From: Nautilia profundicola AmH
GTDB taxonomy: Bacteria; Campylobacterota; Campylobacteria; Campylobacterales; Nautiliaceae
NCBI RefSeq assembly: GCF_000021725.1
Contig: NC_012115.1
Location: 1,255,408 to 1,319,407, forward strand
Reading direction: 5' to 3'
Length of the DNA: 64,000 bases
A program made the translations under genes and the position numbers. Positions 1 through 64,000 of the stretch are shown here, piece after piece (the stretch's first letter is position 1; each line of letters opens with the position of its first letter). The notes beneath the pieces were generated by a model. It was given only the letters and a program-made list of their open reading frames with translations, was not told the DNA's origin and did no database searches.

Positions 1-460
1 ATACTTTGTTTTTTTCATTGTTTGATGTCTCTTTCTTATGAAACATATCCAAAATTCTATCTTCGAAAAGTAAAAAAACACTCCATAAAAACAAAACGAA
101 AATAAGTAAACCTACTCCTGCTATACCAATGTAATTTTTCAATGTTTCCACAAATAAATTACCTATAACACCTTTATGAAACATCGCTGCCTGTAAAAAC
201 AGCAAATCGAAAAATAAAAATACCCCGCCTAATACTTTCATTGAGATATCAGCATCAAATCTTTTTTTGTATCCTAAATATAATAATATTCCCAATAAAA
301 TCGGAAACACGTAAGCTAAATAAGCAAAAAGCTTAAAATCCGCATTTCCCAAAAACTCTCCGACTTTACCAACAATAGAAGGTTGGGGTAAAATTGTGGC
401 TATTAACAAATAAATAATTAATGCAAATAGAAAAATATAAATACTTTTACGCAAACTCAT
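1..460 (-). CDS. ftsK: DNA translocase FtsK, N-terminal membrane part (partial)
   Basis: The frame is open from an ATG at 460 to the left edge, giving about 153 residues of an incomplete protein. It shows several hydrophobic helices: residues 5-24, then around LFAYLAYVFPILLGILLYLG, a third near GGVFLFFDLLFL and a fourth near GVGLLIFVLFLWSVFLLF. This is the four-helix N-terminal module of FtsK, the septal DNA pump that clears chromosome termini during division. The motor domain would lie outside the window. The call rests on the membrane pattern and on the neighbour flgL, because ftsK and flgL are adjacent in Campylobacter. Without the motor domain the identity stays tentative. Confidence 0.68.
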   Translation of the reverse strand, partial: MSLRKSIYIFLFALIIYLLIATILPQPSIVGKVGEFLGNADFKLFAYLAYVFPILLGILLYLGYKKRFDADISMKVLGGVFLFFDLLFLQAAMFHKGVIGNLFVETLKNYIGIAGVGLLIFVLFLWSVFLLFEDRILDMFHKKETSNNEKNKV

Positions 461-548
461 ACCTTTTTTATGTAGAATTTTATCACAAATTAGGAATTGT
501 TGCAGATGAAAGAGCCTTAAGGAGACTCAACCCTTCATCCACCCATCA

Positions 549-3161
549 TTATAAATAATTAAGAAGCGTTAAATTATTAACTTTAGCTATTGAAGCAAGC
601 AGCGCCTGATATGATGTTTGTAATGAATTCAATCTCATTGTAGCCTCACCTAAATCCGTATCTATATTATCAGATTGTAATTGTTGAACGTTAAGTGTCA
701 GCATATCCGTTCTTTCAATTGTTAATCCGAATTCATTACTTACCGCACCTATTTTGGCGTGTGAACGTCTTACGTGGTCTGTTAAATGATCAATCGCTTC
801 TATCGCACCCTGTATTCCGAAGCTTCTCGGATTTTTTTCACTGTCTGGGTAATTGTTTCCGTTTTTTACTGCATCTATCGCTTTTTGTAATGTATCAAAA
901 AAATCTACCTGTGGTTCATCTATTGTTACTGCATTATTCGCTTGAAAATATAATGAATTGTTGTCTGTATAAATGCTCAAATCTATATTTGTGGGATTAT
1001 TTGAATTGTCTTTTAAATAAAACTTTCCTTTGTCATCCATACCCGTAACAACTTGTTCTTTTGCAGCGTTTATTGCATTATTATAATCATCTGCAGTATT
1101 TGAGGCAGGTAGATTACCGCTTGTAAGCATAGAAACCACATCTCCGAGCTGTTTATATGTCATACCTTTTTGTAAAACTTCTTTTTGACAAACTTTACAT
1201 GTATCAGGGTCCATTTGTGTAGTAGTTGTAATAGTATCGTGTGCAGGGGTCAAACTCCCATCGGGTTCATAAATATCATATACTTCGTTAGAATCCCTAA
1301 CACCATCATTGTTAGTATCAATCCAAAAGTTACTCAAATGCCCATCAGCATCCGGAGTGTCCCGAAGAGTAATTACTGCAGTTTTAAGTTCACCGTTTTT
1401 ATCTCTAAATTTTATTTTTATTTCCTGTGGCATTTCATCTGTTCCCATTGTATCGGCAATAGAAGCATTGTCAGTTGCATATGTTTGAGCCAAAGGATTT
1501 TTTTCAACAATTTTCTGTCCGTCTTTATATGTGATTTTATAATCTTTTATAATTTGCGATACATTCGAATTAATTTCATTACCGTTTTTATCCATGTATA
1601 TTTTTTGAAAATTCGCAACATCTTTGCTTGCAAACACTTGAAGAGAATTATCACTTGAATCAAATGCGTTAATGTTTATTTTTAGATTTGAAGATTCTGT
1701 TGGATCTGAAATACTTTTATCATAAATAACCAGTTCACCGTTCTGTAAAGCCACATCAACATTTCCAAAATTATTTTTTATCTGATCTATTAAATCCTGC
1801 ATGTTTGTGGATGAATCAATATTTAAAGTAACATTTACACTGTTTCCCGATGTATCTGTTCCGGTTAATGTTAAATGATCTAAATCCTGAATAGTCCCAT
1901 CAATATCTCTTACTCCCTGTTCTCCCAACACATTAAACAATGTATCACTTGGTAAAGCATCTCTTTTTGTATCCAAAGTTTTAAATTTACTTCCGAATTT
2001 TGATATTCTATTATCAAAATAGTCATTATTAGATTGGATGGCTGATAAATTCCTAATAGCATTAAAATCGCTTTTTTGAAATTCGACAATATAATCCCCG
2101 TTCTTTACAAGATCTTCCACACTTGGTTCGTCTTTATCACTTGCAACCATATAAAAATCGGTAAGCATTTTACCCGTTTGTATATCTTTTATCTGAATTT
2201 GACCCATATCATTCAAACTTACATCTACCATTTTTGTAGTAGGTGTATTACCATAGATTTCTCCTATTTTCTCAAGTAAATCATTTACATTATCCGAGTT
2301 TTTAAGAGAAATTTTTTCATTTATCAAATCACCGTTTGCCTTCTTACCTTTTATATAAAAATAACTTGTTCCGTCACTATAAGTATCGGTATTAGGATCA
2401 TAAATATCTTCAACACCGGTTAACATTCTGATTTGGCTATCACCCGTTATCGGTTCATTTACGGGATTTTCTTGAGAATCAGCCACTTTTCCGTGTTCTT
2501 TTATAGATTTATCGATATATAATTTTCCATCTGAACCTCTTACAACGAACTGAGGATTTGCTTTCATTTTATCGTATTGAACAACATTAGTGGATATATG
2601 TTTTGAATAGTCATTATCGCGTCCAAGGAAAAGAGTAACACCGTCAATATTGTATTCCCTCTCAACTCCAGCACCTAAAAAAGCTTTTACTTTATCCGCA
2701 TTACCCTGATAATCAAAATTATCATTTATTGGCTTTGTGCTAAACTTACTTCCGCTAAACAAATATTTTCCGTCTATTGAAGTGTTTGCCAAGTCTTTTA
2801 AATGCTGAAGTTCTCCTTCAAGTTCACTAACAATAGCACTTCTACTTGTTTCATCGTTTGTATCGTTTGCTGCTTTAAGTAAATTGGTTTTAAAACTTCC
2901 GAGTGTCGAAACGAAATCATTTAAAACAGTATCGGTTTCATTTGCAAACGTCTGGGCAAATGAAGCAGATGTCTTTATCTGCGTAAAAGAATTCATTTCT
3001 TCATTTAGTTTTAAATATTTAGTATAAACGACCGGGTCTTCGTACATATTTTGAATTTTTACACCTGTTGATATTTGTGTCTGAACTTTATTTAATTCAG
3101 AAAGCGTTCTTTGCTGATTTAATATAAAATTATTATATTGCGTAAATTGAGTAACTCTCAT
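549..3161 (-). CDS. flgL: Flagellar hook-associated protein 3 (FlgL)
   Basis: This is the junction protein between hook-filament adaptor FlgK and the flagellin filament, exported by the flagellar type III system. The N-terminus (MRVTQFTQYNNFILNQQRT) and the C-terminus (residues 800-870, ending NNLTLLNYL) are the paired coiled-coil D0/D1 segments of the flagellin superfamily. I start it at 3161 because AAGGAAGG lies just upstream; a longer frame from 3194 has no such site. At 870 residues it is much larger than the roughly 300-residue enterobacterial FlgL, as is usual in Campylobacterota, where the central domain is expanded. The central part carries a CKVC pair, unusual for an exported flagellar protein. 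An AAATCGGC stretch upstream (3206-3213) could be a sigma-28-like -10 on the minus strand, but no well-spaced -35 was seen. Confidence 0.9.
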   Translation of the reverse strand: MRVTQFTQYNNFILNQQRTLSELNKVQTQISTGVKIQNMYEDPVVYTKYLKLNEEMNSFTQIKTSASFAQTFANETDTVLNDFVSTLGSFKTNLLKAANDTNDETSRSAIVSELEGELQHLKDLANTSIDGKYLFSGSKFSTKPINDNFDYQGNADKVKAFLGAGVEREYNIDGVTLFLGRDNDYSKHISTNVVQYDKMKANPQFVVRGSDGKLYIDKSIKEHGKVADSQENPVNEPITGDSQIRMLTGVEDIYDPNTDTYSDGTSYFYIKGKKANGDLINEKISLKNSDNVNDLLEKIGEIYGNTPTTKMVDVSLNDMGQIQIKDIQTGKMLTDFYMVASDKDEPSVEDLVKNGDYIVEFQKSDFNAIRNLSAIQSNNDYFDNRISKFGSKFKTLDTKRDALPSDTLFNVLGEQGVRDIDGTIQDLDHLTLTGTDTSGNSVNVTLNIDSSTNMQDLIDQIKNNFGNVDVALQNGELVIYDKSISDPTESSNLKININAFDSSDNSLQVFASKDVANFQKIYMDKNGNEINSNVSQIIKDYKITYKDGQKIVEKNPLAQTYATDNASIADTMGTDEMPQEIKIKFRDKNGELKTAVITLRDTPDADGHLSNFWIDTNNDGVRDSNEVYDIYEPDGSLTPAHDTITTTTQMDPDTCKVCQKEVLQKGMTYKQLGDVVSMLTSGNLPASNTADDYNNAINAAKEQVVTGMDDKGKFYLKDNSNNPTNIDLSIYTDNNSLYFQANNAVTIDEPQVDFFDTLQKAIDAVKNGNNYPDSEKNPRSFGIQGAIEAIDHLTDHVRRSHAKIGAVSNEFGLTIERTDMLTLNVQQLQSDNIDTDLGEATMRLNSLQTSYQALLASIAKVNNLTLLNYL

Positions 3162-3271
3162 AATCCTTCCTTGGACTTTTTTGTAATAAAGCAATTTCTA
3201 TTCCTAAATCGGCAAAAAACAAAAAAAAATAAAAACCTGCACTTTAACATCTTTCAAAATATATCTACACA

Positions 3272-3289
3272 ATAGTGTCTGTCACTGTA
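3272..3289. repeat. Short palindrome of the GTGYCWGRCAC type
   Basis: ATAGTGTCTGTCACTGTA is an imperfect palindrome between flgL and xseA. Related copies occur at 37451-37470, 38310-38330 and 46065-46084. It resembles REP-like elements mobilised by IS200-type (RAYT) transposases, but no such transposase lies in this window. Confidence 0.45.
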
Positions 3290-3413
3290 TTAATTAATTT
3301 TCTTTGAGCAAATATTTAATATTGTGAGTATCCTCTTATCATCCTACAACATTTTAATCTTTTTGTACTCCCTTCTTTACACTTATTAAAAATTATTTCG
3401 TGAGGATGAGTTT

Positions 3414-4751
3414 TTAATTCTCTATTTTCTCCAAAGCTTTAGATTTTATCAACACATCCGCATTGCTCACATCGAAAATATCTCCTATTTTTAACTCTTT
3501 TAAATCTATGCGTTTGCCGTTTTTAGTAATTTCCGCAAATCCTTTTTTTTCTCTTTTTTTGGGATTGAGTGTTTCATATGCGCTTTTAAGATTGATAAGT
3601 TCTTTTTCTTTAGAGGATATAATTTGAGCCGTTTTGTTTTTAAATGTACTTTTTAAAAGCTCTATTTCTTTTTCAAAAGAGTTTATTTTAATTACCGGTG
3701 AGAGTGAAAAAAGTATATTTTTTAGCTCATTCAGTTCTTTTTCTTTTTTTTGTATCTGATTTATATATGAATGGTTAAATCTTTTTAAAAGAAGCTCACA
3801 TTCCTGCAGTTTCATATCAAGCTTTTTGACAGGTGAGGATGCGTTTAAAAGTTCTCTTATATGAATAAGCTCTCTTTCTTTTTTTTGGATCAGATGAGAT
3901 ATTTTATAAACAAAAGCGTTTTTCATTTCATCAAGCATTAAAAGTATTTCGTTTTTATCCGGAAGCGCGATTTCCATTGCGTTACTCGGCGTTGCAGCTC
4001 TCACATCCGCAACAAAATCACTTATTAAATAATCAATTTCATGACCTACTGCTGAAATAATAGGAGTGGATGCGTTATAAACCGCATCAGCCACAACTCT
4101 TTCGTTAAAAGGCCATAAATCTTCCTTGCTCCCTCCCCCTCTGCCTATGATTATCAAATCAAATCCGCTTCCGTCTTCAAAAACAAATTCATCCGCAAGT
4201 TTTATTTTCATCGCTATATCTTCCGCGGCCCCATCACCCTGCACAAGTGCGTTGAAAAGATATATTTCCGTCAATTGCCATCTTTTACCGGCAACCCTTA
4301 GCATATCCTGAAGAGCCGCTCCCGTAGCGGACGTAACTATCGCAATACGTCTTGGGAATCTCGGTATCGACTTTTTTCTCGCCTCATCAAAATACCCGAG
4401 CTTGCTAAGTTCTTCTTTTAATTGCTCGAACGCTTTTTGAAGAGCACCGACTCCGCTCGGTTCAATACTTTGAGCTATAATTTTATATTCACCTCTTGGC
4501 ACATATACACTGAGTGCACCATAAACATAAACTTTTTCACCCTCTTTTAGTCTGAATTTCATACGTGTGAGATTACTTTTCCACATTGCACAGTTTATAG
4601 ACGAGTTTTCATCTTTAAGTGTGAAATATAGATGCCCTGAAGAGTGATATACCACCTTACTGATTTCGCCTTCAACAAGCACTATCTCAAAATGAGATTC
4701 TACTATACTTTTTATCTGATTATTAAGCTGTGTTACACTGATTGGTGTCAA
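3414..4751 (-). CDS. xseA: Exodeoxyribonuclease VII large subunit
   Basis: This is the large subunit of exonuclease VII, which degrades single-stranded DNA in both directions together with the small subunit XseB (not in this window). An N-terminal OB-fold occupies about residues 1-100. The catalytic part follows with the family signatures GRGGGSKEDLWPFNE and GHEID. After it come repeated heptad-rich segments (about 265-400), each opening with a variant of ELIHIRELLNASSPVKKL, which form the long helical arm. At 445 residues it is close to the family norm. The ATG overlaps the alr stop by 4 bp, so the two genes are translationally coupled. Confidence 0.95.
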   Translation of the reverse strand: MTPISVTQLNNQIKSIVESHFEIVLVEGEISKVVYHSSGHLYFTLKDENSSINCAMWKSNLTRMKFRLKEGEKVYVYGALSVYVPRGEYKIIAQSIEPSGVGALQKAFEQLKEELSKLGYFDEARKKSIPRFPRRIAIVTSATGAALQDMLRVAGKRWQLTEIYLFNALVQGDGAAEDIAMKIKLADEFVFEDGSGFDLIIIGRGGGSKEDLWPFNERVVADAVYNASTPIISAVGHEIDYLISDFVADVRAATPSNAMEIALPDKNEILLMLDEMKNAFVYKISHLIQKKERELIHIRELLNASSPVKKLDMKLQECELLLKRFNHSYINQIQKKEKELNELKNILFSLSPVIKINSFEKEIELLKSTFKNKTAQIISSKEKELINLKSAYETLNPKKREKKGFAEITKNGKRIDLKELKIGDIFDVSNADVLIKSKALEKIEN

Positions 4752-5722
4752 ACTGTTTTCCTTTTAATTCTCGGAGAGATCTTTACAAGAATATCGTATG
4801 TAATGGTGTCGAAGTTTTTTACAAATTCTTTGACGTCATCAAACACAACAACCTCTTTTTCAAAACACCCTTTTATAATCATAGAATCCATTGAAATTTT
4901 ACCAAGAGCTTCGGCATCTTTTAACTTACATCCGTTTTTAAAATAAGGAAGCCCGTCTCCGTAACCTACATCTATTGTCGTAACTTCAATATCCTCATCA
5001 CTCATATATATTTTATTGTACCCGCAGCCCCATCCTTTTTTCAAAATCCTGCTTGATAATACATCAGCTCTTAACTCCATTACAGGTTTATATCCTTCAA
5101 TTCCGCCATATAATGCAATTCCAGGCCTTACATAATCAAACGTATCCGGAAGTTTATCAAGAGCATATGAGTTTGCAATATGAAAATACGGGATTTTTAT
5201 TTCATTTTCTTTACAAAAAACTTCTACTCTGTTTTTAATTTTTTTAAATCTTTCATATTGTATAAACATATCGTTCGCCGTCTCATCCGAACAGCAAAAA
5301 TGCGTAAACACTCCTCTTACTTCAAATTCTTTATCTTTAATAATCTTCAAAGCTTCTTCAAGCTCGTCCATTAAAATACCGTTTCTGTGCATTCCGGTAT
5401 CTATTTTTAAATGAATATACGGGTGTCTGTTTTTTTTGAGCTGCTTTAAGGAGTTTATACAATATGAAAAATTTTTTGCACTTCTTCCGGTATGCGGGAA
5501 AAATATAATTATTTCTTCAAACAGGCTTTTAATTACTTCCGCTTCGTCATTGTTTTTAACACAAACTTTATTTATACCCCATTCTTTAAGCATTTTAGAA
5601 AAACTAATAATTCCATGCCCGTATGCGTTATCTTTAATTACCGCTAAAATATTAGGATTTATTTTCGAGATTTTATTTAGATTATCAAAAAGATTTTGTT
5701 TGTGAAGATAAACAGTAGCCAT
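4748..5722 (-). CDS. alr: Alanine racemase
   Basis: This PLP enzyme converts L-alanine to D-alanine for peptidoglycan. The PLP lysine is K30 in the signature AVIKDNAYGHG. The substrate-side motif DTGMHRNG and the C-terminal GYGDGLPYF region are present, and the second catalytic Tyr is likely the one in CGYNK. At 324 residues it is shorter than the usual 350-370, with the loss spread over loops rather than at one end. The start at 5722 lies 100 bp from the rpsR stop. xseA follows with a 4-bp overlap. Confidence 0.94.
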   Translation of the reverse strand: MATVYLHKQNLFDNLNKISKINPNILAVIKDNAYGHGIISFSKMLKEWGINKVCVKNNDEAEVIKSLFEEIIIFFPHTGRSAKNFSYCINSLKQLKKNRHPYIHLKIDTGMHRNGILMDELEEALKIIKDKEFEVRGVFTHFCCSDETANDMFIQYERFKKIKNRVEVFCKENEIKIPYFHIANSYALDKLPDTFDYVRPGIALYGGIEGYKPVMELRADVLSSRILKKGWGCGYNKIYMSDEDIEVTTIDVGYGDGLPYFKNGCKLKDAEALGKISMDSMIIKGCFEKEVVVFDDVKEFVKNFDTITYDILVKISPRIKRKTV

Positions 5723-5734
5723 AATAAGCCTTTA

Positions 5735-5820
5735 ATTTAAGTAGTGAAGACTGTTAAGGTTTTGGGTGTTAAAATTATAACAACCCTATTTTAACCTCAA
5801 CAATCTTCAAAAAGTTTATA
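5735..5820. repeat. Intergenic GTTAAGG / CCTTAAC-type dyad
   Basis: The left half carries top-strand units (CTGTTAAGGTTTTGG) and the right half carries their complements (CCTATTTTAACCTCAACAATC). Together they form a loose inverted repeat between rpsR and alr. The same style of repeat recurs at 7025-7145 and 23816-23945, and inside the gene at 20172-21212. Confidence 0.5.
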
Positions 5821-5822
5821 AA

Positions 5823-6107
5823 TTACTTAGTTTTAAGAGGTTTAATTGCGTCGAACGGATTTTCGATTACTCTGTGTCTATCTACTACGTAAGGGATAAG
5901 TGCAACTTGTCTTGCTCTTTTAATAGCTTTAGTAACCATATCTTGGTGTTTTTTACAAGTACCAGTAAGTCTTCTTGGCATAATTTTATATCTCTCAGAT
6001 AGAGAATATTTAATTAAATCAAGATCTTTATATCCGATGAAATCTACTTTCATTTCGCAGTATTTGCATCTTTTTTTTCCGTATTTTTTCTTTGGATCTG
6101 CTGCCAT
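5823..6107 (-). CDS. rpsR: 30S ribosomal protein S18
   Basis: S18 binds next to S6 on the platform of the small subunit. The conserved core [16 protein letters not shown] and the basic segment [13 protein letters not shown] are present. The N-terminus has a CKYC pair that, with the later Cys of GTC, resembles the zinc-ribbon form of S18. At 94 residues it is a little longer than typical because of the basic N-terminal stretch. It is the last gene of rpsF-ssb-rpsR, 10 bp after ssb. Confidence 0.97.
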
Positions 6108-6117
6108 TATTTATCCT

Positions 6118-6591
6118 TTAAAATGGTATTTCTTCGTCATCGATATCGATTGACGGAATATTGTTTTGATTTTGTTTTTGTTGCATCTGTGGCTGAGCCG
6201 TCGGCTGCTGCGGTTGATTATATGAAGGTGTTGATTGTTGGTATCCGCCTTCATCTCCGCTGTTTTTATTCTCCATAAACTGCACTTTTTCTGCAACTAT
6301 AGAATGTTTGCTGCGTTTTTGTCCGTTCCCATCTACCCATTGGTCAAGAACTAAACGACCTTCAATTAATACTTTTCTACCTTTTCTAAGGTACTGGTTG
6401 GCTATTTCGGCACTTCTTCCGAAAACAGTTATATCAATAAACATAACCTCTTGTTTGTTTTCTCCGGTTACGTTATCTTTAAATGTTCTATTAGTAGCCA
6501 GTCCGAATTTGGCAATAGCTGTTCCCGTAGGCGTATATTTTAATTCAACGTCACGTGTTAAGTTTCCTACGAGAATAACTTTATTATACAT
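6118..6591 (-). CDS. ssb: Single-stranded DNA-binding protein
   Basis: SSB coats single-stranded DNA during replication and repair and recruits partners through its tail. The OB-fold fills residues 1-105 (MYNKVILVGNLTRDVEL at the start, VLDQWVDGNGQKRSKH near its end). A Gln/Pro-rich linker with repeated QQP runs follows. The last residues are the classic acidic partner-binding tip, DDEEIPF. The gene sits between rpsF and rpsR as in Campylobacter, and its start overlaps the rpsF stop by 8 bp. Confidence 0.97.
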   Translation of the reverse strand: MYNKVILVGNLTRDVELKYTPTGTAIAKFGLATNRTFKDNVTGENKQEVMFIDITVFGRSAEIANQYLRKGRKVLIEGRLVLDQWVDGNGQKRSKHSIVAEKVQFMENKNSGDEGGYQQSTPSYNQPQQPTAQPQMQQKQNQNNIPSIDIDDEEIPF

Positions 6592-6919
6592 TTTTTACCA
6601 TCTCTTCCCAGCGTTTGATTTCTTTTTTGTTTTCATATTTAACAGTCATGAATCTTAGTAGATCCTCGTTATATCTCATTTGTCTTTCAAGCTCAAGTAC
6701 TGCGCTTGCAGGTGCTTTATAATAAACTATGTAATAATCACCTCTTTCAAATTTAGCAATCGGATATGCAAGTTCTCTTACACCGATTTTATCTAATGCT
6801 GCTACTTCTCCACCGTTTTCTTTGATAACGTTTTGGATGTTTTCTACATTCTTAGCTCTCTCTTCATCTGTTAGAGTAGGCTTAAGAATAAACATCGTTT
6901 CATAATGTCTTAAACTCAT
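6584..6919 (-). CDS. rpsF: 30S ribosomal protein S6
   Basis: S6 forms a heterodimer with S18 on the small subunit platform. The start MSLRHYETMFILKPTL at 6919 is chosen because AAGGAG lies 5 bases upstream. A frame opening at 6961 would add 14 residues from the leader, which look non-coding and contain a hairpin. The product is 111 residues, with the usual ferredoxin-like pattern and the YYIVYYKAP strand. It heads the rpsF-ssb-rpsR operon. Confidence 0.96.
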   Translation of the reverse strand: MSLRHYETMFILKPTLTDEERAKNVENIQNVIKENGGEVAALDKIGVRELAYPIAKFERGDYYIVYYKAPASAVLELERQMRYNEDLLRFMTVKYENKKEIKRWEEMVKNV

Positions 6920-6941
6920 AAATTCTCCTTCTGGCTTTTTA

Positions 6942-6967
6942 GCCCCTGCTTTTTGGAGCAAGGAGGC
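6942..6967 (-). promoter_or_regulatory. Candidate leader hairpin upstream of rpsF
   Basis: Read on the minus strand, GCCTC pairs with GGGGC (one G-T pair) outside a CT bulge, and TGCT pairs with AGCA around a CCAAAA loop. It lies between the promoter and the rpsF RBS. Position suggests autoregulation by a ribosomal protein, but I could not match it to the known S6:S18 leader motif with its CCG bulge. Confidence 0.35.
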
Positions 6968-6988
6968 GTTTTTAAATTTTGAGGCGTT

Positions 6989-6994
6989 ATTATA
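6989..6994 (-). promoter_or_regulatory. -10 element for rpsF-ssb-rpsR
   Basis: A perfect TATAAT on the minus strand, about 70 bp upstream of the rpsF start, is preceded by a T/A-rich run without a clear -35, as is usual for Campylobacterota housekeeping promoters. The octamer AACGCCTC occurs twice just downstream of it (complement of GAGGCGTT at 6981-6988 and 6963-6970). Confidence 0.55.
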
Positions 6995-7024
6995 CTATAT
7001 TTTTATATAAATGTAAAATAACTA

Positions 7025-7145
7025 ACATTTAATAAGTTGTTATGGTTTTAAAGTTTAAAAAGTTTTTAAAGCTGAACTAAATAACCATAAAAACTTTAAT
7101 AACCTCCACAGCACTAAAAAACTCTTGCAACCTCAACAATCTCTA
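7025..7145. repeat. Intergenic GTTAAGG-type dyad
   Basis: GTTGTTATGGTTTTAAAG units on the left are mirrored by ACTTTAATAACCTCC and CAACCTCAACAATC on the right. It occupies the space between the acyl-CoA synthetase stop and the rpsF promoter. Same family as 5735-5820 and 23816-23945. Confidence 0.5.
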
Positions 7146-7151
7146 TAACTT

Positions 7152-8708
7152 TTAATTTTTATTTATATACTCGTCTATTTTATCTCTTAATACTCTTTTT
7201 AAAACTTTACCAGTTGCGTTTTTCGGAAGTTCTTCTACAAAATAGATGTGCTTTGGTACTTTATAGTTTGCAAGGTGCTGTTTTAAAAATCTCTTAAGCT
7301 CTCCTTCTTTTATCTCGGCCCCGTCTTCAAGCTCTATAAACGCAACCGGAATTTCACCGCTTTGCTCATCTTTCATTCCGACAACCGCACACTCTTTCAC
7401 ACCGTCGTATTTTAAACATATCTCTTCGATTTCACGCGGATAAATATTTACACCTTTAGAAATTATTAAATCTTTCTTTCTGTCAAGTATATAAATATAT
7501 CCGTCTTCATCCACTTTTCCTATATCACCTGTTAAAAGCCAGCCGTTTATAATTGTCTCGGCCGTTGCGTCTTCACGTTTATAATATCCTTGCATTACGT
7601 TGTCGCCTTTGACGATAATCTCACCCGGCTCTCCTACTGGCACTTCCATAAGCTCATCATTTACAATTTTAACTTCTACACCAGGAATTGCCGGTCCTAC
7701 CGAATACGGCTTTTGAAGTTCCGGTCTATTTACGGCTACAACTGGCGATGTTTCACTAAGTCCGTAACCCTCAAGAAGTTTTCCTTTTTTAAATTTTGCC
7801 GAAAATCTCTCAAGAACTTCTCCAGGTAGCGCTGCGGCACCTGAAATATAAAATCTCACTTTATTAAACCAATGGAAATAAAAAGGAAGTTTTGCACGGC
7901 TAAGTGCTGAATAAACATCAGGCACACCTGTAAAAATAGTCACTCTTTTAAGTAAAGTCTGTTTAATAATATTGCTAAAAGGCATAATCGAGCGTATTAT
8001 TACAACAGGAGCGGCATAAAACATAGGAAGAAGAATGTTAACCGTCAGCGTAAATGAATGGAACATAGGAAGATATGCGATAAATCTGTCTTTGTGATTG
8101 AGTTTTATAAGTTCGTTAACCCCGTAAATATTTGAAAAAAAGTTTTTGTAACTAAGCATTGCCCCTTTAGGCTTACCTGTAGTCCCTGAAGTATAAATAA
8201 TAACGGCTAAGTCGTCAATTTTCGGAAGTTCGCTAACTTCATGAGATTCAAAGTTTGAAAGTATTTCACTAAAAGAGATGTTGTCCGCATCTACTTTTTC
8301 CCAGTCCCCTTCCCATATTATTTTTTTAATATTCGTTTTATCCCTGATATTTTTGATAGATCCGGCAAGTTTGGCACTTGCCACCATCAATGTCGCTTCA
8401 ACGTCATTAACGATATACGCAACTTCTTCTTCTTTCAAAAACGTATTAATCGGAACAGCAACGGCGCCTAATTTTTGAATACCCAAAAGAGCCACGATAT
8501 ACTCAATAGAGTTTCCTACAAAAATAGGAACCTTGTCACCTTTTTTAACTCCTAAAAATTCAAGGGTTCTTGCAAACGTATCGACTTTTTTCTTTACTCT
8601 GCCCCAAGTTATTTTTCTGTCGTCAATAAAATAAGCGGTTTTTTTGGGATATTGTTTAGCATTCTTTTCCAAAATCTCATAAAAGTTATTATAATCGTAT
8701 TTAATCAT
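7152..8708 (-). CDS. Long-chain acyl-CoA synthetase (AMP-binding)
   Basis: This ANL-superfamily enzyme activates a fatty acid with ATP through an acyl-adenylate and transfers it to CoA. Motifs are clear: the P-loop IIYTSGTTGKPKGAM near residue 170, the GYGLSETSP region near 315, GWLLTGDIG near 395 and the hinge DRKKDLIISKG. The C-terminal Lys motif is PKNATGKVLKR. At 518 residues it matches FadD-type ligases, though substrate length cannot be read from sequence. It stands alone, divergent from flgS, and no other beta-oxidation gene is near, so recycling of free fatty acids into lipid is more likely than catabolism (inference). Confidence 0.88.
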   Translation of the reverse strand: MIKYDYNNFYEILEKNAKQYPKKTAYFIDDRKITWGRVKKKVDTFARTLEFLGVKKGDKVPIFVGNSIEYIVALLGIQKLGAVAVPINTFLKEEEVAYIVNDVEATLMVASAKLAGSIKNIRDKTNIKKIIWEGDWEKVDADNISFSEILSNFESHEVSELPKIDDLAVIIYTSGTTGKPKGAMLSYKNFFSNIYGVNELIKLNHKDRFIAYLPMFHSFTLTVNILLPMFYAAPVVIIRSIMPFSNIIKQTLLKRVTIFTGVPDVYSALSRAKLPFYFHWFNKVRFYISGAAALPGEVLERFSAKFKKGKLLEGYGLSETSPVVAVNRPELQKPYSVGPAIPGVEVKIVNDELMEVPVGEPGEIIVKGDNVMQGYYKREDATAETIINGWLLTGDIGKVDEDGYIYILDRKKDLIISKGVNIYPREIEEICLKYDGVKECAVVGMKDEQSGEIPVAFIELEDGAEIKEGELKRFLKQHLANYKVPKHIYFVEELPKNATGKVLKRVLRDKIDEYINKN

Positions 8709-8756
8709 ATTCTTCCTTTGATAAAATTATGAAAAATTATACCAAAAAGGTAAATT

Positions 8757-9704
8757 ATGGAAATCCCTTCCTCTCAAAAAGAGCTATTAAAAAACCTTGA
8801 AACTCTGATTCAAAGAACATATGAGGTTGAAGAAGAGTTTATTGAACTGAAAAATATTTTAAACGGAGTAATAGAATTTTTACCCCAGGCGCTTTGGGTT
8901 GTAGACAAAAACGGTGAAGTTATAGTTCAAAACTCAAAAACAAAAGAGTTCGACTCTATTCCGAATACGGGGGAAATAGAAATCTCAAACAAGGTCTTTT
9001 TGGTTCAAAAATCCACAATTAAAGACAAAAACATCATAAGCGCCACCGATATAACCGAACAAAAAAGAAATGAACGCTTAATAGCTATGGGACAGATGGC
9101 GGCTCATCTCGCACATGAAATAAGAAATCCGATAGGTTCGATTTCTATTTTAATATCTCTTCTTAAAAAACAGTGCGGCGGTAATGAATTGCTTGAAGAG
9201 ATGAAAAGCTCTATATTTAGAATAGAAAGAATTATAAAATCCACCCTTCTCTTTTCAAAAGGCCTACAACCGAAGATTAAACCCTTTTTACTAAGTGAAC
9301 TTAAAGAAGAAATAGAAAACTCTATTAAATATTATTCTTATTCGAAAGAGATAGAGTTTTTATTTTTCTTACCAGACATTGAAATTAAAGCGGATTTTGA
9401 TTTACTGCTATTAGTTCTTCAAAATATGATTTTCAACGCAATAGATGCAATTGAAGAAGACGATACGGAACAGGGATTAATTGAAATTTTATATGAAAAC
9501 GATGAAAATTATCACATTATCAATATTTACGATAACGGAAAAGAGTTTGAAAATAAAGATATTTTATTCGAGCCTTTTAAATCCACTAAAACAAAAGGTA
9601 ACGGTTTAGGCCTTGCTTTAAGCTTGGAAATAATAAATGCTCACAACGGAAAAATAGAAATTGCAACAAAGAAAAAAGGATTTAAGTTATACCTGCCTAA
9701 ATAA
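8757..9704 (+). CDS. flgS: Sensor histidine kinase, FlgS-like
   Basis: A soluble histidine kinase with no membrane segment. Residues 1-100 contain a helical stretch and a small PAS-like segment (ALWVVDKNGEVIVQNSKT). The phospho-acceptor is H120 in MGQMAAHLAHEIRNP, followed by HATPase boxes (N-box NMIFNAIDAIE, G-box KTKGNGLGLALS). The architecture, cytoplasmic location and exact H-box surroundings match FlgS of Campylobacter and Helicobacter. FlgS phosphorylates the sigma-54 activator FlgR to switch on rod and hook genes when the flagellar export apparatus is assembled. No flgR lies in this window. Confidence 0.82.
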   Translation: MEIPSSQKELLKNLETLIQRTYEVEEEFIELKNILNGVIEFLPQALWVVDKNGEVIVQNSKTKEFDSIPNTGEIEISNKVFLVQKSTIKDKNIISATDITEQKRNERLIAMGQMAAHLAHEIRNPIGSISILISLLKKQCGGNELLEEMKSSIFRIERIIKSTLLFSKGLQPKIKPFLLSELKEEIENSIKYYSYSKEIEFLFFLPDIEIKADFDLLLLVLQNMIFNAIDAIEEDDTEQGLIEILYENDENYHIINIYDNGKEFENKDILFEPFKSTKTKGNGLGLALSLEIINAHNGKIEIATKKKGFKLYLPK

Positions 9705-9772
9705 GTGTGGTTAATAGTTAATAGTTAATTGTTAATTGTTAATAGTTGAAAGTTGATAGTTGATGTGAATTT
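9705..9772. repeat. Tandem TTAATAGTTAATTG-type simple repeat
   Basis: About eight degenerate copies of the unit (T)TAATAGTTAATTGT / AGTTGATAGTTGA lie between the convergent flgS and second pilin gene. Related short copies lie in other gaps, such as 43320-43375. It has no coding potential. Confidence 0.6.
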
Positions 9773-10258
9773 TTAGTAAATGGTTTGTTCGCATTCCTCT
9801 TTAGTTATTCCTACACCGTCTGTACACTCAAGTGTTCCTGTTGTTGCATTATAATCAATTTTTAAGATCTTACTTGGAGTATATATATACTCGTATCTGT
9901 TATCATCATACTCTTTCCAGCAGCTTTGAGTTCTGTTTCCACAGCTTGGTACCGGTATTTTTAATACATATTTGAATAATGAAGTTTCGTTTTTTCCGCT
10001 GTCAAGTGATATAGGGTATCCTTCGTCATTCAGATTTGTATTCCCGTCACCGTCGGGATCCCAAATATAATTATCATTGATAATCCACTTTCCGTGAATA
10101 TTGTCAATTGAAGATTGTACAGATGTAACTACTGATTTGATTCCTGAAGATTTTGCATGTGTTGTGAGGTTTTTAAATTTGGGGATGGCAATTGACGCCA
10201 AAACCCCAATTATTACGATTACAAAAATAAGCTCTATTAATGTAAATGCTTTTTTCAT
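9773..10258 (-). CDS. Type IV pilin-like protein (second MshA/MshB-like)
   Basis: A 161-residue pilin with leader MKKA and the N-terminal helix FTLIELIFVIVIIGVLAS, including the conserved Glu at +5. The residue before the cleavage point is Ala, not the usual Gly. The C-terminal half has two Cys pairs (CGNRTQSC and CTDGVGITKEEC), typical of the disulfide-bonded D region, and a DPDGDGNTNLNDEG loop that looks calcium-binding, as in GspG. It follows the other pilin by 4 bp and is the last gene of the locus. It may be a second major or minor subunit of an MSHA-type pilus. Function inferred from context. Confidence 0.8.
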   Translation of the reverse strand: MKKAFTLIELIFVIVIIGVLASIAIPKFKNLTTHAKSSGIKSVVTSVQSSIDNIHGKWIINDNYIWDPDGDGNTNLNDEGYPISLDSGKNETSLFKYVLKIPVPSCGNRTQSCWKEYDDNRYEYIYTPSKILKIDYNATTGTLECTDGVGITKEECEQTIY

Positions 10259-10262
10259 TATA

Positions 10263-10682
10263 TTAATATGTTAAGTTTGCTTCGATTGAAGATTTTCCTA
10301 ATAAATTCTTACATTTCTCTATTGTTGTTTGATCTTTGAATTTAGAACAGTTAATTTCATAATTAACCCAACCGTCGCCTAATTCAATTCTCGCTACTAT
10401 GTTACCGCTGTCATTATATTCAGTTGTGTTATTATCAGGCCAATTCCAGTTTTTACCTTTTAAAGTAATCAAATCTGAAAGATTATATTCTTTTCCTTCT
10501 AAGTCTCTATAATTAATTGCAGCTTCTACCGCTTGTTGCGCCGCATCTACTGTAGTTTTAACTACACTGTTCGCTTCAGCGTGCTGTTTAAGATTTAAAA
10601 ACTTAGGAACAGCAACAGCTGCCAATAGTCCGATAATTACAATAACGAAAATTAGTTCGATTAATGTAAACGCTTTTTTCAT
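10263..10682 (-). CDS. Type IV pilin-like protein, candidate major pilin (MshA-like)
   Basis: A 139-residue pilin with leader MKKA and mature start FTLIELIFVIVIIGLLAAVAV, nearly identical at the N-terminus to its downstream neighbour. Glu+5 is present and the residue at -1 is Ala. Two C-terminal Cys (NCSKF and EKCKN) could form the D-region disulfide. It has its own TATAAT and a good RBS (AAGGAG), which sets it apart from the tightly overlapped upstream genes. That fits the need for high expression of a main subunit (inference). Which of the two pilins dominates cannot be decided from sequence. Confidence 0.82.
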   Translation of the reverse strand: MKKAFTLIELIFVIVIIGLLAAVAVPKFLNLKQHAEANSVVKTTVDAAQQAVEAAINYRDLEGKEYNLSDLITLKGKNWNWPDNNTTEYNDSGNIVARIELGDGWVNYEINCSKFKDQTTIEKCKNLLGKSSIEANLTY

Positions 10683-10709
10683 TTTTACTCCTTGTCAAAT
10701 TTTTGTATT

Positions 10710-10715
10710 ATTATA
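10710..10715 (-). promoter_or_regulatory. -10 element for the pilin pair
   Basis: TATAAT on the minus strand, 28 bp upstream of the first pilin ATG, with the RBS AAGGAG between them. It implies the two pilins are transcribed separately from, or in addition to, the assembly genes. Confidence 0.55.
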
Positions 10716-10737
10716 TCACAATATCGACATTTGCTTC

Positions 10738-10833
10738 TTAAACATTAGATATTTTATGCACAATCCATAGTACAAAACCTAAAATCAACATACTTATTAT
10801 CGCCGTCACTATACTACCGGTTTCTACATTCAC
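10738..10833 (-). CDS. 31-residue single-helix membrane protein
   Basis: A GTG start at 10833 is preceded by AGGAG at ideal spacing, and the AG of the mshG stop codon forms part of that RBS, so translation is coupled. The product runs from MNVETGSIVTAIISMLILG to HKISNV and is one transmembrane helix with a short polar N-terminus and a basic C-terminus. It sits between the platform gene and the pilins, where MshF lies in Vibrio, but is far shorter than MshF and I see no similarity. It may be a small pilus-assembly or regulatory membrane peptide. I do not recognise the family. Confidence 0.6.
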   Translation of the reverse strand: MNVETGSIVTAIISMLILGFVLWIVHKISNV

Positions 10834-10841
10834 ATTAACTC

Positions 10842-12059
10842 CTATTTTATCGCTTCTGTCAAATTCCACATCGGAAGGAATATACCAAGTGCAAGCGTCA
10901 TTACAAATCCTGCTATCGCCGCTATCAAAATCGGCTCTATCAATACAGCTATATTATCGACAATATATCTGTATTTCTCAAGATAATAATTACTTACTTT
11001 TTGCAGCATCAATACAAGAGATCCGCTCTCTTCACCTGCAGCAATCATCTGAACAGACATATTTTCAAACATACCGCTTTCTTCAAATCCTTGTTTAATA
11101 GTACCTCCTGTCACAATAGCAGTTCTAATATGTTCAAACTGTTTTTTCATATATGTGTTATCAATAATATTAAGTGCAATATCCACAGCATCCAAAATCG
11201 GAATACCTGAGTCTATAAGCCTTTGCAGTACGTATACGAATCTTCCTGTCATGGCAAGTTTAATTACAGGACCTACAATGTATATTTTTAAAAGCAGTTT
11301 ATCCATTTTGAGTCGGACATTTTCATTAGTATTATACATATAAGTAATCAATCCGAAAATAACGAAAGCTCCTAATAAAATATATAATCCATATTCTTGA
11401 ATAGACGCCTCGATCCAGAGTAAAAACCTTGTTGGTAAAGGGAGTTCGGTATTTAATTGTGCAAATATCGACTTAAATGGAGGTATGACAAAGAGTATAA
11501 CAATAACAAAAGCAATACTCATGGCAAACACTATAAACATCGGGTAACGTGTTGCCTTTTTTAATCTTTTTCTGTTATCAAGTATTTCATGCAATATAAC
11601 GGATAAATCTTTAATTGCACTTGCCAAATCTCCCGTTTCTTCTCCGAGTTTAATCATTGAAACGGTAAGTTTTCCAAGTTCTTTTTCAAATTTTTCAAAA
11701 GCGGAGGTTAAAGACAACCCCGCTTTAATATCATTTTCTAAAGAATAAAATATCTGCCTTAATCTTTTATTTTTAATTGTGTCTTTTATATTTCCCACCA
11801 CCATGTCTATTGCAAGTCCGGCATCCAGCATAACATACATCTGCTCTAATACCGCAATATATTCTTCAAGTTCCACTTTGGCAAGATCAAGTTTTTTAAC
11901 AATTTCTTCAAATAAAGAAGGTTTTTTAAATTCTTCAATATTAATAATTACACCAAGTTTTTTTTCTCTAAATTTTTTGATTGCATCTTTTACGGATTTT
12001 GCAGAAATCACTATATCTTGCATTTTTCCGTTTTTAATATACTCTATTTTAAAGTACAT
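10842..12059 (-). CDS. mshG: Pilus assembly platform protein MshG (GspF/PilC family)
   Basis: This is the inner-membrane platform that couples the ATPase to pilin polymerisation. Two homologous GspF domains are visible (about 65-190 and 265-390). Each has the signature of the family (EQMYVMLDAGLAIDMVV and QRLIDSGIPILDAVDIA; LGEETGDLASAI and AGEESGSLVLMLQ), and three hydrophobic segments lie near 170, 220 and 375. The 405-residue length is standard. The start overlaps mshE by 11 bp. A small membrane ORF follows on the stop codon. Confidence 0.92.
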   Translation of the reverse strand: MYFKIEYIKNGKMQDIVISAKSVKDAIKKFREKKLGVIINIEEFKKPSLFEEIVKKLDLAKVELEEYIAVLEQMYVMLDAGLAIDMVVGNIKDTIKNKRLRQIFYSLENDIKAGLSLTSAFEKFEKELGKLTVSMIKLGEETGDLASAIKDLSVILHEILDNRKRLKKATRYPMFIVFAMSIAFVIVILFVIPPFKSIFAQLNTELPLPTRFLLWIEASIQEYGLYILLGAFVIFGLITYMYNTNENVRLKMDKLLLKIYIVGPVIKLAMTGRFVYVLQRLIDSGIPILDAVDIALNIIDNTYMKKQFEHIRTAIVTGGTIKQGFEESGMFENMSVQMIAAGEESGSLVLMLQKVSNYYLEKYRYIVDNIAVLIEPILIAAIAGFVMTLALGIFLPMWNLTEAIK

Positions 12060-13722
12060 CGACTTTAACCACCCTTAGAATTTCTTCTAAAGTTGTAATT
12101 CCGGCTTTTATTTTATTTATACCGTCATCAATCATACTTACAAATCCACTCTCTTTAGCCGCTTTTAATATTTCGATTTTATCTTTATTAATCGCGATTA
12201 AATGAGCAAGTTTTTCATTTATCACAAGCACTTCACTAATCATCTCACGGCCTATATATCCCGTAAATCCGCACTCTTTACAGCCTTGTCCTTTGTAAAA
12301 TTTAATTTCCTCTTTTAAAAACGGCTTTATCATTTCAAGCTCTTCTTTTGAAGGAAAATACTCGGTTTTACAGTATGGACAGATTTTCCTTACAAGCCTT
12401 TGAGCCACAACTCCTATTAAAGAATCGGCAACCATATAGTTTTGAGCCCCCATTTGAATCATTCTTGTAACGGCACTCGGCGCATCATTTGTATGAAGCG
12501 TAGCTAAGACCAAATGCCCTGTTAAAGATGCTTGAATGGCAGATTCGAGTGTTTCAGTATCTCTAACTTCCCCAAGCATTATAATATCCGGATCCTGTCT
12601 TAAAATACTTCTAAGTGCTGTAGCGAATGTAACTCCTATCTTAGCGTTTACCGGTATTTGCTGAATAAGAGGTATTTCATATTCGACTGGGTCTTCAATC
12701 GTAATAATTTTTTTGTCGACACCTTTAATTTCATTTAAAGCCGCATAAAGAGTTGTTGTTTTACCGCTTCCCGTAGGACCAGTGACAAACACAATCCCAT
12801 AAGGAGAGTGGATAAGTTTTTCAAATCTTTTAAGGTTATACTCACTCATTCCAAGTTCAGTCATACGAAGAAGAATTTTTTCCTGATCCAGAATTCTTAA
12901 AACCACACTCTCACCGTGAAGAGTTGGAGTTGTTGAAACCCTGAAATCATAAATGTTAGAATTGTAGTTTTTTGTAAAACGGCCGTCTTGAGGTTTTCTT
13001 TTTTCACTAATATCCATATTTGATAAAAGTTTTATTTTTGAAACAAGAGGGAAATAAATCTCTTTTTCAAATGAAAACAGCTCTTTTAACACACCGTCTG
13101 TTCTGGCTCTTACAATAAAGTTGTATCTTAAAGGTTCGATATGCACATCCGTCGCCCTGTCTTTAATGGCTTTTTCCAATATCAAATCAAGTAGTTCATC
13201 AATGGCACTAATACTTTCGGTTCCCCCGCTTTTTAGTTCTTTTTTTACTTTATTTATCAGTTCATGTGTGGAAATGTTGATTTTTAAACGTTCAATAATA
13301 ATCTGTATATCTTTACTTAATGCTATAAACACTTTTAAAGGTTTAGGAGAAAATTTTTCAATTAATTCCAAAGAATCATAATCAAGAGGGTCCGCAGTGG
13401 CCACATATATATATTCATCATCTTTTTTAAAAGGAATTACATGATGTTTTTCTATAAGGTTTAGCGGAAAAGATGACAACAGTTCATAATCTATTTTTTC
13501 ACCGTATAAATCCACAAAAGGAAAGTTAAGCTGTTTGGAAAGAGCTTCTAATATCTGCTTTTCTGTTGCAAATCCCAACTCTATCAAAATTTCACCAAGT
13601 TTTTTAAAAACCCCTTGCTGTTTATACTCGTTTTGTTTTTCTAACGCTTTACTAAGCTCTTCTTCGGTAATTATTTTTTCATGTAATAATAAATCCCCTA
13701 ATCTTACTTTTTTCTTAATCAT
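12049..13722 (-). CDS. mshE: Pilus extension ATPase MshE (GspE/PilB family)
   Basis: This hexameric ATPase powers pilus or pseudopilus assembly at the inner membrane face. Residues 7-64 hold two consecutive copies of the MshEN pattern: RLGDLLL...ALEKQ at 7-30 and KLGEILI...ALSKQ at 41-64. That motif binds c-di-GMP in MshE and relatives. Walker A is GPTGSGKT (315-322), the Asp box and Walker B are near 375-390 (DPDIIMLGEVRD), and the His box is ATLHTND. Four Cys (448, 451, 481, 484) form the zinc site of the CM domain. At 557 residues it is of normal length. The start overlaps the upstream gene by 4 bp. Confidence 0.95.
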   Translation of the reverse strand: MIKKKVRLGDLLLHEKIITEEELSKALEKQNEYKQQGVFKKLGEILIELGFATEKQILEALSKQLNFPFVDLYGEKIDYELLSSFPLNLIEKHHVIPFKKDDEYIYVATADPLDYDSLELIEKFSPKPLKVFIALSKDIQIIIERLKINISTHELINKVKKELKSGGTESISAIDELLDLILEKAIKDRATDVHIEPLRYNFIVRARTDGVLKELFSFEKEIYFPLVSKIKLLSNMDISEKRKPQDGRFTKNYNSNIYDFRVSTTPTLHGESVVLRILDQEKILLRMTELGMSEYNLKRFEKLIHSPYGIVFVTGPTGSGKTTTLYAALNEIKGVDKKIITIEDPVEYEIPLIQQIPVNAKIGVTFATALRSILRQDPDIIMLGEVRDTETLESAIQASLTGHLVLATLHTNDAPSAVTRMIQMGAQNYMVADSLIGVVAQRLVRKICPYCKTEYFPSKEELEMIKPFLKEEIKFYKGQGCKECGFTGYIGREMISEVLVINEKLAHLIAINKDKIEILKAAKESGFVSMIDDGINKIKAGITTLEEILRVVKVDVL

Positions 13723-14240
13723 CTATACCATCGCCTTTTTATTAATTTTCCATCTTTAAATTCGTCAATATAAACTTTGTCATTTTTTTTATAAACATTG
13801 TAAGTAATGCCTTTTTGTTTATTTTCTATAATTATCATATCTCCTACTTTTTTAAAATTATCAGTTTTTAGAGCCTGAAATATATATGACAATATATAAT
13901 CGGTCATCGGAAAAGAAAAAGATTTTAAAGAAATGCCGTCATACAGATAAGAATATATAAGTTTCTTTTCCATTAAAATAGTCAAAAAATAAATTGCGTT
14001 TTTTCTTCCGTAACTTGTATTTCTCAATTGATTTATAATATAAGGCAATAAATAAATACTATCTACTTTAATACATGAAACCCCAATAATGCTTAAAGCT
14101 TTTTCATTGTTTTTGTATTTTTTAATATTCTGGAATGAACAGATCTGATAATATTTTTTATTTAAATAATCTTTAACTAAATCAGCATGTAAGTTTAGGC
14201 TAAACAACAAAAGAAAACCTGATAAACTAATTAGTTTCAT
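13719..14240 (-). CDS. Secreted protein of unknown function within the pilus operon
   Basis: A 173-residue protein with a signal peptide (MKLISLSGFLLLFSLNLHA). The mature part is predicted helical (residues 20-120), then a short beta-rich end: DMIIIENKQKGITYNVYKKN, then DEFKDGKLIKRRWYR. I do not recognise a family. It lies between the TPR gene and mshE, overlapping both (14 bp and 4 bp), so it is made together with the machine and probably acts in the periplasm. Vibrio MSHA loci have no gene at this place. Confidence 0.7.
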   Translation of the reverse strand: MKLISLSGFLLLFSLNLHADLVKDYLNKKYYQICSFQNIKKYKNNEKALSIIGVSCIKVDSIYLLPYIINQLRNTSYGRKNAIYFLTILMEKKLIYSYLYDGISLKSFSFPMTDYILSYIFQALKTDNFKKVGDMIIIENKQKGITYNVYKKNDKVYIDEFKDGKLIKRRWYR

Positions 14241-14886
14241 TAAATTCCCCCATTACTTTTTTAACGGACTCGTCCTTATGGTAATTATAGTATATTTTAA
14301 GTATTTTCAATGCTTCGTCTTTCTTTCCGAGTTTATATAAAGCCCTTGCACTCATAATCCACGAATCTGGTTTTTTATTATTTTGTGTATTGGCGTTTTT
14401 TGCCCATTTTAAGGCTTCTTTATAATTACCCTCTTGATAATATTTTTTTGCTAATGCCATACAGGTTTCAAAAGAAGGTAACGTTTGAGCTGTCATAATA
14501 AACGAGTTGTCTTTTTTAACTTTTACAGGAGATGTCTGTTGAGCCTGTTCTTGTTTTGGTTTAGGCATTTTTGATTCAGTTTTCCCAGGTTCAGTAATGT
14601 TTAAATCGATAATTAAATTTAATTTTGCATTACTGTTTTTTTCAGTTTTTGTTTCTTTTTTTATTTCGTTTGTTTTTATATCTTGTTTTATATCGGTTTC
14701 TTTTTGCTTAACAGGTTGTTTTTTATTTATTAGTTCAATATTTTTATTGTTTTGTGTATCGCTTTTATTTAACTTAAACAAATAAAAACTAACCGCTGCA
14801 GATAATATTAGTACAAATAATAATATTTTTAGGAGCTTTAATAATTTCCTTTTTTTACATTTTTTTTCTAATTCTAAAAATGTCAT
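14227..14886 (-). CDS. Membrane-anchored TPR protein (MshN-like position)
   Basis: A 219-residue protein with a basic N-terminus, one membrane helix (about 17-37, LLKILLFVLILSAAVSFYLF) and a long Lys/Gln/Pro-rich linker (45-120). It ends in a TPR pair (about 130-215: AKKYYQEGNYKEALKWAKNA, ARALYKLGKKDEALKILK). This matches MshN in layout and place, between MshM and MshE. In MSHA systems MshN is a periplasm-facing scaffold. Sequence similarity to Vibrio MshN outside the TPRs cannot be judged here. The start overlaps mshM by 4 bp. Confidence 0.72.
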   Translation of the reverse strand: MTFLELEKKCKKRKLLKLLKILLFVLILSAAVSFYLFKLNKSDTQNNKNIELINKKQPVKQKETDIKQDIKTNEIKKETKTEKNSNAKLNLIIDLNITEPGKTESKMPKPKQEQAQQTSPVKVKKDNSFIMTAQTLPSFETCMALAKKYYQEGNYKEALKWAKNANTQNNKKPDSWIMSARALYKLGKKDEALKILKIYYNYHKDESVKKVMGEFNETN

Positions 14887-15566
14887 TTTATCAATCCTAA
14901 TTCCAATGCTGTCATATCAATGATACAGTTATCGATTCTATTGTATTTTAGAGAGTTTCTGAAAGAATAATCAAGTAGCGTTAAAGCAGTAAAAATAAAT
15001 TTCTTAGAAAGCCTAAAATTGCCTTTTGTAAGTTTGTATATTTTTTTTAGTCTTTTCTTATCAATTAAATCATATCTGTTGTTTTTTATAAATTTAGACA
15101 TCACATATTTTTCAAATTCATCAAACGTAAGGGGTTTCATAAAAATTTTTTGGGTATATCTTGATGCAAACTGCGGTAAATTCGCAATTTTTTCGCCTTC
15201 TTTTTGATGCATACTCAATACAACTTGATTTCCGTTATCACTTAATAGTCTTAAAAATTCAATCATTTCTATAGGTAATAATTGGGCTTCATCAATTAAA
15301 ATCACCTTGTTTTTAAGATTCTTATGTGTATTTAAAAACTCTTCTTTACTTAAAAAAGGTTCTTTTTGAAGAATGTATTTCTCGGGATATTTGTACTTTA
15401 AAAGTGAAAGCATATAACTTTTGCCGCTTCCGGGTTTTCCCAATAAAAAAATTATATTCGATTTAGTGGATATTAATTCTTCTTTTACTATTTCAAAATT
15501 AATGTAACTGAAAAAATCATTTATGTCTATTTTATCCCTAAACTCCTCAATAAGTTCACCTAACAT
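14883..15566 (-). CDS. mshM: AAA ATPase, MshM/ExeA-like
   Basis: A 227-residue P-loop ATPase with Walker A GKPGSGKS near residue 42 and a Walker B LIDEAQLLP followed by ELLRLLSDNG-like helices. The DEAQ box and the following FASRYTQKIFMKPLT segment are typical of the ExeA/GspA/MshM group of AAA ATPases that help place the secretin through peptidoglycan. It lacks the C-terminal membrane helix and peptidoglycan-binding domain of ExeA, which agrees with MshM. It is coupled to mshL (11-bp overlap) and to the TPR gene. Confidence 0.82.
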   Translation of the reverse strand: MLGELIEEFRDKIDINDFFSYINFEIVKEELISTKSNIIFLLGKPGSGKSYMLSLLKYKYPEKYILQKEPFLSKEEFLNTHKNLKNKVILIDEAQLLPIEMIEFLRLLSDNGNQVVLSMHQKEGEKIANLPQFASRYTQKIFMKPLTFDEFEKYVMSKFIKNNRYDLIDKKRLKKIYKLTKGNFRLSKKFIFTALTLLDYSFRNSLKYNRIDNCIIDMTALELGLIK

Positions 15567-16905
15567 TTAAATCCTCTAAACTCGGAAGTTTTTTATACCC
15601 GTAATCTCTTAATGTTTTTTTCTGTTTTAAGTCGATTATATGAGGAGTTATAACAAAAACAAGCTCTTTTTTTGTTGTAATTTCTTCTCTTGATGAGAAT
15701 AAATATTTAATAATAGGAATTTCTTTTAATACCGGAACCCCGTTTACTTTTAGCTGTTTATCATCCGTAATAAGTCCTCCCAATACAAGAGTGTCGTTAT
15801 CTTTTAATTTAACGACACTTATCATGGTATTATCTTGAGTATCCGGTGGCATATCCCTATTGACATTACTTAACTGTGTTGCATCTTTAAACGCACTGAT
15901 TCTCGGATTAATACTTAAGATTATTTCTCCGTTATCACTTATTTGTGGTGTTATATCTAACAGCACTCCTACAAATTTAGAATCAATCGTGTATTCCGTT
16001 GTAGGGTTACCATTGTTATCCGTTGTAATTTCCGAAGCATATTTATAATAAATAGTATCTCCCACTTTAATTAATGCTTTTTGATTATTCAAAGTTACTA
16101 TTTTAGGGTTTGAAATAGAATTAACATTACCGTTTTGAGCTAAAAAGTTTAAAAGCCCCCCGACATTAAATGTTGCTTCTTTGAATACGGCATTTGCTCC
16201 TATTATATTTGACGCCGTAATAGGAACACTTTTGTCCGCTAATGATAAGGAAAGTTGAGACCAGTCGATACCCGTTTTATGAGAACTTGAAAGAGTAACA
16301 CTATATATTTTAACATCTATGAGCACCTCTTTATGCAGTCTGTTGTTTAAATCATTGATATATCTGTCAATTTCTTCAATCTGATTTCTGTCTCCAGTCA
16401 CAGTCACCAAACCTGAGTTTTTATCAATTATTGGTTCTTTATAATTCGGATTAGTATTTTTCAGTATCTGAATAATATTATTTTTCAAATTATCCCAGAA
16501 ATCAAATTTGTAATCTGTTTTTATCGTATTATCCGTGGAATCAATATTTGAAATACCGCTTATAGAATTAGGAATGAAATCAACCCTAAATGTTTTTGTT
16601 TTGTTATACGATACAATTAATGTATTGTTTTTTAATTCATAAAATAGATCCGCATGTTGAAACAATGTATTCAACAGCTCTTTAAAAGAAACATTTTCAA
16701 CATTAATAAATTCAAGATTTTGATTAATCATTTTTTTTGCTTTTTTATCTTTTAATACTATATTCAACTTACATTCGTTAACTAAATCAGATAAAATCAT
16801 CTTAAAGTTTACAGGATTTGCAATGTGTAAAGAAAAAAGTTTTTTATCACAATCAGTTGCAAACATTGAAGTTATAAATAATATTAAAATTAACAGTTTT
16901 TTCAT
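15556..16905 (-). CDS. mshL: Outer-membrane secretin MshL (PilQ/GspD family)
   Basis: This forms the outer-membrane ring through which the pilus passes. A signal peptide (MKKLLILILFITSMFA) is followed by an STN-like domain (25-110) that includes the segment FRVDFIPNSISG, an N1-type domain with the VTGDRNQIEEID motif, and the secretin core (190-435). The core shows VPVLKEIPIIKYLFSS and ELVFVITPHII, both classic. At 449 residues it is compact, like MshL. No lipobox is seen, so targeting would need another route. The start overlaps the MshK-like gene by 4 bp. Confidence 0.93.
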   Translation of the reverse strand: MKKLLILILFITSMFATDCDKKLFSLHIANPVNFKMILSDLVNECKLNIVLKDKKAKKMINQNLEFINVENVSFKELLNTLFQHADLFYELKNNTLIVSYNKTKTFRVDFIPNSISGISNIDSTDNTIKTDYKFDFWDNLKNNIIQILKNTNPNYKEPIIDKNSGLVTVTGDRNQIEEIDRYINDLNNRLHKEVLIDVKIYSVTLSSSHKTGIDWSQLSLSLADKSVPITASNIIGANAVFKEATFNVGGLLNFLAQNGNVNSISNPKIVTLNNQKALIKVGDTIYYKYASEITTDNNGNPTTEYTIDSKFVGVLLDITPQISDNGEIILSINPRISAFKDATQLSNVNRDMPPDTQDNTMISVVKLKDNDTLVLGGLITDDKQLKVNGVPVLKEIPIIKYLFSSREEITTKKELVFVITPHIIDLKQKKTLRDYGYKKLPSLEDLNVR

Positions 16906-17270
16906 TTTACAACCTTTAATATGTTTGATTTCAATACAAGTTTTTTAATTGTGTTATTTTTTTTAAGAACTACTTCATTATTGTTTATTTTTATAACTTT
17001 ATAACCAGCTATTTCATCTCCTACTTTAACCCATACACCGTTTATATCGGCTTTATTTTGAAAAATTGCGTTTAAACTCAATATTTTATCTTGGGCCGTG
17101 ATCTCTAAAGGTATATTTTTATTTACTATATTAAAACTGCTGAATATGTTATATTTTTCTATTTTCTTAAAATTCGGAGTATATGTTTGCATTTTTTTTA
17201 TTTCGGTTATAACGGTATAAATATCTGCATTAAGAGTTATCAAAATAACAAATATTATTAATTTTTTCAT
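16902..17270 (-). CDS. Small periplasmic pilus protein (MshK-like position)
   Basis: I start it at ATG 17270, which overlaps the mshJ stop (ATGA) and has GGAG upstream. A TTG at 17282 would add four residues. The 122-residue product has a signal peptide (MKKLIIFVILITLNADI), a linker and a C-terminal PilP/GspC-like fold, in which VWVKVGDEIAGYKVIKINNNEVVLK is the homology-region core. This is how MshK and PilP look: periplasmic linkers between the inner-membrane complex and the secretin. The position between MshJ and MshL agrees. Confidence 0.72.
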   Translation of the reverse strand: MKKLIIFVILITLNADIYTVITEIKKMQTYTPNFKKIEKYNIFSSFNIVNKNIPLEITAQDKILSLNAIFQNKADINGVWVKVGDEIAGYKVIKINNNEVVLKKNNTIKKLVLKSNILKVVK

Positions 17271-17854
17271 AAAAGACTCCAAAAAACAATATTCATATCA
17301 AACTGCACTTTATCTTTTTTAATAATCTTCAACTGTGTTATCTCTTTTATTGCTTTGATCTTCTCCAGATTTTTAATAAATTCATAAAATTTATCAAACA
17401 TTTCCGGTTCAAATTCGCCTTGAACGTTTATTATGTATTTTTTATATTCATCAGTATTTTTGTCAATTGTATATGACGCTTTGATATTGTTTTGTATTGC
17501 ATTGTGAAGTACGTTTTTTAATATATTCAAAAAGTTTTTTTCATTTATATGCAATATTGAAGAAGTTTTGACTAACACGTTTAAATATTTCAAATCTTCA
17601 TTTAACGAAACATTTTGTTTTTTTAATTTTTTTAACTGGGTTTTTAATTCACTCAATACTGATCTTAGAGAATTGGTACTTTCCAGTTTTTTCTTTAGTT
17701 GTACAATTTTTACATTATAATTGTCAATCTTTTCTTGTAAAATATTGTAATTATAGTTGTAATAAACTATAAACACGGCAATAATTATGGAAGCGTATAA
17801 TAAAACTAAATTTTTCTTATCTAATGAGTTTAGATATTCTTCAATTCTATTCAT
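17267..17854 (-). CDS. mshJ: Pilus inner-membrane complex protein MshJ (PilO-like)
   Basis: A 195-residue bitopic protein: short cytosolic start, one helix (about 15-33, LVLLYASIIIAVFIVYYNY), a coiled coil (35-90) and a C-terminal ferredoxin-like domain with FEPEMFDKFYEFIKNLEKI. This is the PilO/MshJ layout. It pairs with the PilN-like half of MshI in the inner-membrane alignment complex. The start overlaps mshI by 8 bp. Confidence 0.77.
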   Translation of the reverse strand: MNRIEEYLNSLDKKNLVLLYASIIIAVFIVYYNYNYNILQEKIDNYNVKIVQLKKKLESTNSLRSVLSELKTQLKKLKKQNVSLNEDLKYLNVLVKTSSILHINEKNFLNILKNVLHNAIQNNIKASYTIDKNTDEYKKYIINVQGEFEPEMFDKFYEFIKNLEKIKAIKEITQLKIIKKDKVQFDMNIVFWSLL

Positions 17855-19277
17855 CGTAACTCACTTTTGAAATATAAATTCCATCTTTGTTTTTTATCTC
17901 AGTTGATTCAACGTTTTTATAACCCAACTTATACATATCTTTCATAAAATCGGCAATATCCGAAGAATTACCAAACTCACTAACAATTAAAAGAGATATA
18001 TTATCCCCGTTTTTTTCAAAAGATAATAGTTTCAAATTATATTTTTTTAATTCATTTACCAAATCCGCCAACTCGTTAGCAGTTAATTTTTTTCTTTGAA
18101 TATTCTCTAAAAACATCACTTTTTCAGATATATCGGTAATTTGTTTTTGAATAGCAAGATTATCGGCTTTTATTTTGGCTATGACTTTATGATATTTAAT
18201 TACAGCGGATTTCAAAAGTTTTTCTTCTCTCATATTTCTGTTAATTTTCTTTTTCAGTAATAAAATTTCGCTCTCTTTTTTCTTTATTGTCTGGTTTTTG
18301 ACAAAAGCATCCACTCCTATAAAAAGAACAGACAGTATTATTAAAAGAACAAGTATCCCGCTTTTGGTTTTATAAAAAGGTATTGGCTTTGGAAAAATAG
18401 AAAAATTTTCGTTTTCGTTTTGATAATGTTTTGTATTATATATAGTTGCGGTATAATCAAACGCATCATAATCGGTAGGAATTTCATATTTTTTAAAAGC
18501 AATTCCGCTTAAATCCCAAAAAGAATTATAACTCTCAAATAAGTTTTCTATTTCAAATGGTGAATAAAAAAATATTCTATCAACTTTAGTAAGTCCGTAA
18601 TAGCTTACCGAATAATTTATTAAATTACTGACTTTCATAAAAAACTGTGTAAAAAACGAATCAATAACATTAAATGTTTCAATATCATCGTAATTATCTT
18701 GATTCAGACCTTTTGTCATTAATATATTCTTCACTTCGTCAACTGACACATCAAGCTGTTTAGCTAAAGATGATAATTTACTTATACTTTTAACAAAAAC
18801 AAACTCCCCGTTTTCAAAACAGCTCAAGAAAGCTTCGTTTTCGTCTAAATATATAAAAGCATCGTTTTGAGGTTTTATGTTGCTAATATCATAATAACTT
18901 TTAAAAACAAAAGGTTTAGCGGAAATAAAATCAATATATTTATATATTTTTAAATATTTTTCAAATTGCTTTTTTAAAACATCCGTTTCAACAATAAAAG
19001 CTTCGACATTGTAATGGTCATCATATTCTTTAAAAATATAATTTATTTTATATTCTTTGGAATAATCTAAAGAACCTTCCGTAAATACATATTTTTCCGC
19101 TTCAACCTCAAGCATTTCTTTATCGATATCTTTTGAAAGTTTAAAAGTAATATTTAATATATGGTTGTAACCTAAAGATGATGTAATAATACCTTTCTCA
19201 TATCCAAGCTCTTTTTTAACAACTCTGTCATTTTCATTAATATATATGCTGTCTTTTGATAAATAAATTACTTTCAA
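17847..19277 (-). CDS. mshI: Pilus alignment protein MshI (PilM-PilN type)
   Basis: A 476-residue protein starting at TTG. The N-terminal 290 residues look like a PilM/actin-fold module (FIYLDENEAFLSCFENGEFVFVK is the strand-turn-strand seen in PilM). Then come a membrane helix (about 308-327, KSGILVLLIILSVLFIGVDAF), a coiled coil (330-400) and a PilN-like alpha-beta end (LADLVNELKKYNLKLLSFEK). Vibrio MshI has the same cytosol-membrane-periplasm plan. It opens the assembly-gene run and follows a pseudopilin by 4 bp. Confidence 0.78.
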   Translation of the reverse strand: MKVIYLSKDSIYINENDRVVKKELGYEKGIITSSLGYNHILNITFKLSKDIDKEMLEVEAEKYVFTEGSLDYSKEYKINYIFKEYDDHYNVEAFIVETDVLKKQFEKYLKIYKYIDFISAKPFVFKSYYDISNIKPQNDAFIYLDENEAFLSCFENGEFVFVKSISKLSSLAKQLDVSVDEVKNILMTKGLNQDNYDDIETFNVIDSFFTQFFMKVSNLINYSVSYYGLTKVDRIFFYSPFEIENLFESYNSFWDLSGIAFKKYEIPTDYDAFDYTATIYNTKHYQNENENFSIFPKPIPFYKTKSGILVLLIILSVLFIGVDAFVKNQTIKKKESEILLLKKKINRNMREEKLLKSAVIKYHKVIAKIKADNLAIQKQITDISEKVMFLENIQRKKLTANELADLVNELKKYNLKLLSFEKNGDNISLLIVSEFGNSSDIADFMKDMYKLGYKNVESTEIKNKDGIYISKVSYDE

Positions 19278-19281
19278 CCTC

Positions 19282-19731
19282 TCACCTTATTGAGCCTGTA
19301 ATCGGATAAATTGTGAAATTTTGCTCATTATTTTTATATTTTAACGAAATAATTATATTAGTATGTATAATCTTTGTCAAATTTTCATCAATTTCACCGT
19401 CAAATGGCCTTCCTGCATTATCGAAGCAAATTGTATTCCCATTATTTAATCCGTAAACTTCAATGTTCGATTTAAATTTGTAATGTACCTTTTCGTTTGA
19501 ATTTTTATCTTCATTGTTTAATATGTCTTTATTAAACGTAATACATACATAATCACTGTTCCCAATAAATTTATATCCCAACGCATTTGATTTTTTTTGT
19601 AATACTTTTTCTTTTAATATCTGAGTATCGGTAGTTAAAGTTTCATCAGGAATAAATTGCAGGCCGATAAAGCTTAATATCCCCATGATCACAATTACAA
19701 AAATAAGTTCCATCAAACTAAAAGCTTTCAT
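19282..19731 (-). CDS. Minor pseudopilin (MshC/GspH-like)
   Basis: A 149-residue pilin-like protein: leader MKA and helix FSLMELIFVIVIMGILSFIG with Glu+5. The residue at -1 is Ala. The C-terminal domain is beta-rich with the FDNAGRPFDGEI turn and a final strand pair, similar to GspH/FimT minor pilins that prime assembly or sit at the tip. It abuts the preceding gene (TAA then ATG). Assignment to MshC or MshD cannot be made by eye. Confidence 0.8.
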   Translation of the reverse strand: MKAFSLMELIFVIVIMGILSFIGLQFIPDETLTTDTQILKEKVLQKKSNALGYKFIGNSDYVCITFNKDILNNEDKNSNEKVHYKFKSNIEVYGLNNGNTICFDNAGRPFDGEIDENLTKIIHTNIIISLKYKNNEQNFTIYPITGSIR

Positions 19732-20175
19732 TTAAGGCCTTTGCAATGTAACTTTTTCAAGTTTTATTTTTTTATTATCATTTTTGGGATTGGTAATGTT
19801 GGACTCTACCGTCACTTTTAACAATACATACCCGTGTGATTTAGGAGTTGATATTTTAACTGCATTATCACAAGGACAGTCATTTAAATCATAGCAGTAA
19901 TATTTCAAAATATCGACATTTGCGATAAATCTTTTTTGTTCATCTTTAAATGTTAAATGTTCCAAACAGTTATTGTTAGTTTTACGGTTATATCCCTCAA
20001 TAGCCATTAAAGAATTCTCAATAACACTTTGCATAAACAACTGAGCCCTTTGTTGCAAATAAGAATCACTTGTGTGCTTGATACTTATAAAAGAGATTTT
20101 AACAACAGCAACCATTAAAGCCGCCACCAGAAGCATTATAATAAGCGCACTTATGACTCCGAATGCTTTTTTCAA
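19732..20175 (-). CDS. Minor pilin-like protein (MshP/PilX-like)
   Basis: A 147-residue protein from a TTG start whose bases overlap the previous stop (TTGA). The N-terminus MKKAFGVISALIIMLLVAAL has the basic leader and long helix of a pilin but no Glu at +5, as in MshP and PilX-type proteins. Its C-terminal half has Cys in CLEH and in YCYDLNDCPCDN, likely disulfide-bonded. It sits between the MshO-like and MshC-like genes, the place of MshP in Vibrio. Confidence 0.73.
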   Translation of the reverse strand: MKKAFGVISALIIMLLVAALMVAVVKISFISIKHTSDSYLQQRAQLFMQSVIENSLMAIEGYNRKTNNNCLEHLTFKDEQKRFIANVDILKYYCYDLNDCPCDNAVKISTPKSHGYVLLKVTVESNITNPKNDNKKIKLEKVTLQRP

Positions 20176-21212
20176 AATATTACCTTTTGTTTGGATACAG
20201 AAATATTGATATCTCCTCTTGATTTAAACATTTCAATTTTCATCATTAAATGATAGTTTATTTTTTTTACTTTAAAAGCTTTCACATTAGATGTTAAAAC
20301 GGTTACATTACCGGTTCCGTCATCTGCACAAAAACTCTCACCCTTCCAAGGCCTGTAATTATAAAATAAAAGCAAATCATCATCTTGCAGATCGCTCCAG
20401 TTTAAATCATTGCATTTCCATTTATTTTGATCTAAATCTTTTTTTAAAGCAATTGCATATGCACTGTCTGCCAAATAAAATTTTTCATAAATTGAAGCAT
20501 GCGTAATATCGGTATTATCATAATTTTTTAAAGTTAAAAAACAATTATTACCACTTTGGGAATAATCCGATATCCTGTATACCAAGTCTGCCCTGTTTCC
20601 ATGCCACCCGAAAGAGTTGTTATAATCATTAAGTATGTTTTCACTGCCCCTATCAAAACTCCCGGCAAAAATAATCGATGTCAAATCTTTTAAATTTTGA
20701 GCTGTGTCGTATTTATTTTTTAATATCTCATTTATAAAGCCGCTGTTAAAATCCAATGCTTTAATAACAGGTTTATTACTTTCATATAAGTCTACAAATC
20801 CGCTTAAATTATCATCTACCATTGCATCATTCAAATATCCGATCCATTCTAAAATCGGATATTTATTATTTTGAATTATATTGCCTATATATTGAAATTC
20901 ACCGGTCTGTTGATTATATCCTATAACGCTAAGAGGAATCCTGTTATATATTATCTGCGAAACCTGATCAAGTGTCTGCTGGGAAATAAATTCGAATTTT
21001 GAGGTCTGTTTGGCTATATAATTTCTAACATAAAGTTTACTTAATATCTGAAACCCTCCTATTAATACGAAAGAAAGTATCACAATTACAAATATAGCTT
21101 CGATTAAAGTAAATGAGGTTTTAAAGTTTTTAAGGTCGTTAGAGTTGGTAAAGTTGTTGGAGTAATTTTCCATTTTCCATTTTCCATTGTTCATTTTCAA
21201 TTTTTTCACCAC
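20172..21212 (-). CDS. Large minor pseudopilin (MshO/GspJ-like) with a repeat-derived leader
   Basis: A 346-residue pilin-like protein. The helix FTLIEAIFVIVILSFVLIGG with Glu+5 begins only at about residue 34, after an unusually long leader. The leader's coding DNA (21119-21205) consists of the simple repeats found in intergenic regions here (AATGGAAAATGG units and AACTTTACCAACTC units). The residue at -1 is Ser. The C-terminal domain is large, as in MshO, with an SDYSQSGNNCFLTL core. GTG starts at 21212 or 21209 overlap the previous stop; an ATG at 21194 is another option with a shorter leader. Confidence 0.78.
   Translation of the reverse strand: MVKKLKMNNGKWKMENYSNNFTNSNDLKNFKTSFTLIEAIFVIVILSFVLIGGFQILSKLYVRNYIAKQTSKFEFISQQTLDQVSQIIYNRIPLSVIGYNQQTGEFQYIGNIIQNNKYPILEWIGYLNDAMVDDNLSGFVDLYESNKPVIKALDFNSGFINEILKNKYDTAQNLKDLTSIIFAGSFDRGSENILNDYNNSFGWHGNRADLVYRISDYSQSGNNCFLTLKNYDNTDITHASIYEKFYLADSAYAIALKKDLDQNKWKCNDLNWSDLQDDDLLLFYNYRPWKGESFCADDGTGNVTVLTSNVKAFKVKKINYHLMMKIEMFKSRGDINISVSKQKVIF
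21119..21205. repeat. Intergenic-type repeats inside a coding leader
   Basis: The right part is a TTTTCCATT tandem (three and a half copies). The left part, AAAGTTTTTAAGGTCGTTAGAGTTGG, is the same GTTAAGG-style sequence as the intergenic dyads at 5735, 7025 and 23816. The array is a multiple of three and stays in frame with the pseudopilin at 20172-21212. Confidence 0.6.
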
Positions 21213-21832
21213 TGTATACCGTTTATTTTTATATGTCCAATATTCGCACTGTAATACACAATAGAAGAAATCTGTTTATTTCCATTCAAAACTTCAATGT
21301 AAACTCTTTTGATATTAGTTTTATCATTATTGCTTGTATTTGTAAACTCAAAATTTAAATTTTGAGTTCCATAATCATTTTTATGCCATTCGTCTGTATA
21401 TCCGACATTAATTTTTAAAGTATATACAGTCCTACCGTTTTGTGTTGTATTAACTTCAATTCCGTTATATCCTTCAATATAATCAAATTCACCGCTATTA
21501 TTAATCGGTATCGAACTTTCGAAAACAGCATTTTTACAGTTTCTGCTTCCTGCAAACCCGCCAAGCCTATAACCGCTTGTGGCATTACAGTCTAAAACAT
21601 TTACGGGAGGATCGTTTACAAGTAAAATATCATCGTAATTTATATTTTGACGGTCATATTCTTTAAGGGAAATATCCATTATTTTAGACATCATATTAAA
21701 AATCGCATCTTCTTTTTTAGAAAACTCAAGTGTTTTATTGCTTACATAAATTATTTTAGGAATTACCGTAAATACGGCAGCTATAATCACAATAGTAAAA
21801 ATAAGTTCTATTAATGTTATAGCTTTTCTCAA
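21206..21832 (-). CDS. Minor pseudopilin (MshD/GspI-like)
   Basis: A 208-residue pilin-like protein. The leader MRKA and helix [21 protein letters not shown] are present, with Ile at +1, Glu at +5 and Ala at -1. The body contains two Cys ([14 protein letters not shown] and SRNCKNAV) and a beta-rich end. The TTG start at 21832 overlaps the prfB stop as TTGA, so its translation depends on ribosomes leaving prfB. It is the first of four consecutive pseudopilins. Confidence 0.8.
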
Positions 21833-22932
21833 TTCTCATGTTCCTTTTCGGCAATCAGTACATCCTCAATTACCTCATCCAAATCTCCGTCAAGTATATC
21901 GTCAACCCTTGAATATGCTTTATTGCTTCTGTTGTCTTTCACTTGCTGATAAGGGAAAAGAACATAACTTCTGATCTGATGTCCCCATCCCATCTCATCT
22001 TTAGGTTTACCTTCTTCCTCGGCTTTTCTTTTTTCAAGTTCAAGTTCATACAGCTTTGATTTCAACATTTTCATTGCCATGTCTTTATTTTTGTGCTGGC
22101 TTCTGTCTGTTTGACACCCAACAACAATACCGGTCGGGATATGTGTAATTCTTACCGCACTTTCAGTCTTATTTACGTGCTGACCTCCTGCACCGCTCGC
22201 ACGAAACACATCTATTCTTATATCTTTAGGATCGATTTCTATTTCAATGTCATCATCAATCTCAGGCGAAACCTGCACCGATGCGAAAGACGTGTGTCTT
22301 CTACCTCCGCTGTCAAAAGGACTTACCCTTACAAGTCTGTGAATACCGTTTTCCGCTTTAAGGTACCCGTATGCGTTTTCTCCTTTTACAAGAAAACTCA
22401 CATCCTTAATTCCAGCCTCATCGCCCGCCTGATAATCAAGAACTTCAACTTTCCAACCTCTTCTTTCCGCATATCTTAAATACATTCTGTAAAGTATCGA
22501 AGCCCAGTCGTGCGACTCTGTACCTCCTGCACCGGGATGAATAGAAATAATCGCGTTTTTCGCATCGTTTTCATCGCTTAGCATTACTTCGATTTCAAGA
22601 TCCCTTATTATCTTTTTAAGATCCTGCACGTCGTTAAAAACTTCGTTTAAAGTCTCTTCGTCCTCTTCCATGCTTGCAAGCTCAAACATGTCTTTATTGT
22701 CCTGAAGGGCGGTTTTTGCTTTTTTATATTTTTCAAGTTTTCTTAAAATTGCGTTTTTTTCTTTTTGCACTTTAGCACTTGTTTTAGGATCATTCCAGAA
22801 ATCCGGAGAGTTTTCCAGCTCTTCTATTTCTTTTAACCTTGCTTCAAGTTTTTCAGGTTTTAAAATAGACTCGATGTTTTCTATTTTGTTTTCAAGTTCC
22901 TTTATTAATTCGCTGTATTCATATGCGTCCAT
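21829..22932 (-). CDS. prfB: Peptide chain release factor 2
   Basis: RF2 ends translation at UGA and UAA. The stop-reading tripeptide SPF ([15 protein letters not shown]) and the catalytic GGQ ([15 protein letters not shown]) are both present. I start at 22932 ([18 protein letters not shown]), where AAGGAT lies upstream; an in-frame extension to 22956 lacks support. The 367-residue frame is uninterrupted: the autoregulatory +1 frameshift with an in-frame UGA seen in many bacteria is absent. It is coupled to the downstream pseudopilin by a TTGA overlap and is divergent from panC. Confidence 0.96.
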
Positions 22933-22964
22933 TTTTATCCTTTTATAACATATCAAAATTTATA

Positions 22965-22970
22965 TATAAT
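22965..22970 (+). promoter_or_regulatory. -10 element for panC
   Basis: TATAAT lies 20 bp upstream of the panC ATG, within TATATATAATTC. The RBS AAGGCGG follows. No clear -35 is seen. Confidence 0.5.
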
Positions 22971-22990
22971 TCTACCAAAAAAGGCGGCTT

Positions 22991-23809
22991 ATGAAAATTT
23001 TAAATTCACCTAAAGAAGCCATAAACTACACAAAATCGTTAAACGGAAGCATAGGTTTCGTCCCTACTATGGGAGCCCTGCATGAAGGGCATTTGAGTTT
23101 AATCGAAAAAGCAAGAAAAGAAAACGATTACGTAATAGTTTCTATATTTGTAAACCCAACCCAGTTTCTCCCGGGAGAAGATCTTGACAAATACCCAAGA
23201 CGCCTTGAAGCGGATTTTGAGATATGCAAACGTGCTGGAGTCGACGCAGTGTTTACCCCTACGCCTGAAAATATGTATTCAAACGACGAAGTTTTAATAA
23301 AAGCACCTAAAATCAAAGGTTACATCTTAGAAGGTTTCAATCGTCCAGGACATTTTGACGGTGTTTTACAGGTTGTAAACAAACTTTTTAATATTATCCG
23401 TCCAACTCGTGCATATTTCGGTAAAAAAGACGCCCAGCAGCTGTATCTGATTAAACAGATGGTTAATAATTTCTTTTTTGATATCGAAATAGTAGAGTGC
23501 GAAACCAAAAGGGAAAAAGACGGCCTTGCACTCTCAAGCAGAAACATTTACTTAAGCGAAGAAGAAAGAAAAAGAGCTCTGAGTATCAGTAAAGCATTAA
23601 AAAGAGCCGCCAAACTATCTTCAAAAACGAAAAATATTGAAGAAATCGAAAAAGAAATGCTTGAAATTTTAGATGTTGACGAGCTTCAGTATATTGCATT
23701 TGTAGACAGGGACTTTAATCATATAGATGAAATAAAACCTGGAAACACCATTATCCTACTCGCCGCAAAAGTCGGAAGTACAAGACTTATCGACAATATA
23801 TGGATATAG
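22991..23809 (+). CDS. panC: Pantothenate synthetase
   Basis: This condenses pantoate and beta-alanine with ATP in coenzyme A synthesis. The nucleotidyl-transfer signature [14 protein letters not shown] (residues 24-37) carries the HIGH-like motif. [13 protein letters not shown] and YFGKKDAQQ (KMSKS-like) follow. At 272 residues it is complete. It stands alone on the plus strand, wedged between the two parts of the pilus locus; panB and panD are not here. Confidence 0.96.
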
Positions 23810-23815
23810 TTTATT

Positions 23816-23945
23816 AGTTGTTAAGGTTGGTTAAGGTTATTAAAGTTTTAACTTCAGCAACTATAAAGCTCTGAAACCTTAACAACTTTAACAACCCCAA
23901 CTAACAATAAAAATTTTAACCAACCTCAACAACTTAAACAACATT
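23816..23945. repeat. Large intergenic GTTAAGG / CCTTAAC dyad
   Basis: The left arm (GTTGTTAAGGTTGGTTAAGG and further units) is mirrored by two right arms (CCTTAACAACTTTAACAACC and CCAACCTCAACAACTTAAAC). It lies between the convergent panC and MshQ-like genes, so the transcript can fold on both strands and may end both. No U-tract typical of an intrinsic terminator follows. Confidence 0.55.
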
Positions 23946-23948
23946 ATT

Positions 23949-26900
23949 TTACCTAAATATCTTAATCCCTCTTTTTGTTGAATTGGTATCGGTCATATTG
24001 GCTTCGGTTCCTTCAAATTCACCGCTTCCGACTTCCCCTTCACTATTTAGATTTTGCCAGGTTATTGTAAAACAGAAATGATTTAAACACGTAGAATCAT
24101 TTGAAATATCATATTTTTGATTGAATTTAGAATACCAAAGCCATTTTAAATTAGGGCTTAACAAATGAACAACCGCAAATTTAACACTTGAATCACTCCT
24201 TGAGATTTTAAAAGTAATTACTCCATTATTTATTGAATCAACTGACACATCCACACCGTTTATCGAGTTTGATGCATTATAATCGCTGCTTATTATAATT
24301 TCGCTGTCACTTACGTTTCCGTCTACTGCATTATGACCGGTATTTTCATACCAGTTATAAATAACCTCCTGTCCGTCAGGTTTTAAATTACCAACACTGT
24401 CAAAAACAATAAAAGAGTAGCTTTTATTAAAATCATTTTCCGAAGCCAAAACATCACTTAGTAATAAATTACCATAATAATATTTGGCTTTTTTATTTAA
24501 ATCCAAACTTCCGTTTGCATCACTGTCGTTTACGTCAATGGAGGTTATTTCAAATTCAAAAGGGTTTACAGGGTTTGATACATTTCTGTCAAAATTCAGA
24601 TATACATCAACAGAAGTTGATCCGTTATTGTCGGTTGTAAAATTATTTTTGTCATAAATAAATGTAATATTTTCATCTTTTGAAATATTATTATCATATA
24701 CATATCCGTTTTTATCGATATATTTATAAATAATTTTGCTTACATTCACATCCACATCGTTATGAGAAATATTTACAGTAATATTTTTTGCATAGCACTC
24801 TTTATTGTAGTTTTGAAGTATGTTTCCGTCTTTATCAACAGCACTAATGTTTAATTCCAAAAGAGAAGATATGTTCAAATCTTCATCATAATATGTAAAA
24901 TTACTGTCGGTATCATAGTTTTCATATTTAGCATTTAAATCAAAATGATCTACCCCCACACTTATAGTGCTTTTTGCCTGAGAAATAAACCTCTCGGTTT
25001 CATTTGTATCGTCATTATCCACTACTGCAAACTCACTGCCGTTTATTTCCTTAACGGTTAAATTCAAATCCCCTACTTCATTATATTTAAGAGTAATATT
25101 CGCTTCACCGTCTTTAAACACCCCGCCGCTTACTTTCTCAAGGATACCGGTATCACAATTCGTTTTGCTTTCATTGTATTCGAAATCCACGCTTTGCCCG
25201 TTTACATAAATGCTCTCATTATAATCTTTCACCGGATTTCCGTTTACATCTACGGCTTTAACGGTTATATTAAATTCATTTCCGGCCTTTATATTACTCG
25301 GAATATTGGCAATAACGAATTTTTCAGGCCTTATTGCAAAATTATCGGTTGAATTTGATTCGTTAGCATCGTTTATTGGACATGTAGTATCTTCATTTTG
25401 TTTCCATTGTATATTTATTTTTGCATTCTTTAAAGCTCTGTTCACTTTTAAAGTTATATTTTTTTCATTTTCATTATTCCATAATGTTTTATTCCAATCA
25501 CCCGTATAATTTTGTGCTATTACCCTGCTGCAAACAGTTCCGTTAAATTCCTGATATCCGGTACCATTTGTATCTAAAGAAGCCACTGTTATTATAAAAG
25601 GTTTATTTACAATTTTAGTTGTTATGTTTCTGTCTGTTATATTGTGGTCATCATTCCATGCATCAAATCTATATACTTCATTTACTTCACTTAAATGAAA
25701 ATTAGCGCTAAATGCAAATATTCCGCCGACTTCCGGCATATGGTATCTCTCTTCATCGTGAGCTTCGTCTTCATCTACAACAAAACCGATTTTTTTATTA
25801 GTCAACTCACATCTTCTAAACCATCCTCCGTCACTTTCAAATCTGCTATCTTTCCATCCTGCAATAAGAGGAGTATTTTCATAGCTGTTTTGAAAAGAGA
25901 CGGTTTTGCATCCGTTATCCCATCCTACGAAATAAGGACCTGTTTTTAAAACTTCAAAATCAATTTTTGTTCCATAATCATCTGTAAATGAACCTGTAAA
26001 ATTTGCATCTGAGATCATATAACCTATTGTTTCGTCTTTCGTAACATTTCCTTCATCAGTCTCACTCATATCAAGGGCAAGCTGCAATTTACCGCTGCAT
26101 AAATTTACCGCTGCAGTCATCCAAGGTACAGACGGCTGTTTTGGAATATCATTTTCTTCATTATTCAGTGTTTGTATATTTGCTACAACAGCCGGATTGC
26201 AAAATGAAACAGAAGTATCAACAGTATCCCATCCTATATCGTTTCCGCTTGGAGCGTATTTTCCCTGTACTTTTTTAGTGTTTATGCTTCCAACTTCAAT
26301 CAAGTGGCCATCTAATTCATGAACACCCGTATTAATTGCAAAATAATTAAGTGTCTGTTTTACATGCGGTCCGTCTTCTCCTTCAGGCTCCACTATAATT
26401 GCATCAAACCCTTTTGTTGTTACATTTTTAATTCTGACACTTGCAGGATTGTTTCCGTATGTATCTATTACCATAAAAACAACAGGTATTGTATTAAAAG
26501 CTTTTTTAAATGCCACATGTGTCCATTCAGGGTCGGAATATGTGTTATTTAACGTGACCGTACCCCCTTCAAATTCTATAGGAGTAATTTCCCCGCTATA
26601 AGGAGAGCAGCAGAATTTACAGCACCTGCTTCTTCCGTCCCAGTTTTTACTGCTGCTTTCATTATTGTAAATATACTTGACATAACCAGAGTTTACAGCT
26701 GCATTCAATAGTGTAAACTCATCCGCATCGCTACCGATAGACTGACCATTTGGAGTATTGTCGCTTGATTTGTAATCACTGTTAAAAAGCAAACCTAATT
26801 CACCGCTATTAGGATGAGTAGAAAATGAGTGTTTATAATCACCATCCAAATAAAAATCTGTTCCAGTGTTATTTACGACAAAAGTCAGCATATGCCAGCC

Positions 26901-28955
26901 TGATAAATTCTGTGGATTAAAATTATAAGTATCCGTATCATCATCGTCACTTACATTTAATGTCCATGTATCATCCGTCACATTATGGGCAAAATAGATA
27001 TAATCATAATCACTCCCCACTCTGTCCGCTATGTTAAAATAATTGTATGTTTTTTGCCATCTGCCTCTTCCTACTGTAAAATTAGTATGTCCAGCCGTAT
27101 TAAGAGGAAATTTCACCCATAGATTTAATGTATAAGATGCAGGTAAAACATAATTGTTTTCCAGCATAACGGCTTTATCTTCTGTTGAAGTACTGTTTAT
27201 ATCACCTCCCCTGCATAGTAAGCCTTTTGTGGTATTAGCGTCGTTTAATGCCGTTGCGTCGTAATTAGCTCCCTCGATTCCATAATTTTTAATTTCATAG
27301 GTATTGGCATCATTATCCCACCTGCATTCATCCATTCTGTAATCAAGCAAAGCATCCGGGCACACATTACAGACTCTTTCACTTCCGTCATAATTGTATC
27401 CGTCTTTTTCATTATCGTATATCTGTTTTATCTGATTATCATCCAATGCATCTCCGAAAACTTTTACCTCATCTATATTTCCGGTAAAAAAGGTGTCTTT
27501 ATGAATACTTGCTCCTATTGTAAAATTGCTTCCTGCAGCATTATCTATATTTCCCCCGCCACTCCACACATCAGAGGTGTATTTATTGTTGTTTATATAT
27601 ACGCTTACATTTCCGTCATTGTACGTTACACCCACAAAATACCACTGTCCTGTCTGAATACCACTTCCGATATCTGCATATTCATCTTTATTTTTTGTAT
27701 CCAGATATAAATGTATGCTTCCGTCCGTATTTACTCCTATTTCCAGATTATCATTGTAACTGTCGGACGCTTTGGCTAAAAACACATTTTCAGTTTTATG
27801 ATTTGTTTCTTTTGTTGTTAAAACTTCGGGTTTTATCCATGCGGTTATTGTGAATTTATTACTTGTTTTTCCCAACACATCGTTTAATATGTCACCCATA
27901 TCTACATAATCGCTGCCGTTAAAATAGCCGTCTTTGCATAAAACTCCGCCGCTTTGGGTGTTTGCTCCGTTTACCGCTGTTCCGTTAAGCCCGTTGCCGC
28001 TGCTGTCTGTGACTTCGCCGTAACTGCCCTGCCAATAGCATTCATCAAGCTGCCAGCCGGCTTTAAGATCATAATTATAAAACGGTATAAACACAGTTTC
28101 ACCGAAAGATATATCGTCTAAATCAGTGGAAGTTGCATTTCCGCTGCAAATTTTTATTTTTGAAACAGAATCGGTTTTTTGCATTACAGTCTGGTTAAAA
28201 TCAAATTTATAACTTCCTGTAGTGTTTATATCCAGAGTTTTTATTAGATTGTCAGCGGCATCGTATATATCAATCTTATCGATTCCGTCTTTGTAAACAT
28301 TCCTGACTCTTGATATAAAAATCTGATATCCGTTGAGAGGAGAATTAATATTCAGATTATAAGTAACACATTGTCCTTCATTGGCATCCGGATACCAGGA
28401 TTTTGAAGTATCATCAATATCATACCAATCATCATTATCATTATTATCTCCTATGTGATGTCTGCCTATAAAATCAAAAGCCGTGGTAGTTGATGATGTA
28501 TACAGCGTAATACCTGAAAACATGTAATCATCAATATCATCAACCCAATAACTATTGCAGCTTACCGTATCTCCCAGAGAATCATAACAGTCGCTTATTA
28601 CCGCAATATCATGCCATCCTTTTGATAAAGAAAGATTGTTAACGGCAACAGTGTCATCACCGTCGTTTGCAGCTTCTCCAACTTCGTTGCCGTCAATGTA
28701 TACTTTTATTTTTCCGTCAATTCCGACAGCGTTATTTAGTTTTAAGCCGGTAATCACACTGTCTTCGCTTAAATAAAATTTTGTAGGATTATTTAAATAA
28801 TAATTATATGTATGTTCTCCATCAAAAGTTAAAGGCTCTTTTGGCGTATATCCATTAAAATCATCATTATCACCTGGATGAAGATTACCGTTAAGATATA
28901 TGTCTGCGCTTAAAAAACGGCATATGATAAACAGTAAAACAATTATCTTACGCAA
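23949..28955 (-). CDS. Giant secreted LamG-domain protein, MshQ-like
   Basis: A 1668-residue exported protein with signal peptide (MRKIIVLLFIICRFLSA). Visible parts are an N-terminal beta domain (18-290), two LamG/concanavalin-type domains (about 296-515 and 536-765, opening with KAGWQLDECYW and LDYRMDECRWD), an H-type-lectin-like segment (about 790-890) and a long C-terminal set of beta repeats rich in Asn and Asp. Cys pairs sit at the domain joins (VCNVC, CCKFCC). This resembles MshQ, the large LamG protein at the end of Vibrio MSHA loci, probably a pilus-linked adhesin. There is no cell-wall or membrane anchor at the C-terminus (ends GIKIFR). The start overlaps a small membrane gene by 8 bp. 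Confidence 0.72.
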   Translation of the reverse strand: MRKIIVLLFIICRFLSADIYLNGNLHPGDNDDFNGYTPKEPLTFDGEHTYNYYLNNPTKFYLSEDSVITGLKLNNAVGIDGKIKVYIDGNEVGEAANDGDDTVAVNNLSLSKGWHDIAVISDCYDSLGDTVSCNSYWVDDIDDYMFSGITLYTSSTTTAFDFIGRHHIGDNNDNDDWYDIDDTSKSWYPDANEGQCVTYNLNINSPLNGYQIFISRVRNVYKDGIDKIDIYDAADNLIKTLDINTTGSYKFDFNQTVMQKTDSVSKIKICSGNATSTDLDDISFGETVFIPFYNYDLKAGWQLDECYWQGSYGEVTDSSGNGLNGTAVNGANTQSGGVLCKDGYFNGSDYVDMGDILNDVLGKTSNKFTITAWIKPEVLTTKETNHKTENVFLAKASDSYNDNLEIGVNTDGSIHLYLDTKNKDEYADIGSGIQTGQWYFVGVTYNDGNVSVYINNNKYTSDVWSGGGNIDNAAGSNFTIGASIHKDTFFTGNIDEVKVFGDALDDNQIKQIYDNEKDGYNYDGSERVCNVCPDALLDYRMDECRWDNDANTYEIKNYGIEGANYDATALNDANTTKGLLCRGGDINSTSTEDKAVMLENNYVLPASYTLNLWVKFPLNTAGHTNFTVGRGRWQKTYNYFNIADRVGSDYDYIYFAHNVTDDTWTLNVSDDDDTDTYNFNPQNLSGWHMLTFVVNNTGTDFYLDGDYKHSFSTHPNSGELGLLFNSDYKSSDNTPNGQSIGSDADEFTLLNAAVNSGYVKYIYNNESSSKNWDGRSRCCKFCCSPYSGEITPIEFEGGTVTLNNTYSDPEWTHVAFKKAFNTIPVVFMVIDTYGNNPASVRIKNVTTKGFDAIIVEPEGEDGPHVKQTLNYFAINTGVHELDGHLIEVGSINTKKVQGKYAPSGNDIGWDTVDTSVSFCNPAVVANIQTLNNEENDIPKQPSVPWMTAAVNLCSGKLQLALDMSETDEGNVTKDETIGYMISDANFTGSFTDDYGTKIDFEVLKTGPYFVGWDNGCKTVSFQNSYENTPLIAGWKDSRFESDGGWFRRCELTNKKIGFVVDEDEAHDEERYHMPEVGGIFAFSANFHLSEVNEVYRFDAWNDDHNITDRNITTKIVNKPFIITVASLDTNGTGYQEFNGTVCSRVIAQNYTGDWNKTLWNNENEKNITLKVNRALKNAKINIQWKQNEDTTCPINDANESNSTDNFAIRPEKFVIANIPSNIKAGNEFNITVKAVDVNGNPVKDYNESIYVNGQSVDFEYNESKTNCDTGILEKVSGGVFKDGEANITLKYNEVGDLNLTVKEINGSEFAVVDNDDTNETERFISQAKSTISVGVDHFDLNAKYENYDTDSNFTYYDEDLNISSLLELNISAVDKDGNILQNYNKECYAKNITVNISHNDVDVNVSKIIYKYIDKNGYVYDNNISKDENITFIYDKNNFTTDNNGSTSVDVYLNFDRNVSNPVNPFEFEITSIDVNDSDANGSLDLNKKAKYYYGNLLLSDVLASENDFNKSYSFIVFDSVGNLKPDGQEVIYNWYENTGHNAVDGNVSDSEIIISSDYNASNSINGVDVSVDSINNGVITFKISRSDSSVKFAVVHLLSPNLKWLWYSKFNQKYDISNDSTCLNHFCFTITWQNLNSEGEVGSGEFEGTEANMTDTNSTKRGIKIFR

Positions 28956-29187
28956 TTTTCACTCCAATCAATAATATTACCAATCCAAACATAAAGGGCA
29001 TTAATATTCTCAACAAGCCATCAAACCTTTTATAAAAAAACCATTCAACCCAAAAAACAAAAATATTAATAGCACCGAAAAAAACATACTTTCCAAAATA
29101 ATCAAGCGTAGGTATTAAAACAATATCGATTTTATACATACCAAAAATCGTCAAAAAAAGACCTATGATTAAACCTACTTTTTCCAT
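28948..29187 (-). CDS. Small membrane protein, unknown function
   Basis: A 79-residue protein with two or three hydrophobic helices (KVGLIIGLFLTIFGMY; FFGAINIFVFWVEWFF; ILMPFMFGLVILLIGVKIA). I do not recognise the family. It overlaps the start of the giant MshQ-like gene by 8 bp, so the two are co-translated. It could be a membrane partner of that export or pilus step (inference from position only). An RBS-like GGAG lies just upstream. Confidence 0.7.
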   Translation of the reverse strand: MEKVGLIIGLFLTIFGMYKIDIVLIPTLDYFGKYVFFGAINIFVFWVEWFFYKRFDGLLRILMPFMFGLVILLIGVKIA

Positions 29188-29254
29188 ATACGCTCCTGTA
29201 ATAATCTTGTCATATTATACCACTTTTGATAAAATCTTATAAAAAAGGATTTAT

Positions 29255-30553
29255 TTGAAAAAGCTCTATTTAGCATCTTTGGGATGTGTTAAAAATTTAA
29301 TTGACAGCGAGGTTATGCTTGGAAAACTGAAAAACGAATACACACTTACAGACAATCCGGGCGAAGCTGATCTGCTGATTGTAAACACATGCGGCTTCAT
29401 AAACCCTGCCAAAGAAGAATCGATAGAAACTATTTTGGAACTTGCAAACGAAAAAAAAGAGAGTGCAATTCTTGCGGTAACAGGCTGTCTTAGCGAAAGA
29501 TACAAAGACATCCTTCCAAAAGAGATTCCGGAAGTGGACGTATGGAGCGGTGTCGGGGATTTTGACAAAATAGACGAACTCGTCAAAACAAAAAGCTCAA
29601 AATTCTCACCAAACGTTTACCTCATCCACAATGAAGAGAGGGTAATAACAGGCAGCAGCTATCACGCTTACATTAAACTCAGCGAAGGCTGCAACCAAAA
29701 ATGCGCATTTTGTGCAATTCCAAATTTCAAAGGCAGACTAAATTCAAGGGAAATTCCCGAAATTATTGAAGAGATTAAAAGATTAAAAGCACAAGGATTC
29801 AAAGATTTTTCACTCGCAAGCCAGGACTCAAGCTCATATTTAAGGGATAAAGGTATTAAAGACGGACTTGAAAGATTAATTGACGAAATTGATAAAATTG
29901 AAGGAATTACTGTTAGAATCTTGTATCTATATCCGGCGACAACAACCAAAAAACTGATAAGAAGAATATTCGCTTCACCCGTTGTGGAAAACTATTTCGA
30001 TATGCCAATCCAGCACATCAGCGAAAAAATGCTTAAAATCATGAGAAGACCTGGAAGCGTTGATAAACTCAAATCACTTCTGTATGAAATGAAAAAAGAA
30101 TTCAGTTTCATAAGAACATCCGTAATCGTAGGACATCCAGGTGAGAGTGAAGAAGACTTTGAAGAGCTTAAAAATTTCATAAAAGAGTTCGAATTCGACA
30201 GGGTAAACGTATTTGCCTATTCAGACGAAGAAGACACGGCGGCATTTAAAAGAAAAGACAAAATTTCTCAAAACATAATCGACCAGCGTGCAAAAGAGTT
30301 GGGTAAAACCGTAAAACAGACAACAAAAAAAGCGCTTAAAAAATATCTGAATAAAACATGCAGATGCTACCTTGACGGTCTGACGGAAGATGAACTCTTC
30401 TACAGTGTACGTCCAAAACTCTGGGCACCTGAAATCGACGGTGATATTTTAATTAATGATAGCGAAATAGAAAATCTTGAAATTGGAAACCTTTATAACG
30501 TAAAAATAGAAAATTTAGCGGGAGAACAGTTAATTGGAAAAATCATCAAATAA
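29255..30553 (+). CDS. rimO: Ribosomal protein S12 methylthiotransferase RimO
   Basis: This radical-SAM enzyme adds a methylthio group to an Asp of ribosomal protein S12. The N-terminal UPF0004 domain has its three cluster Cys (SLGCVKN, NTCGFI, TGCLSE). The radical-SAM core has CNQKCAFC, and a TRAM domain closes the protein. The sequence GCVKNLIDSE is diagnostic for RimO rather than MiaB. The start is TTG at 29255 with AAGGAT before it. tilS follows with a 20-bp overlap. Confidence 0.95.
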   Translation: MKKLYLASLGCVKNLIDSEVMLGKLKNEYTLTDNPGEADLLIVNTCGFINPAKEESIETILELANEKKESAILAVTGCLSERYKDILPKEIPEVDVWSGVGDFDKIDELVKTKSSKFSPNVYLIHNEERVITGSSYHAYIKLSEGCNQKCAFCAIPNFKGRLNSREIPEIIEEIKRLKAQGFKDFSLASQDSSSYLRDKGIKDGLERLIDEIDKIEGITVRILYLYPATTTKKLIRRIFASPVVENYFDMPIQHISEKMLKIMRRPGSVDKLKSLLYEMKKEFSFIRTSVIVGHPGESEEDFEELKNFIKEFEFDRVNVFAYSDEEDTAAFKRKDKISQNIIDQRAKELGKTVKQTTKKALKKYLNKTCRCYLDGLTEDELFYSVRPKLWAPEIDGDILINDSEIENLEIGNLYNVKIENLAGEQLIGKIIK

Positions 30554-31487
30554 TTTACTCGCTTTCTCGGCGGGAGTTGACTCTACTGCACTTTTTTTCT
30601 GGCTGATAGAAAACAATATTCCCTTCGATATAGCAATAGTTAATTACCATACAAGAAAAACAAGTAATGAAGAAGTAGAATACGCAAAAGAACTTGCAGA
30701 GACATATAATAAAAAAATTTATATTAAAGACTGCGTTTTACCTAAATTTAGTGAAAAAGAAGCAAGAATATGCAGATATGTATTTTTTGAAGAGATAATA
30801 AAAAAACACGGTTATCATACACTTATAACAGCCCATCAATTAAATGATAGATTCGAATGGTTTTTAATGCAGTTTTCTAAAGGTGCGGGATTAAAAGAAT
30901 TAATAGCAATGGGTGAATGGGAGGAGAGAGAGTTTTATAAAATATATAGACCTTTTTATAATATATCTCGTAATGAAATTGTAACTTTTTTAAATGAAAG
31001 AGGTATTAAATATTATACGGACGAATCAAATTTCGATAAAAAATATAAAAGAAATTTTATAAGAGATGAATTTTCAAATAAATTTATTACTCTTTTTGAA
31101 AATGGGGTTAAAAAAAGTTTTGAGTATCTTGAAAAAGATTTGGATCTTCTGTTTCAAAAAGATTGGAAAAAAAATAAAAAATTATATTCATTTAAAAAAT
31201 CCGAACCGGAAATAGATATAAAAAAAACAGATCTAATATTAAAAGAACTCGGAATTATAATGACAAAACCTCAGCGTGATGAGGTTATAAAAACGGATTT
31301 TTCTTGCGTCATACAAGGGAAAATAGCAATAGACTCCAATGAAAACACAATTTACATCGCCCCTTATATTAAAACAACGATGGATAAAAAGTTTAAAGAT
31401 AAAATGAGAAAAGAAAAAATACCTCCTAAAGTCAGAGGATATTTATATTCAATTGAAAATAAACAATGGAAAATGGAAAATGATTAA
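30534..31487 (+). CDS. tilS: tRNA(Ile)-lysidine synthase
   Basis: TilS puts lysine on C34 of tRNA-Ile(CAU) so that it reads AUA codons. The PP-loop is SAGVDST (residues 12-18); the usual second residue is Gly and here it is Ala. The ATPase domain runs to about 210, with the family-typical RNFIRDEF. At 317 residues it is short: it has only part of the C-terminal region. The final residues (NKQWKMEND) come from an AATGGAAAATGG simple repeat also found elsewhere in the window. The start is TTG at 30534, inside the end of rimO. Confidence 0.9.
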   Translation: MEKSSNNLLAFSAGVDSTALFFWLIENNIPFDIAIVNYHTRKTSNEEVEYAKELAETYNKKIYIKDCVLPKFSEKEARICRYVFFEEIIKKHGYHTLITAHQLNDRFEWFLMQFSKGAGLKELIAMGEWEEREFYKIYRPFYNISRNEIVTFLNERGIKYYTDESNFDKKYKRNFIRDEFSNKFITLFENGVKKSFEYLEKDLDLLFQKDWKKNKKLYSFKKSEPEIDIKKTDLILKELGIIMTKPQRDEVIKTDFSCVIQGKIAIDSNENTIYIAPYIKTTMDKKFKDKMRKEKIPPKVRGYLYSIENKQWKMEND

Positions 31488-31624
31488 CATTACCCCTTAT
31501 GATATCAACCCTAACAAACTTTTTTTTCATTTATATTTAAATTTATAAAATAACATCCTTCACATCAAATATATAGTGCGACACCAATTATATAAATTCA
31601 ATAAATCTAAAAACACAACAAAGA

Positions 31625-32086
31625 CTATTGTCTTAATGTTGCGATTATTCTTTTAGGCTTTATCAGAAGCTCAAACGCATCTTCTATAGTTTTACAAACA
31701 ATATCTGCATTTATAACCGATTTAACACTTGCCCCTTCATTTTCTATGACACATATTCCAAGTTCAGCGGCTTTTAACATTAATGAATCATTACTTCCGT
31801 TTCCTACTGCAAACACAAATCCAAGCTCTTTTACAAATTCTTCTTTTTCTTTTGTATGGTTTGAAGTTGTTAAAATTTTAAGTTTTACTCCGGTATCTTC
31901 TAAATTTTTTGCCGCACTTCCGTGGGTATCAGAAGTAATAACGTAAATATCGAATTCACTTTGAAGTTCTTTAATATATCTTTTTACACTTTCTTTTACT
32001 ATTCCGTCTTTCGCAATCGTCCCGTTGTAATCAAGAACTATGTGTTTAATAACCAATTCACCGATATTTTGAATTTCGAGTTTCAT
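31625..32086 (-). CDS. HAD-superfamily protein, soluble P-type ATPase-like
   Basis: A 153-residue HAD fold without a cap domain. Motif I is LDYNGT: the nucleophile would be D19, but the +2 position is Asn (N21) instead of the Asp needed by HAD phosphatases. Motif II is VITSD, the Lys lies in HTKEKEEFV, and motif III is GNGSNDSLML. These features match the small soluble relatives of the P-domain of P-type ATPases. The substrate is unknown. It stands alone, divergent from the CsgG-like gene. Confidence 0.75.
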   Translation of the reverse strand: MKLEIQNIGELVIKHIVLDYNGTIAKDGIVKESVKRYIKELQSEFDIYVITSDTHGSAAKNLEDTGVKLKILTTSNHTKEKEEFVKELGFVFAVGNGSNDSLMLKAAELGICVIENEGASVKSVINADIVCKTIEDAFELLIKPKRIIATLRQ

Positions 32087-32138
32087 TGTTTGCCTTTTTT
32101 TAGCAAATTATATCTTGAAATAATTAATTTTTATAAAC

Positions 32139-32168
32139 TTGACATAAATAAGATAAAAGTTATACAAT
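32139..32168 (+). promoter_or_regulatory. Sigma-70 promoter for the CsgG-like gene
   Basis: A perfect TTGACA (32139-32144) and TACAAT (32163-32168) are separated by 18 bp, followed by the RBS AAGGAGG at 32186-32192. It is the only textbook -35 noticed in the window. Confidence 0.65.
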
Positions 32169-32197
32169 AATTAATAATAGATTAAAAGGAGGTTAAG

Positions 32198-33529
32198 ATG
32201 AGATTAAGAAGATTGTTTGCATTTATGGTTGGAATATTTTTCTTAAGCGGTTGTGTTGGAACAACAACAAATGTAACCACGTCTAATCAAAACGTTAACG
32301 AAATAGTAAAATACAAGGGACCAAAAGCAAGGATAGCAGTTGCTTCATTTAAATGTAAAGCTGCAAAATGCAATGGGCAAATAGGAAGTGGTATAGCTGA
32401 TATGTTAACAACAGCATTGTTTAATAGTGGGAAATTTATTGTAATAGAAAGAAGCAATGAAGGTTTTTCAGCAGTTGAGAGAGAATTACAATTGTCTCAG
32501 GGAATGATCAAACAAAACAGACAAATTAATAATTTAGAAGGTGCGGACATATTGGTAGTTGGTGCAATAACCGCTTTTGAACCAAAAGCAGGTGGCATAA
32601 GTGCAGGTGGTATTGTAATTCCAAGAGGTGTGCCTGTAATAGGTGGTATCAAGTTTGGTAAAGATGAAGCTTATATTGCAGCCGATATCAGACTTATTGA
32701 TGTAAAAACCGGAAGAATTATTAATGCAACTACAGTTGAAGGACAGGCAAGTAAATGGAACATAGGTGGAATCGGTGGAGGTTTTACAGGTAATGTCGCA
32801 CTGGGTGCAGGATTAAGCACATATAAAAACACGCCTATGGAAAAAGCTATAAGAGACATGATTAATAAAGCAGTTGAAAAAATTGCACAGTTAATCCCTG
32901 ATAATTATTACAGATATAATGCAAACGGCACAGTAAACAATCAGTTAAACACAACTATAAACACCCAGCAAAACACCGTAAAACCTGTAACACATACATT
33001 ACTATTCAAAGAAGATTTCGAAAAATACGGAATAGGACAAACTACTCCGTTTGGTAATTGGAAAGGTGATAAATTTGAAATTCAAATGGGTGTACAAAGT
33101 AACGGTATGATAGGAAAAATGATAAAAGCTCATGAGTGGAGAAAAGTTTGTTTAGAAAATTTTAAAGCCAAAAATATAATATTTACTGCTGATATGAATG
33201 GTAACGGTACTTTTTATTTCAGAGTTGTAAATAAAAAACCTTTTATTGGTTATGCGGCACATATTTCTAAAGACGGTAATATAAAATTAGACAAAATTGC
33301 AGGCCAGACAGTAATGACAATTGCAAAAAACAAAATAAATTTAGCAAAATCAAAATGGCATAAAGTAAAAATTGTTACAAAAGATTCCCATATTGCTATA
33401 TATGTTGACGGTCAACTCGGAATTGACATCAATGATAACGATAAAACTTTAACACAAGCGGGAAGTATATGTATAGGTGCGGATTGCTGTGACGCATTTA
33501 TTGACAATATTTATATTTATCAAAACTAA
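32198..33529 (+). CDS. CsgG-family lipoprotein fused to a LamG-like domain
   Basis: A lipoprotein: the signal ends in the lipobox LSGC, with C19 as the lipid site. Residues about 45-240 form a CsgG-type domain (RIAVASFKCKAAKCN, GIADMLTTALFNSGKFIVIER, LEGADILVVGAITAFEP), the family of the curli export pore and of related periplasmic proteins. A Thr/Asn-rich linker (245-262) follows, then a concanavalin/LamG-like sandwich (about 265-443: LLFKEDFEKYGIG, KWHKVKIVTKDSHIAIYVDG, GADCCDAFIDNIYIY). This combination is uncommon. No curli subunits are near. It probably forms a two-gene unit with the small secreted protein 10 bp downstream. Confidence 0.78.
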   Translation: MRLRRLFAFMVGIFFLSGCVGTTTNVTTSNQNVNEIVKYKGPKARIAVASFKCKAAKCNGQIGSGIADMLTTALFNSGKFIVIERSNEGFSAVERELQLSQGMIKQNRQINNLEGADILVVGAITAFEPKAGGISAGGIVIPRGVPVIGGIKFGKDEAYIAADIRLIDVKTGRIINATTVEGQASKWNIGGIGGGFTGNVALGAGLSTYKNTPMEKAIRDMINKAVEKIAQLIPDNYYRYNANGTVNNQLNTTINTQQNTVKPVTHTLLFKEDFEKYGIGQTTPFGNWKGDKFEIQMGVQSNGMIGKMIKAHEWRKVCLENFKAKNIIFTADMNGNGTFYFRVVNKKPFIGYAAHISKDGNIKLDKIAGQTVMTIAKNKINLAKSKWHKVKIVTKDSHIAIYVDGQLGIDINDNDKTLTQAGSICIGADCCDAFIDNIYIYQN

Positions 33530-33539
33530 AGGATAAAAA

Positions 33540-34010
33540 ATGAAAAATATATTATTAACTTTTTTCTTTTCCTCTGTTTTATTTGCAAACAGTAATCTTT
33601 GCAACTTATTGCCCAAAAACCTAAATAACTACAAAGAATCTTCGAAATGCGAGTATACAAACATACAATCAAACTACGGAAAAAGTTCACAAGCTTATAA
33701 GGAGTATAAAAACGGCAACAAAAAAATTTCTATTCAATTAATTAAAGGTAGTATGGCTTATCAAATGATGACACCTTTTATGATGCCGGTTCAAGTAGAA
33801 ACAAACGATATGATAATGAAAATTACAACATGTAAAAATTTTAAATGCGCTATTACTTATGATAAAAAAGAAAACGGCGGTGTAATTATTGTTTTAATTG
33901 AACAGAACATACCTGTGATTTTGACATTAACTTATGAAAAAATGAATATTGATGAAGCTATGAATCTTATAAATAAATTAGATTTAAAAAAAATTAAAAA
34001 CAGTTTGTAG
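33540..34010 (+). CDS. Secreted protein of unknown function
   Basis: A 156-residue protein with signal peptide (MKNILLTFFFSSVLFA). The mature part has four Cys, in NLCNLLPK, SKCEYTN and TTCKNFKC, and ends in a short helix. I do not recognise the family. It follows the CsgG-like lipoprotein by 10 bp with AAAGGA as the RBS, so it is probably co-expressed and periplasmic. Its TAG stop touches the 3' end of the convergent tRNA-Val gene. Confidence 0.72.
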   Translation: MKNILLTFFFSSVLFANSNLCNLLPKNLNNYKESSKCEYTNIQSNYGKSSQAYKEYKNGNKKISIQLIKGSMAYQMMTPFMMPVQVETNDMIMKITTCKNFKCAITYDKKENGGVIIVLIEQNIPVILTLTYEKMNIDEAMNLINKLDLKKIKNSL

Positions 34011-34087
34011 TGGTGGTCGCGACAGGATTCGAACCTGTGACCCCTACCATGTCAAGGTAGTACTCTAACCAACTGAGCTACGCGACC
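34011..34087 (-). tRNA. tRNA-Val(GAC)
   Basis: A full cloverleaf on the minus strand. Acceptor GGTCGCG pairs with CGCGACC and the encoded CCA is included. The D arm contains AGCTCAGTTGGTTAGAG, the anticodon loop TTGACAT gives anticodon GAC, and the T arm contains GGTTCGAATCC. The first ten bases overlap the end of lspA, and the 3' end abuts the stop of the gene at 33540-34010. Confidence 0.96.
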
Positions 34088-34542
34088 TTTTGGTTAGAAA
34101 TTTTACCAAAAAAGTAATAATATGCAAACATTAAAATCGCAAAATCTATGCATACGTCAGCAAAATTGAAAATTGCGAAATCAAATCCGCAGTGCCAGTA
34201 CACATAATCGACAACACCGTCTCTTACAAATCTGTCAAAAAGATTTGAAAATGCGGCAGCAAACAAAATACCACTGATTAAAGGATGATTGTTTAAAAGT
34301 TTTTCTTTATAAAAAACATACAAAAGTATTAAAATCAAAAATAATTGTATATATTTAAGATATTCTCCCAAAAAAGCAAACATTGAAAAAGCAACACCTT
34401 TATTGATAGCAAGTGTTAAGGAAATGCATTTGCTATGCCACTCAAGACCATGCAAAAACAGATATTTTATATATTGGTCAATAATAAATATCAAAAAAAA
34501 AGCAACAAAGAATTTAATTAATATTTTTCTCTCAACTCTCAA
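34078..34542 (-). CDS. lspA: Lipoprotein signal peptidase
   Basis: This aspartyl protease of the inner membrane removes signal peptides from prolipoproteins. Four hydrophobic helices are visible; the catalytic Asp pair lies in SNLFDRFVRDGVVDYV and in FNFADVCID, and NKGVAFSMF is conserved. At 154 residues it is of standard length. Its TAG stop uses bases 8-10 of tRNA-Val. It follows glmM by 17 bp, as in Campylobacter. The short gap between them is a TCAACTCTCAATTATC simple repeat. Confidence 0.93.
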   Translation of the reverse strand: MRVERKILIKFFVAFFLIFIIDQYIKYLFLHGLEWHSKCISLTLAINKGVAFSMFAFLGEYLKYIQLFLILILLYVFYKEKLLNNHPLISGILFAAAFSNLFDRFVRDGVVDYVYWHCGFDFAIFNFADVCIDFAILMFAYYYFFGKISNQKVA

Positions 34543-34559
34543 TTATCAATTCTCCGTTA

Positions 34560-35882
34560 TCATGAAAGTTTGCTTTTAAAAAATTCTTTTAGTTTTACAA
34601 GAAGCTCTTTTGCTTTATTTTCACTTTCACCTTCAACCAAAAGTCTTAGTTTGTTTTCAGTTCCCGAATATCTAACAAGGTGTCTGTATCCTTCTTTTTC
34701 AACTTCATCAAGAAGTTCTTTTGCACCTTCTATTTCATTTAACGGAGGTTTTGAAGATACCTGGATGTTTGCTTGTATTTGAGGGTATAATTCAAATAAA
34801 TCAAACGCTTCGCTTGCTTTTTTACCACTCTGAATTAAATATGCAACAGCCTGAAGCGCGCTTACAAGACCGTCCCCCGTTTTAGCATAATCACTGAATA
34901 TTATATGTCCGGACTGCTCACCGCCGAAATTTAAATCTTTTTCTTTCATAACTTCGAGCACATATTTATCGCCAACGTTGCTTCTATATACTTTTATACC
35001 CATATCATTTAAAAACTTCTCCAAAGCTCCGTTACTCATAACCGTTACAGCCACACCGTTATTTTTAAGTTTGTTTTGTTTATGCAGATAATATGCGAGA
35101 GCGCCTAAAAGTTTATCTCCGTTTACTATTTCACCTTTTTCATCAACAACTACAAGCCTATCCGCATCTCCGTCAAGCGCAAATCCGATATCCGCTCTGT
35201 ATTCAAGCACTTTTTTAGCTAAAAACTCCGGATGCATAGCTCCTGCATTCTGATTAATATTAAACCCGTCGGGTTCATCGTTTATTGTAATTACATCAGC
35301 ACCAAGTTCCGTGAATATTGTAGGTGCAACTTTGTAAGCTGCTCCGTTTGCGGTATCAAGAACAATTCTCATACCGTTTAAATTTACATGTTTAGGAAAC
35401 GATGATTTTATGTGAACGATATATCTTCCGATTACGTCGTCGATTCTTTTACTTTTACCGATTTCTTTTTCTGTTTTAAGGTTAAAGTTGTTTTCAAAAT
35501 ATCTTTTTTCAATTTTTTCCTCAAATTCCTGTGAAAGTTTATTTCCGAAACTGTCAAAAAATTTTATTCCGTTGTCATAATACGGATTATGACTCGCGCT
35601 GATCATTATCCCGCCGTCACATCTCATGTCTTCCGTTAAAAACGCAATCGCAGGTGTTGGCATCGGTCCTATTTGAATAACGTCATACCCTATTGCTGTA
35701 AGTCCGCTAACAAGGGCATTTTCTATCATGTATCCGCTTCTTCTTGTATCTTTACCTACTAAAATTTTCCCTGTTTTTTTAGGTAAACATTCACCAAAAG
35801 ACATCGCAAGTTTCATTGCTAAAAAAGGTGTTAAAAATTCTCCAGCCTTCCCCCTTACGCCATCCGTTCCAAAAAGTTTCAT
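34560..35882 (-). CDS. glmM: Phosphoglucosamine mutase
   Basis: This interconverts glucosamine-6-phosphate and glucosamine-1-phosphate on the way to UDP-GlcNAc. The phosphoserine is S97 in [15 protein letters not shown], the metal loop is DGDADR, the sugar loop is GGEQSGH and the phosphate loop is [10 protein letters not shown]. At 440 residues it is complete. It is divergent from rpsT and followed by lspA. Confidence 0.96.
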
Positions 35883-35932
35883 CCGTTTCCTTTAAAAAAT
35901 GAAATATTTATTTGCAAATTTTACCAAATTTT

Positions 35933-35938
35933 TATAAA
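35933..35938 (+). promoter_or_regulatory. -10 element for rpsT
   Basis: TATAAA within TTTTTATAAAATACG, 23 bp upstream of the rpsT ATG, after a T-rich stretch typical of Campylobacterota promoters. AAAAGGAC follows as the RBS. Confidence 0.45.
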
Positions 35939-35961
35939 ATACGCTTCAAAAAAGGACATAA

Positions 35962-36234
35962 ATGGCAAATAACAAATCTGCGCTAAAAAGAATTAGACAA
36001 ACAAAAAAAAGAACTGAAAGAAACAGATACTTCAGAACAAGAATCAAAACTATCACTAAAAAAGTAGAAAGTGCAGTAGCAGAAGGTAATTATGAAGCAG
36101 CTTTAGAAGCTTGGAAAGAAGCAAACAAAAAATTCCAAGGATACATCAACAAAGGTATTCTTAAGAAAAACACTGCAAGAAGAAAAATCAGTAGATTACA
36201 CCACTTAGTAAAATCAATCGAACCGTCAGCATAA
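35962..36234 (+). CDS. rpsT: 30S ribosomal protein S20
   Basis: A 90-residue, very basic helical protein that binds 16S rRNA. It has the family N-terminus MANNKSALKRIRQTKKR and the C-terminal KGILKKNTARRKISRLHHLV. The neighbour prfA is the usual Campylobacterota partner, though prfA here also has its own -10. Confidence 0.97.
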   Translation: MANNKSALKRIRQTKKRTERNRYFRTRIKTITKKVESAVAEGNYEAALEAWKEANKKFQGYINKGILKKNTARRKISRLHHLVKSIEPSA

Positions 36235-36305
36235 TTTTTAAATAAATCATCCTCTTTCCCCCCACCCCACTAAAACATTACATATACACTCTCAAATATT
36301 GATGA

Positions 36306-36311
36306 TATAAT
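36306..36311 (+). promoter_or_regulatory. -10 element for prfA
   Basis: TATAAT within GATGATATAATTTC, 32 bp upstream of the prfA ATG. A GC-poor run precedes it and there is no clear -35. Confidence 0.45.
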
Positions 36312-36343
36312 TTCAAAAATTTTATAATCCATAAAGGACAAAA

Positions 36344-37411
36344 ATGTTATTGGATAAATTAAAACCTTTTGTTGAAAAATATAACGAAATAAATCAAATG
36401 CTAAGCTCACCTGAAATTACACAGGACATTAAAAGAATGACAAAATTATCACGTGAGGCGAGAAGTCTTGAACCAATCGTTGAAAAAGCAAAAGAGTATG
36501 AAAACATAATAAACACCATAGAAGAAGCCAAAATGATGCTGGACGATCCCGAAATGGCTGAACTTGCAAAAGAAGAATTAAAAGAAGCCGAAGAAAAACT
36601 GCCTGAGCTTGAAGAGGAGATCAAAATCCTTCTTCTGCCAAAAGACCCTAACGACGACAAAAACATTTTCCTTGAAATAAGAGCCGGAACAGGAGGGGAT
36701 GAAGCGGCTCTTTTTGTCGGAGATTTACTAAAAGCGTATTTAAGATACGCCGACAACAAAGGCTGGAAAGTTGAAATTGTAAGTGAGAGCAAAAGCGATG
36801 CCGGCGGATATAAAGAGATTATTTTACTAATCAAAGGCGAAAGCGTATATTCAAGACTAAAATACGAAGGAGGAACCCACAGGGTTCAAAGAATCCCGGC
36901 AACGGAATCACAGGGAAGAATCCACACTTCCGCCGTTACAGTGGCCATAATGCCTGAAGTTGACGATGTGGATATAGAACTTGACCCTAAAGATATCAAA
37001 ATAGAAGTAATGAGAGCCGGAGGTGCGGGCGGACAGCACGTAAACAAAACCGAAAGTGCGGTAAGAATGACTCATATTCCTACAGGAATAACAGTTTCTA
37101 TGCAGGATGAAAGAAGCCAGCAGAGAAACAAAGAAAAAGCAATGCAGATACTTAAAGCCAGAGTTTTTGAAAAACTTGAAAACGAAAGACTCGCCGCTAT
37201 CGGAGAAGCACGTAAAAGCCAGGTGGGAAGCGGTGACAGGAGTGAGAGGATCAGAACATACAATTACCCTCAAAACAGAATAACGGACCACAGAATCGGC
37301 CTGACGCTGTATAGACTTGAACAAATTATGAGTGAAGGGCTTTTTGATGAAATTATTGACCCATTAATCGCTCACTATCAGGCGGAAGCTTTAAAAGAAG
37401 CAGGACTATAG
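36344..37411 (+). CDS. prfA: Peptide chain release factor 1
   Basis: RF1 ends translation at UAG and UAA. The stop-reading tripeptide is PAT ([15 protein letters not shown]) and the catalytic loop is [16 protein letters not shown], so it is clearly separated from prfB in this window (SPF). At 355 residues it is complete. It is preceded by AAAGGAC and lies 109 bp after rpsT. Confidence 0.97.
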
Positions 37412-37450
37412 AATTTTTTCCTGCTTAATTATCTAAATGTCTTTCAAATA

Positions 37451-37470
37451 TAGTGTCAGGCACTATATGA
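37451..37470. repeat. Short palindrome of the GTGYCWGRCAC type
   Basis: TAGTGTCAGGCACTATATGA lies just outside the left long inverted repeat. The complementary strand reads ATATAGTGCCTGACACTA, very close to the copy at 46065-46084. Confidence 0.5.
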
Positions 37471-37491
37471 AAAAGATAATTACTTTTTATC

Positions 37492-37811
37492 TTACCAAAT
37501 AGCGTATTTTAATTTCTTGCACTTTGTTGGATTTTGTTTGTTTGATATTAAGAAAGGCTCTAATTCAATTTTTTATCAATCATTGAGCGTTTAGTATTGA
37601 ATAGTACAAACCCAGTTTCTTAAAAGATTAATAAAATAATTAATAATATATAAATTTATCAAAATTCTAATACATTAAAAAATTAATTAACATTAATAAT
37701 TATAAAAACTCCATTAACCATAACTAAGACGTTAAAATATTAATAACTATAGCAACTTAACAATTCCAAAAACTAATAACCTATTAACCTTAAACTAAAA
37801 TACCCGCTTAT
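37492..37811 (+). repeat. Long inverted repeat, left copy (320 bp)
   Basis: This stretch is nearly identical to the reverse complement of 44578-44861. Both run from TTACCAAATAGCGTATTTTA to TAAACTAAAATACCCGCTTA. Differences are small: one substitution and a 4-bp duplication near TTGTTTGTTTG, and a stretch of about 47 bp near 37680-37735 that is absent from the other copy and flanked by ATTAATAA-type direct repeats. No coding frame of note is seen. The whole gap 37412-37826 consists of this repeat, the short palindrome at 37451 and a few AT-rich bases. Origin unknown: it may be a non-coding mobile remnant (MITE-like) or a recombination site. Confidence 0.85.
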
Positions 37812-37826
37812 TTTCTTACCCACTTA

Positions 37827-38234
37827 TCAACTTTTTAAAAAATCCCTGAGTATTTCGGCATGATCAAACACAAGCTCATCCCACGGTATATCTTCAAGTT
37901 TAACTAAGAAAGCTTCCTTTGCATCATCACCCGCTTTTGGCAATTCATTTGCACTGCAAACAAAAACACAGCTTGCGGTATGAAGCCTCGGATCTCTATC
38001 TGGGTCTGAATACACACCTAAAAGTTTTTCAATCTTAACATCAAGGTTTATCTCTTCTTTCATTTCACGCTTTAATGCAACTTCTACCTTTTCTCCTCTG
38101 TCAACGAATCCTCCTGGTAATGCAAACCCAAGAGGTGGGTTTTTTCTTTTTATAAGAACAATCCCTCTAAATTCTGGGGTAAAAATTTTCACTATTCCGT
38201 CTACAGTTAAATAAGGAGTTTCCGGAGGCCACAT
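37827..38234 (-). CDS. Nudix hydrolase
   Basis: A 135-residue Nudix protein. The box runs from GGFVDRGEKVEVALKRE into EMKEEINLDV, with all catalytic Glu present; the last conserved Gly of the box is replaced (EEINL). Substrates of such enzymes are nucleoside diphosphates linked to another group; ADP-ribose or 8-oxo-dGTP types are possible but not decidable here. It lies alone, just inside the left inverted repeat. Confidence 0.85.
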   Translation of the reverse strand: MWPPETPYLTVDGIVKIFTPEFRGIVLIKRKNPPLGFALPGGFVDRGEKVEVALKREMKEEINLDVKIEKLLGVYSDPDRDPRLHTASCVFVCSANELPKAGDDAKEAFLVKLEDIPWDELVFDHAEILRDFLKS

Positions 38235-38309
38235 AATATATCCTTTTATTTGACTAATTTTAATATAAAACCTTAATTAATAAATTAATTTTTTACAACA
38301 TAAATCATT

Positions 38310-38330
38310 CAGTGCCAGACACATATATGA
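38310..38330. repeat. Short palindrome of the GTGYCWGRCAC type
   Basis: CAGTGCCAGACACATATATGA lies between the chemoreceptor and Nudix genes. It shares the core with the copies at 3272, 37451 and 46065. Confidence 0.45.
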
Positions 38331-38356
38331 TATAAAACTATAACCCAAAAAAAGGG

Positions 38357-40342
38357 TTAAATTTTAAACTGACTTATTTCTTTTAATAATTTTTCAGCAA
38401 GTTGAGTAATTTTTTCAACATTTTTATTATTTTGAAACACTTTATTTTTATTTTCATTAGACATTTTTTGAATTAGACCCATTTTTTCAATAAATTCTTG
38501 CATAATTTTAACAATAGCTTCTAATTTATCAACATTATGCTGTACTTTTTGCACCACTTCTTCCATTTCTGTAGACACATCCCCTATTTTTTCTTGTACT
38601 TCATGTGTCTGATTGGTTACAAGATTTACATTTTCTATATTTTGATGCATTTGATCATTGGCCGTATTAATAGACTGTACGATCACATTAATAGTCGCAT
38701 CTATTTCCCCTAAGCTTTTTTGTGTTCTTTCGGCAAGTTTTCTAACTTCATCTGCTACCACGGCAAACCCTCTTCCGTGTTCACCTGCTCTTGCTGCTTC
38801 AATGGCTGCATTTAATGCAAGAAGATTTGTTTGATCCGCAATTTCACTAATTACCGTAAGCACATTTTTAACCTGTTCAGCTTCTTGCGAAAGTTGCTGT
38901 AATTTTGACGCCAAATCGTTTTCATTTTCTGCATTTTGCTGAATGTTTTCCATTGTTCTGTCCATTAAATTAAGAGCTTCTCTTAAGCTTTGATTCGCAA
39001 CTAAAATACTTCTTTTAACTTCATTGGAAGTTTGGGACTCTTCTAATAAGTTATCTTTAAGCTCGTCTGCTGTTTTAGCTGCTTGAGTTACAATTTCCGC
39101 TTCTTTTTGAATATTTTCATTAATTGAAGAAAAAGCGTTTTTTAAACTAATTGCTACGCTTCTGTTTTCATTAGAACTCTGATATGCACTTGTCATAACT
39201 TCATGAAGAATAGCAAGGAACTCTTTCAATGCCATTCTAATAGTTCCGAATTCATCTTTTTCATAAATTCTTACTTCGAGTGAAAGATCTTTATCTTGAG
39301 CAATTTTAAGAATCAATCCTTTTAGACTTCTAAGCTGCATTTCAAGTTTTTTAACACTCATATACCCGATAATTATCATAATAATATTAATCAACACACC
39401 AATAATTGTTTGCAAAATATAATGATTTGATACTTTATTTAAGTCATTTAAAATAATGTCGGCAATATTATCATCAATTTGTTTTAATATATTTATTTTT
39501 TTGGTTATCGTTTTAAACCAATATTCAGGATCAATATTAAAATTCCCAGTTTGTGCTTTTTGTAAAGCAATATTTCTCATTCTCTGAACTTCTTTAAAAG
39601 ACGGATCCTGAACCATTTTATAATACATTTTTTTCATTTCAGGAGAAGCAAATGTTAAAAAGTCATCCAAAAACGCATCCTGCTCTGAAATAAGTCTAAT
39701 AAATTTAACAAACATTCCTGGTTTAAATTTATCCGCACCGAATGTCGCACTAAGTACAGCTCTTTCTATTCCGGCTCTTTCTTTGGCTTTCAAAAAACTA
39801 ACATATGCGGCCAAATCCATTGCAATTGTTTCGTTTGGAGCCAATCTTGAAGTAAGACCGATTATTTTTAATATCGTCGCATTCATTTGCGTATACCATG
39901 CAACTTCATCTTTCACACTTATAGACAAATTACTTACTTTTTGTCTTATCTGAGGTAGTTCATTTAAATATCTATTTAATTTATTAATTTCTTCTTCCAA
40001 TTCACCGTCATATTTTGCAATATCTATTTTTTTAAGTGTCTGCAAATAAGCTTTAATTTTTTCATCTGTTGACAATCTTTGTTTTGGTAGAATCGTTTTA
40101 AATTTTTTACCTTTACTGCCTAAATATCCGGCACTTGCTCCTCTTTCTTTTTGAGTTTCATGTATTAATGCACTTAACGATTTACTTAAAACAACCAACT
40201 CTTGTAAGTTCGACTTAATTCTTTCTATCTTCATAGAAGTCATAAAATCTCTTATATTGTAATAAGAAATAACCAATGTAGCCAAAGTAACAATAATTAT
40301 CATAGTATTACGAAGTGAAAGTGCATTAAACATTTTTCTCAT
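38357..40342 (-). CDS. Methyl-accepting chemotaxis protein with NIT sensor domain
   Basis: A 661-residue membrane chemoreceptor: helix 1 about 10-30, a periplasmic NIT domain (about 40-290) with the signature [18 protein letters not shown], helix 2 about 303-325, a HAMP-like region and the cytoplasmic hairpin whose tip reads [24 protein letters not shown] domains are known as nitrate/nitrite sensors, so taxis towards these electron acceptors is likely (family knowledge plus inference). No che genes are close. The start at 40342 has AGG before it. Its stop codon lies within a small AACCC/GGGTT hairpin. Confidence 0.9.
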
Positions 40343-40402
40343 TGTTCTACCTTTTTTTTATTTATTATAACACATAAAAAAATATTTTTTCGAGTATTTT
40401 GA

Positions 40403-40429
40403 TATAATCAAAAACGAATAATTTATAAT
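40403..40429 (+). promoter_or_regulatory. Two -10 elements for bcp
   Basis: TATAAT occurs at 40403-40408 and again at 40424-40429, both upstream of the bcp ATG at 40473. Either could serve; tandem promoters would fit an oxidative-stress gene, but this is speculative. Confidence 0.45.
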
Positions 40430-40472
40430 ACGTTTTAGCAGTGTAAAATTTGTAAAAAAGGAGAAAAGTTAA

Positions 40473-40928
40473 ATGAAAGCATATGATTTTTGTTTACCTA
40501 ATCAAGACGGAGTTGAAATTTGTTTAAGAGATTTAAAAGGTAAATGGATTATTTTATACTTTTACCCTAAAGACAATACTCCTGGATGTACTACTGAAGC
40601 TAAAGAATTCAGTGAACTATTAGATGAATTTGAAAAACTTGGTGCAATCGTAATCGGAATAAGTCCAGATAGCCCGAAAAGACACTGTAATTTTATAGAA
40701 AAGCACGGACTTGAAGTAACTCTTTTAAGCGATGAAGAAAAAGAAGTCCTTAAAGCTTACGGAGCATGGGGCAAAAAGAAAATGTACGGAAAAGAATATG
40801 AGGGAGTTATCCGCTCAACGTTTATAATAAATCCTGAAGGCGAAATCGTAAAAGAATACAAAAAAGTAAAAGCGAAAGGTCACGCGGCAAAAGTTTTGGA
40901 AGACTTAAAAGAACTTATTAACTCTTAA
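40473..40928 (+). CDS. bcp: Thioredoxin-dependent thiol peroxidase (Bcp/PrxQ family)
   Basis: This reduces hydrogen and lipid peroxides using a catalytic Cys. The peroxidatic Cys is C39 in DNTPGCTTEAKEF; in E. coli Bcp the resolving Cys lies five residues later, but here that place is K44. Two other Cys (C7, C17) and one in RHCNFIE could act instead, or it may be a one-Cys type. At 151 residues it is complete. RBS AAAGGAGAAAAG lies upstream. Confidence 0.93.
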   Translation: MKAYDFCLPNQDGVEICLRDLKGKWIILYFYPKDNTPGCTTEAKEFSELLDEFEKLGAIVIGISPDSPKRHCNFIEKHGLEVTLLSDEEKEVLKAYGAWGKKKMYGKEYEGVIRSTFIINPEGEIVKEYKKVKAKGHAAKVLEDLKELINS

Positions 40929-40986
40929 CCCTCTTCCCCCTTCACAATTTCACAACTTATCTACTTAACAACTGATCCACTATTTA

Positions 40987-41442
40987 TTAAAACCCGTACC
41001 TTTTCATAGCGCTTGCAGCTTCTTTTTTGAGTTCTTTTTCTTTCATTACACGTCTTTTATCGTGAAGTTTTCTACCTTTTGCAACTGCAATTTCAAGTTT
41101 GGCACGGTTACGATTGTTAAAATATATTCTAAGAGGTACAAGAGTATATCCTTTTTCACTTGTATAACCTGCGAGTTTTGCAATTTCATTTTTGTGCAAA
41201 AGAAGTTTTCTGGGTCTTTTCTCATCATGTTTAAAGGCGGAATATGTTGTCTCAAGGTTGCTTATATGCCCCTGCAGCCACCATACTTCACCGTCTTTTA
41301 TTCTGACATATGAATCCTTAAGGTTCACCCTTCCCTGACGAAGAGCTTTAACCTCACTGCCTTTGAGTTCTATCCCTGCTTCATATTTATCATATATATC
41401 ATAATCATGATACGCTTTTCTATTTGTTGCAACAACCTTCAT
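40987..41442 (-). CDS. smpB: SsrA-binding protein SmpB
   Basis: SmpB carries tmRNA to stalled ribosomes. It has the conserved N-terminal [18 protein letters not shown], the [18 protein letters not shown] core and a basic C-terminal tail ([18 protein letters not shown]) that reads the empty mRNA channel. At 151 residues it is of usual length. It lies 25 bp after proB; the gap is an AAAAGTGAAAAATG-type simple repeat. The tmRNA gene is not in this window. Confidence 0.96.
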
Positions 41443-41467
41443 GCAATACCTCCCTGCTTTTCACTTT

Positions 41468-42226
41468 TCATTTTTCACTTTTAAAAAGCGTCCCGCCTTT
41501 ATGTTCACCCTTTAAAAACGCCTTAACGTCACTTAAATCGAATCCGCTTGTTAAAAACATAGATTTGCCTCTGTCCATTAAAAATTTTGCAGCTTTAAGT
41601 TTTGTTACTATTCCGCCGGTTGCAAATTTATCATTTGGATTACATTCTTGTTTTAACCACTCGTCATTTATTTCAGTTACGATTTTAAGAGGCTTGGCAT
41701 TTTTGTTTGTTTTTGGATTGTCTGTGTAAAAAGCGTCTATGTCACTTAAAATTATAAGCATATCCGCATTAAAGTAATACGTAACATAAGCACTTAATTG
41801 ATCATTATCACCGAATAATATTTCCTCTACAGAAACCGAATCATTTTCATTAATAATAGGAATAACTTTGTTTTCAAGTAAAACGTTTATCATTTTTTGC
41901 GCATTGTCAGTTCTTTTTCTGCTGTCAAAATCGGCGGCCGTTACGAGAACCTGTGCTACAGTCACATCATATTTATGAAATCTCTCTTTATACTCTTTCA
42001 TTAAAAGAGGCTGACCGATTGCTGCAAGGGCCTGTTTGTTTTCAAGTTTACTTTTATCAAGCGGGCACCTCGTATATCCGGCTCCCACCGCACCGCTGCT
42101 TACCAATAAAACCTCATATTCTTTATTCAGTTCGCTTAGAAGCTCTACAATATCATCAATCCTGCTGCTGAGTTTTCCGTTTTCGTATAACGTGGCAGTC
42201 CCGACTTTAAAAACTATTCTCTTCAT
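41468..42226 (-). CDS. proB: Glutamate 5-kinase
   Basis: This phosphorylates glutamate in the first step of proline synthesis. The amino-acid-kinase fold is clear: [11 protein letters not shown] near the start, [27 protein letters not shown] and [12 protein letters not shown]-like [14 protein letters not shown]. At 252 residues it lacks the C-terminal PUA domain, as in Campylobacter. Its start lies inside the 3' end of obgE (20-bp overlap). The last residues (TLFKSEK) are coded by the purine-rich repeat that fills the gap to smpB. Confidence 0.94.
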
Positions 42227-43280
42227 TTTCTTTTCTTTTATTTTTTTCCACTAAATCAAAAAGTGCAAATTTCAAAGCTTCTATATTTATATTTGCTACG
42301 GAACTTATAGGAAGTACAAATGTTTTGTCATCAAAATGACAAGGCAGATTCGGATCCGCTTTAAATTTAGGCTCAGTCTTTGAAATACCAAGTTTTTCAA
42401 AAAACTCTTCAATTTTTTCCACTTCAACACTGTCACATTTTGTAAGAGCAATAGCATAATCCCTGCTTGCAAGTTTTTCACTGTACTCTTTTAGTTCTTT
42501 TTGAAGTGTTTTAAACTGATAAACAGGATCTCTGTATGAACTTAAATCAATCATATATAGAATCGTCGATGTTCTTTCAATATGTTTTAAAAACTCAATC
42601 CCAAGTCCCTTACCTTCATGTGCGCCTTCAATAATACCCGGAATGTCAGCCATTACAAAACTTCTGTATTCATCCACCCTTACAACTCCGAGTTTCGGTG
42701 TAAGAGTCGTAAATTCGTAATTGGCTATTTCAGGTCTTGCGTTACTAAGTGTACTGATTAATGTCGATTTTCCTGCATTCGGAAATCCTACAAGCCCCAC
42801 ATCGGCGATTAATTTAAGCTCTAATACAATTTCAAGCTCCTGGCCTTCCTCTCCTGGTTGCGCATATCTCGGAGTCTGGTTTCTCGGCCCTCTGAAATGC
42901 CAGTTTCCAAGTCCTCCCCTTCCGCCTTCAAGAAGTACTTTTCTCTCACCGTCTTCTTTCATATCCAAAAGCACTTCGCCTGTTTCTGCGTTTTTAATAA
43001 CTGTCCCGGGAGGTACTTTTAAAATCAGATCTTCACCGTTCGCACCGTGTTTTTTTCTGCCTTCTCCCGGTCTTCCGTTTTTAGCTTTTAAAAGTTTTCT
43101 TCCTTTATAGTGTGAAAGAGTATGCGTGTTTTTATCACATTCAACGATAACATCACCGCCTTTGCCTCCGTCACCTCCGTCAGGTCCTCCTTTTACTACG
43201 AACTTTTCACGTCTGAAACTTACACAGCCCTGACCGCCTTTACCGGATTTTACTTTTAATTTTATATTATCTACAAACAT
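42207..43280 (-). CDS. obgE: GTPase Obg/CgtA
   Basis: This essential GTPase acts in 50S subunit maturation. The Gly-rich Obg domain occupies residues 1-158 ([13 protein letters not shown]). The G domain follows with G1 [10 protein letters not shown]2/G3 including [16 protein letters not shown] and G4 TKCD. At 357 residues it lacks the long C-terminal extension of some homologues. The order rplU-rpmA-obgE-proB is the same as in Campylobacter. Confidence 0.96.
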
Positions 43281-43414
43281 CTGTTTCCTTTTATAATGGA
43301 TAATAGGTAATGATTAATTTTAATATTACATATGCCAATAACTATTAGCTATTAGCCATTAACTAATTATGAATTTTATCAAATTATGAAATAAAAAGTG
43401 GGGGAAAGAGAGAA

Positions 43415-43678
43415 TTAGTTGTTTTCGATTGGGTATACTGAAACTTTTTTTCTTTGTTTATCTTTAATTTCGAATTTTACGTATCCGTCGATTAAAGCGT
43501 AAATTGTATGATCTTTTCCAAGTCCAACGTTATTACCAGGGTGAACTTTTGTTCCTCTTTGTCTGATAATAATATTACCTGCTCTTACGAATTCTCCTCC
43601 GAATTTTTTAACGCCAAGTCTTCTACCAGCAGAATCTCTGTTGTTCTGAGTTGACCCTTGTCCTTTTTTATGTGCCAT
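43415..43678 (-). CDS. rpmA: 50S ribosomal protein L27
   Basis: An 87-residue protein close to the peptidyl-transferase centre. The start [16 protein letters not shown] is standard without the cleavable extension of Firmicutes; [12 protein letters not shown] and [12 protein letters not shown] are diagnostic. It follows rplU by 14 bp. Confidence 0.97.
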
Positions 43679-43692
43679 GGAATCTCCTTAAA

Positions 43693-44004
43693 TTAAGCTA
43701 CGATTTCTTTAATTACAACTCTTGTGAAGTCTCTTCTGAAACCTCTTTTTTTTCTTGAGTCTTTTCTTCTTCTTTTTTTGAAGATGATTACTTTTTTTCC
43801 TCTTGCATTATTAATTACTTCTGCTACTACTTTAGCACCTTCTACTGTAGGCGCACCGATTTTAGTATCATCACCTTTAACTAATAATACTTCATTAAGT
43901 TCTATACTTGATTTAGGCTCAGCACCTTCAATTCTATCAAGTTCTAATACGTCTCCAACGCTTACTTTATATTGTTTTCCGCCATGTTTAATAACTGCAT
44001 ACAT
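43693..44004 (-). CDS. rplU: 50S ribosomal protein L21
   Basis: A 103-residue protein that starts [18 protein letters not shown] and has the basic [18 protein letters not shown] segment for 23S rRNA binding. It opens the rplU-rpmA operon. The leader shares an unusual palindrome-bearing element with the rplM leader (see 44065-44086). Confidence 0.97.
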
Positions 44005-44064
44005 TTTGTTAACCCTTTATTGGTTTTTTAGGATGAAATATTAACTATATTTCCTTAAACTAAA

Positions 44065-44086
44065 CTTAAATTAAGAAAACTTTAAG
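44065..44086 (-). promoter_or_regulatory. Element upstream of rplU, shared with rplM
   Basis: On the plus strand CTTAAATTAAGAAAACTTTAAG; the rplM-rpsI leader has CTTAATTTAAGGAAAGTTTAAG at 46998-47019. Both lie about 60-80 bp upstream of the first ribosomal-protein ATG. It may be the upstream part of a strong promoter or an operator. Confidence 0.4.
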
Positions 44087-44089
44087 TTT

Positions 44090-44461
44090 TTATTCTACAA
44101 ATGCCACGCATTCGATCTCTACTTTTGCACCTTTTGGAAGTTCTTTTACCGCAACAGTACTTCTTGCGGGCTTATGTTTAAAATATTCACCGTATACTTC
44201 GTTTACCGCAGTGAAATTGTTTATATCATCCAAAAATATTGTAGTTTTTACAACATTTTCAAGTTTTACCCCTGCAGCTTCAAGAACAGCTTTTAAATTT
44301 TCACATACCTGTTTTGTTTGAGTTTTTACATCAACATCTAAAAAATCACCCTCTGGTGTCAATGCTATCTGTCCGGATGTATATATAAAATTACCTACTT
44401 TAACTGCCTGAGAATACGGACCTATTGCTTCGGGAGCATTTTTAGTATAAATTTTTTGCAT
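44090..44461 (-). CDS. ridA: RidA family enamine/imine deaminase
   Basis: A 123-residue trimeric YjgF/RidA protein that hydrolyses reactive enamines formed by PLP enzymes. Motifs YTKNAPEAIGPYSQAV at the start, the catalytic Arg in KPARSTVAVKELPKGA and IECVAFVE at the end are conserved. It has its own TATAAT and the RBS AAAGGAG, and lies just inside the right inverted repeat. Confidence 0.95.
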   Translation of the reverse strand: MQKIYTKNAPEAIGPYSQAVKVGNFIYTSGQIALTPEGDFLDVDVKTQTKQVCENLKAVLEAAGVKLENVVKTTIFLDDINNFTAVNEVYGEYFKHKPARSTVAVKELPKGAKVEIECVAFVE

Positions 44462-44480
44462 ATACTCTCCTTTTTGCGAA

Positions 44481-44486
44481 ATTATA
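44481..44486 (-). promoter_or_regulatory. -10 element for ridA
   Basis: TATAAT on the minus strand, 20 bp upstream of the ridA ATG (GTGATATAATTTCG), with AAAGGAG between. Confidence 0.5.
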
Positions 44487-44577
44487 TCACATTACACCTT
44501 GAATAGTATGGTGTCGTTATGGTTTATTGGTGTATTAGATATTGATATTTTATACGGTTCATAAAGCTGTAAAACAG

Positions 44578-44861
44578 ATAAGCGGGTATTTTAGTTTAAG
44601 GTTAATTGGTTATTTGTGTATTGGTTATTAGTTTTTGGAATTGTTAAGTTGCTATAGTTATTAATGTTAATTAATTTTTTAATGTATTAGAATTTTGATA
44701 AATTTATATATTATTAATTATTTTATTAATCTTTTAAGAAACTGGGTTTGTACTATTCAATACTAAACGCTCAATGATTGATATAAAATTGAATTAGAGC
44801 CTTTCTTAATATCAAACAAAACCCAACAAAGTGCAAGAAATTAAAATACGCTATTTGGTAA
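44578..44861 (-). repeat. Long inverted repeat, right copy (284 bp)
   Basis: The reverse complement is nearly identical to 37492-37811. It has an extra CAATACACAAATAACC segment and lacks about 47 bp of the left copy; both differences lie in short-repeat zones. The rest of the 607-bp gap (44462-45068) holds the ridA promoter on one side and, on the other (44862-45068), AT-rich sequence in which I see no gene or motif. Confidence 0.85.
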
Positions 44862-45068
44862 CACATTAATAAACAACACCTCTACTCCTACAATACCTTA
44901 CACTAAATAGTTGATGATTTATATAAAACTCAATATTTCTTTCATATTTCCCATTTTATATACATAATTCCCTATATTAAACTCTTCATTTCCAGCTTCA
45001 ATATTCAATTCTTTCTACACCCTAAAAAATCTTACTATTTTTCAGATATCCCGCTTTTTAGATTTTTT

Positions 45069-45902
45069 TTACTTTTCACTTTTCGCTTTTAATTTTTCAT
45101 TTTTTAAAACTTCCCTTGTATATTGACGCCCTATTTCTATTAGCTCCAAGGCTCTGTGGAACTCATACCATTTTGCTGTGTCTTTTGGGAATTTAATTTC
45201 AATATCAGGCGTATATTCTGCTCTTCTGTATCTAAAAATAACCTGCATCATAAGCTCAATAGACATATTGGTAGGATCTTCTTTTTCTTCAAATATTTTA
45301 TCCCACATTTCATGAAGAAGATTTATTTTCTTTTTTGTCTCTTTTTTATATTTTACATTTAAGTTTTTACTTTCATCCCCATATAAGTTAACTGCAATAA
45401 TCAAATCTGTCATATCACTCATTACAGGAGCCACCGGCATTAGGTTTAAAACCCCTCCGTCTACCAAAAGCATATTATGAAATCTAACAGGTTCAAATAC
45501 TCCAGGAATTGCAGCGGAAGCCTTTACGGCGTTCCACAAAGGTCCTTTTTGAAACCATACCTCTTTTCCTTTATTCAAATCAGTGGCTACTGCAGTAAAT
45601 TTTATAGGCAGATCTTCAATATTGTATTCACCCACAAGTTCTTTGATTTTATTAAATATTTTGTCCCCGTTTAATTTGAACGGCGGTTTGATAAATTTCA
45701 GGATATCAATAAGCTCAAGTTCTTCTACCCATTTTTTATATATATCCAACTTACCGCATGCTTCAAGTGCACCGATTAACGCTCCCATAGAAGTACCGCT
45801 TATTGAAGCTATTTCATATCCTTGAGCCTTTAATTCTTCAATTACTCCGATATGAATATAGCCTCTGGCACCTCCTCCGCTTAATACCAAAGAGATTTTC
45901 AT
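45069..45902 (-). CDS. Patatin-like phospholipase (RssA/NTE family)
   Basis: A serine lipid hydrolase with the patatin fold. The oxyanion loop is SGGGARGYIHIG, the nucleophile S38 is in GTSMGA and the dyad Asp is in LLVDGG. At 277 residues it resembles the RssA group, whose natural substrates are membrane phospholipids or lysophospholipids. It lies alone. The last ten residues (KNEKLKAKSEK) are coded by purine-rich simple repeats, so the true ancestral end may be earlier. Confidence 0.88.
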   Translation of the reverse strand: MKISLVLSGGGARGYIHIGVIEELKAQGYEIASISGTSMGALIGALEACGKLDIYKKWVEELELIDILKFIKPPFKLNGDKIFNKIKELVGEYNIEDLPIKFTAVATDLNKGKEVWFQKGPLWNAVKASAAIPGVFEPVRFHNMLLVDGGVLNLMPVAPVMSDMTDLIIAVNLYGDESKNLNVKYKKETKKKINLLHEMWDKIFEEKEDPTNMSIELMMQVIFRYRRAEYTPDIEIKFPKDTAKWYEFHRALELIEIGRQYTREVLKNEKLKAKSEK

Positions 45903-46064
45903 TAATATCCTTTTTATTGATATTCTAACAAAAAAAATGCACTGTTTTACATAATGAATAGATAAGAAAGAAACTAAAAAAATTCAATAACTTCACAACT
46001 TAATCACTTAAAATCCAATAAGCAATATACAAATATACTAATATACAATTTTAAAAAAAGAATT

Positions 46065-46084
46065 ATATAGTGCCAGACACTTAA
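46065..46084. repeat. Short palindrome of the GTGYCWGRCAC type
   Basis: ATATAGTGCCAGACACTTAA lies between rpsI and the patatin gene. It is the closest match to the copy at 37451-37470 (opposite strand). Confidence 0.5.
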
Positions 46085-46102
46085 TAAAGTGTAATAAAAA
46101 GA

Positions 46103-46126
46103 AAAAAGATAAAAAATTATCTTTTT
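46103..46126 (-). terminator. Candidate terminator of rplM-rpsI
   Basis: AAAAAGATAA and TTATCTTTTT form a 10-bp stem around a four-base loop, spanning the rpsI stop; on the minus strand the stem ends in a T-run. Because the stem is A/T-only it is weak. Confidence 0.4.
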
Positions 46127-46515
46127 GAGAATTGTGGAGATTTTCTTGCTTTCTTTTTCCCGTATTTTTTTCTTTCTACTTTTCTTGCGTCTCTTGTTAA
46201 AAGACCTGCAGGTTTAAGAATTGATCTAAACTCAGGCGCATATTCTACTAACGCTTTAGAAATTCCGTGTTTAACCGCATCAGCTTGAGCAGCAAAACCA
46301 CCACCGAAAACTTTTACGTCAATATCAACTGCATTTTCTTGTTTAGTTAGCATTAATGGCCATCTAACTCTAAGTTTAAGAGCTTCTCTTCCACCTAAGA
46401 ACTCATCTAACGGTTTACCGTTAACTGTAATGTTCCCGCTTCCAGCTTTTAACCATACTTTAGCGATTGCTTCTTTTCTTTTTCCTGTTGCGTAAATTCT
46501 TCCGTGCATTTTCAT
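46117..46515 (-). CDS. rpsI: 30S ribosomal protein S9
   Basis: A 132-residue protein whose tail reaches the P-site t[21 protein letters not shown] at the start, [16 protein letters not shown] in the core and the C-terminal Arg of FSKR are conserved. The ATG overlaps the rplM stop by one base (TAATG) and AAGGG lies before it. Confidence 0.97.
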
Positions 46516-46937
46516 TAGTTACCCTTTACTTGAGCTGTATGAGGATGATTTTCACCTGCGTATACTTTTAATTTTTTAAGCATCTTTCTTCCAAGTTTTG
46601 TTTTTGGAAGCATACCTCTTGTTGCTAATTTGAATAATTTTTCAGGATTGTTGTTAAGAAGTTTTTCAACTGTCTCTTCTTTTAGGTTACCAAAATATCC
46701 TGTGTGTTTATAGTATTTGTCTTCTAATTTTTTAGATGTTGAAAATTTAACTTTATCAGCGTTAATTACAACAACATAATCACCACAATCTACATGAGGA
46801 GTATAATAAGGTTTATGTTTACCTCTTAAAATTGTAGCAATTTCAGTAATAATTCTACCGAAAACTTTATCTTTTGCATCTATTAAAATCCAATCTCTTT
46901 TAACATCTTCTTCTCTAATTGATTTAGTAAATTTCAT
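46515..46937 (-). CDS. rplM: 50S ribosomal protein L13
   Basis: A 140-residue early-assembly protein. [37 protein letters not shown] and the [16 protein letters not shown] segment are diagnostic. I start at ATG 46937; a GTG at 46943 lies too near the AAAGGT RBS. It is coupled to rpsI, the universal pair. Confidence 0.97.
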
Positions 46938-46996
46938 TATCACACCTTTTGTGAATTTTTTAGGTATGGAATTTTAGTTTAGAAAACTTAAAAGAA

Positions 46997-47019
46997 CCTT
47001 AATTTAAGGAAAGTTTAAG
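46997..47019 (-). promoter_or_regulatory. Element upstream of rplM, shared with rplU
   Basis: CCTTAATTTAAGGAAAGTTTAAG on the plus strand holds the palindrome CCTTAATTTAAGG and then AAAGTTTAAG. The rplU leader has the same pair of blocks in the same order at 44065-44086. Both leaders also have a CCTAAAAAA run nearer the gene. Confidence 0.4.
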
Positions 47020-47051
47020 AAAAAAGCAAAGAAAAAGACTTTTTTTTACTT

Positions 47052-47516
47052 TTAAAAGCTCTGAAATTTAATAACCAACTCAACCTCGCCCGCAGGAATT
47101 CTAAGTTCTCTGCTTATTTCTTCAATAGAATATCCGTTTTTATAAAGATTAATAATTCTTTGCTCATCCGTTTTATTAATATTAGAAAAATCAACCATTT
47201 TACTTTTCATTGAATGTTCGACACTAAAGAGCTTATTTTCAAGCTCTTTTATGTATTTAATGTTTTTTTCTTCCATTTTTTTAATATTTTCAACAAGTTT
47301 CTCAATTACGCTTTCCATTTCTTCGAGCATTCTTTGGGTATCTTTGTTGTTTAGTTCTTTTTTAAGTTTGTATACTTCCTGATTTATATCTTCCAATGCC
47401 AATTCCATTGCGGCCAATTTTGAATCCACATTTTTGTCTCTTTTTAACATATAAAAAAATAAAAACAGTATGAACCCGCTAAGCCCCAAAAACATTATAA
47501 TTTCTATTTTACCCAT
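47052..47516 (-). CDS. Membrane-anchored coiled-coil protein with HTH-like end (DUF6115-like)
   Basis: A 154-residue protein with an N-terminal membrane helix (about 5-24, EIIMFLGLSGFILFLFFYML), a long coiled coil (30-110) and a C-terminal helix-turn-helix-like end (DEQRIINLYKNGYSIEEISR then ELRIPAGEVELVI). It resembles the uncharacterised Campylobacterota family DUF6115, whose role is unknown. The end is like a sigma-factor-type helix pair, so DNA or protein binding at the membrane is possible. The start overlaps the neighbour by 8 bp. Confidence 0.68.
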   Translation of the reverse strand: MGKIEIIMFLGLSGFILFLFFYMLKRDKNVDSKLAAMELALEDINQEVYKLKKELNNKDTQRMLEEMESVIEKLVENIKKMEEKNIKYIKELENKLFSVEHSMKSKMVDFSNINKTDEQRIINLYKNGYSIEEISRELRIPAGEVELVIKFQSF

Positions 47517-48018
47517 TTTTCCCCTTCATCTCTCTAATAATAGCCCTTTCTCTTGCCATAATAAACGCATTGTAATCTTTTACATCTCTTTCATGCATAA
47601 GTAAAATTTTAGCAAGTTTTTCATTTTCGGCTTCAAATACTACAGGAACGTCCCTCGGAGGAAAAACAGGCAAAGACATTCTTCCGTAATATTTCATTTT
47701 AGGTTTAAACAGATTTTCTTTAATTTCAAAATACTCAAAACCTATTTTTTCGATTTCCGTTTTATAATCAAGCTTTATGAGCTCTTTTTTTTCGTTTTTT
47801 ACATATGCAGTAAGTTCATCTACTTTTCTGTGAAGAGCTATTAACAGTTCAAGCAAAACCGGATCCGTCTCTTTCGTCTCTCCTCTTGCTTTTGCCAACT
47901 TTATATACTGTCCTATAGGATCGTCACTTTCACTTCCGAGTTTGTCAAATTCTTCTTTGAGTTTATCGTTATACTCACTAAACTCAAATTCAATATAAGC
48001 GGGTATAAGTCTTGGCAT
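47509..48018 (-). CDS. Conserved protein of unknown function
   Basis: A 169-residue soluble protein without signal or membrane segment: a charged helical first half (residues 1-95) and a beta segment (about 115-140, MKYYGRMSLPVFPPRDVPVV) followed by a helix (NEKLAKILLMHERDVKDYN). I do not recognise the family; the beta segment could be an atypical PilZ-like strand set but the RxxxR motif is missing. It overlaps its downstream neighbour by 8 bp and shares one base with the end of mqnP, so the three genes form one operon. Confidence 0.6.
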   Translation of the reverse strand: MPRLIPAYIEFEFSEYNDKLKEEFDKLGSESDDPIGQYIKLAKARGETKETDPVLLELLIALHRKVDELTAYVKNEKKELIKLDYKTEIEKIGFEYFEIKENLFKPKMKYYGRMSLPVFPPRDVPVVFEAENEKLAKILLMHERDVKDYNAFIMARERAIIREMKGKNG

Positions 48019-48857
48019 TATGAAACCTTATCCAAAATAATTAAAATCAAAAACGCAATTCCGAGATAACCGTTAACGTCAAAAAATGCTTTTGGAATGT
48101 TTTTAAAATCGCGTCTTACAAGTTTTTGTTCATAATAAAGCATCACCCCTCCGAGCACAACCGCCAGCCATCCGAAAAATCCGAGATTGGCATACGCCGC
48201 AAACAGCGCCCAAAACACAACACTGAAGACATGAAACATACTTGATATAAAAATAGCTCCTTTTTCACCTACAAGAGCGGGTATAGAATGAAGCCCCTCT
48301 TCTTTATCGAATTCCATATCCTGAAGAGAATACAAAATATCAAATCCCGCCACCCAAAACATTACTCCAAGAGCCAAAAATACAGACCAGCAAGGAATCG
48401 ATGCCGTAATTGCAATAGCTCCGGCTATAGGTGCGAGACCAAGAGACACTCCAAGTACAAGATGTGCAAATTCACTGAATCTTTTAAAATAACTGTATCC
48501 CCCGAGCACTATCAAAATAGGAATAGAAAGTTTAAACGCCAAAGGGTTGATTAAATAAGCCACACCTATAAAAATTAAAGCGTTCGCAAGTATGAAAAGT
48601 TTAATTTGACTTTCCGTTATTTCCCCTGTAACAGACGGTCTTTCCTGTGTTCTTGGGTTTTTGGCGTCTATATCCCTGTCAACAAGCCTGTTTACCGCCA
48701 TTGCGAAGTTTCTTGCACTAACGGCTGCCAATATGCCTAAAAATAGTAGTTTCCATCCAAACCACCCGTCAGCGGCCACCACCATAGCTATCAAAATAAA
48801 AGGTATACTAAAAATCGTATGGGAAAATTTTACAAGCTCCATATATTTTTTTATCAT
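48018..48857 (-). CDS. mqnP: UbiA-family prenyltransferase, probably MqnP of the futalosine pathway
   Basis: A 279-residue integral membrane prenyltransferase. The first Asp-rich motif is NRLVDRDIDAKNPRT, the second is YSLQDMEFDKEEG, and about eight helices are seen. I start at 48857 (MIKKYMELVKFSHTIFSIPF) where AAGGAG lies upstream; the longer frame from 48896 is a repeat-derived extension. Campylobacterota make menaquinone through futalosine, and this UbiA form does the prenylation step there. UbiA proper is the alternative, but ubiquinone is not made in this phylum (knowledge, not seen). Confidence 0.85.
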   Translation of the reverse strand: MIKKYMELVKFSHTIFSIPFILIAMVVAADGWFGWKLLFLGILAAVSARNFAMAVNRLVDRDIDAKNPRTQERPSVTGEITESQIKLFILANALIFIGVAYLINPLAFKLSIPILIVLGGYSYFKRFSEFAHLVLGVSLGLAPIAGAIAITASIPCWSVFLALGVMFWVAGFDILYSLQDMEFDKEEGLHSIPALVGEKGAIFISSMFHVFSVVFWALFAAYANLGFFGWLAVVLGGVMLYYEQKLVRRDFKNIPKAFFDVNGYLGIAFLILIILDKVS

Positions 48858-48907
48858 TATGTGTCTCCTTACAGCTTCACAACTTATCAACTTCACAACT
48901 TATTTTG

Positions 48908-48913
48908 TATAAT
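48908..48913 (+). promoter_or_regulatory. -10 element for miaA
   Basis: TATAAT within TTTTGTATAATTG, 19 bp upstream of the miaA ATG chosen here, with AAGGTGAAG as the RBS. It sits downstream of the upstream in-frame ATG at 48819, which argues against the longer start. Confidence 0.5.
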
Positions 48914-48932
48914 TGTAACAAAAAAGGTGAAG

Positions 48933-49787
48933 ATGTTTGCTATTATAGGTCCTACCGCCAGCGGAAAAAGTGATTTGGCAATAAAACTCGCATTAAAACT
49001 TAATTATGAAATTTTATCACTTGATTCACTGAGTATTTATAAAGAAATAGACATAGCCTCAGCAAAACCTTCAAAAGAAGAACTCTCAAAAGTAAAACAT
49101 TACGGTGTAAATGAAATATATCCTAATGAAAAATTCGATGTTATGAAGTTTATAGAGATATATAAAAAAATTCCTCATAAAAACATAATAATAGTCGGAG
49201 GAACCGGGTTTTATTTAAAAGCCATGCTTGAAGGCATATCACAAATGCCTGAAATTACCGATGAAATCAAAAAAAAGGCCAAACAAAAAGACTACGCTTT
49301 TTTTGAATCTGTGGATCCAGATTTCGCTTCCAAAATCTCACCGAACGATACATACAGAATACAAAAGGGTCTTGAGATATATTTTGCTACAAAAACACCT
49401 CCAAGCGTTTATTTCAAAAACAACCCTCCAAAACCGGTCCTTCCCGATATTCCCATTTTTGAAATTGCGGTTGATAGAAGCGTTTTGAGAGAGCGGATAA
49501 AAAAAAGAACCGATAAAATGTTCAACTCCGGTCTTATCGACGAAGTGGCGTATCTTGAAAAAAAATACCGTGACAGAAGGCTTCCGGCATTAAAAGCCAT
49601 AGGTATTAAAGAAGTTCTTGATTATTTCAACGGAAAATACACATTAAAAACCTTAAAAGAAAAAATAATTACAAACACTGCAAGACTCGCAAAAAGACAG
49701 CAGACGTTTAATAAAACTCAGTTTAAAAAAAAGATTTCAGCACCTCTTGAAGAATTAGAAGAAATTATTTTATCAGAAATAAAATAA
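48933..49787 (+). CDS. miaA: tRNA dimethylallyltransferase
   Basis: This adds the isoprenyl group to A37 of tRNAs that read U-starting codons. The P-loop is IIGPTASGKSD at residues 4-14, followed by LSLDSLSIYKEIDIASAKPS and the catalytic region VGGTGFYLKAMLEG. The start MFAIIGPT at 48933 has AAGGTGAAG before it; the frame also runs from 48819 but that part is repeat-like. The product has 284 residues. Confidence 0.95.
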   Translation: MFAIIGPTASGKSDLAIKLALKLNYEILSLDSLSIYKEIDIASAKPSKEELSKVKHYGVNEIYPNEKFDVMKFIEIYKKIPHKNIIIVGGTGFYLKAMLEGISQMPEITDEIKKKAKQKDYAFFESVDPDFASKISPNDTYRIQKGLEIYFATKTPPSVYFKNNPPKPVLPDIPIFEIAVDRSVLRERIKKRTDKMFNSGLIDEVAYLEKKYRDRRLPALKAIGIKEVLDYFNGKYTLKTLKEKIITNTARLAKRQQTFNKTQFKKKISAPLEELEEIILSEIK

Positions 49788-49817
49788 AAAAACCCTCTAT
49801 TAAATTTGAGGGTTTTT
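49788..49817. terminator. Bidirectional terminator between miaA and DAHP synthase
   Basis: AAAAACCCTC (49788-49797) pairs with GAGGGTTTTT (49808-49817) around a 10-base AT loop, with a T-run on both strands. It lies between two convergent genes and starts at the miaA stop. Confidence 0.85.
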
Positions 49818-51161
49818 GTTAATAGACTGTTTTAGAAGATCCGCAATCAGGAAAGATAATTCAAGCGCCTGTTTTGCATTCAGTCTCGGATCACAATGAG
49901 TTTCATAACTTTTTTCAAGGTCTTTTTCACTGATTGAATATGACCCACCTATACATTCCGTAACATCTCTACCCGTCATTTCAAGATGAACTCCCCCCGG
50001 GAACGTTCCGAAACTTTCATGAACTGCAAAATATCCTTTTACTTCCGCAAGAATTTTGTCAAATTCCCTTGTTTTGATATTGCTTGATGTTTTAATTGTA
50101 TTACCGTGCATAGGATCTATACTCCAGATAACTTTTTTACCTGTATCAACTACGGCTTTTAAAAGTTTAGGGAATTCTTTTTCTATCTTATCAGCACCCA
50201 TTCTTACGATTACGTTTAATCTTCCGGCTTCATTTTCAGGGTTTAGTTTTTCTATAAGCTCAATAAGCCCTTCCGGTGTCATACTTGGACCTGCTTTAAT
50301 ACCTATAGGGTTTTTTACCCCTCTTAAAAATTCAACGTGAGCCTCATTCGGATCTCTCGTTCTATCCCCTATCCATAACATATGTGCAGAACAATCATAC
50401 CAGTCTCCTGTGAGACTATCCTGTCTTGTAAGAGCTTCTTCATAATTTAAAAGCAATGCTTCGTGTGAAGTATATAGAGTCGTTTCTCTTAGTACAGGCG
50501 TATTCTCAGGTGTAATTCCGACAGCTTCCATAAATTTCAGACTCTCTGTAATTCTGTCGGCAAGTTCTTCAAACCTGTGTCCTTCCGGAGATTCCTTAAC
50601 AAAATCAAGCGTCCACTTGTGAATTTTTCTAAGGTCAGCCATACCACCTTTTGCAAATGCCCTTAAAAGGTTCATAGTGGCAGCTGACTGGTTGTACGCT
50701 TTTAACATCCTCTCAGGATCAGCTTTTCTCGCTTCAGGAGTAAATTCGATAGAGTTGATTATATCTCCCCTGTAGCTTGGAAGTTTTACTCCGTCTCTTT
50801 CTTCAAAATCACTGCTTCTCGGTTTTGCAAACTGCCCTGCGATTCTTCCGATTTTTACAACAGGAAGTCCTCCTGCGAATGTAAGCACCACTGCCATTTG
50901 CATCATTACTTTAAACATATCTCTTATATTGTTACCGTCAAACTCCGCAAAACTCTCCGCGCAGTCTCCACCCTGTAGTAAAAACGCTTTACCTTCACAT
51001 ACATTTTCTAATTTGCTCTTTAAATTTCTAACTTCCCCCGCAAACACTAATGGAGGATATTTACTAAGCTCTTTTTCAACCTGTTTTAATTTTTCTATAT
51101 CTTCATATGTCGGTTGTTGCTTAATAGGTTTATCTCTCCAACTCTCTTTCGTCCATTTCAT
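49800..51161 (-). CDS. Class II DAHP synthase (3-deoxy-7-phosphoheptulonate synthase)
   Basis: The first enzyme of the shikimate pathway joins PEP and erythrose-4-phosphate. It belongs to the plant-like class II: the N-terminus has [19 protein letters not shown], and [12 protein letters not shown], then [12 protein letters not shown] and [11 protein letters not shown] are family blocks with metal and PEP residues. At 453 residues it is typical. It lies alone, convergent with miaA; its 3' end is inside the shared terminator. Confidence 0.94.
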
Positions 51162-51266
51162 TTTCAGCCTTTATATTTAATATCCGAAATATTATTAAAT
51201 TTTTATAATAAATTCAAATTTTTGCAAGTATAATAAATTTTAGTTAACCAAACTATAACTATTCGT

Positions 51267-53537
51267 TTAAAAAAGATCCAATGCATCCTTGCATAAACCT
51301 TTCCATAATTTAGAATCTTTAATTTTTACACACTGTTGAATATATTTTTTTTCTCCCGTAAGATTTGCAAGCATATAAAGCGCTCTTGCTTTATCTTCCC
51401 CTTTTACTCTCGGTAAGAGGTTTTGCAATACTTTTATCGCGTCTTTTTTGTTTTTTGTATATTTTGCATATGTAAACTCAACAAATGGCGAGTACGGATA
51501 TGCTTTAAATCTGTTTTGCAGATCTATAATTTTTTTCGCAAACTGCGCAGCCATTAACGTATCATTGTTTTGAAGCGCCCAGTTCACAATCTTAATAAAA
51601 GCATCCGTATTTCTTATATCACTTTTTGTTTCTAAAATTTTTGCAACTTTTAAAGCTGCTTTATATCTTTTTAATTTCCAAAGTGCAAAGAATTTTTTAA
51701 GCTGATAATCATAACATCCTTTTTTCATAACCTGACACAAATCATCTACAGACATCACAATTCCGTTATAATCACCAAGGCCTTCCAATGCGGTTATTTT
51801 TCTTTTCATCCATTCCACAAAAACTTTATCGTCAGGAGAATTTAAGTATTTATTGCAAACAACGGACGCCAAATCGTAATTTCTTGTATTAATTGCGCAT
51901 TTATAAATATCCAAATCATATTTTTTATCTAAAGCAAGTTTGTATTTTTTAATAATCTCAACCGCTTTTAGGCATTTTTTATTTGTTAACAATTCTATTG
52001 CATATTTTTTTGCAACTTCTTTTAAGAACTCTTCTTTATTTTTCATGTATTTGTCATCTATTTTTTTAATTTCGTCTGACATTTTAAGTATTTCATCGTA
52101 TTTTTTTAATTTATATAAAAGCATCACTTTTTTATAAAGAGCTTTATTGGCTATATCCTGACCTTTGTATTTTTCTATTATTTCATCTATTTTTTTCAGC
52201 TGTTCCGTTACATTTCCGTCACTAACTTCAAACAGCACTTTATCTCTTAAAGATTTCAACTGATCACTGTAATCACCGTAAGGAAATTCATTCAAATACT
52301 TATTTATCCAATAATCTGCCTTTTTAAAATCTCCTGCATCATAAGACCATAATGCCAAATAATATTCAAGCGGCTCATATAAATCATCAAGTTTTTTTAA
52401 TCGTTTGATTAAATCCTCACCTATATCTATAGCTAAGGAGTACAACTGGTGTGATGCAAGCATTTTGGCTAACTCAAACGCTTTTTTCTTATCTTTTAAT
52501 ATAAAATCTTTATTTGCCTGATAAACTCTTTTATAATATTCAAATGCCGTTTTAATATCTCCCTTATCCATATACCTTTGTGCAAGCCTCAATGCTGCAA
52601 GTGAAGCTATATCTACATCTTTAGTCGAATATAATGCTTTTTTATAAAGTTCAAACGCTTTTTTACTATCACCGGTTATATACATTTGATCAGCCCAGTA
52701 TATCATTGCAAGATACGCTTCTTTAGTATTAGGATATTCGGTAATTATTCTTTGATAAAAATAACTCGCATCCGTCATAAAACCTAATTTCGTATAATTT
52801 TTAGCAATTATTAATAATACTTTAGGCAAATTTTCGTTAAATGCAAACTGTTTAATCCATTTTTTTGCAAGCGTAATCACTTCTTCAGGTTTGTTTTCCG
52901 AGTCCAAAATCTTCAGTTTTAAAAATTCTACATCTGGAACAAATACTGAATTAGGATAATCTTTTACAAACTGATCTATTTCATCTAAAACGTCTCTACC
53001 TTTTTCATAAGCCTTTTTTATTTCAAAGTATTTAATAACATCTTTTGCCTGATTGTTAATATTTATAGGATTACCGTTTTCATCAATAGTACCGATGAAG
53101 GGTTTAGGCGAGTTTATATAATAAAAATCAAGTCCTTGTCGATTATTGTCTGTTTCTATAAAAGGAGTGTTCTTACCGGCTATTATCACCCATTTTTTTG
53201 CTTTTTTAGGATTTATACCTATTGTAGCATTGTTTAATAAATTGTCTTCAAATGACTTCAATAAAAAATGCGTTTTAATATTGAAAAGAATTGAAAAATT
53301 ATTATCTTTGAATTGAGGTTTTATGTTAAAAAAAATCGTACTTGTTTTAAAAACAGGAGTACTTGGTGATTTGTCAAAATAGCATTCGACACTCTGTTGG
53401 TTTTTTTTTATACACGTAAAAGGCTGTTCATTTGTAATAGTGAGTATTTCATATGAAGTATTATTTTTAAAATAATCTACATTGATTTCTAATCCGAATA
53501 AATTTACGAAAAAAAATAAAAGAAGAAAAAATTTCAA
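51267..53537 (-). CDS. pflA: Flagellar motor protein PflA (TPR-like)
   Basis: A 756-residue exported protein with signal peptide (MKFFLLLFFFVNLFG), an N-terminal beta domain (18-150) and a long series of TPR/Sel1-like helical hairpins (about 165-750), such as AYLAMIYWADQMYITGDSKK. Its length, plan and place directly after nuoN match PflA of Campylobacter and Helicobacter. PflA is a periplasmic scaffold that helps place the stators in the high-torque flagellar motor (family knowledge). It is likely read together with the nuo operon, 31 bp away. Confidence 0.85.
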   Translation of the reverse strand: MKFFLLLFFFVNLFGLEINVDYFKNNTSYEILTITNEQPFTCIKKNQQSVECYFDKSPSTPVFKTSTIFFNIKPQFKDNNFSILFNIKTHFLLKSFEDNLLNNATIGINPKKAKKWVIIAGKNTPFIETDNNRQGLDFYYINSPKPFIGTIDENGNPININNQAKDVIKYFEIKKAYEKGRDVLDEIDQFVKDYPNSVFVPDVEFLKLKILDSENKPEEVITLAKKWIKQFAFNENLPKVLLIIAKNYTKLGFMTDASYFYQRIITEYPNTKEAYLAMIYWADQMYITGDSKKAFELYKKALYSTKDVDIASLAALRLAQRYMDKGDIKTAFEYYKRVYQANKDFILKDKKKAFELAKMLASHQLYSLAIDIGEDLIKRLKKLDDLYEPLEYYLALWSYDAGDFKKADYWINKYLNEFPYGDYSDQLKSLRDKVLFEVSDGNVTEQLKKIDEIIEKYKGQDIANKALYKKVMLLYKLKKYDEILKMSDEIKKIDDKYMKNKEEFLKEVAKKYAIELLTNKKCLKAVEIIKKYKLALDKKYDLDIYKCAINTRNYDLASVVCNKYLNSPDDKVFVEWMKRKITALEGLGDYNGIVMSVDDLCQVMKKGCYDYQLKKFFALWKLKRYKAALKVAKILETKSDIRNTDAFIKIVNWALQNNDTLMAAQFAKKIIDLQNRFKAYPYSPFVEFTYAKYTKNKKDAIKVLQNLLPRVKGEDKARALYMLANLTGEKKYIQQCVKIKDSKLWKGLCKDALDLF

Positions 53538-53568
53538 CTTCAGCCTTTTTGCTAATTATAGCAAAAGA

Positions 53569-54906
53569 CTACATTGAAATTGTAGTGTTAAATACTTGAG
53601 TAGCTACGATACCGAAATAGATTGTTCCTATTAAGAGTATAAGTTGTCCTATTAAACTTCCACTTGAAATATTAATTTTTTTAATTGTTCCTTCTACAGG
53701 TTTATCAAAATAAATGTGTTTAACAATCCATGCATAGTAAGCCACTGCAAGCGCAGAGTTTAGTAATGCAACAAGTACTATCGGCCATAGACCCGCATCG
53801 ATACCTGCATAAAACGCTACCGCTTTTGATAAGAAACCTGCAAGCAATGGAATACCCGCAAGTGAAAACAGCTGAATTGTAAAGAACAGGGCATGCACAG
53901 GAGCTTTGTTTCCAAGTCCTTTAATGTCTTCAAGATATTTAACACCCGCTTCTCTTCTTAAATCGTTAAGAATCAAAAACACGCTTGTCTGCATGAAAAT
54001 GTAAGCAATTGCGTAATATAACACACCAGTATAAGAATAAACACTTGCAGCCGCTGCAAATGGAATTAATGCATAACCACTATGAGCGATTGACGAATAT
54101 GCCAAAATTTTAGAAATTCTTTTTTGCCATAATGCCATAAAGTTTGCCAGTGTCATTGTCAAAATTGCAAAGAAACTGAAAATAAGTACTGTTGATGTAG
54201 GATATGCGATTAAAAACTTATAAAACGCTTTAAATACCGCTACAAGCATCACACTTTTAATAACACCACTTAAAATTGCCGCAGCAGCGTGGTTTACTTG
54301 CGAATAAGCATCAGCAGCCCATGCGTGCATAGGAACTACAGTAAGTTTATAGAAAATACCAGCTAACATAATTGCAACAGCAATCAGAGTAAATTTACCG
54401 TGAACATTCATTTCAGCATAATTAAAACTATCAGTTACAAAACTAAACAGAGCAAAACCAAGTAAAATAATTCCACTCGCAACAGCACCTGCTATAAATG
54501 CTTTAATAGCACCTTCAGCATTATAGAAGTTTCTGATATTTGCAACTAAAACATAAGAAATAATAGCAATTACCTCAAATAAAACTATAAATAAAAAGAA
54601 GTTATTTGTTTCAAGTATCGCAATACTTGCACCTGCAACAAAAAGCATCTGTGCTATTAAAGGTCTCTCAAAACCTGTTAAAGACAGTGTTACCGCCGCT
54701 AATGTTGCAAGCAGTACATATTCCATTAACTGTGTAGAACTGTCCAAAACAAAAAACGGAAACACACTATTTAAACTCATACCGTTATACACTAATATTG
54801 CACTTGCTATAAATGCAGCAACTGCAATTAATTTTGCAATAAAAATATTGCTTTTATAAAATACCGGTACCAGTAATCCCGCCGCTATTAATACTATGAA
54901 ACTCAT
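53569..54906 (-). CDS. nuoN: NADH-quinone oxidoreductase subunit N
   Basis: An antiporter-like proton-pumping subunit of complex I, 445 residues with about 14 membrane helices. The Lys/Glu family residues are seen in KLTVVPMHAWAADAYSQ and in LAYSSIAHSGY. It shares one base with nuoM and is the last nuo gene. Confidence 0.94.
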   Translation of the reverse strand: MSFIVLIAAGLLVPVFYKSNIFIAKLIAVAAFIASAILVYNGMSLNSVFPFFVLDSSTQLMEYVLLATLAAVTLSLTGFERPLIAQMLFVAGASIAILETNNFFLFIVLFEVIAIISYVLVANIRNFYNAEGAIKAFIAGAVASGIILLGFALFSFVTDSFNYAEMNVHGKFTLIAVAIMLAGIFYKLTVVPMHAWAADAYSQVNHAAAAILSGVIKSVMLVAVFKAFYKFLIAYPTSTVLIFSFFAILTMTLANFMALWQKRISKILAYSSIAHSGYALIPFAAAASVYSYTGVLYYAIAYIFMQTSVFLILNDLRREAGVKYLEDIKGLGNKAPVHALFFTIQLFSLAGIPLLAGFLSKAVAFYAGIDAGLWPIVLVALLNSALAVAYYAWIVKHIYFDKPVEGTIKKINISSGSLIGQLILLIGTIYFGIVATQVFNTTISM

Positions 54907-56333
54907 TACATACCTCCAAGAAAGCTAAATGCTTTATTTGCTAAATCAAATATCGGCTGTGGTTGAATACCGAAATAAACAATCAATAGTGCAAAAATTG
55001 CCAATGCTGCTTTTTCAGGGAAACTCATTGTAAATTCAGCTTTTTGAACAATTGGTGACATTTCACCGTGAATTGATCTTCTAACTGCCCAGATAATATA
55101 TCCGGCACTGATAAGTGAAGCGATTGCGATTATTGCAATCCACCATCCGAATGACTTAATTGCTGATACGATAATTGTAAGCTCACCTACGAATCCCATT
55201 GTACCCGGAAGTCCAAGTGCAGCCATACCTGCAAGTATAAATATAGCACTTACGTAAGGAGCTTTTTTCATGATGCCGCCCATTTCGTCCATATACCATG
55301 TGTGTGTTTTATGATGTAACCATCCTGCAATTAAGAACAGTGGTGAAATAACAAGTGCGTGACCGATCATTTCATAAAGTGCCGCACTTAAACCGTCGTA
55401 TGTCATTGTTGCAATTGCTACAACAACAAGACCCATGTGTGAAATTGAGCTGTATGCAACCATTTTTTTGATGTGTCTTTCATATATAGCAAGCATACCT
55501 GCAAACAGTGTCGTATTAAGACCGATAATTAACATCCAGATTGAAAACTCTTGTGTAGTAATTGGCATTAGTTCTACTGTAAATCTGATTAACCCGTACG
55601 CACCCATTTTTAGAAGTACACCAGCAAGTAATACTGAAATACTGCTTGGTGCTTCAACGTGTGCGTCAGGAAGCCATGTATGGAATGGAAATGCTGGTAA
55701 TTTCGCCGCAAATCCGATAAACATAAACCACCAGATTAACGCAGGCGTTGCAAGAGCAGTTTCTCTAATTAATGTTAAATCCCAATATCCTGTCTGTTTA
55801 TATAATAAATAGAATCCAACAAACATAAACATACTTGCAACGTGTGTGTATAAGAAAAACTTAACCGCTGCATAAATTCTTCTCTCTCCACCCCAAAATC
55901 CAACTAAGAAAAACATTGGAACAAGAGTAAGCTCCCAAAACATAAAGAACCATAATACATTTGTAGTCATAAATACTCCGAAAATCGGACCACTAAATAA
56001 AACAAGCAAACTGAAATATGCAGCTTGATTTTTCTCTTCCCACGACGTAAATACAACTAAAATCAATAAAGCTGCCGTAAGCAGAAGCATTGCTACACTC
56101 AACGCATCCACTCTAAGTGTAAGCTCAAAACCAAACTGAGGAACGCTTAAAAAGCTTCCAAGTTCTAAAAACCCTTCCTGCGGAAGTGCGTTATACCAAC
56201 TAAATGCTATAAAAAATTGAACGATAAACCATCCAAGTGCAATATACTTTGCCAAGTCCTGATTGTTTCTTGTCAGAAAATATAAAAGAACCGACAAGAA
56301 AATCGGAGCGAATATTATATCAATAGCCACCAT
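54906..56333 (-). CDS. nuoM: NADH-quinone oxidoreductase subunit M
   Basis: An antiporter-like subunit, 475 residues, about 14 helices. Signature blocks are FFMFWELTLVPMFFLVG, AAKLPAFPFHTWLPDAHVEA, VAYSSISHMGLV and GLPGTMGFVGE. It abuts nuoL with no gap. Confidence 0.96.
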   Translation of the reverse strand: MVAIDIIFAPIFLSVLLYFLTRNNQDLAKYIALGWFIVQFFIAFSWYNALPQEGFLELGSFLSVPQFGFELTLRVDALSVAMLLLTAALLILVVFTSWEEKNQAAYFSLLVLFSGPIFGVFMTTNVLWFFMFWELTLVPMFFLVGFWGGERRIYAAVKFFLYTHVASMFMFVGFYLLYKQTGYWDLTLIRETALATPALIWWFMFIGFAAKLPAFPFHTWLPDAHVEAPSSISVLLAGVLLKMGAYGLIRFTVELMPITTQEFSIWMLIIGLNTTLFAGMLAIYERHIKKMVAYSSISHMGLVVVAIATMTYDGLSAALYEMIGHALVISPLFLIAGWLHHKTHTWYMDEMGGIMKKAPYVSAIFILAGMAALGLPGTMGFVGELTIIVSAIKSFGWWIAIIAIASLISAGYIIWAVRRSIHGEMSPIVQKAEFTMSFPEKAALAIFALLIVYFGIQPQPIFDLANKAFSFLGGM

Positions 56334-58187
56334 TTACAGCCCCTTTACAATTATTAAGATAGCAATAACGATTATTGCAACACCAATTACGAATTGACCC
56401 ATATAAGTGCCTATTTTACCGCTATGCCCAGCTCTAAATACTTTGTACACACCTTGTGTAGCAGGAACAGTAGCGTTTACAAGATAATCTATTACGTTCG
56501 TATCAAACCATCTTGCAGCTTTTGCGACAGCATTAACAACGATTGTTTTAGAAATCCAAGTAATCATTCTTTCAACATAGTAACCGTTGAATAAAATTTG
56601 ATGAATTGTTTGTACAAAATGATGTGATGCTATTTTATATAGTAAGTTAAGTCCTTTAACATATAGGCCAACAACAATTAAGAACAGTATCATCATTCCG
56701 GTAAGCATAAATGCCGCAAGCCCCGCAATATGAGGTTCAACTTCTTCTTTTCCGTTTAATATGAAATGAACTATATCAGCCTGCCAGATTGAGATGAACA
56801 ATGTAACAACAGCTAACACACCTAACGGTAATCTAATCCATAAATTACTTGGTGCGTGTACACTACCTGCAATATCTTCGTTTCTCGGCTCACCTAAGAA
56901 TATAAGAACCCATAATCTTGTAATATATGCTATTGACAATAATGCAGCAATAGTTACGAAAACTTTTGTAAACTCATTACCATTCGCCCAAGCAGCTGCA
57001 ACAACCGCTTCTTTTGAAAAATATCCACTAAACGGCGGAACACCAGCAAGAGATAATGAACCCATTGCCATAAATAACGCTACAAATGGAGCTGTTTTAA
57101 TAAGACCACCTAATTTCCAAGCATCTTTTGTATGGTGTGCTATATAGATAACAGCACCTGCACTTAAGAATAATAACGCTTTAAAGATTGCATGGTTTAC
57201 AAGGTGTAGCATACCAGCCGCAAGGCTTCCCACTCCAAGTCCTACAAAAGCAATTGATAAGTGTGACATAGTCGAATATGCCAAAATTTTCTTAATTTCT
57301 TTTTGAACCAGCGCACTACTCGCACCGATAAACGCTGAAAGTGCCGCAACGTTTGCAACTATAAATAAGGCATCAGTATATGCAAAGAAATCAAACAGTC
57401 TTGCTACGATATAAATACCTGAGTTAACCATTGTTGCACCATGGATTAACGCTGATACTGTTGTAGGACCTTCCATAGCATTCATTAACCATGGATATAA
57501 CGGGAATTGACCTGATTTACCGATCGCACCCATAAAAATAAATAATGCAACAACAAGAGCTACAGTTTTAGGCAACTCTCCCGCGTTTGCCATTTCATTC
57601 AATTCAACAAGATTTAGTGTACCAGTGTAATATACAAGTAATCCGATAGCAGCTAAAATAAAAATATCACCGAATCTTGTATATAAAAATGCCTGCATAC
57701 CTGCATCTGCTGCAGAATTTTTATAATACCAGAAACTAATCAATGCATATGATGCAAGTCCCATGAATTCCCAACCAACAAACGCACCGATTAAATCTTT
57801 TGTAATAACAAGTAAAATCATACCGCCGATAAAGAACAGTACTTTTGCGTAATATCTCGGCTGATCCGGATCGTCACCCATATAATCATGTGCAAAGTGA
57901 ATATCAGCAAATCCAAGTCCTGTCGCTATTAAAAGCATTACAATACTTAAATGGTCGATGTAAATACCAAACGGCAGTTTTAAATCACCGTACGCAATCC
58001 ATGTATAATCGATATTTATAGGCGTATCGCTGTAATTTAGAAAAATCACAATACTCGCCAAAAACAACATCGCTCCAACAATTTCAGCTACCCAAAACGC
58101 TAAATTTATTTTCATTTTCCCTAATACATACGCAAGCACCGCGCCTAAAAACGGTGCGCATAGTAATACTAATACTGCATTATTCAT
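56334..58187 (-). CDS. nuoL: NADH-quinone oxidoreductase subunit L
   Basis: The distal antiporter-like subunit, 617 residues. FVGWEFMGLASYALISFWY, KSGQFPLYPWLMNAMEGPTT, AYSTMSHLSIAF and GVPPFSGYFSKE are diagnostic. The final 100 residues contain the long lateral helix and a last membrane helix (GVAIIVIAILIIVKGL). The start overlaps nuoK by 8 bp. Confidence 0.96.
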   Translation of the reverse strand: MNNAVLVLLCAPFLGAVLAYVLGKMKINLAFWVAEIVGAMLFLASIVIFLNYSDTPINIDYTWIAYGDLKLPFGIYIDHLSIVMLLIATGLGFADIHFAHDYMGDDPDQPRYYAKVLFFIGGMILLVITKDLIGAFVGWEFMGLASYALISFWYYKNSAADAGMQAFLYTRFGDIFILAAIGLLVYYTGTLNLVELNEMANAGELPKTVALVVALFIFMGAIGKSGQFPLYPWLMNAMEGPTTVSALIHGATMVNSGIYIVARLFDFFAYTDALFIVANVAALSAFIGASSALVQKEIKKILAYSTMSHLSIAFVGLGVGSLAAGMLHLVNHAIFKALLFLSAGAVIYIAHHTKDAWKLGGLIKTAPFVALFMAMGSLSLAGVPPFSGYFSKEAVVAAAWANGNEFTKVFVTIAALLSIAYITRLWVLIFLGEPRNEDIAGSVHAPSNLWIRLPLGVLAVVTLFISIWQADIVHFILNGKEEVEPHIAGLAAFMLTGMMILFLIVVGLYVKGLNLLYKIASHHFVQTIHQILFNGYYVERMITWISKTIVVNAVAKAARWFDTNVIDYLVNATVPATQGVYKVFRAGHSGKIGTYMGQFVIGVAIIVIAILIIVKGL

Positions 58188-58488
58188 CGCTCACCGCCTT
58201 ATCTAATTTATCTGGGATTATTTCGCCCGTAATTCTATAACTTAACAAGAATATAAGAACACCCGCCGCTGCTTCCAGAGTAGCAATTACGATAATTACG
58301 TATGCTACAGCAAGTCCTCTTGTAAGTCCGAAGTGATATGCCGCACTCGCTAAAAACAGAATTACAGCATTCAATAAAATCTCAAGTGAAAAAAATATTT
58401 TTAAAAAGTCACTTTTACTTGTAACTCCGTATAATCCTACTCCGAAAAGTATTATTGCGAATATCGCATCAATGTAAAAACTAACCAT
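58180..58488 (-). CDS. nuoK: NADH-quinone oxidoreductase subunit K
   Basis: A 102-residue, three-helix membrane subunit (MrpC-like). The helix LGVYGVTSKSDFLKIFFSLEILL-type motif holds the conserved Glu, and the second Glu lies in VIIVIATLEAAAGV. It lies 2 bp after nuoJ. Confidence 0.94.
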   Translation of the reverse strand: MVSFYIDAIFAIILFGVGLYGVTSKSDFLKIFFSLEILLNAVILFLASAAYHFGLTRGLAVAYVIIVIATLEAAAGVLIFLLSYRITGEIIPDKLDKAVSDE

Positions 58489-58490
58489 CT

Positions 58491-58958
58491 TTATTCCTTT
58501 TCATGTTTTAGTGTATGCAGCATTCTGATACTTCCATAAAGAACACTTGCAGCCACAACACCCATAAATATTGCAATTTCTGCATAAAAATCTGTAAATA
58601 CTTTCACCTGATCTTTTAAAGGAATAACTTTACCTTCATACGGAATAGGAGGTAAAATAAACGGAATTATTAAAAGCCCGATAATAACAACAGTAACAAC
58701 GGCAACCGCCCAAGGTCTGATTTCGAATTTAGGGAATTTTGCCCCGATCACAGTAACACCGAAAAGTGTTAACACAACAATACCACCTGTATATACGAAA
58801 ATTTGGAACAACCCTAACAACTTCTCATCCATTAAAATATAATAAATCCCAAGTAAAAACATCATCATAACAAATGCCAATACTGCAGGAACAGTGTTTT
58901 TTTGCGTTAATGACATTACTGCCAAAATAACTGCCAATGCTAATATCAATACGCTCAT
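58491..58958 (-). CDS. nuoJ: NADH-quinone oxidoreductase subunit J
   Basis: A 155-residue membrane subunit with five helices. KLLGLFQIFVYTGGIVVLTLF is the conserved helix 3 with the pi-bulge that gates the Q-side water path. It overlaps nuoI by 4 bp. Confidence 0.93.
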   Translation of the reverse strand: MSVLILALAVILAVMSLTQKNTVPAVLAFVMMMFLLGIYYILMDEKLLGLFQIFVYTGGIVVLTLFGVTVIGAKFPKFEIRPWAVAVVTVVIIGLLIIPFILPPIPYEGKVIPLKDQVKVFTDFYAEIAIFMGVVAASVLYGSIRMLHTLKHEKE

Positions 58959-59539
58959 TGTGCATCTCCTTCGCCAGCTTCAGGTTTCTTTTCTGATTCG
59001 GCTTCTTTTGCTTCAGCATCTGCTTTAGCTTTTGCCTCAGCTTCCGCTTTCTTTTTAGCTTCTGCTTCTGCTTTTTTCTTTGCAAGCATTTCAGCCTTTT
59101 TTCTTGCTTTTTCTTCTTCTTCTTTTTTCTTCTGCTCTATCCACTCTTGTGGAACTTCCGGTTTAACCCAGTAATTTTTAATATCTTCGTCCGTTCCACC
59201 AGTGATCATTTCAAAAGTACCACCGCTAAGTTTGATAGCTTTTTCCGGTTTGGTAGGACACACATCTTCGCAAAGCCCACAGAAAATACAAATACCTAAA
59301 TTTACCTCAGGTAACGCCTTCGGTCTTTTAATAGGAAGCGGTTCCATTACAATGGCATCAACCGGACATATTTTCGCACAAGCTTCACACCCTGTACAAA
59401 TATCGTATTTTATTTCATGCATACCCCTAAAAATCGGTGAATGGTGCATAGTATCTTTTGTTACGTCTTTAGTAGCAATTCTCGGTTCAGTTAATGCTTT
59501 TGTAACCCTTACAATCTTTTCAATAATATTAAAAAACAT
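58955..59539 (-). CDS. nuoI: NADH-quinone oxidoreductase subunit I with long charged tail
   Basis: The 2x[4Fe-4S] ferredoxin subunit that hands electrons to NuoB. The cluster motifs CTGCEACAKICPVDAI and CIFCGLCEDVCPTKPEKAI are intact (residues about 48-100). The core ends near residue 135; then comes a tail of about 60 residues made almost only of Lys, Glu and Ala (AEAEAKKKAEAEAKAKADAE), predicted as one long helix. NuoI proteins usually end soon after the core. The tail's DNA is a low-complexity array in frame. The gene lies between nuoH and nuoJ as usual. Confidence 0.94.
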   Translation of the reverse strand: MFFNIIEKIVRVTKALTEPRIATKDVTKDTMHHSPIFRGMHEIKYDICTGCEACAKICPVDAIVMEPLPIKRPKALPEVNLGICIFCGLCEDVCPTKPEKAIKLSGGTFEMITGGTDEDIKNYWVKPEVPQEWIEQKKKEEEEKARKKAEMLAKKKAEAEAKKKAEAEAKAKADAEAKEAESEKKPEAGEGDAQ

Positions 59540-59540
59540 C

Positions 59541-60512
59541 TTAAGCTCCTAAAATATATATTTTTGCAAAAATTATCCAAACTAAGTTTAGAATTGCTAA
59601 AGGAGTCAACCAGCTCCAGCAGAATTTAAGCATCTGGTCAAGTCTTAATCTCGGGTTACTTGCCCTAATTGCAACCATTACTACCGCAAGAAGTGCTATT
59701 TTTAAAAACAGCCACCAGAAACTGTCAAAGAACAGCCCTCTGTATCCTCCGAAAAAGAGTACTACAGCCGCAGCTGATACAACTAACATTTCAGTAAATT
59801 CCGCAAATTTTAAAAGTACATAGTTTGTACCGGCATACTCTGTATAGAATCCGTAAACGATTTCTTGTTCCGCATCAGGGATATGAAACGGAGGTTGTTC
59901 AAGAATACCGAGCATTGCAATAATAAATATAACTGCACCCGGTAATAAAATCAATGTCGTAAGCCATGTGTTTTGTGATTGAATTTCATATAAATTCATT
60001 GTACCAAACAATAATGCCGGAGCTAACGCTGCAAGGAAAAACGGTGCTTCCATTGAAAGCATCTGTGCCAAAATTCTCATACCGCCAAGGAATGAATATT
60101 TATTGTTTGATCCAAACCCTGTTAGGAAAAGTAAAAAAGGTTCAACACCGATCAATACCACTAAACCTAATACACCGTATTGAGTGTCTAAAATTCCATG
60201 ACCGTTATTGATTAACGGCGTCCAAGGTATCAAGATTACCGGCAATGCCGCCACTAAAGGTGTAATAATCGGAATAATATTAAACAAATAAGGGTCAGCA
60301 CTTTTTGGAGTAATCGACTCTTTTGTTAAAAGTTTAAATACGTCAAATATCGTTTGTAGTGTACCTGCTGGACCGTTAAAATGAGGTCCAACCCTTTTAT
60401 GTATATAAGCTAATGTTTTTCTTGCAAAATAAAATACGAAAAATGTCCATGCAAGTAAAAACAGCAGACCCGGAAAAACCAAAATATAAAATAACATTGC
60501 TCCTACGCTCAT
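59541..60512 (-). CDS. nuoH: NADH-quinone oxidoreductase subunit H
   Basis: A 323-residue membrane subunit that forms most of the quinone tunnel. The first loop reads ARKTLAYIHKRVGPHFNGPAG, where most homologues have ERK, so the first Glu is Ala here. The second conserved loop is present (DAEQEIVYGFYTEYAGTNY) with its Glu cluster. Eight helices are seen. It follows nuoCD after only 9 bp, where nuoE, nuoF and nuoG (or nuoG alone) would lie in most relatives. Confidence 0.94.
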   Translation of the reverse strand: MSVGAMLFYILVFPGLLFLLAWTFFVFYFARKTLAYIHKRVGPHFNGPAGTLQTIFDVFKLLTKESITPKSADPYLFNIIPIITPLVAALPVILIPWTPLINNGHGILDTQYGVLGLVVLIGVEPFLLFLTGFGSNNKYSFLGGMRILAQMLSMEAPFFLAALAPALLFGTMNLYEIQSQNTWLTTLILLPGAVIFIIAMLGILEQPPFHIPDAEQEIVYGFYTEYAGTNYVLLKFAEFTEMLVVSAAAVVLFFGGYRGLFFDSFWWLFLKIALLAVVMVAIRASNPRLRLDQMLKFCWSWLTPLAILNLVWIIFAKIYILGA

Positions 60513-60521
60513 TTTCGCTCC

Positions 60522-62171
60522 TTATCTATCCAGGTCACCCTGACAGATATGCATACTTCCGTATAATAACGGAATATCTGAAAGGGTTTTACCTCTTAGT
60601 AATTTATCAAGCATCATAGTATGGTTAACACTCGGTGCTTTAATTTTTAATCTATATGGACTTGTTGATTTTTCCTGAGTAACAAGATGCATTAAAATCT
60701 CACCTCTCGCCCATTCGATTCTTGATACAGCTTCACCCGCCGGCATTCTTTTTGGCATTTTTACCAAATGATCTTTTTTAGGATCCATTTCACCGGCCTC
60801 TATACCTTCTTCTATTTTTGCCATAGCTTGTTTTATTAAATCCATAGCTTGTTCTAATTCTTTGAAAATAATATATAACCTATCTCTTGCATCACCGTTC
60901 TCACAAGTCGCATATTCCATTTCAAGTTTATCATATGCCGCATATGGTTCATCAATTCTTACATCTATTTTAGCACCGCTCGCCCTTGCGATAGGACCTG
61001 CAAGGTAATATTCCGCAACATCATCAAGAGTAAACACCCCGTTGCCTTTTGCCCTTGTATTCATTAACGGGTTTTTCATAAAGATATCAGTAATATCAGC
61101 TTTCGTGTCTTCAAATTTTTTAATGGCTTTATTGATACCTTCAAACCATGCCTTATAGTCATTAAGCGGATATCTGACTCCTCCAGGTTCGACACATGCT
61201 GTTGCAATTCTTGCTCCTGAATAATCTTCAAGTACATCCAAGAAGTATTCTCTAATATCAAGACACCACATCATAAATGTATGAAGCCCCATTGTTCCGA
61301 AGAAACCACCAAGTGAAATCAAGTGTGAAGCAATTCTTCCTGTTTCTCCGAGTATTACTCTCATATATTTAGCAAACTCAGTAATTTCTTTACCTGCAAT
61401 CTCCTCAACCGCCTGAGAGTAACAGATCATCGGGTTTGGATTATCCATAAAGCAGATTCTCTCAACTGCAACAATAGTACCGATAAAGTCTTTTCTTTCA
61501 GCCAAATGCTCAAGAGCCCTCCATACATATCCGATATCAGGCTCGATTTTTTCAATATTTTCTCCGTTTGTATAAACTTTAAGTCTAATAGGTCCGCTTG
61601 CAGGATGTGTAGGTCCCCAGTTAAGAACCGTTCTACTTCCTTCATGTCCTAACTTTTCTTCGTGTTCTTCGTATTCTTCAAAATACTCTTCAGTAATATC
61701 ATTGATATTTTGTATTAAATTTTCTTCATGTGCCTTCCAGTCAAAATCTTTTCTAAATGGAAACTTACCGTAATAATCACGGCTTATTAAGAAATATCTT
61801 AAATCAGGATGCCCTTTAAATTTAACTCCGAATGTTGAATATGCTTCAAGCTCATGCCAATTCGCACTTGGCATAAGTGGCGTAATTGAATCTATTTCAC
61901 AATTTTCAAGATCTCTTTCGATATCCACTTTAAGCCAAACATTTTTTTTACCGAACAAATCTTCTAAAAAATAGTTTACTTCAATTTTATTTTCATCAAT
62001 AAAATCCGTTGGACTCACTGTTGAGCAAGTTTTTACACCTGCTTGCTTTAAATCTTTTATAACATTTAATAAATCATCTTTATTTTTTAATTTGGCTTTC
62101 ACCCATGTAGATTTATAATCCTCTACATATTCCATATCATATTTGTTTAAAATATTTTTAATGTTTTCCAT
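60522..62171 (-). CDS. nuoCD: Fused NuoC-NuoD subunit with hydrogenase-like features
   Basis: A 549-residue fusion. Residues 1-150 are NuoC-like (FGVKFKGHPDLR near 114-125); residues 180-549 are the NuoD/hydrogenase large subunit fold. NWGPTHPASGPIRLKV (185-199) has the first His of the usual HPAAHG loop but not the second. Where NuoD normally has DRLDYVSM, this protein has ERICFMDN (237-244), with Cys at 240 and Phe at the Tyr place. PGGVRYPL, AGPIARASGA and EWARGEIL resemble [NiFe]-hydrogenase group 4 blocks, and the C-terminus is SMHICQGDLDR with one Cys (542). It still lacks two full CxxC pairs, so it is unlikely to bind NiFe. Electron donor unknown. Confidence 0.92.
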   Translation of the reverse strand: MENIKNILNKYDMEYVEDYKSTWVKAKLKNKDDLLNVIKDLKQAGVKTCSTVSPTDFIDENKIEVNYFLEDLFGKKNVWLKVDIERDLENCEIDSITPLMPSANWHELEAYSTFGVKFKGHPDLRYFLISRDYYGKFPFRKDFDWKAHEENLIQNINDITEEYFEEYEEHEEKLGHEGSRTVLNWGPTHPASGPIRLKVYTNGENIEKIEPDIGYVWRALEHLAERKDFIGTIVAVERICFMDNPNPMICYSQAVEEIAGKEITEFAKYMRVILGETGRIASHLISLGGFFGTMGLHTFMMWCLDIREYFLDVLEDYSGARIATACVEPGGVRYPLNDYKAWFEGINKAIKKFEDTKADITDIFMKNPLMNTRAKGNGVFTLDDVAEYYLAGPIARASGAKIDVRIDEPYAAYDKLEMEYATCENGDARDRLYIIFKELEQAMDLIKQAMAKIEEGIEAGEMDPKKDHLVKMPKRMPAGEAVSRIEWARGEILMHLVTQEKSTSPYRLKIKAPSVNHTMMLDKLLRGKTLSDIPLLYGSMHICQGDLDR

Positions 62172-62180
62172 GAGAGCCCT

Positions 62181-62654
62181 TTAAAATTTCATTTGTTTCC
62201 AGAGGCCACCTTGGCTTGATGCACTCGGCTCGCCTCTTTTAATTTTTTCTTTAAGTTCTTCAAGTCCGGCGATAATCGCTTCCGGTCTTGGAGGACATCC
62301 TGCTACGAAAACGTCTGCAGGAAGAATCTCTGTCATATTTTTAATAACAGATACGGAATCATTATAAGGTCCTCCATCATATGCACACGCACCGATTGCA
62401 ACAACGTATCTCGGTTCTGGCATTTGTTCGTATGTTCTTAGAAGAGCCGGAAGTATTTTTTTACTCACAAGTCCAGTAATAAACATAATATCTGCTTGTC
62501 TTGGAGTAGGAGTCATAATATATCCGTATCTCTCCCAGTCATATCTCGGCCCCATAGCCGCAAGCATTTCTAATGAACAGCATCCACTACAGAAGTGGAC
62601 AATCCAAGGAGATTTACTCCTTGCGTAATTAAAAAAATCAAGCACTTTTAGCAT
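62181..62654 (-). CDS. nuoB: NADH-quinone oxidoreductase subunit B
   Basis: A 157-residue subunit that carries cluster N2, the last before the quinone. Ligands lie in FCSGCCSLEMLAAMGPRYD, in GACAYDGGPY and in AGCPPRPEAI. It lies 9 bp before nuoCD and its start overlaps nuoA by 17 bp. Confidence 0.96.
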   Translation of the reverse strand: MLKVLDFFNYARSKSPWIVHFCSGCCSLEMLAAMGPRYDWERYGYIMTPTPRQADIMFITGLVSKKILPALLRTYEQMPEPRYVVAIGACAYDGGPYNDSVSVIKNMTEILPADVFVAGCPPRPEAIIAGLEELKEKIKRGEPSASSQGGLWKQMKF

Positions 62655-62976
62655 TTCTATACTCCTTCATACTAATCGTAATAGCTGCGAATAATAATAT
62701 TCCGAATACCATTGCCCAATTTAAGGCATCCGTAGAATCAGCAAATACAAACAGACTAAAAAACAGACCTGCCATATCAAATACAATAAATGCTATCGCA
62801 AATATAAAGTATCCGAAATTCGCTTTCATCGGAACTTCACTACTTGGAGGCAATCCACACTCAAAGTGGTCATTTTTAATCTCACTTGGATTTAGTGGTG
62901 CAACCGCTATACCTAATAAATATAATAGTATTACACCTAACAGCGTTCCCGCCGCAAAGAATAAAATTGTTCCCAT
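62638..62976 (-). CDS. nuoA: NADH-quinone oxidoreductase subunit A
   Basis: A 112-residue, three-helix subunit. The loop NDHFECGLPPSSEVPMKANFGYF is conserved with its Cys. It opens the operon, with the RBS AAAAGGAG and a TATAAT upstream. Confidence 0.95.
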   Translation of the reverse strand: MGTILFFAAGTLLGVILLYLLGIAVAPLNPSEIKNDHFECGLPPSSEVPMKANFGYFIFAIAFIVFDMAGLFFSLFVFADSTDALNWAMVFGILLFAAITISMKEYRNAKSA

Positions 62977-63034
62977 TTAAACTCCTTTTTGGAAATATTA
63001 TCAAAATGAACTCACTACTAATTCAATTTATCAA

Positions 63035-63040
63035 ATTATA
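63035..63040 (-). promoter_or_regulatory. -10 element of the nuo operon
   Basis: TATAAT on the minus strand within CACTTATAATTTG, about 59 bp upstream of the nuoA ATG. A T/A-rich stretch replaces the -35. The 159-bp gap holds nothing else. Confidence 0.55.
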
Positions 63041-63135
63041 AGTGAAAATTATTAATTACACAAATTTTATCTTAATACAATTTTAATATCAGTTACTTTA
63101 GGTAATAAATGAATATTCAGTTATCTTACCATATT

Positions 63136-64000
63136 TCACACTTTAATAAAACCCAACTCCTTTTCACTATCAAATGCACTACCTTTTTCTTTTTTTATTT
63201 CTTCAATAAAATCTTCAGTTTTAAAAACAGGTTTTTTTCTCATTGCTACTTTATATGCCGTATTTTTAATTATTACTTCGATTTGAGCACCGGTAAGCTC
63301 AAAACTACTAAGTTTGTTTATATCAAATCCTTCTTCATACTGAGCAGACTTAGGGAGTTTTAATTTCCACAGTTTTTTTCTTTCTTTGAAAGTCGGTTTT
63401 TCAAAAAGTATTTTATACTCAAATCTTCTTGAAAACGCACTGTCTATTGTTTCAAGCAAATTAGTCGTTGCTATTAAAAGACCGTCAAATTTTTCGAGTT
63501 GTTCAAGAAAAATATTCTGCATTTGGTTATGCATTTTATCTGCACTGCTAAATGCCGCGGTTGTTCTGCTGCTCAAAAACTGGTCAGCTTCGTTCAAAAG
63601 CAAAATAGGCTTGGTTTTCAGTTTTTCACAAATTGAATAATATTCATCAAACAATCTTCTTACGTTTTTCTCACTTTCTCCAACATACATAGAAAGTATT
63701 TTACTTGAGTCTAAACTCAAAAGAGGTTTGTCAAGTTCTTTTGCTATGGAGTGTGCTGTTAATGTTTTTCCCGTACCCGGAGGACCATAAAAAATGATTT
63801 TAGCCTCTATATCACTGCCTTCTTTTATTCCCCATTCTTTAAGGAGCTTAAGAACCCTTTTATCAATCTGTTTTAAAAGTGTATTAATCATCTCTTTTGT
63901 TTTTGAGGGTAAAATAACCTCATCCAATCCTTTTTTAGGTTCGATAAAGTCAAATATCGATTCTCTTACAATATGTTCTATTTTGTGTTTTTTCTTTGGA
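63136..64000 (-). CDS. AAA-family ATPase (partial, open at the right edge)
   Basis: The frame runs from the stop at 63136 to the window end without a stop, so the start lies outside; a TTG at 63927 has the residues PKKG before it in the same frame and is not needed as a start. The visible 288 residues have the AAA core: Walker A FYGPPGTGKT, Walker B ILLLNEADQF, with Asn in place of the usual second Asp, sensor 1 IATTN and the Arg finger region SAFSRRFEYKI. The C-terminal lid helix set follows. This is the SpoVK/FtsH-like group of AAA proteins, without a visible protease domain. Substrate unknown. Confidence 0.82.
   Translation of the reverse strand, partial: PKKKHKIEHIVRESIFDFIEPKKGLDEVILPSKTKEMINTLLKQIDKRVLKLLKEWGIKEGSDIEAKIIFYGPPGTGKTLTAHSIAKELDKPLLSLDSSKILSMYVGESEKNVRRLFDEYYSICEKLKTKPILLLNEADQFLSSRTTAAFSSADKMHNQMQNIFLEQLEKFDGLLIATTNLLETIDSAFSRRFEYKILFEKPTFKERKKLWKLKLPKSAQYEEGFDINKLSSFELTGAQIEVIIKNTAYKVAMRKKPVFKTEDFIEEIKKEKGSAFDSEKELGFIKV

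Follow-up and report, generated by a model that had tools for sequence, protein, structure and literature searches.

The fused NuoCD protein encoded by Nautilia profundicola AmH is neither a hydrogenase subunit nor part of a canonical quinone reductase, and it represents a new variant within the complex I family. We consider it highly probable that this protein is part of ion-pumping complexes of 11 subunits that form a family of their own within the complex I superfamily, one that split off early. The orthologue group of this NuoCD, together with the 11-subunit complexes that contain it, is referred to below as X. The window analyzed here comprises 64,000 nucleotides (bases 1,255,408-1,319,407) of the closed 1,676,444-bp genome of this bacterium, and all positions given for N. 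profundicola are those of the window.

The nuoCD gene lies within a minus-strand operon, nuoA-B-CD-H-I-J-K-L-M-N (53569-62976), which encodes the complete set of 11 subunits, ABCDHIJKLMN (Table 1). The protein matches PRK06075 with 313 bits, yet it scores under every NCBIfam NuoD (equivalog) cut-off. A pseudogene or a sequencing error was considered and dropped, since NuoCD is full-length and conserved and the operon is intact. The Lys/Glu pump residues are preserved in NuoL, NuoM, NuoN and NuoK, as expected of the membrane arm of complex I. In the published account of the genome, nuoK was listed as missing (PMC2628731); contrary to that listing, the gene is present, with both conserved Glu residues. 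None of nuoEFG was found in the nuo operon, and PF01512 (NuoF) is absent from the whole genome, which excludes the entry of NADH by the usual way; the two [4Fe-4S] motifs of NuoI fit an input from ferredoxin, and X is probably ferredoxin-linked. The C-terminal tail of NuoI (58955-59130, KKKAEAEAKKKAEAEAKAKADAEAKE...) is rich in Lys, Glu and Ala and is perhaps a ferredoxin docking element; it varies in length across the clade (157-208 aa among the members measured). Upstream of nuoA there is an AAA ATPase-like reading frame (63136-63999), cut by the end of the window.

Table 1. Genes and sites of the N. profundicola nuo operon (positions in the window), and the flavoprotein genes located in or beside X operons of other genomes (positions in the respective loci)
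Feature	Position	Strand	Remarks
NuoA	62638..62976	-	
NuoB	62181..62654	-	157 aa, N2-cluster subunit
NuoB C22-S-G-C25-C26	62577..62591	-	tandem Cys of complex I, with an extra Cys at the MbsJ Cys25 position
NuoCD fusion	60522..62171	-	549 aa; NuoC ~1-150, NuoD ~180-549
NuoCD H189-P-A-S192	61596..61607	-	beta1-beta2 loop shorter by one residue; no second His (His38/His59)
NuoCD E237-RICFMDN-244	61440..61463	-	Cys240 and Phe241 replace Asp-Tyr of DRLDY (Tyr87 in T. thermophilus, Tyr108 in bovine numbering)
NuoCD Cys250	61422..61424	-	not conserved
NuoCD T293	61293..61295	-	occupies the site of the conserved pocket Asp (bovine Asp160)
NuoCD Cys543	60543..60545	-	SMHICQGDLDR end; first Cys of DPCxxC kept, second replaced by Asp
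NuoH	59541..60512	-	matches Nqo8 (158 bits) better than MbsM (61) or MbhM (53)
NuoI	58955..59539	-	two [4Fe-4S] motifs; Lys/Glu/Ala-rich C-terminal tail
NuoJ	58491..58958	-	
NuoK	58180..58488	-	102 aa; equivalents of Glu36 and Glu72 kept
NuoL	56334..58187	-	pump residues kept
NuoM	54906..56333	-	pump residues kept
NuoN	53569..54906	-	pump residues kept
Flavoprotein, six loci	L054:18481-19854; L098:18572-19901; L065:1036-2400; L069:7833-9197; L081:1238-2608; L082:3726-5090		CoA-disulfide-reductase-like

The conservation of the pocket was followed over 58 distinct NuoCD orthologues, 57 of which cover the pocket region and 52 the C-terminal Cys. Where aligned canonical NuoD proteins read DR(L/M)DY(V/I), with Asp, Asn or Glu preceding the Tyr, X has ERICFMDN at residues 237-244, which confirms the earlier note in that Phe stands for the quinone-site Tyr and Cys for the Asp before it; Cys240, Phe241 and M242-D243-N244 are each found in all 57 orthologues. 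The second His of the HPxxHG loop of NuoD is indeed missing, as had been noticed, and the loop reads HPAS-GP, one residue shorter, throughout the 57 (HPNS-GP in one of them). A C-terminal Cys had been reported as well, and it is present six residues from the end in 52/52 orthologues, although its number is 543 and not 542 (H541-I542-C543). By contrast, Cys250, previously counted as a part of this signature, can be given no weight, because its position is occupied by Cys in only 26 of the 57 proteins, and by Gly in 26, Ala in 4 and Ser in 1. Two features come in addition to those named before. The pocket Asp, which in complex I pairs with the His, is gone, its position being occupied by Thr, Asn or Ala within the clade, and NuoB carries an extra invariant Cys. 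All 50 distinct NuoB orthologues carry the N2 motif FC(S/T)GCCSLEM, which begins with LC in a single one; within it, C25-C26 correspond to the complex I pair and C22 is the additional residue. Since the substitutions are invariant in homologues down to 56-61% identity, chance or sequencing error is excluded as their source. An AlphaFold model of NuoCD alone had a sound overall fold (pTM 0.83), its pocket loops (214-242, 478-513 and 543-549) having pLDDT values below 50, and in a read-through fusion of NuoB and NuoCD the pocket was not assembled (mean pLDDT 59). Foldseek placed E. coli NuoCD, HycE and Aquifex NuoCD on top with similar E-values, and thus did not discriminate between them. A NuoCD encoded on a haloarchaeal plasmid (L096:2842-4485) has Trp at the position of the quinone-site Tyr (DRWDW), with no further recognizable nuo gene in the 7.5 kb that were read.

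X was found only in Campylobacterota, i.e., in all tested genomes of Nautiliaceae and in certain members of four further families within the same order. In the profile search, full or near-full copies scored at least 788 bits and the next matches at most 265 bits, while copies split between contigs scored lower. A pattern scan of the named collection added metagenome-assembled genomes of Sulfurimonas, Sulfurovum, Sulfuricurvum and Nitratifractor, and no other phylum; one of the two patterns used, CFMDN[PI]N, contains the trait itself, which biases this set towards it, but the trait-independent profile search shows the same pocket residues and a clean score gap. In the examined genomes of Nautiliaceae and of the family designated f13, X is the sole complex I-type NuoD, whereas families f4, f6 and f23 include genomes with a canonical NuoD beside it. 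Wherever the flanks of a clade locus suffice, the ABCDHIJKLMN operon is complete, one split copy excepted, and NuoF is absent from 12 of 14 other X genomes. In one X operon, about 5.8 kb (L073:13625-19450) separates nuoJ from nuoK-L, which are contiguous in the others. A search of the open literature returned no paper describing X as distinct, which is weak evidence, as most subscription papers lay outside that search.

The phylogenetic position of X was analyzed with a NuoD-domain tree of 46 proteins (LG+C20, 362 columns), in which the reference sequences came from PDB alignments, E. coli and plasmid records, a set that does not extend to Fpo/Fqo or to most archaea; a viral collection searched for outgroups yielded nothing useful. 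X forms a clade (support 100/100), the split of X, MbsL and Nuo from hydrogenases and Ehr is well supported (100/99), and Nuo without X or MbsL is a clade of its own (96/96). The NuoCD of N. profundicola thus falls outside the sampled NuoD proteins and is not nested inside them, which answers the check that had been proposed. The approximately unbiased (AU) test accepts a union of X with Mbs (p 0.476) and of X with Nuo (p 0.503) equally. When the trait columns were removed, MbsL joined Nuo and X remained outside; with MbsL also left out, Nuo without X received 100/97. Trees of NuoB (86/95) and NuoH (94/91) likewise separate X, as one clade, from a clade of Nuo. Taken together, the trees make an early split of X, outside the sampled NuoD, likely though provisional, given a long stem branch (1.17) and limited outgroups.

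As to function, ferredoxin would donate electrons to NuoI in an enzyme lacking the NADH module, and the electrons would travel by way of two [4Fe-4S] clusters to N2 in NuoB, after which the acceptor would react in the chamber between NuoB, NuoD and NuoH, and this chemistry would drive, reversibly, the intact NuoH-A-J-K-N-M-L pump. The chamber is not a canonical quinone site, since the His, Tyr and Asp are gone, nor is it a hydrogen site, since neither the catalytic Glu nor the second Cys of either CxxC motif is present. We infer that the likeliest acceptor is sulfane sulfur (polysulfide or persulfide); in the reverse direction, sulfide would be the donor and would yield reduced ferredoxin for CO2 fixation.

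What slightly favors sulfane sulfur is that the three quinone residues are lost, that the pocket matches MbsL, that the hosts cycle sulfur (the named ones, Nautiliaceae, Sulfurimonas, Sulfurovum and Sulfuricurvum, are all sulfur-metabolizing lineages) and that a flavoprotein is encoded in or beside the nuo operon in six loci outside Nautiliales. The gene of this flavoprotein follows nuoN in two of the six loci and precedes nuoA in the remaining four, in three of which it overlaps nuoA by 4 nt. The protein belongs to the CoADR family (among solved structures it matches CoA disulfide reductase 5l1n best, with 165 bits) and has a Cys at the VPCAIPY position. In a 100-genome sample, a homologue at 44% or more was present in 5/5 X genomes outside Nautiliaceae and f13, as compared with 9/72 genomes without X, a difference confounded by kinship. 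Several observations argue against a sulfur acceptor. NuoB keeps the tandem Cys, so that its cluster could be fully ligated and lack an open iron of the MBS type; NuoH is far nearer to complex I than to MbsM, and NuoA is present; in Nautiliaceae the flavoprotein does not adjoin the nuo operon, Nautilia having just a 34% homologue elsewhere. Moreover, a C85A/C385A mutant of MBS is still active, its catalysis being ascribed to the proximal cluster with three Cys ligands (PMC7684303), and Nautilia possesses a periplasmic Psr as well (PMC2628731, PMC10092268). The whole statement, i.e., an early-splitting 11-subunit pump that is ferredoxin-linked and has sulfane sulfur as its acceptor, is accordingly offered as a tentative reading with rather less than an even chance of being right. 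A bolder version, which we regard as rather unlikely, would make X a living early branch of complex I that split off before the quinone site was fixed, a pump with a sulfane-sulfur chamber that in sulfide-rich habitats runs backwards, from sulfide or persulfide to ferredoxin for the reductive TCA cycle, and bypasses menaquinone.

Almost as likely as sulfur, and hence also a possible reading, is that X is a ferredoxin:menaquinone oxidoreductase, a functional complex I whose quinone pocket has been remodeled. In this case menaquinone would bind at the same end of the chamber, protonated by Cys240, Cys543, Asp243 or water, and autotrophic growth may reverse the flow, from menaquinol to ferredoxin. 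Such an enzyme is consistent with the tandem Cys of NuoB and with a membrane arm that is complete and of the complex I kind, including NuoA and a NuoH resembling Nqo8; besides, X is the sole complex I-type enzyme in Nautiliaceae, the respiratory modules of which were proposed to use the quinone pool (PMC2628731), and the canonical Nuo of Campylobacterota takes electrons from ferredoxin or flavodoxin and reduces menaquinone (PMC6682613). However, the three conserved residues of the quinone site are missing from every member of X, the Tyr being invariably replaced by Phe, NuoH deviates from the ERR and RxPFD motifs, and the presence of a canonical Nuo beside X in f4, f6 and f23 makes a duplication of function unlikely. 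A small acceptor of another kind that reacts at or through the site, for instance a thiol disulfide, a heterodisulfide or a flavoprotein subunit linked to NAD(P), seems unlikely; the CoA-disulfide-reductase-like flavoprotein of the six operons speaks for it, and its lack of linkage to the operon in Nautiliaceae against it.

Two further explanations concern the nature of the protein itself. The substitutions might be neutral, and X an ordinary NuoD that drifted inside one bacterial order and serves an unremarkable enzyme. The length of the stem could exaggerate the depth of the split, the outgroup sample is limited, and joining X to the 11-subunit NuoCD of Bacteroidota is not rejected at 0.05 (p 0.079). 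Such drift is nevertheless improbable, given that the substitutions are invariant over five families while the remainder of the protein diverged to 56%, that Nuo without X is a clade in the NuoD, NuoB and NuoH trees, that a union of X with the CD fusions of Campylobacterota is marginally rejected (p 0.047), and that the protein stays under all NuoD equivalog cut-offs. The earlier note had instead seen a hydrogenase-like site and a form between NuoD and a hydrogenase large subunit, and a metal site would mean that Ni or some other metal is bound by C240 and C543, perhaps together with C250 and C22 of NuoB, and that H2 is made or used. The observation behind it holds, since both conserved Cys align with the first Cys of the group 4 motifs RICGxC and DPCxxC, and so does the intermediate position insofar as two Cys are retained and the tree places X outside the sampled NuoD. 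The site itself does not stand: both second Cys are replaced, C250 is not conserved (and was dropped as a ligand for that reason), the Glu of the EP motif is absent, and the protein lies firmly on the Nuo/Mbs side of the tree, far from hydrogenases. In addition, one genome (G049) has X as its one PF00346 protein, so that X is not there the partner of a group 4 hydrogenase. A metal site of this kind is therefore very improbable. The nearest pocket is that of MbsL, from a sulfane-sulfur reductase (6u8y), and thus no undescribed intermediate.

The descent of complex I from enzymes resembling [NiFe] hydrogenases is commonly reconstructed from a small number of forms (MBH, MBS, Fpo and Nuo). X adds a bacterial one that has the full complex I arm, half of the hydrogenase Cys set and no quinone residues; it thus separates two normally joint events, the gain of the complex I arm and that of the quinone site. 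The energy metabolism of Nautiliaceae has so far been depicted with a partial Nuo of the ordinary kind (PMC2628731). In the genomes of this family that were examined, the metabolism rests on X as the sole complex I-type enzyme, the candidate acceptor of which may be other than an ordinary quinone, and the existence of cultured strains makes the question of the acceptor directly testable.

Among known systems, canonical complex I (NuoD/Nqo4/49-kDa; 4hea, 7p61, 7q5y) shares with X the fold, the operon order, the tandem Cys of NuoB, the pump residues and NuoH, and differs in that X lacks His38, Tyr87, the pocket Asp and NuoEFG and lies outside the sampled NuoD clade. The 11-subunit Nuo of Bacteroides and Prevotella has, as X does, a CD fusion beside NuoA, B, H and I, but it keeps HP(A/S)THG and the Tyr and is not the sister of X in the best tree. 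Compared with group 4 [NiFe] hydrogenases (MbhL 6cfw, HycE 7z0s, CooH/Ech types), X keeps the first Cys of each CxxC pair and lacks the second, as well as the Glu of the EP motif (MbhL Glu21; Gly/Pro in X). In hydrogenases, the two retained Cys are the terminal Ni ligands and the lost ones bridge Ni and Fe; with the bridging pair gone, a NiFe cofactor is in practice excluded. The Ehr-like PF00346 proteins (of Rhizobium, Burkholderia and Nautilia) are related to hydrogenases and have no NiFe site; none of the four Cys ligands is present in them, and in the tree they group with HycE/HyfG types. The Nautilia representative (L037:8338-9702; G000:C1 near 674,500-675,600, outside the window) is the fourth PF00346 protein of the genome; it reads RISGNES and DLSYAGNDL at the ligand sites and groups with the Ehr type. 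The closest likeness is to MBS of Pyrococcus furiosus (6u8y), and to our knowledge a pocket of the X type is otherwise known only from this archaeal sulfur-reducing enzyme. MbsL keeps Cys85 and Cys385, as X keeps Cys240 and Cys543, it also lacks His38, Tyr87 and the pocket Asp, and its loop is likewise one residue short. That MbsL keeps two of the four hydrogenase Cys and has no quinone His and Tyr was described previously (PMC7684303). NuoB of X aligns without gaps to MbsJ, C22, C25, C90 and C120 corresponding to C25, C28, C93 and C123. The differences are that the membrane arm of MBS is of the Mrp type and its proximal cluster is held by three Cys, whereas X has an arm of the NuoA-N type, fused CD, an Nqo8-like NuoH and, in NuoB, the four Cys of MbsJ plus one more. 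Thus, the acceptor end of X looks MBS-like and the remainder looks like complex I.
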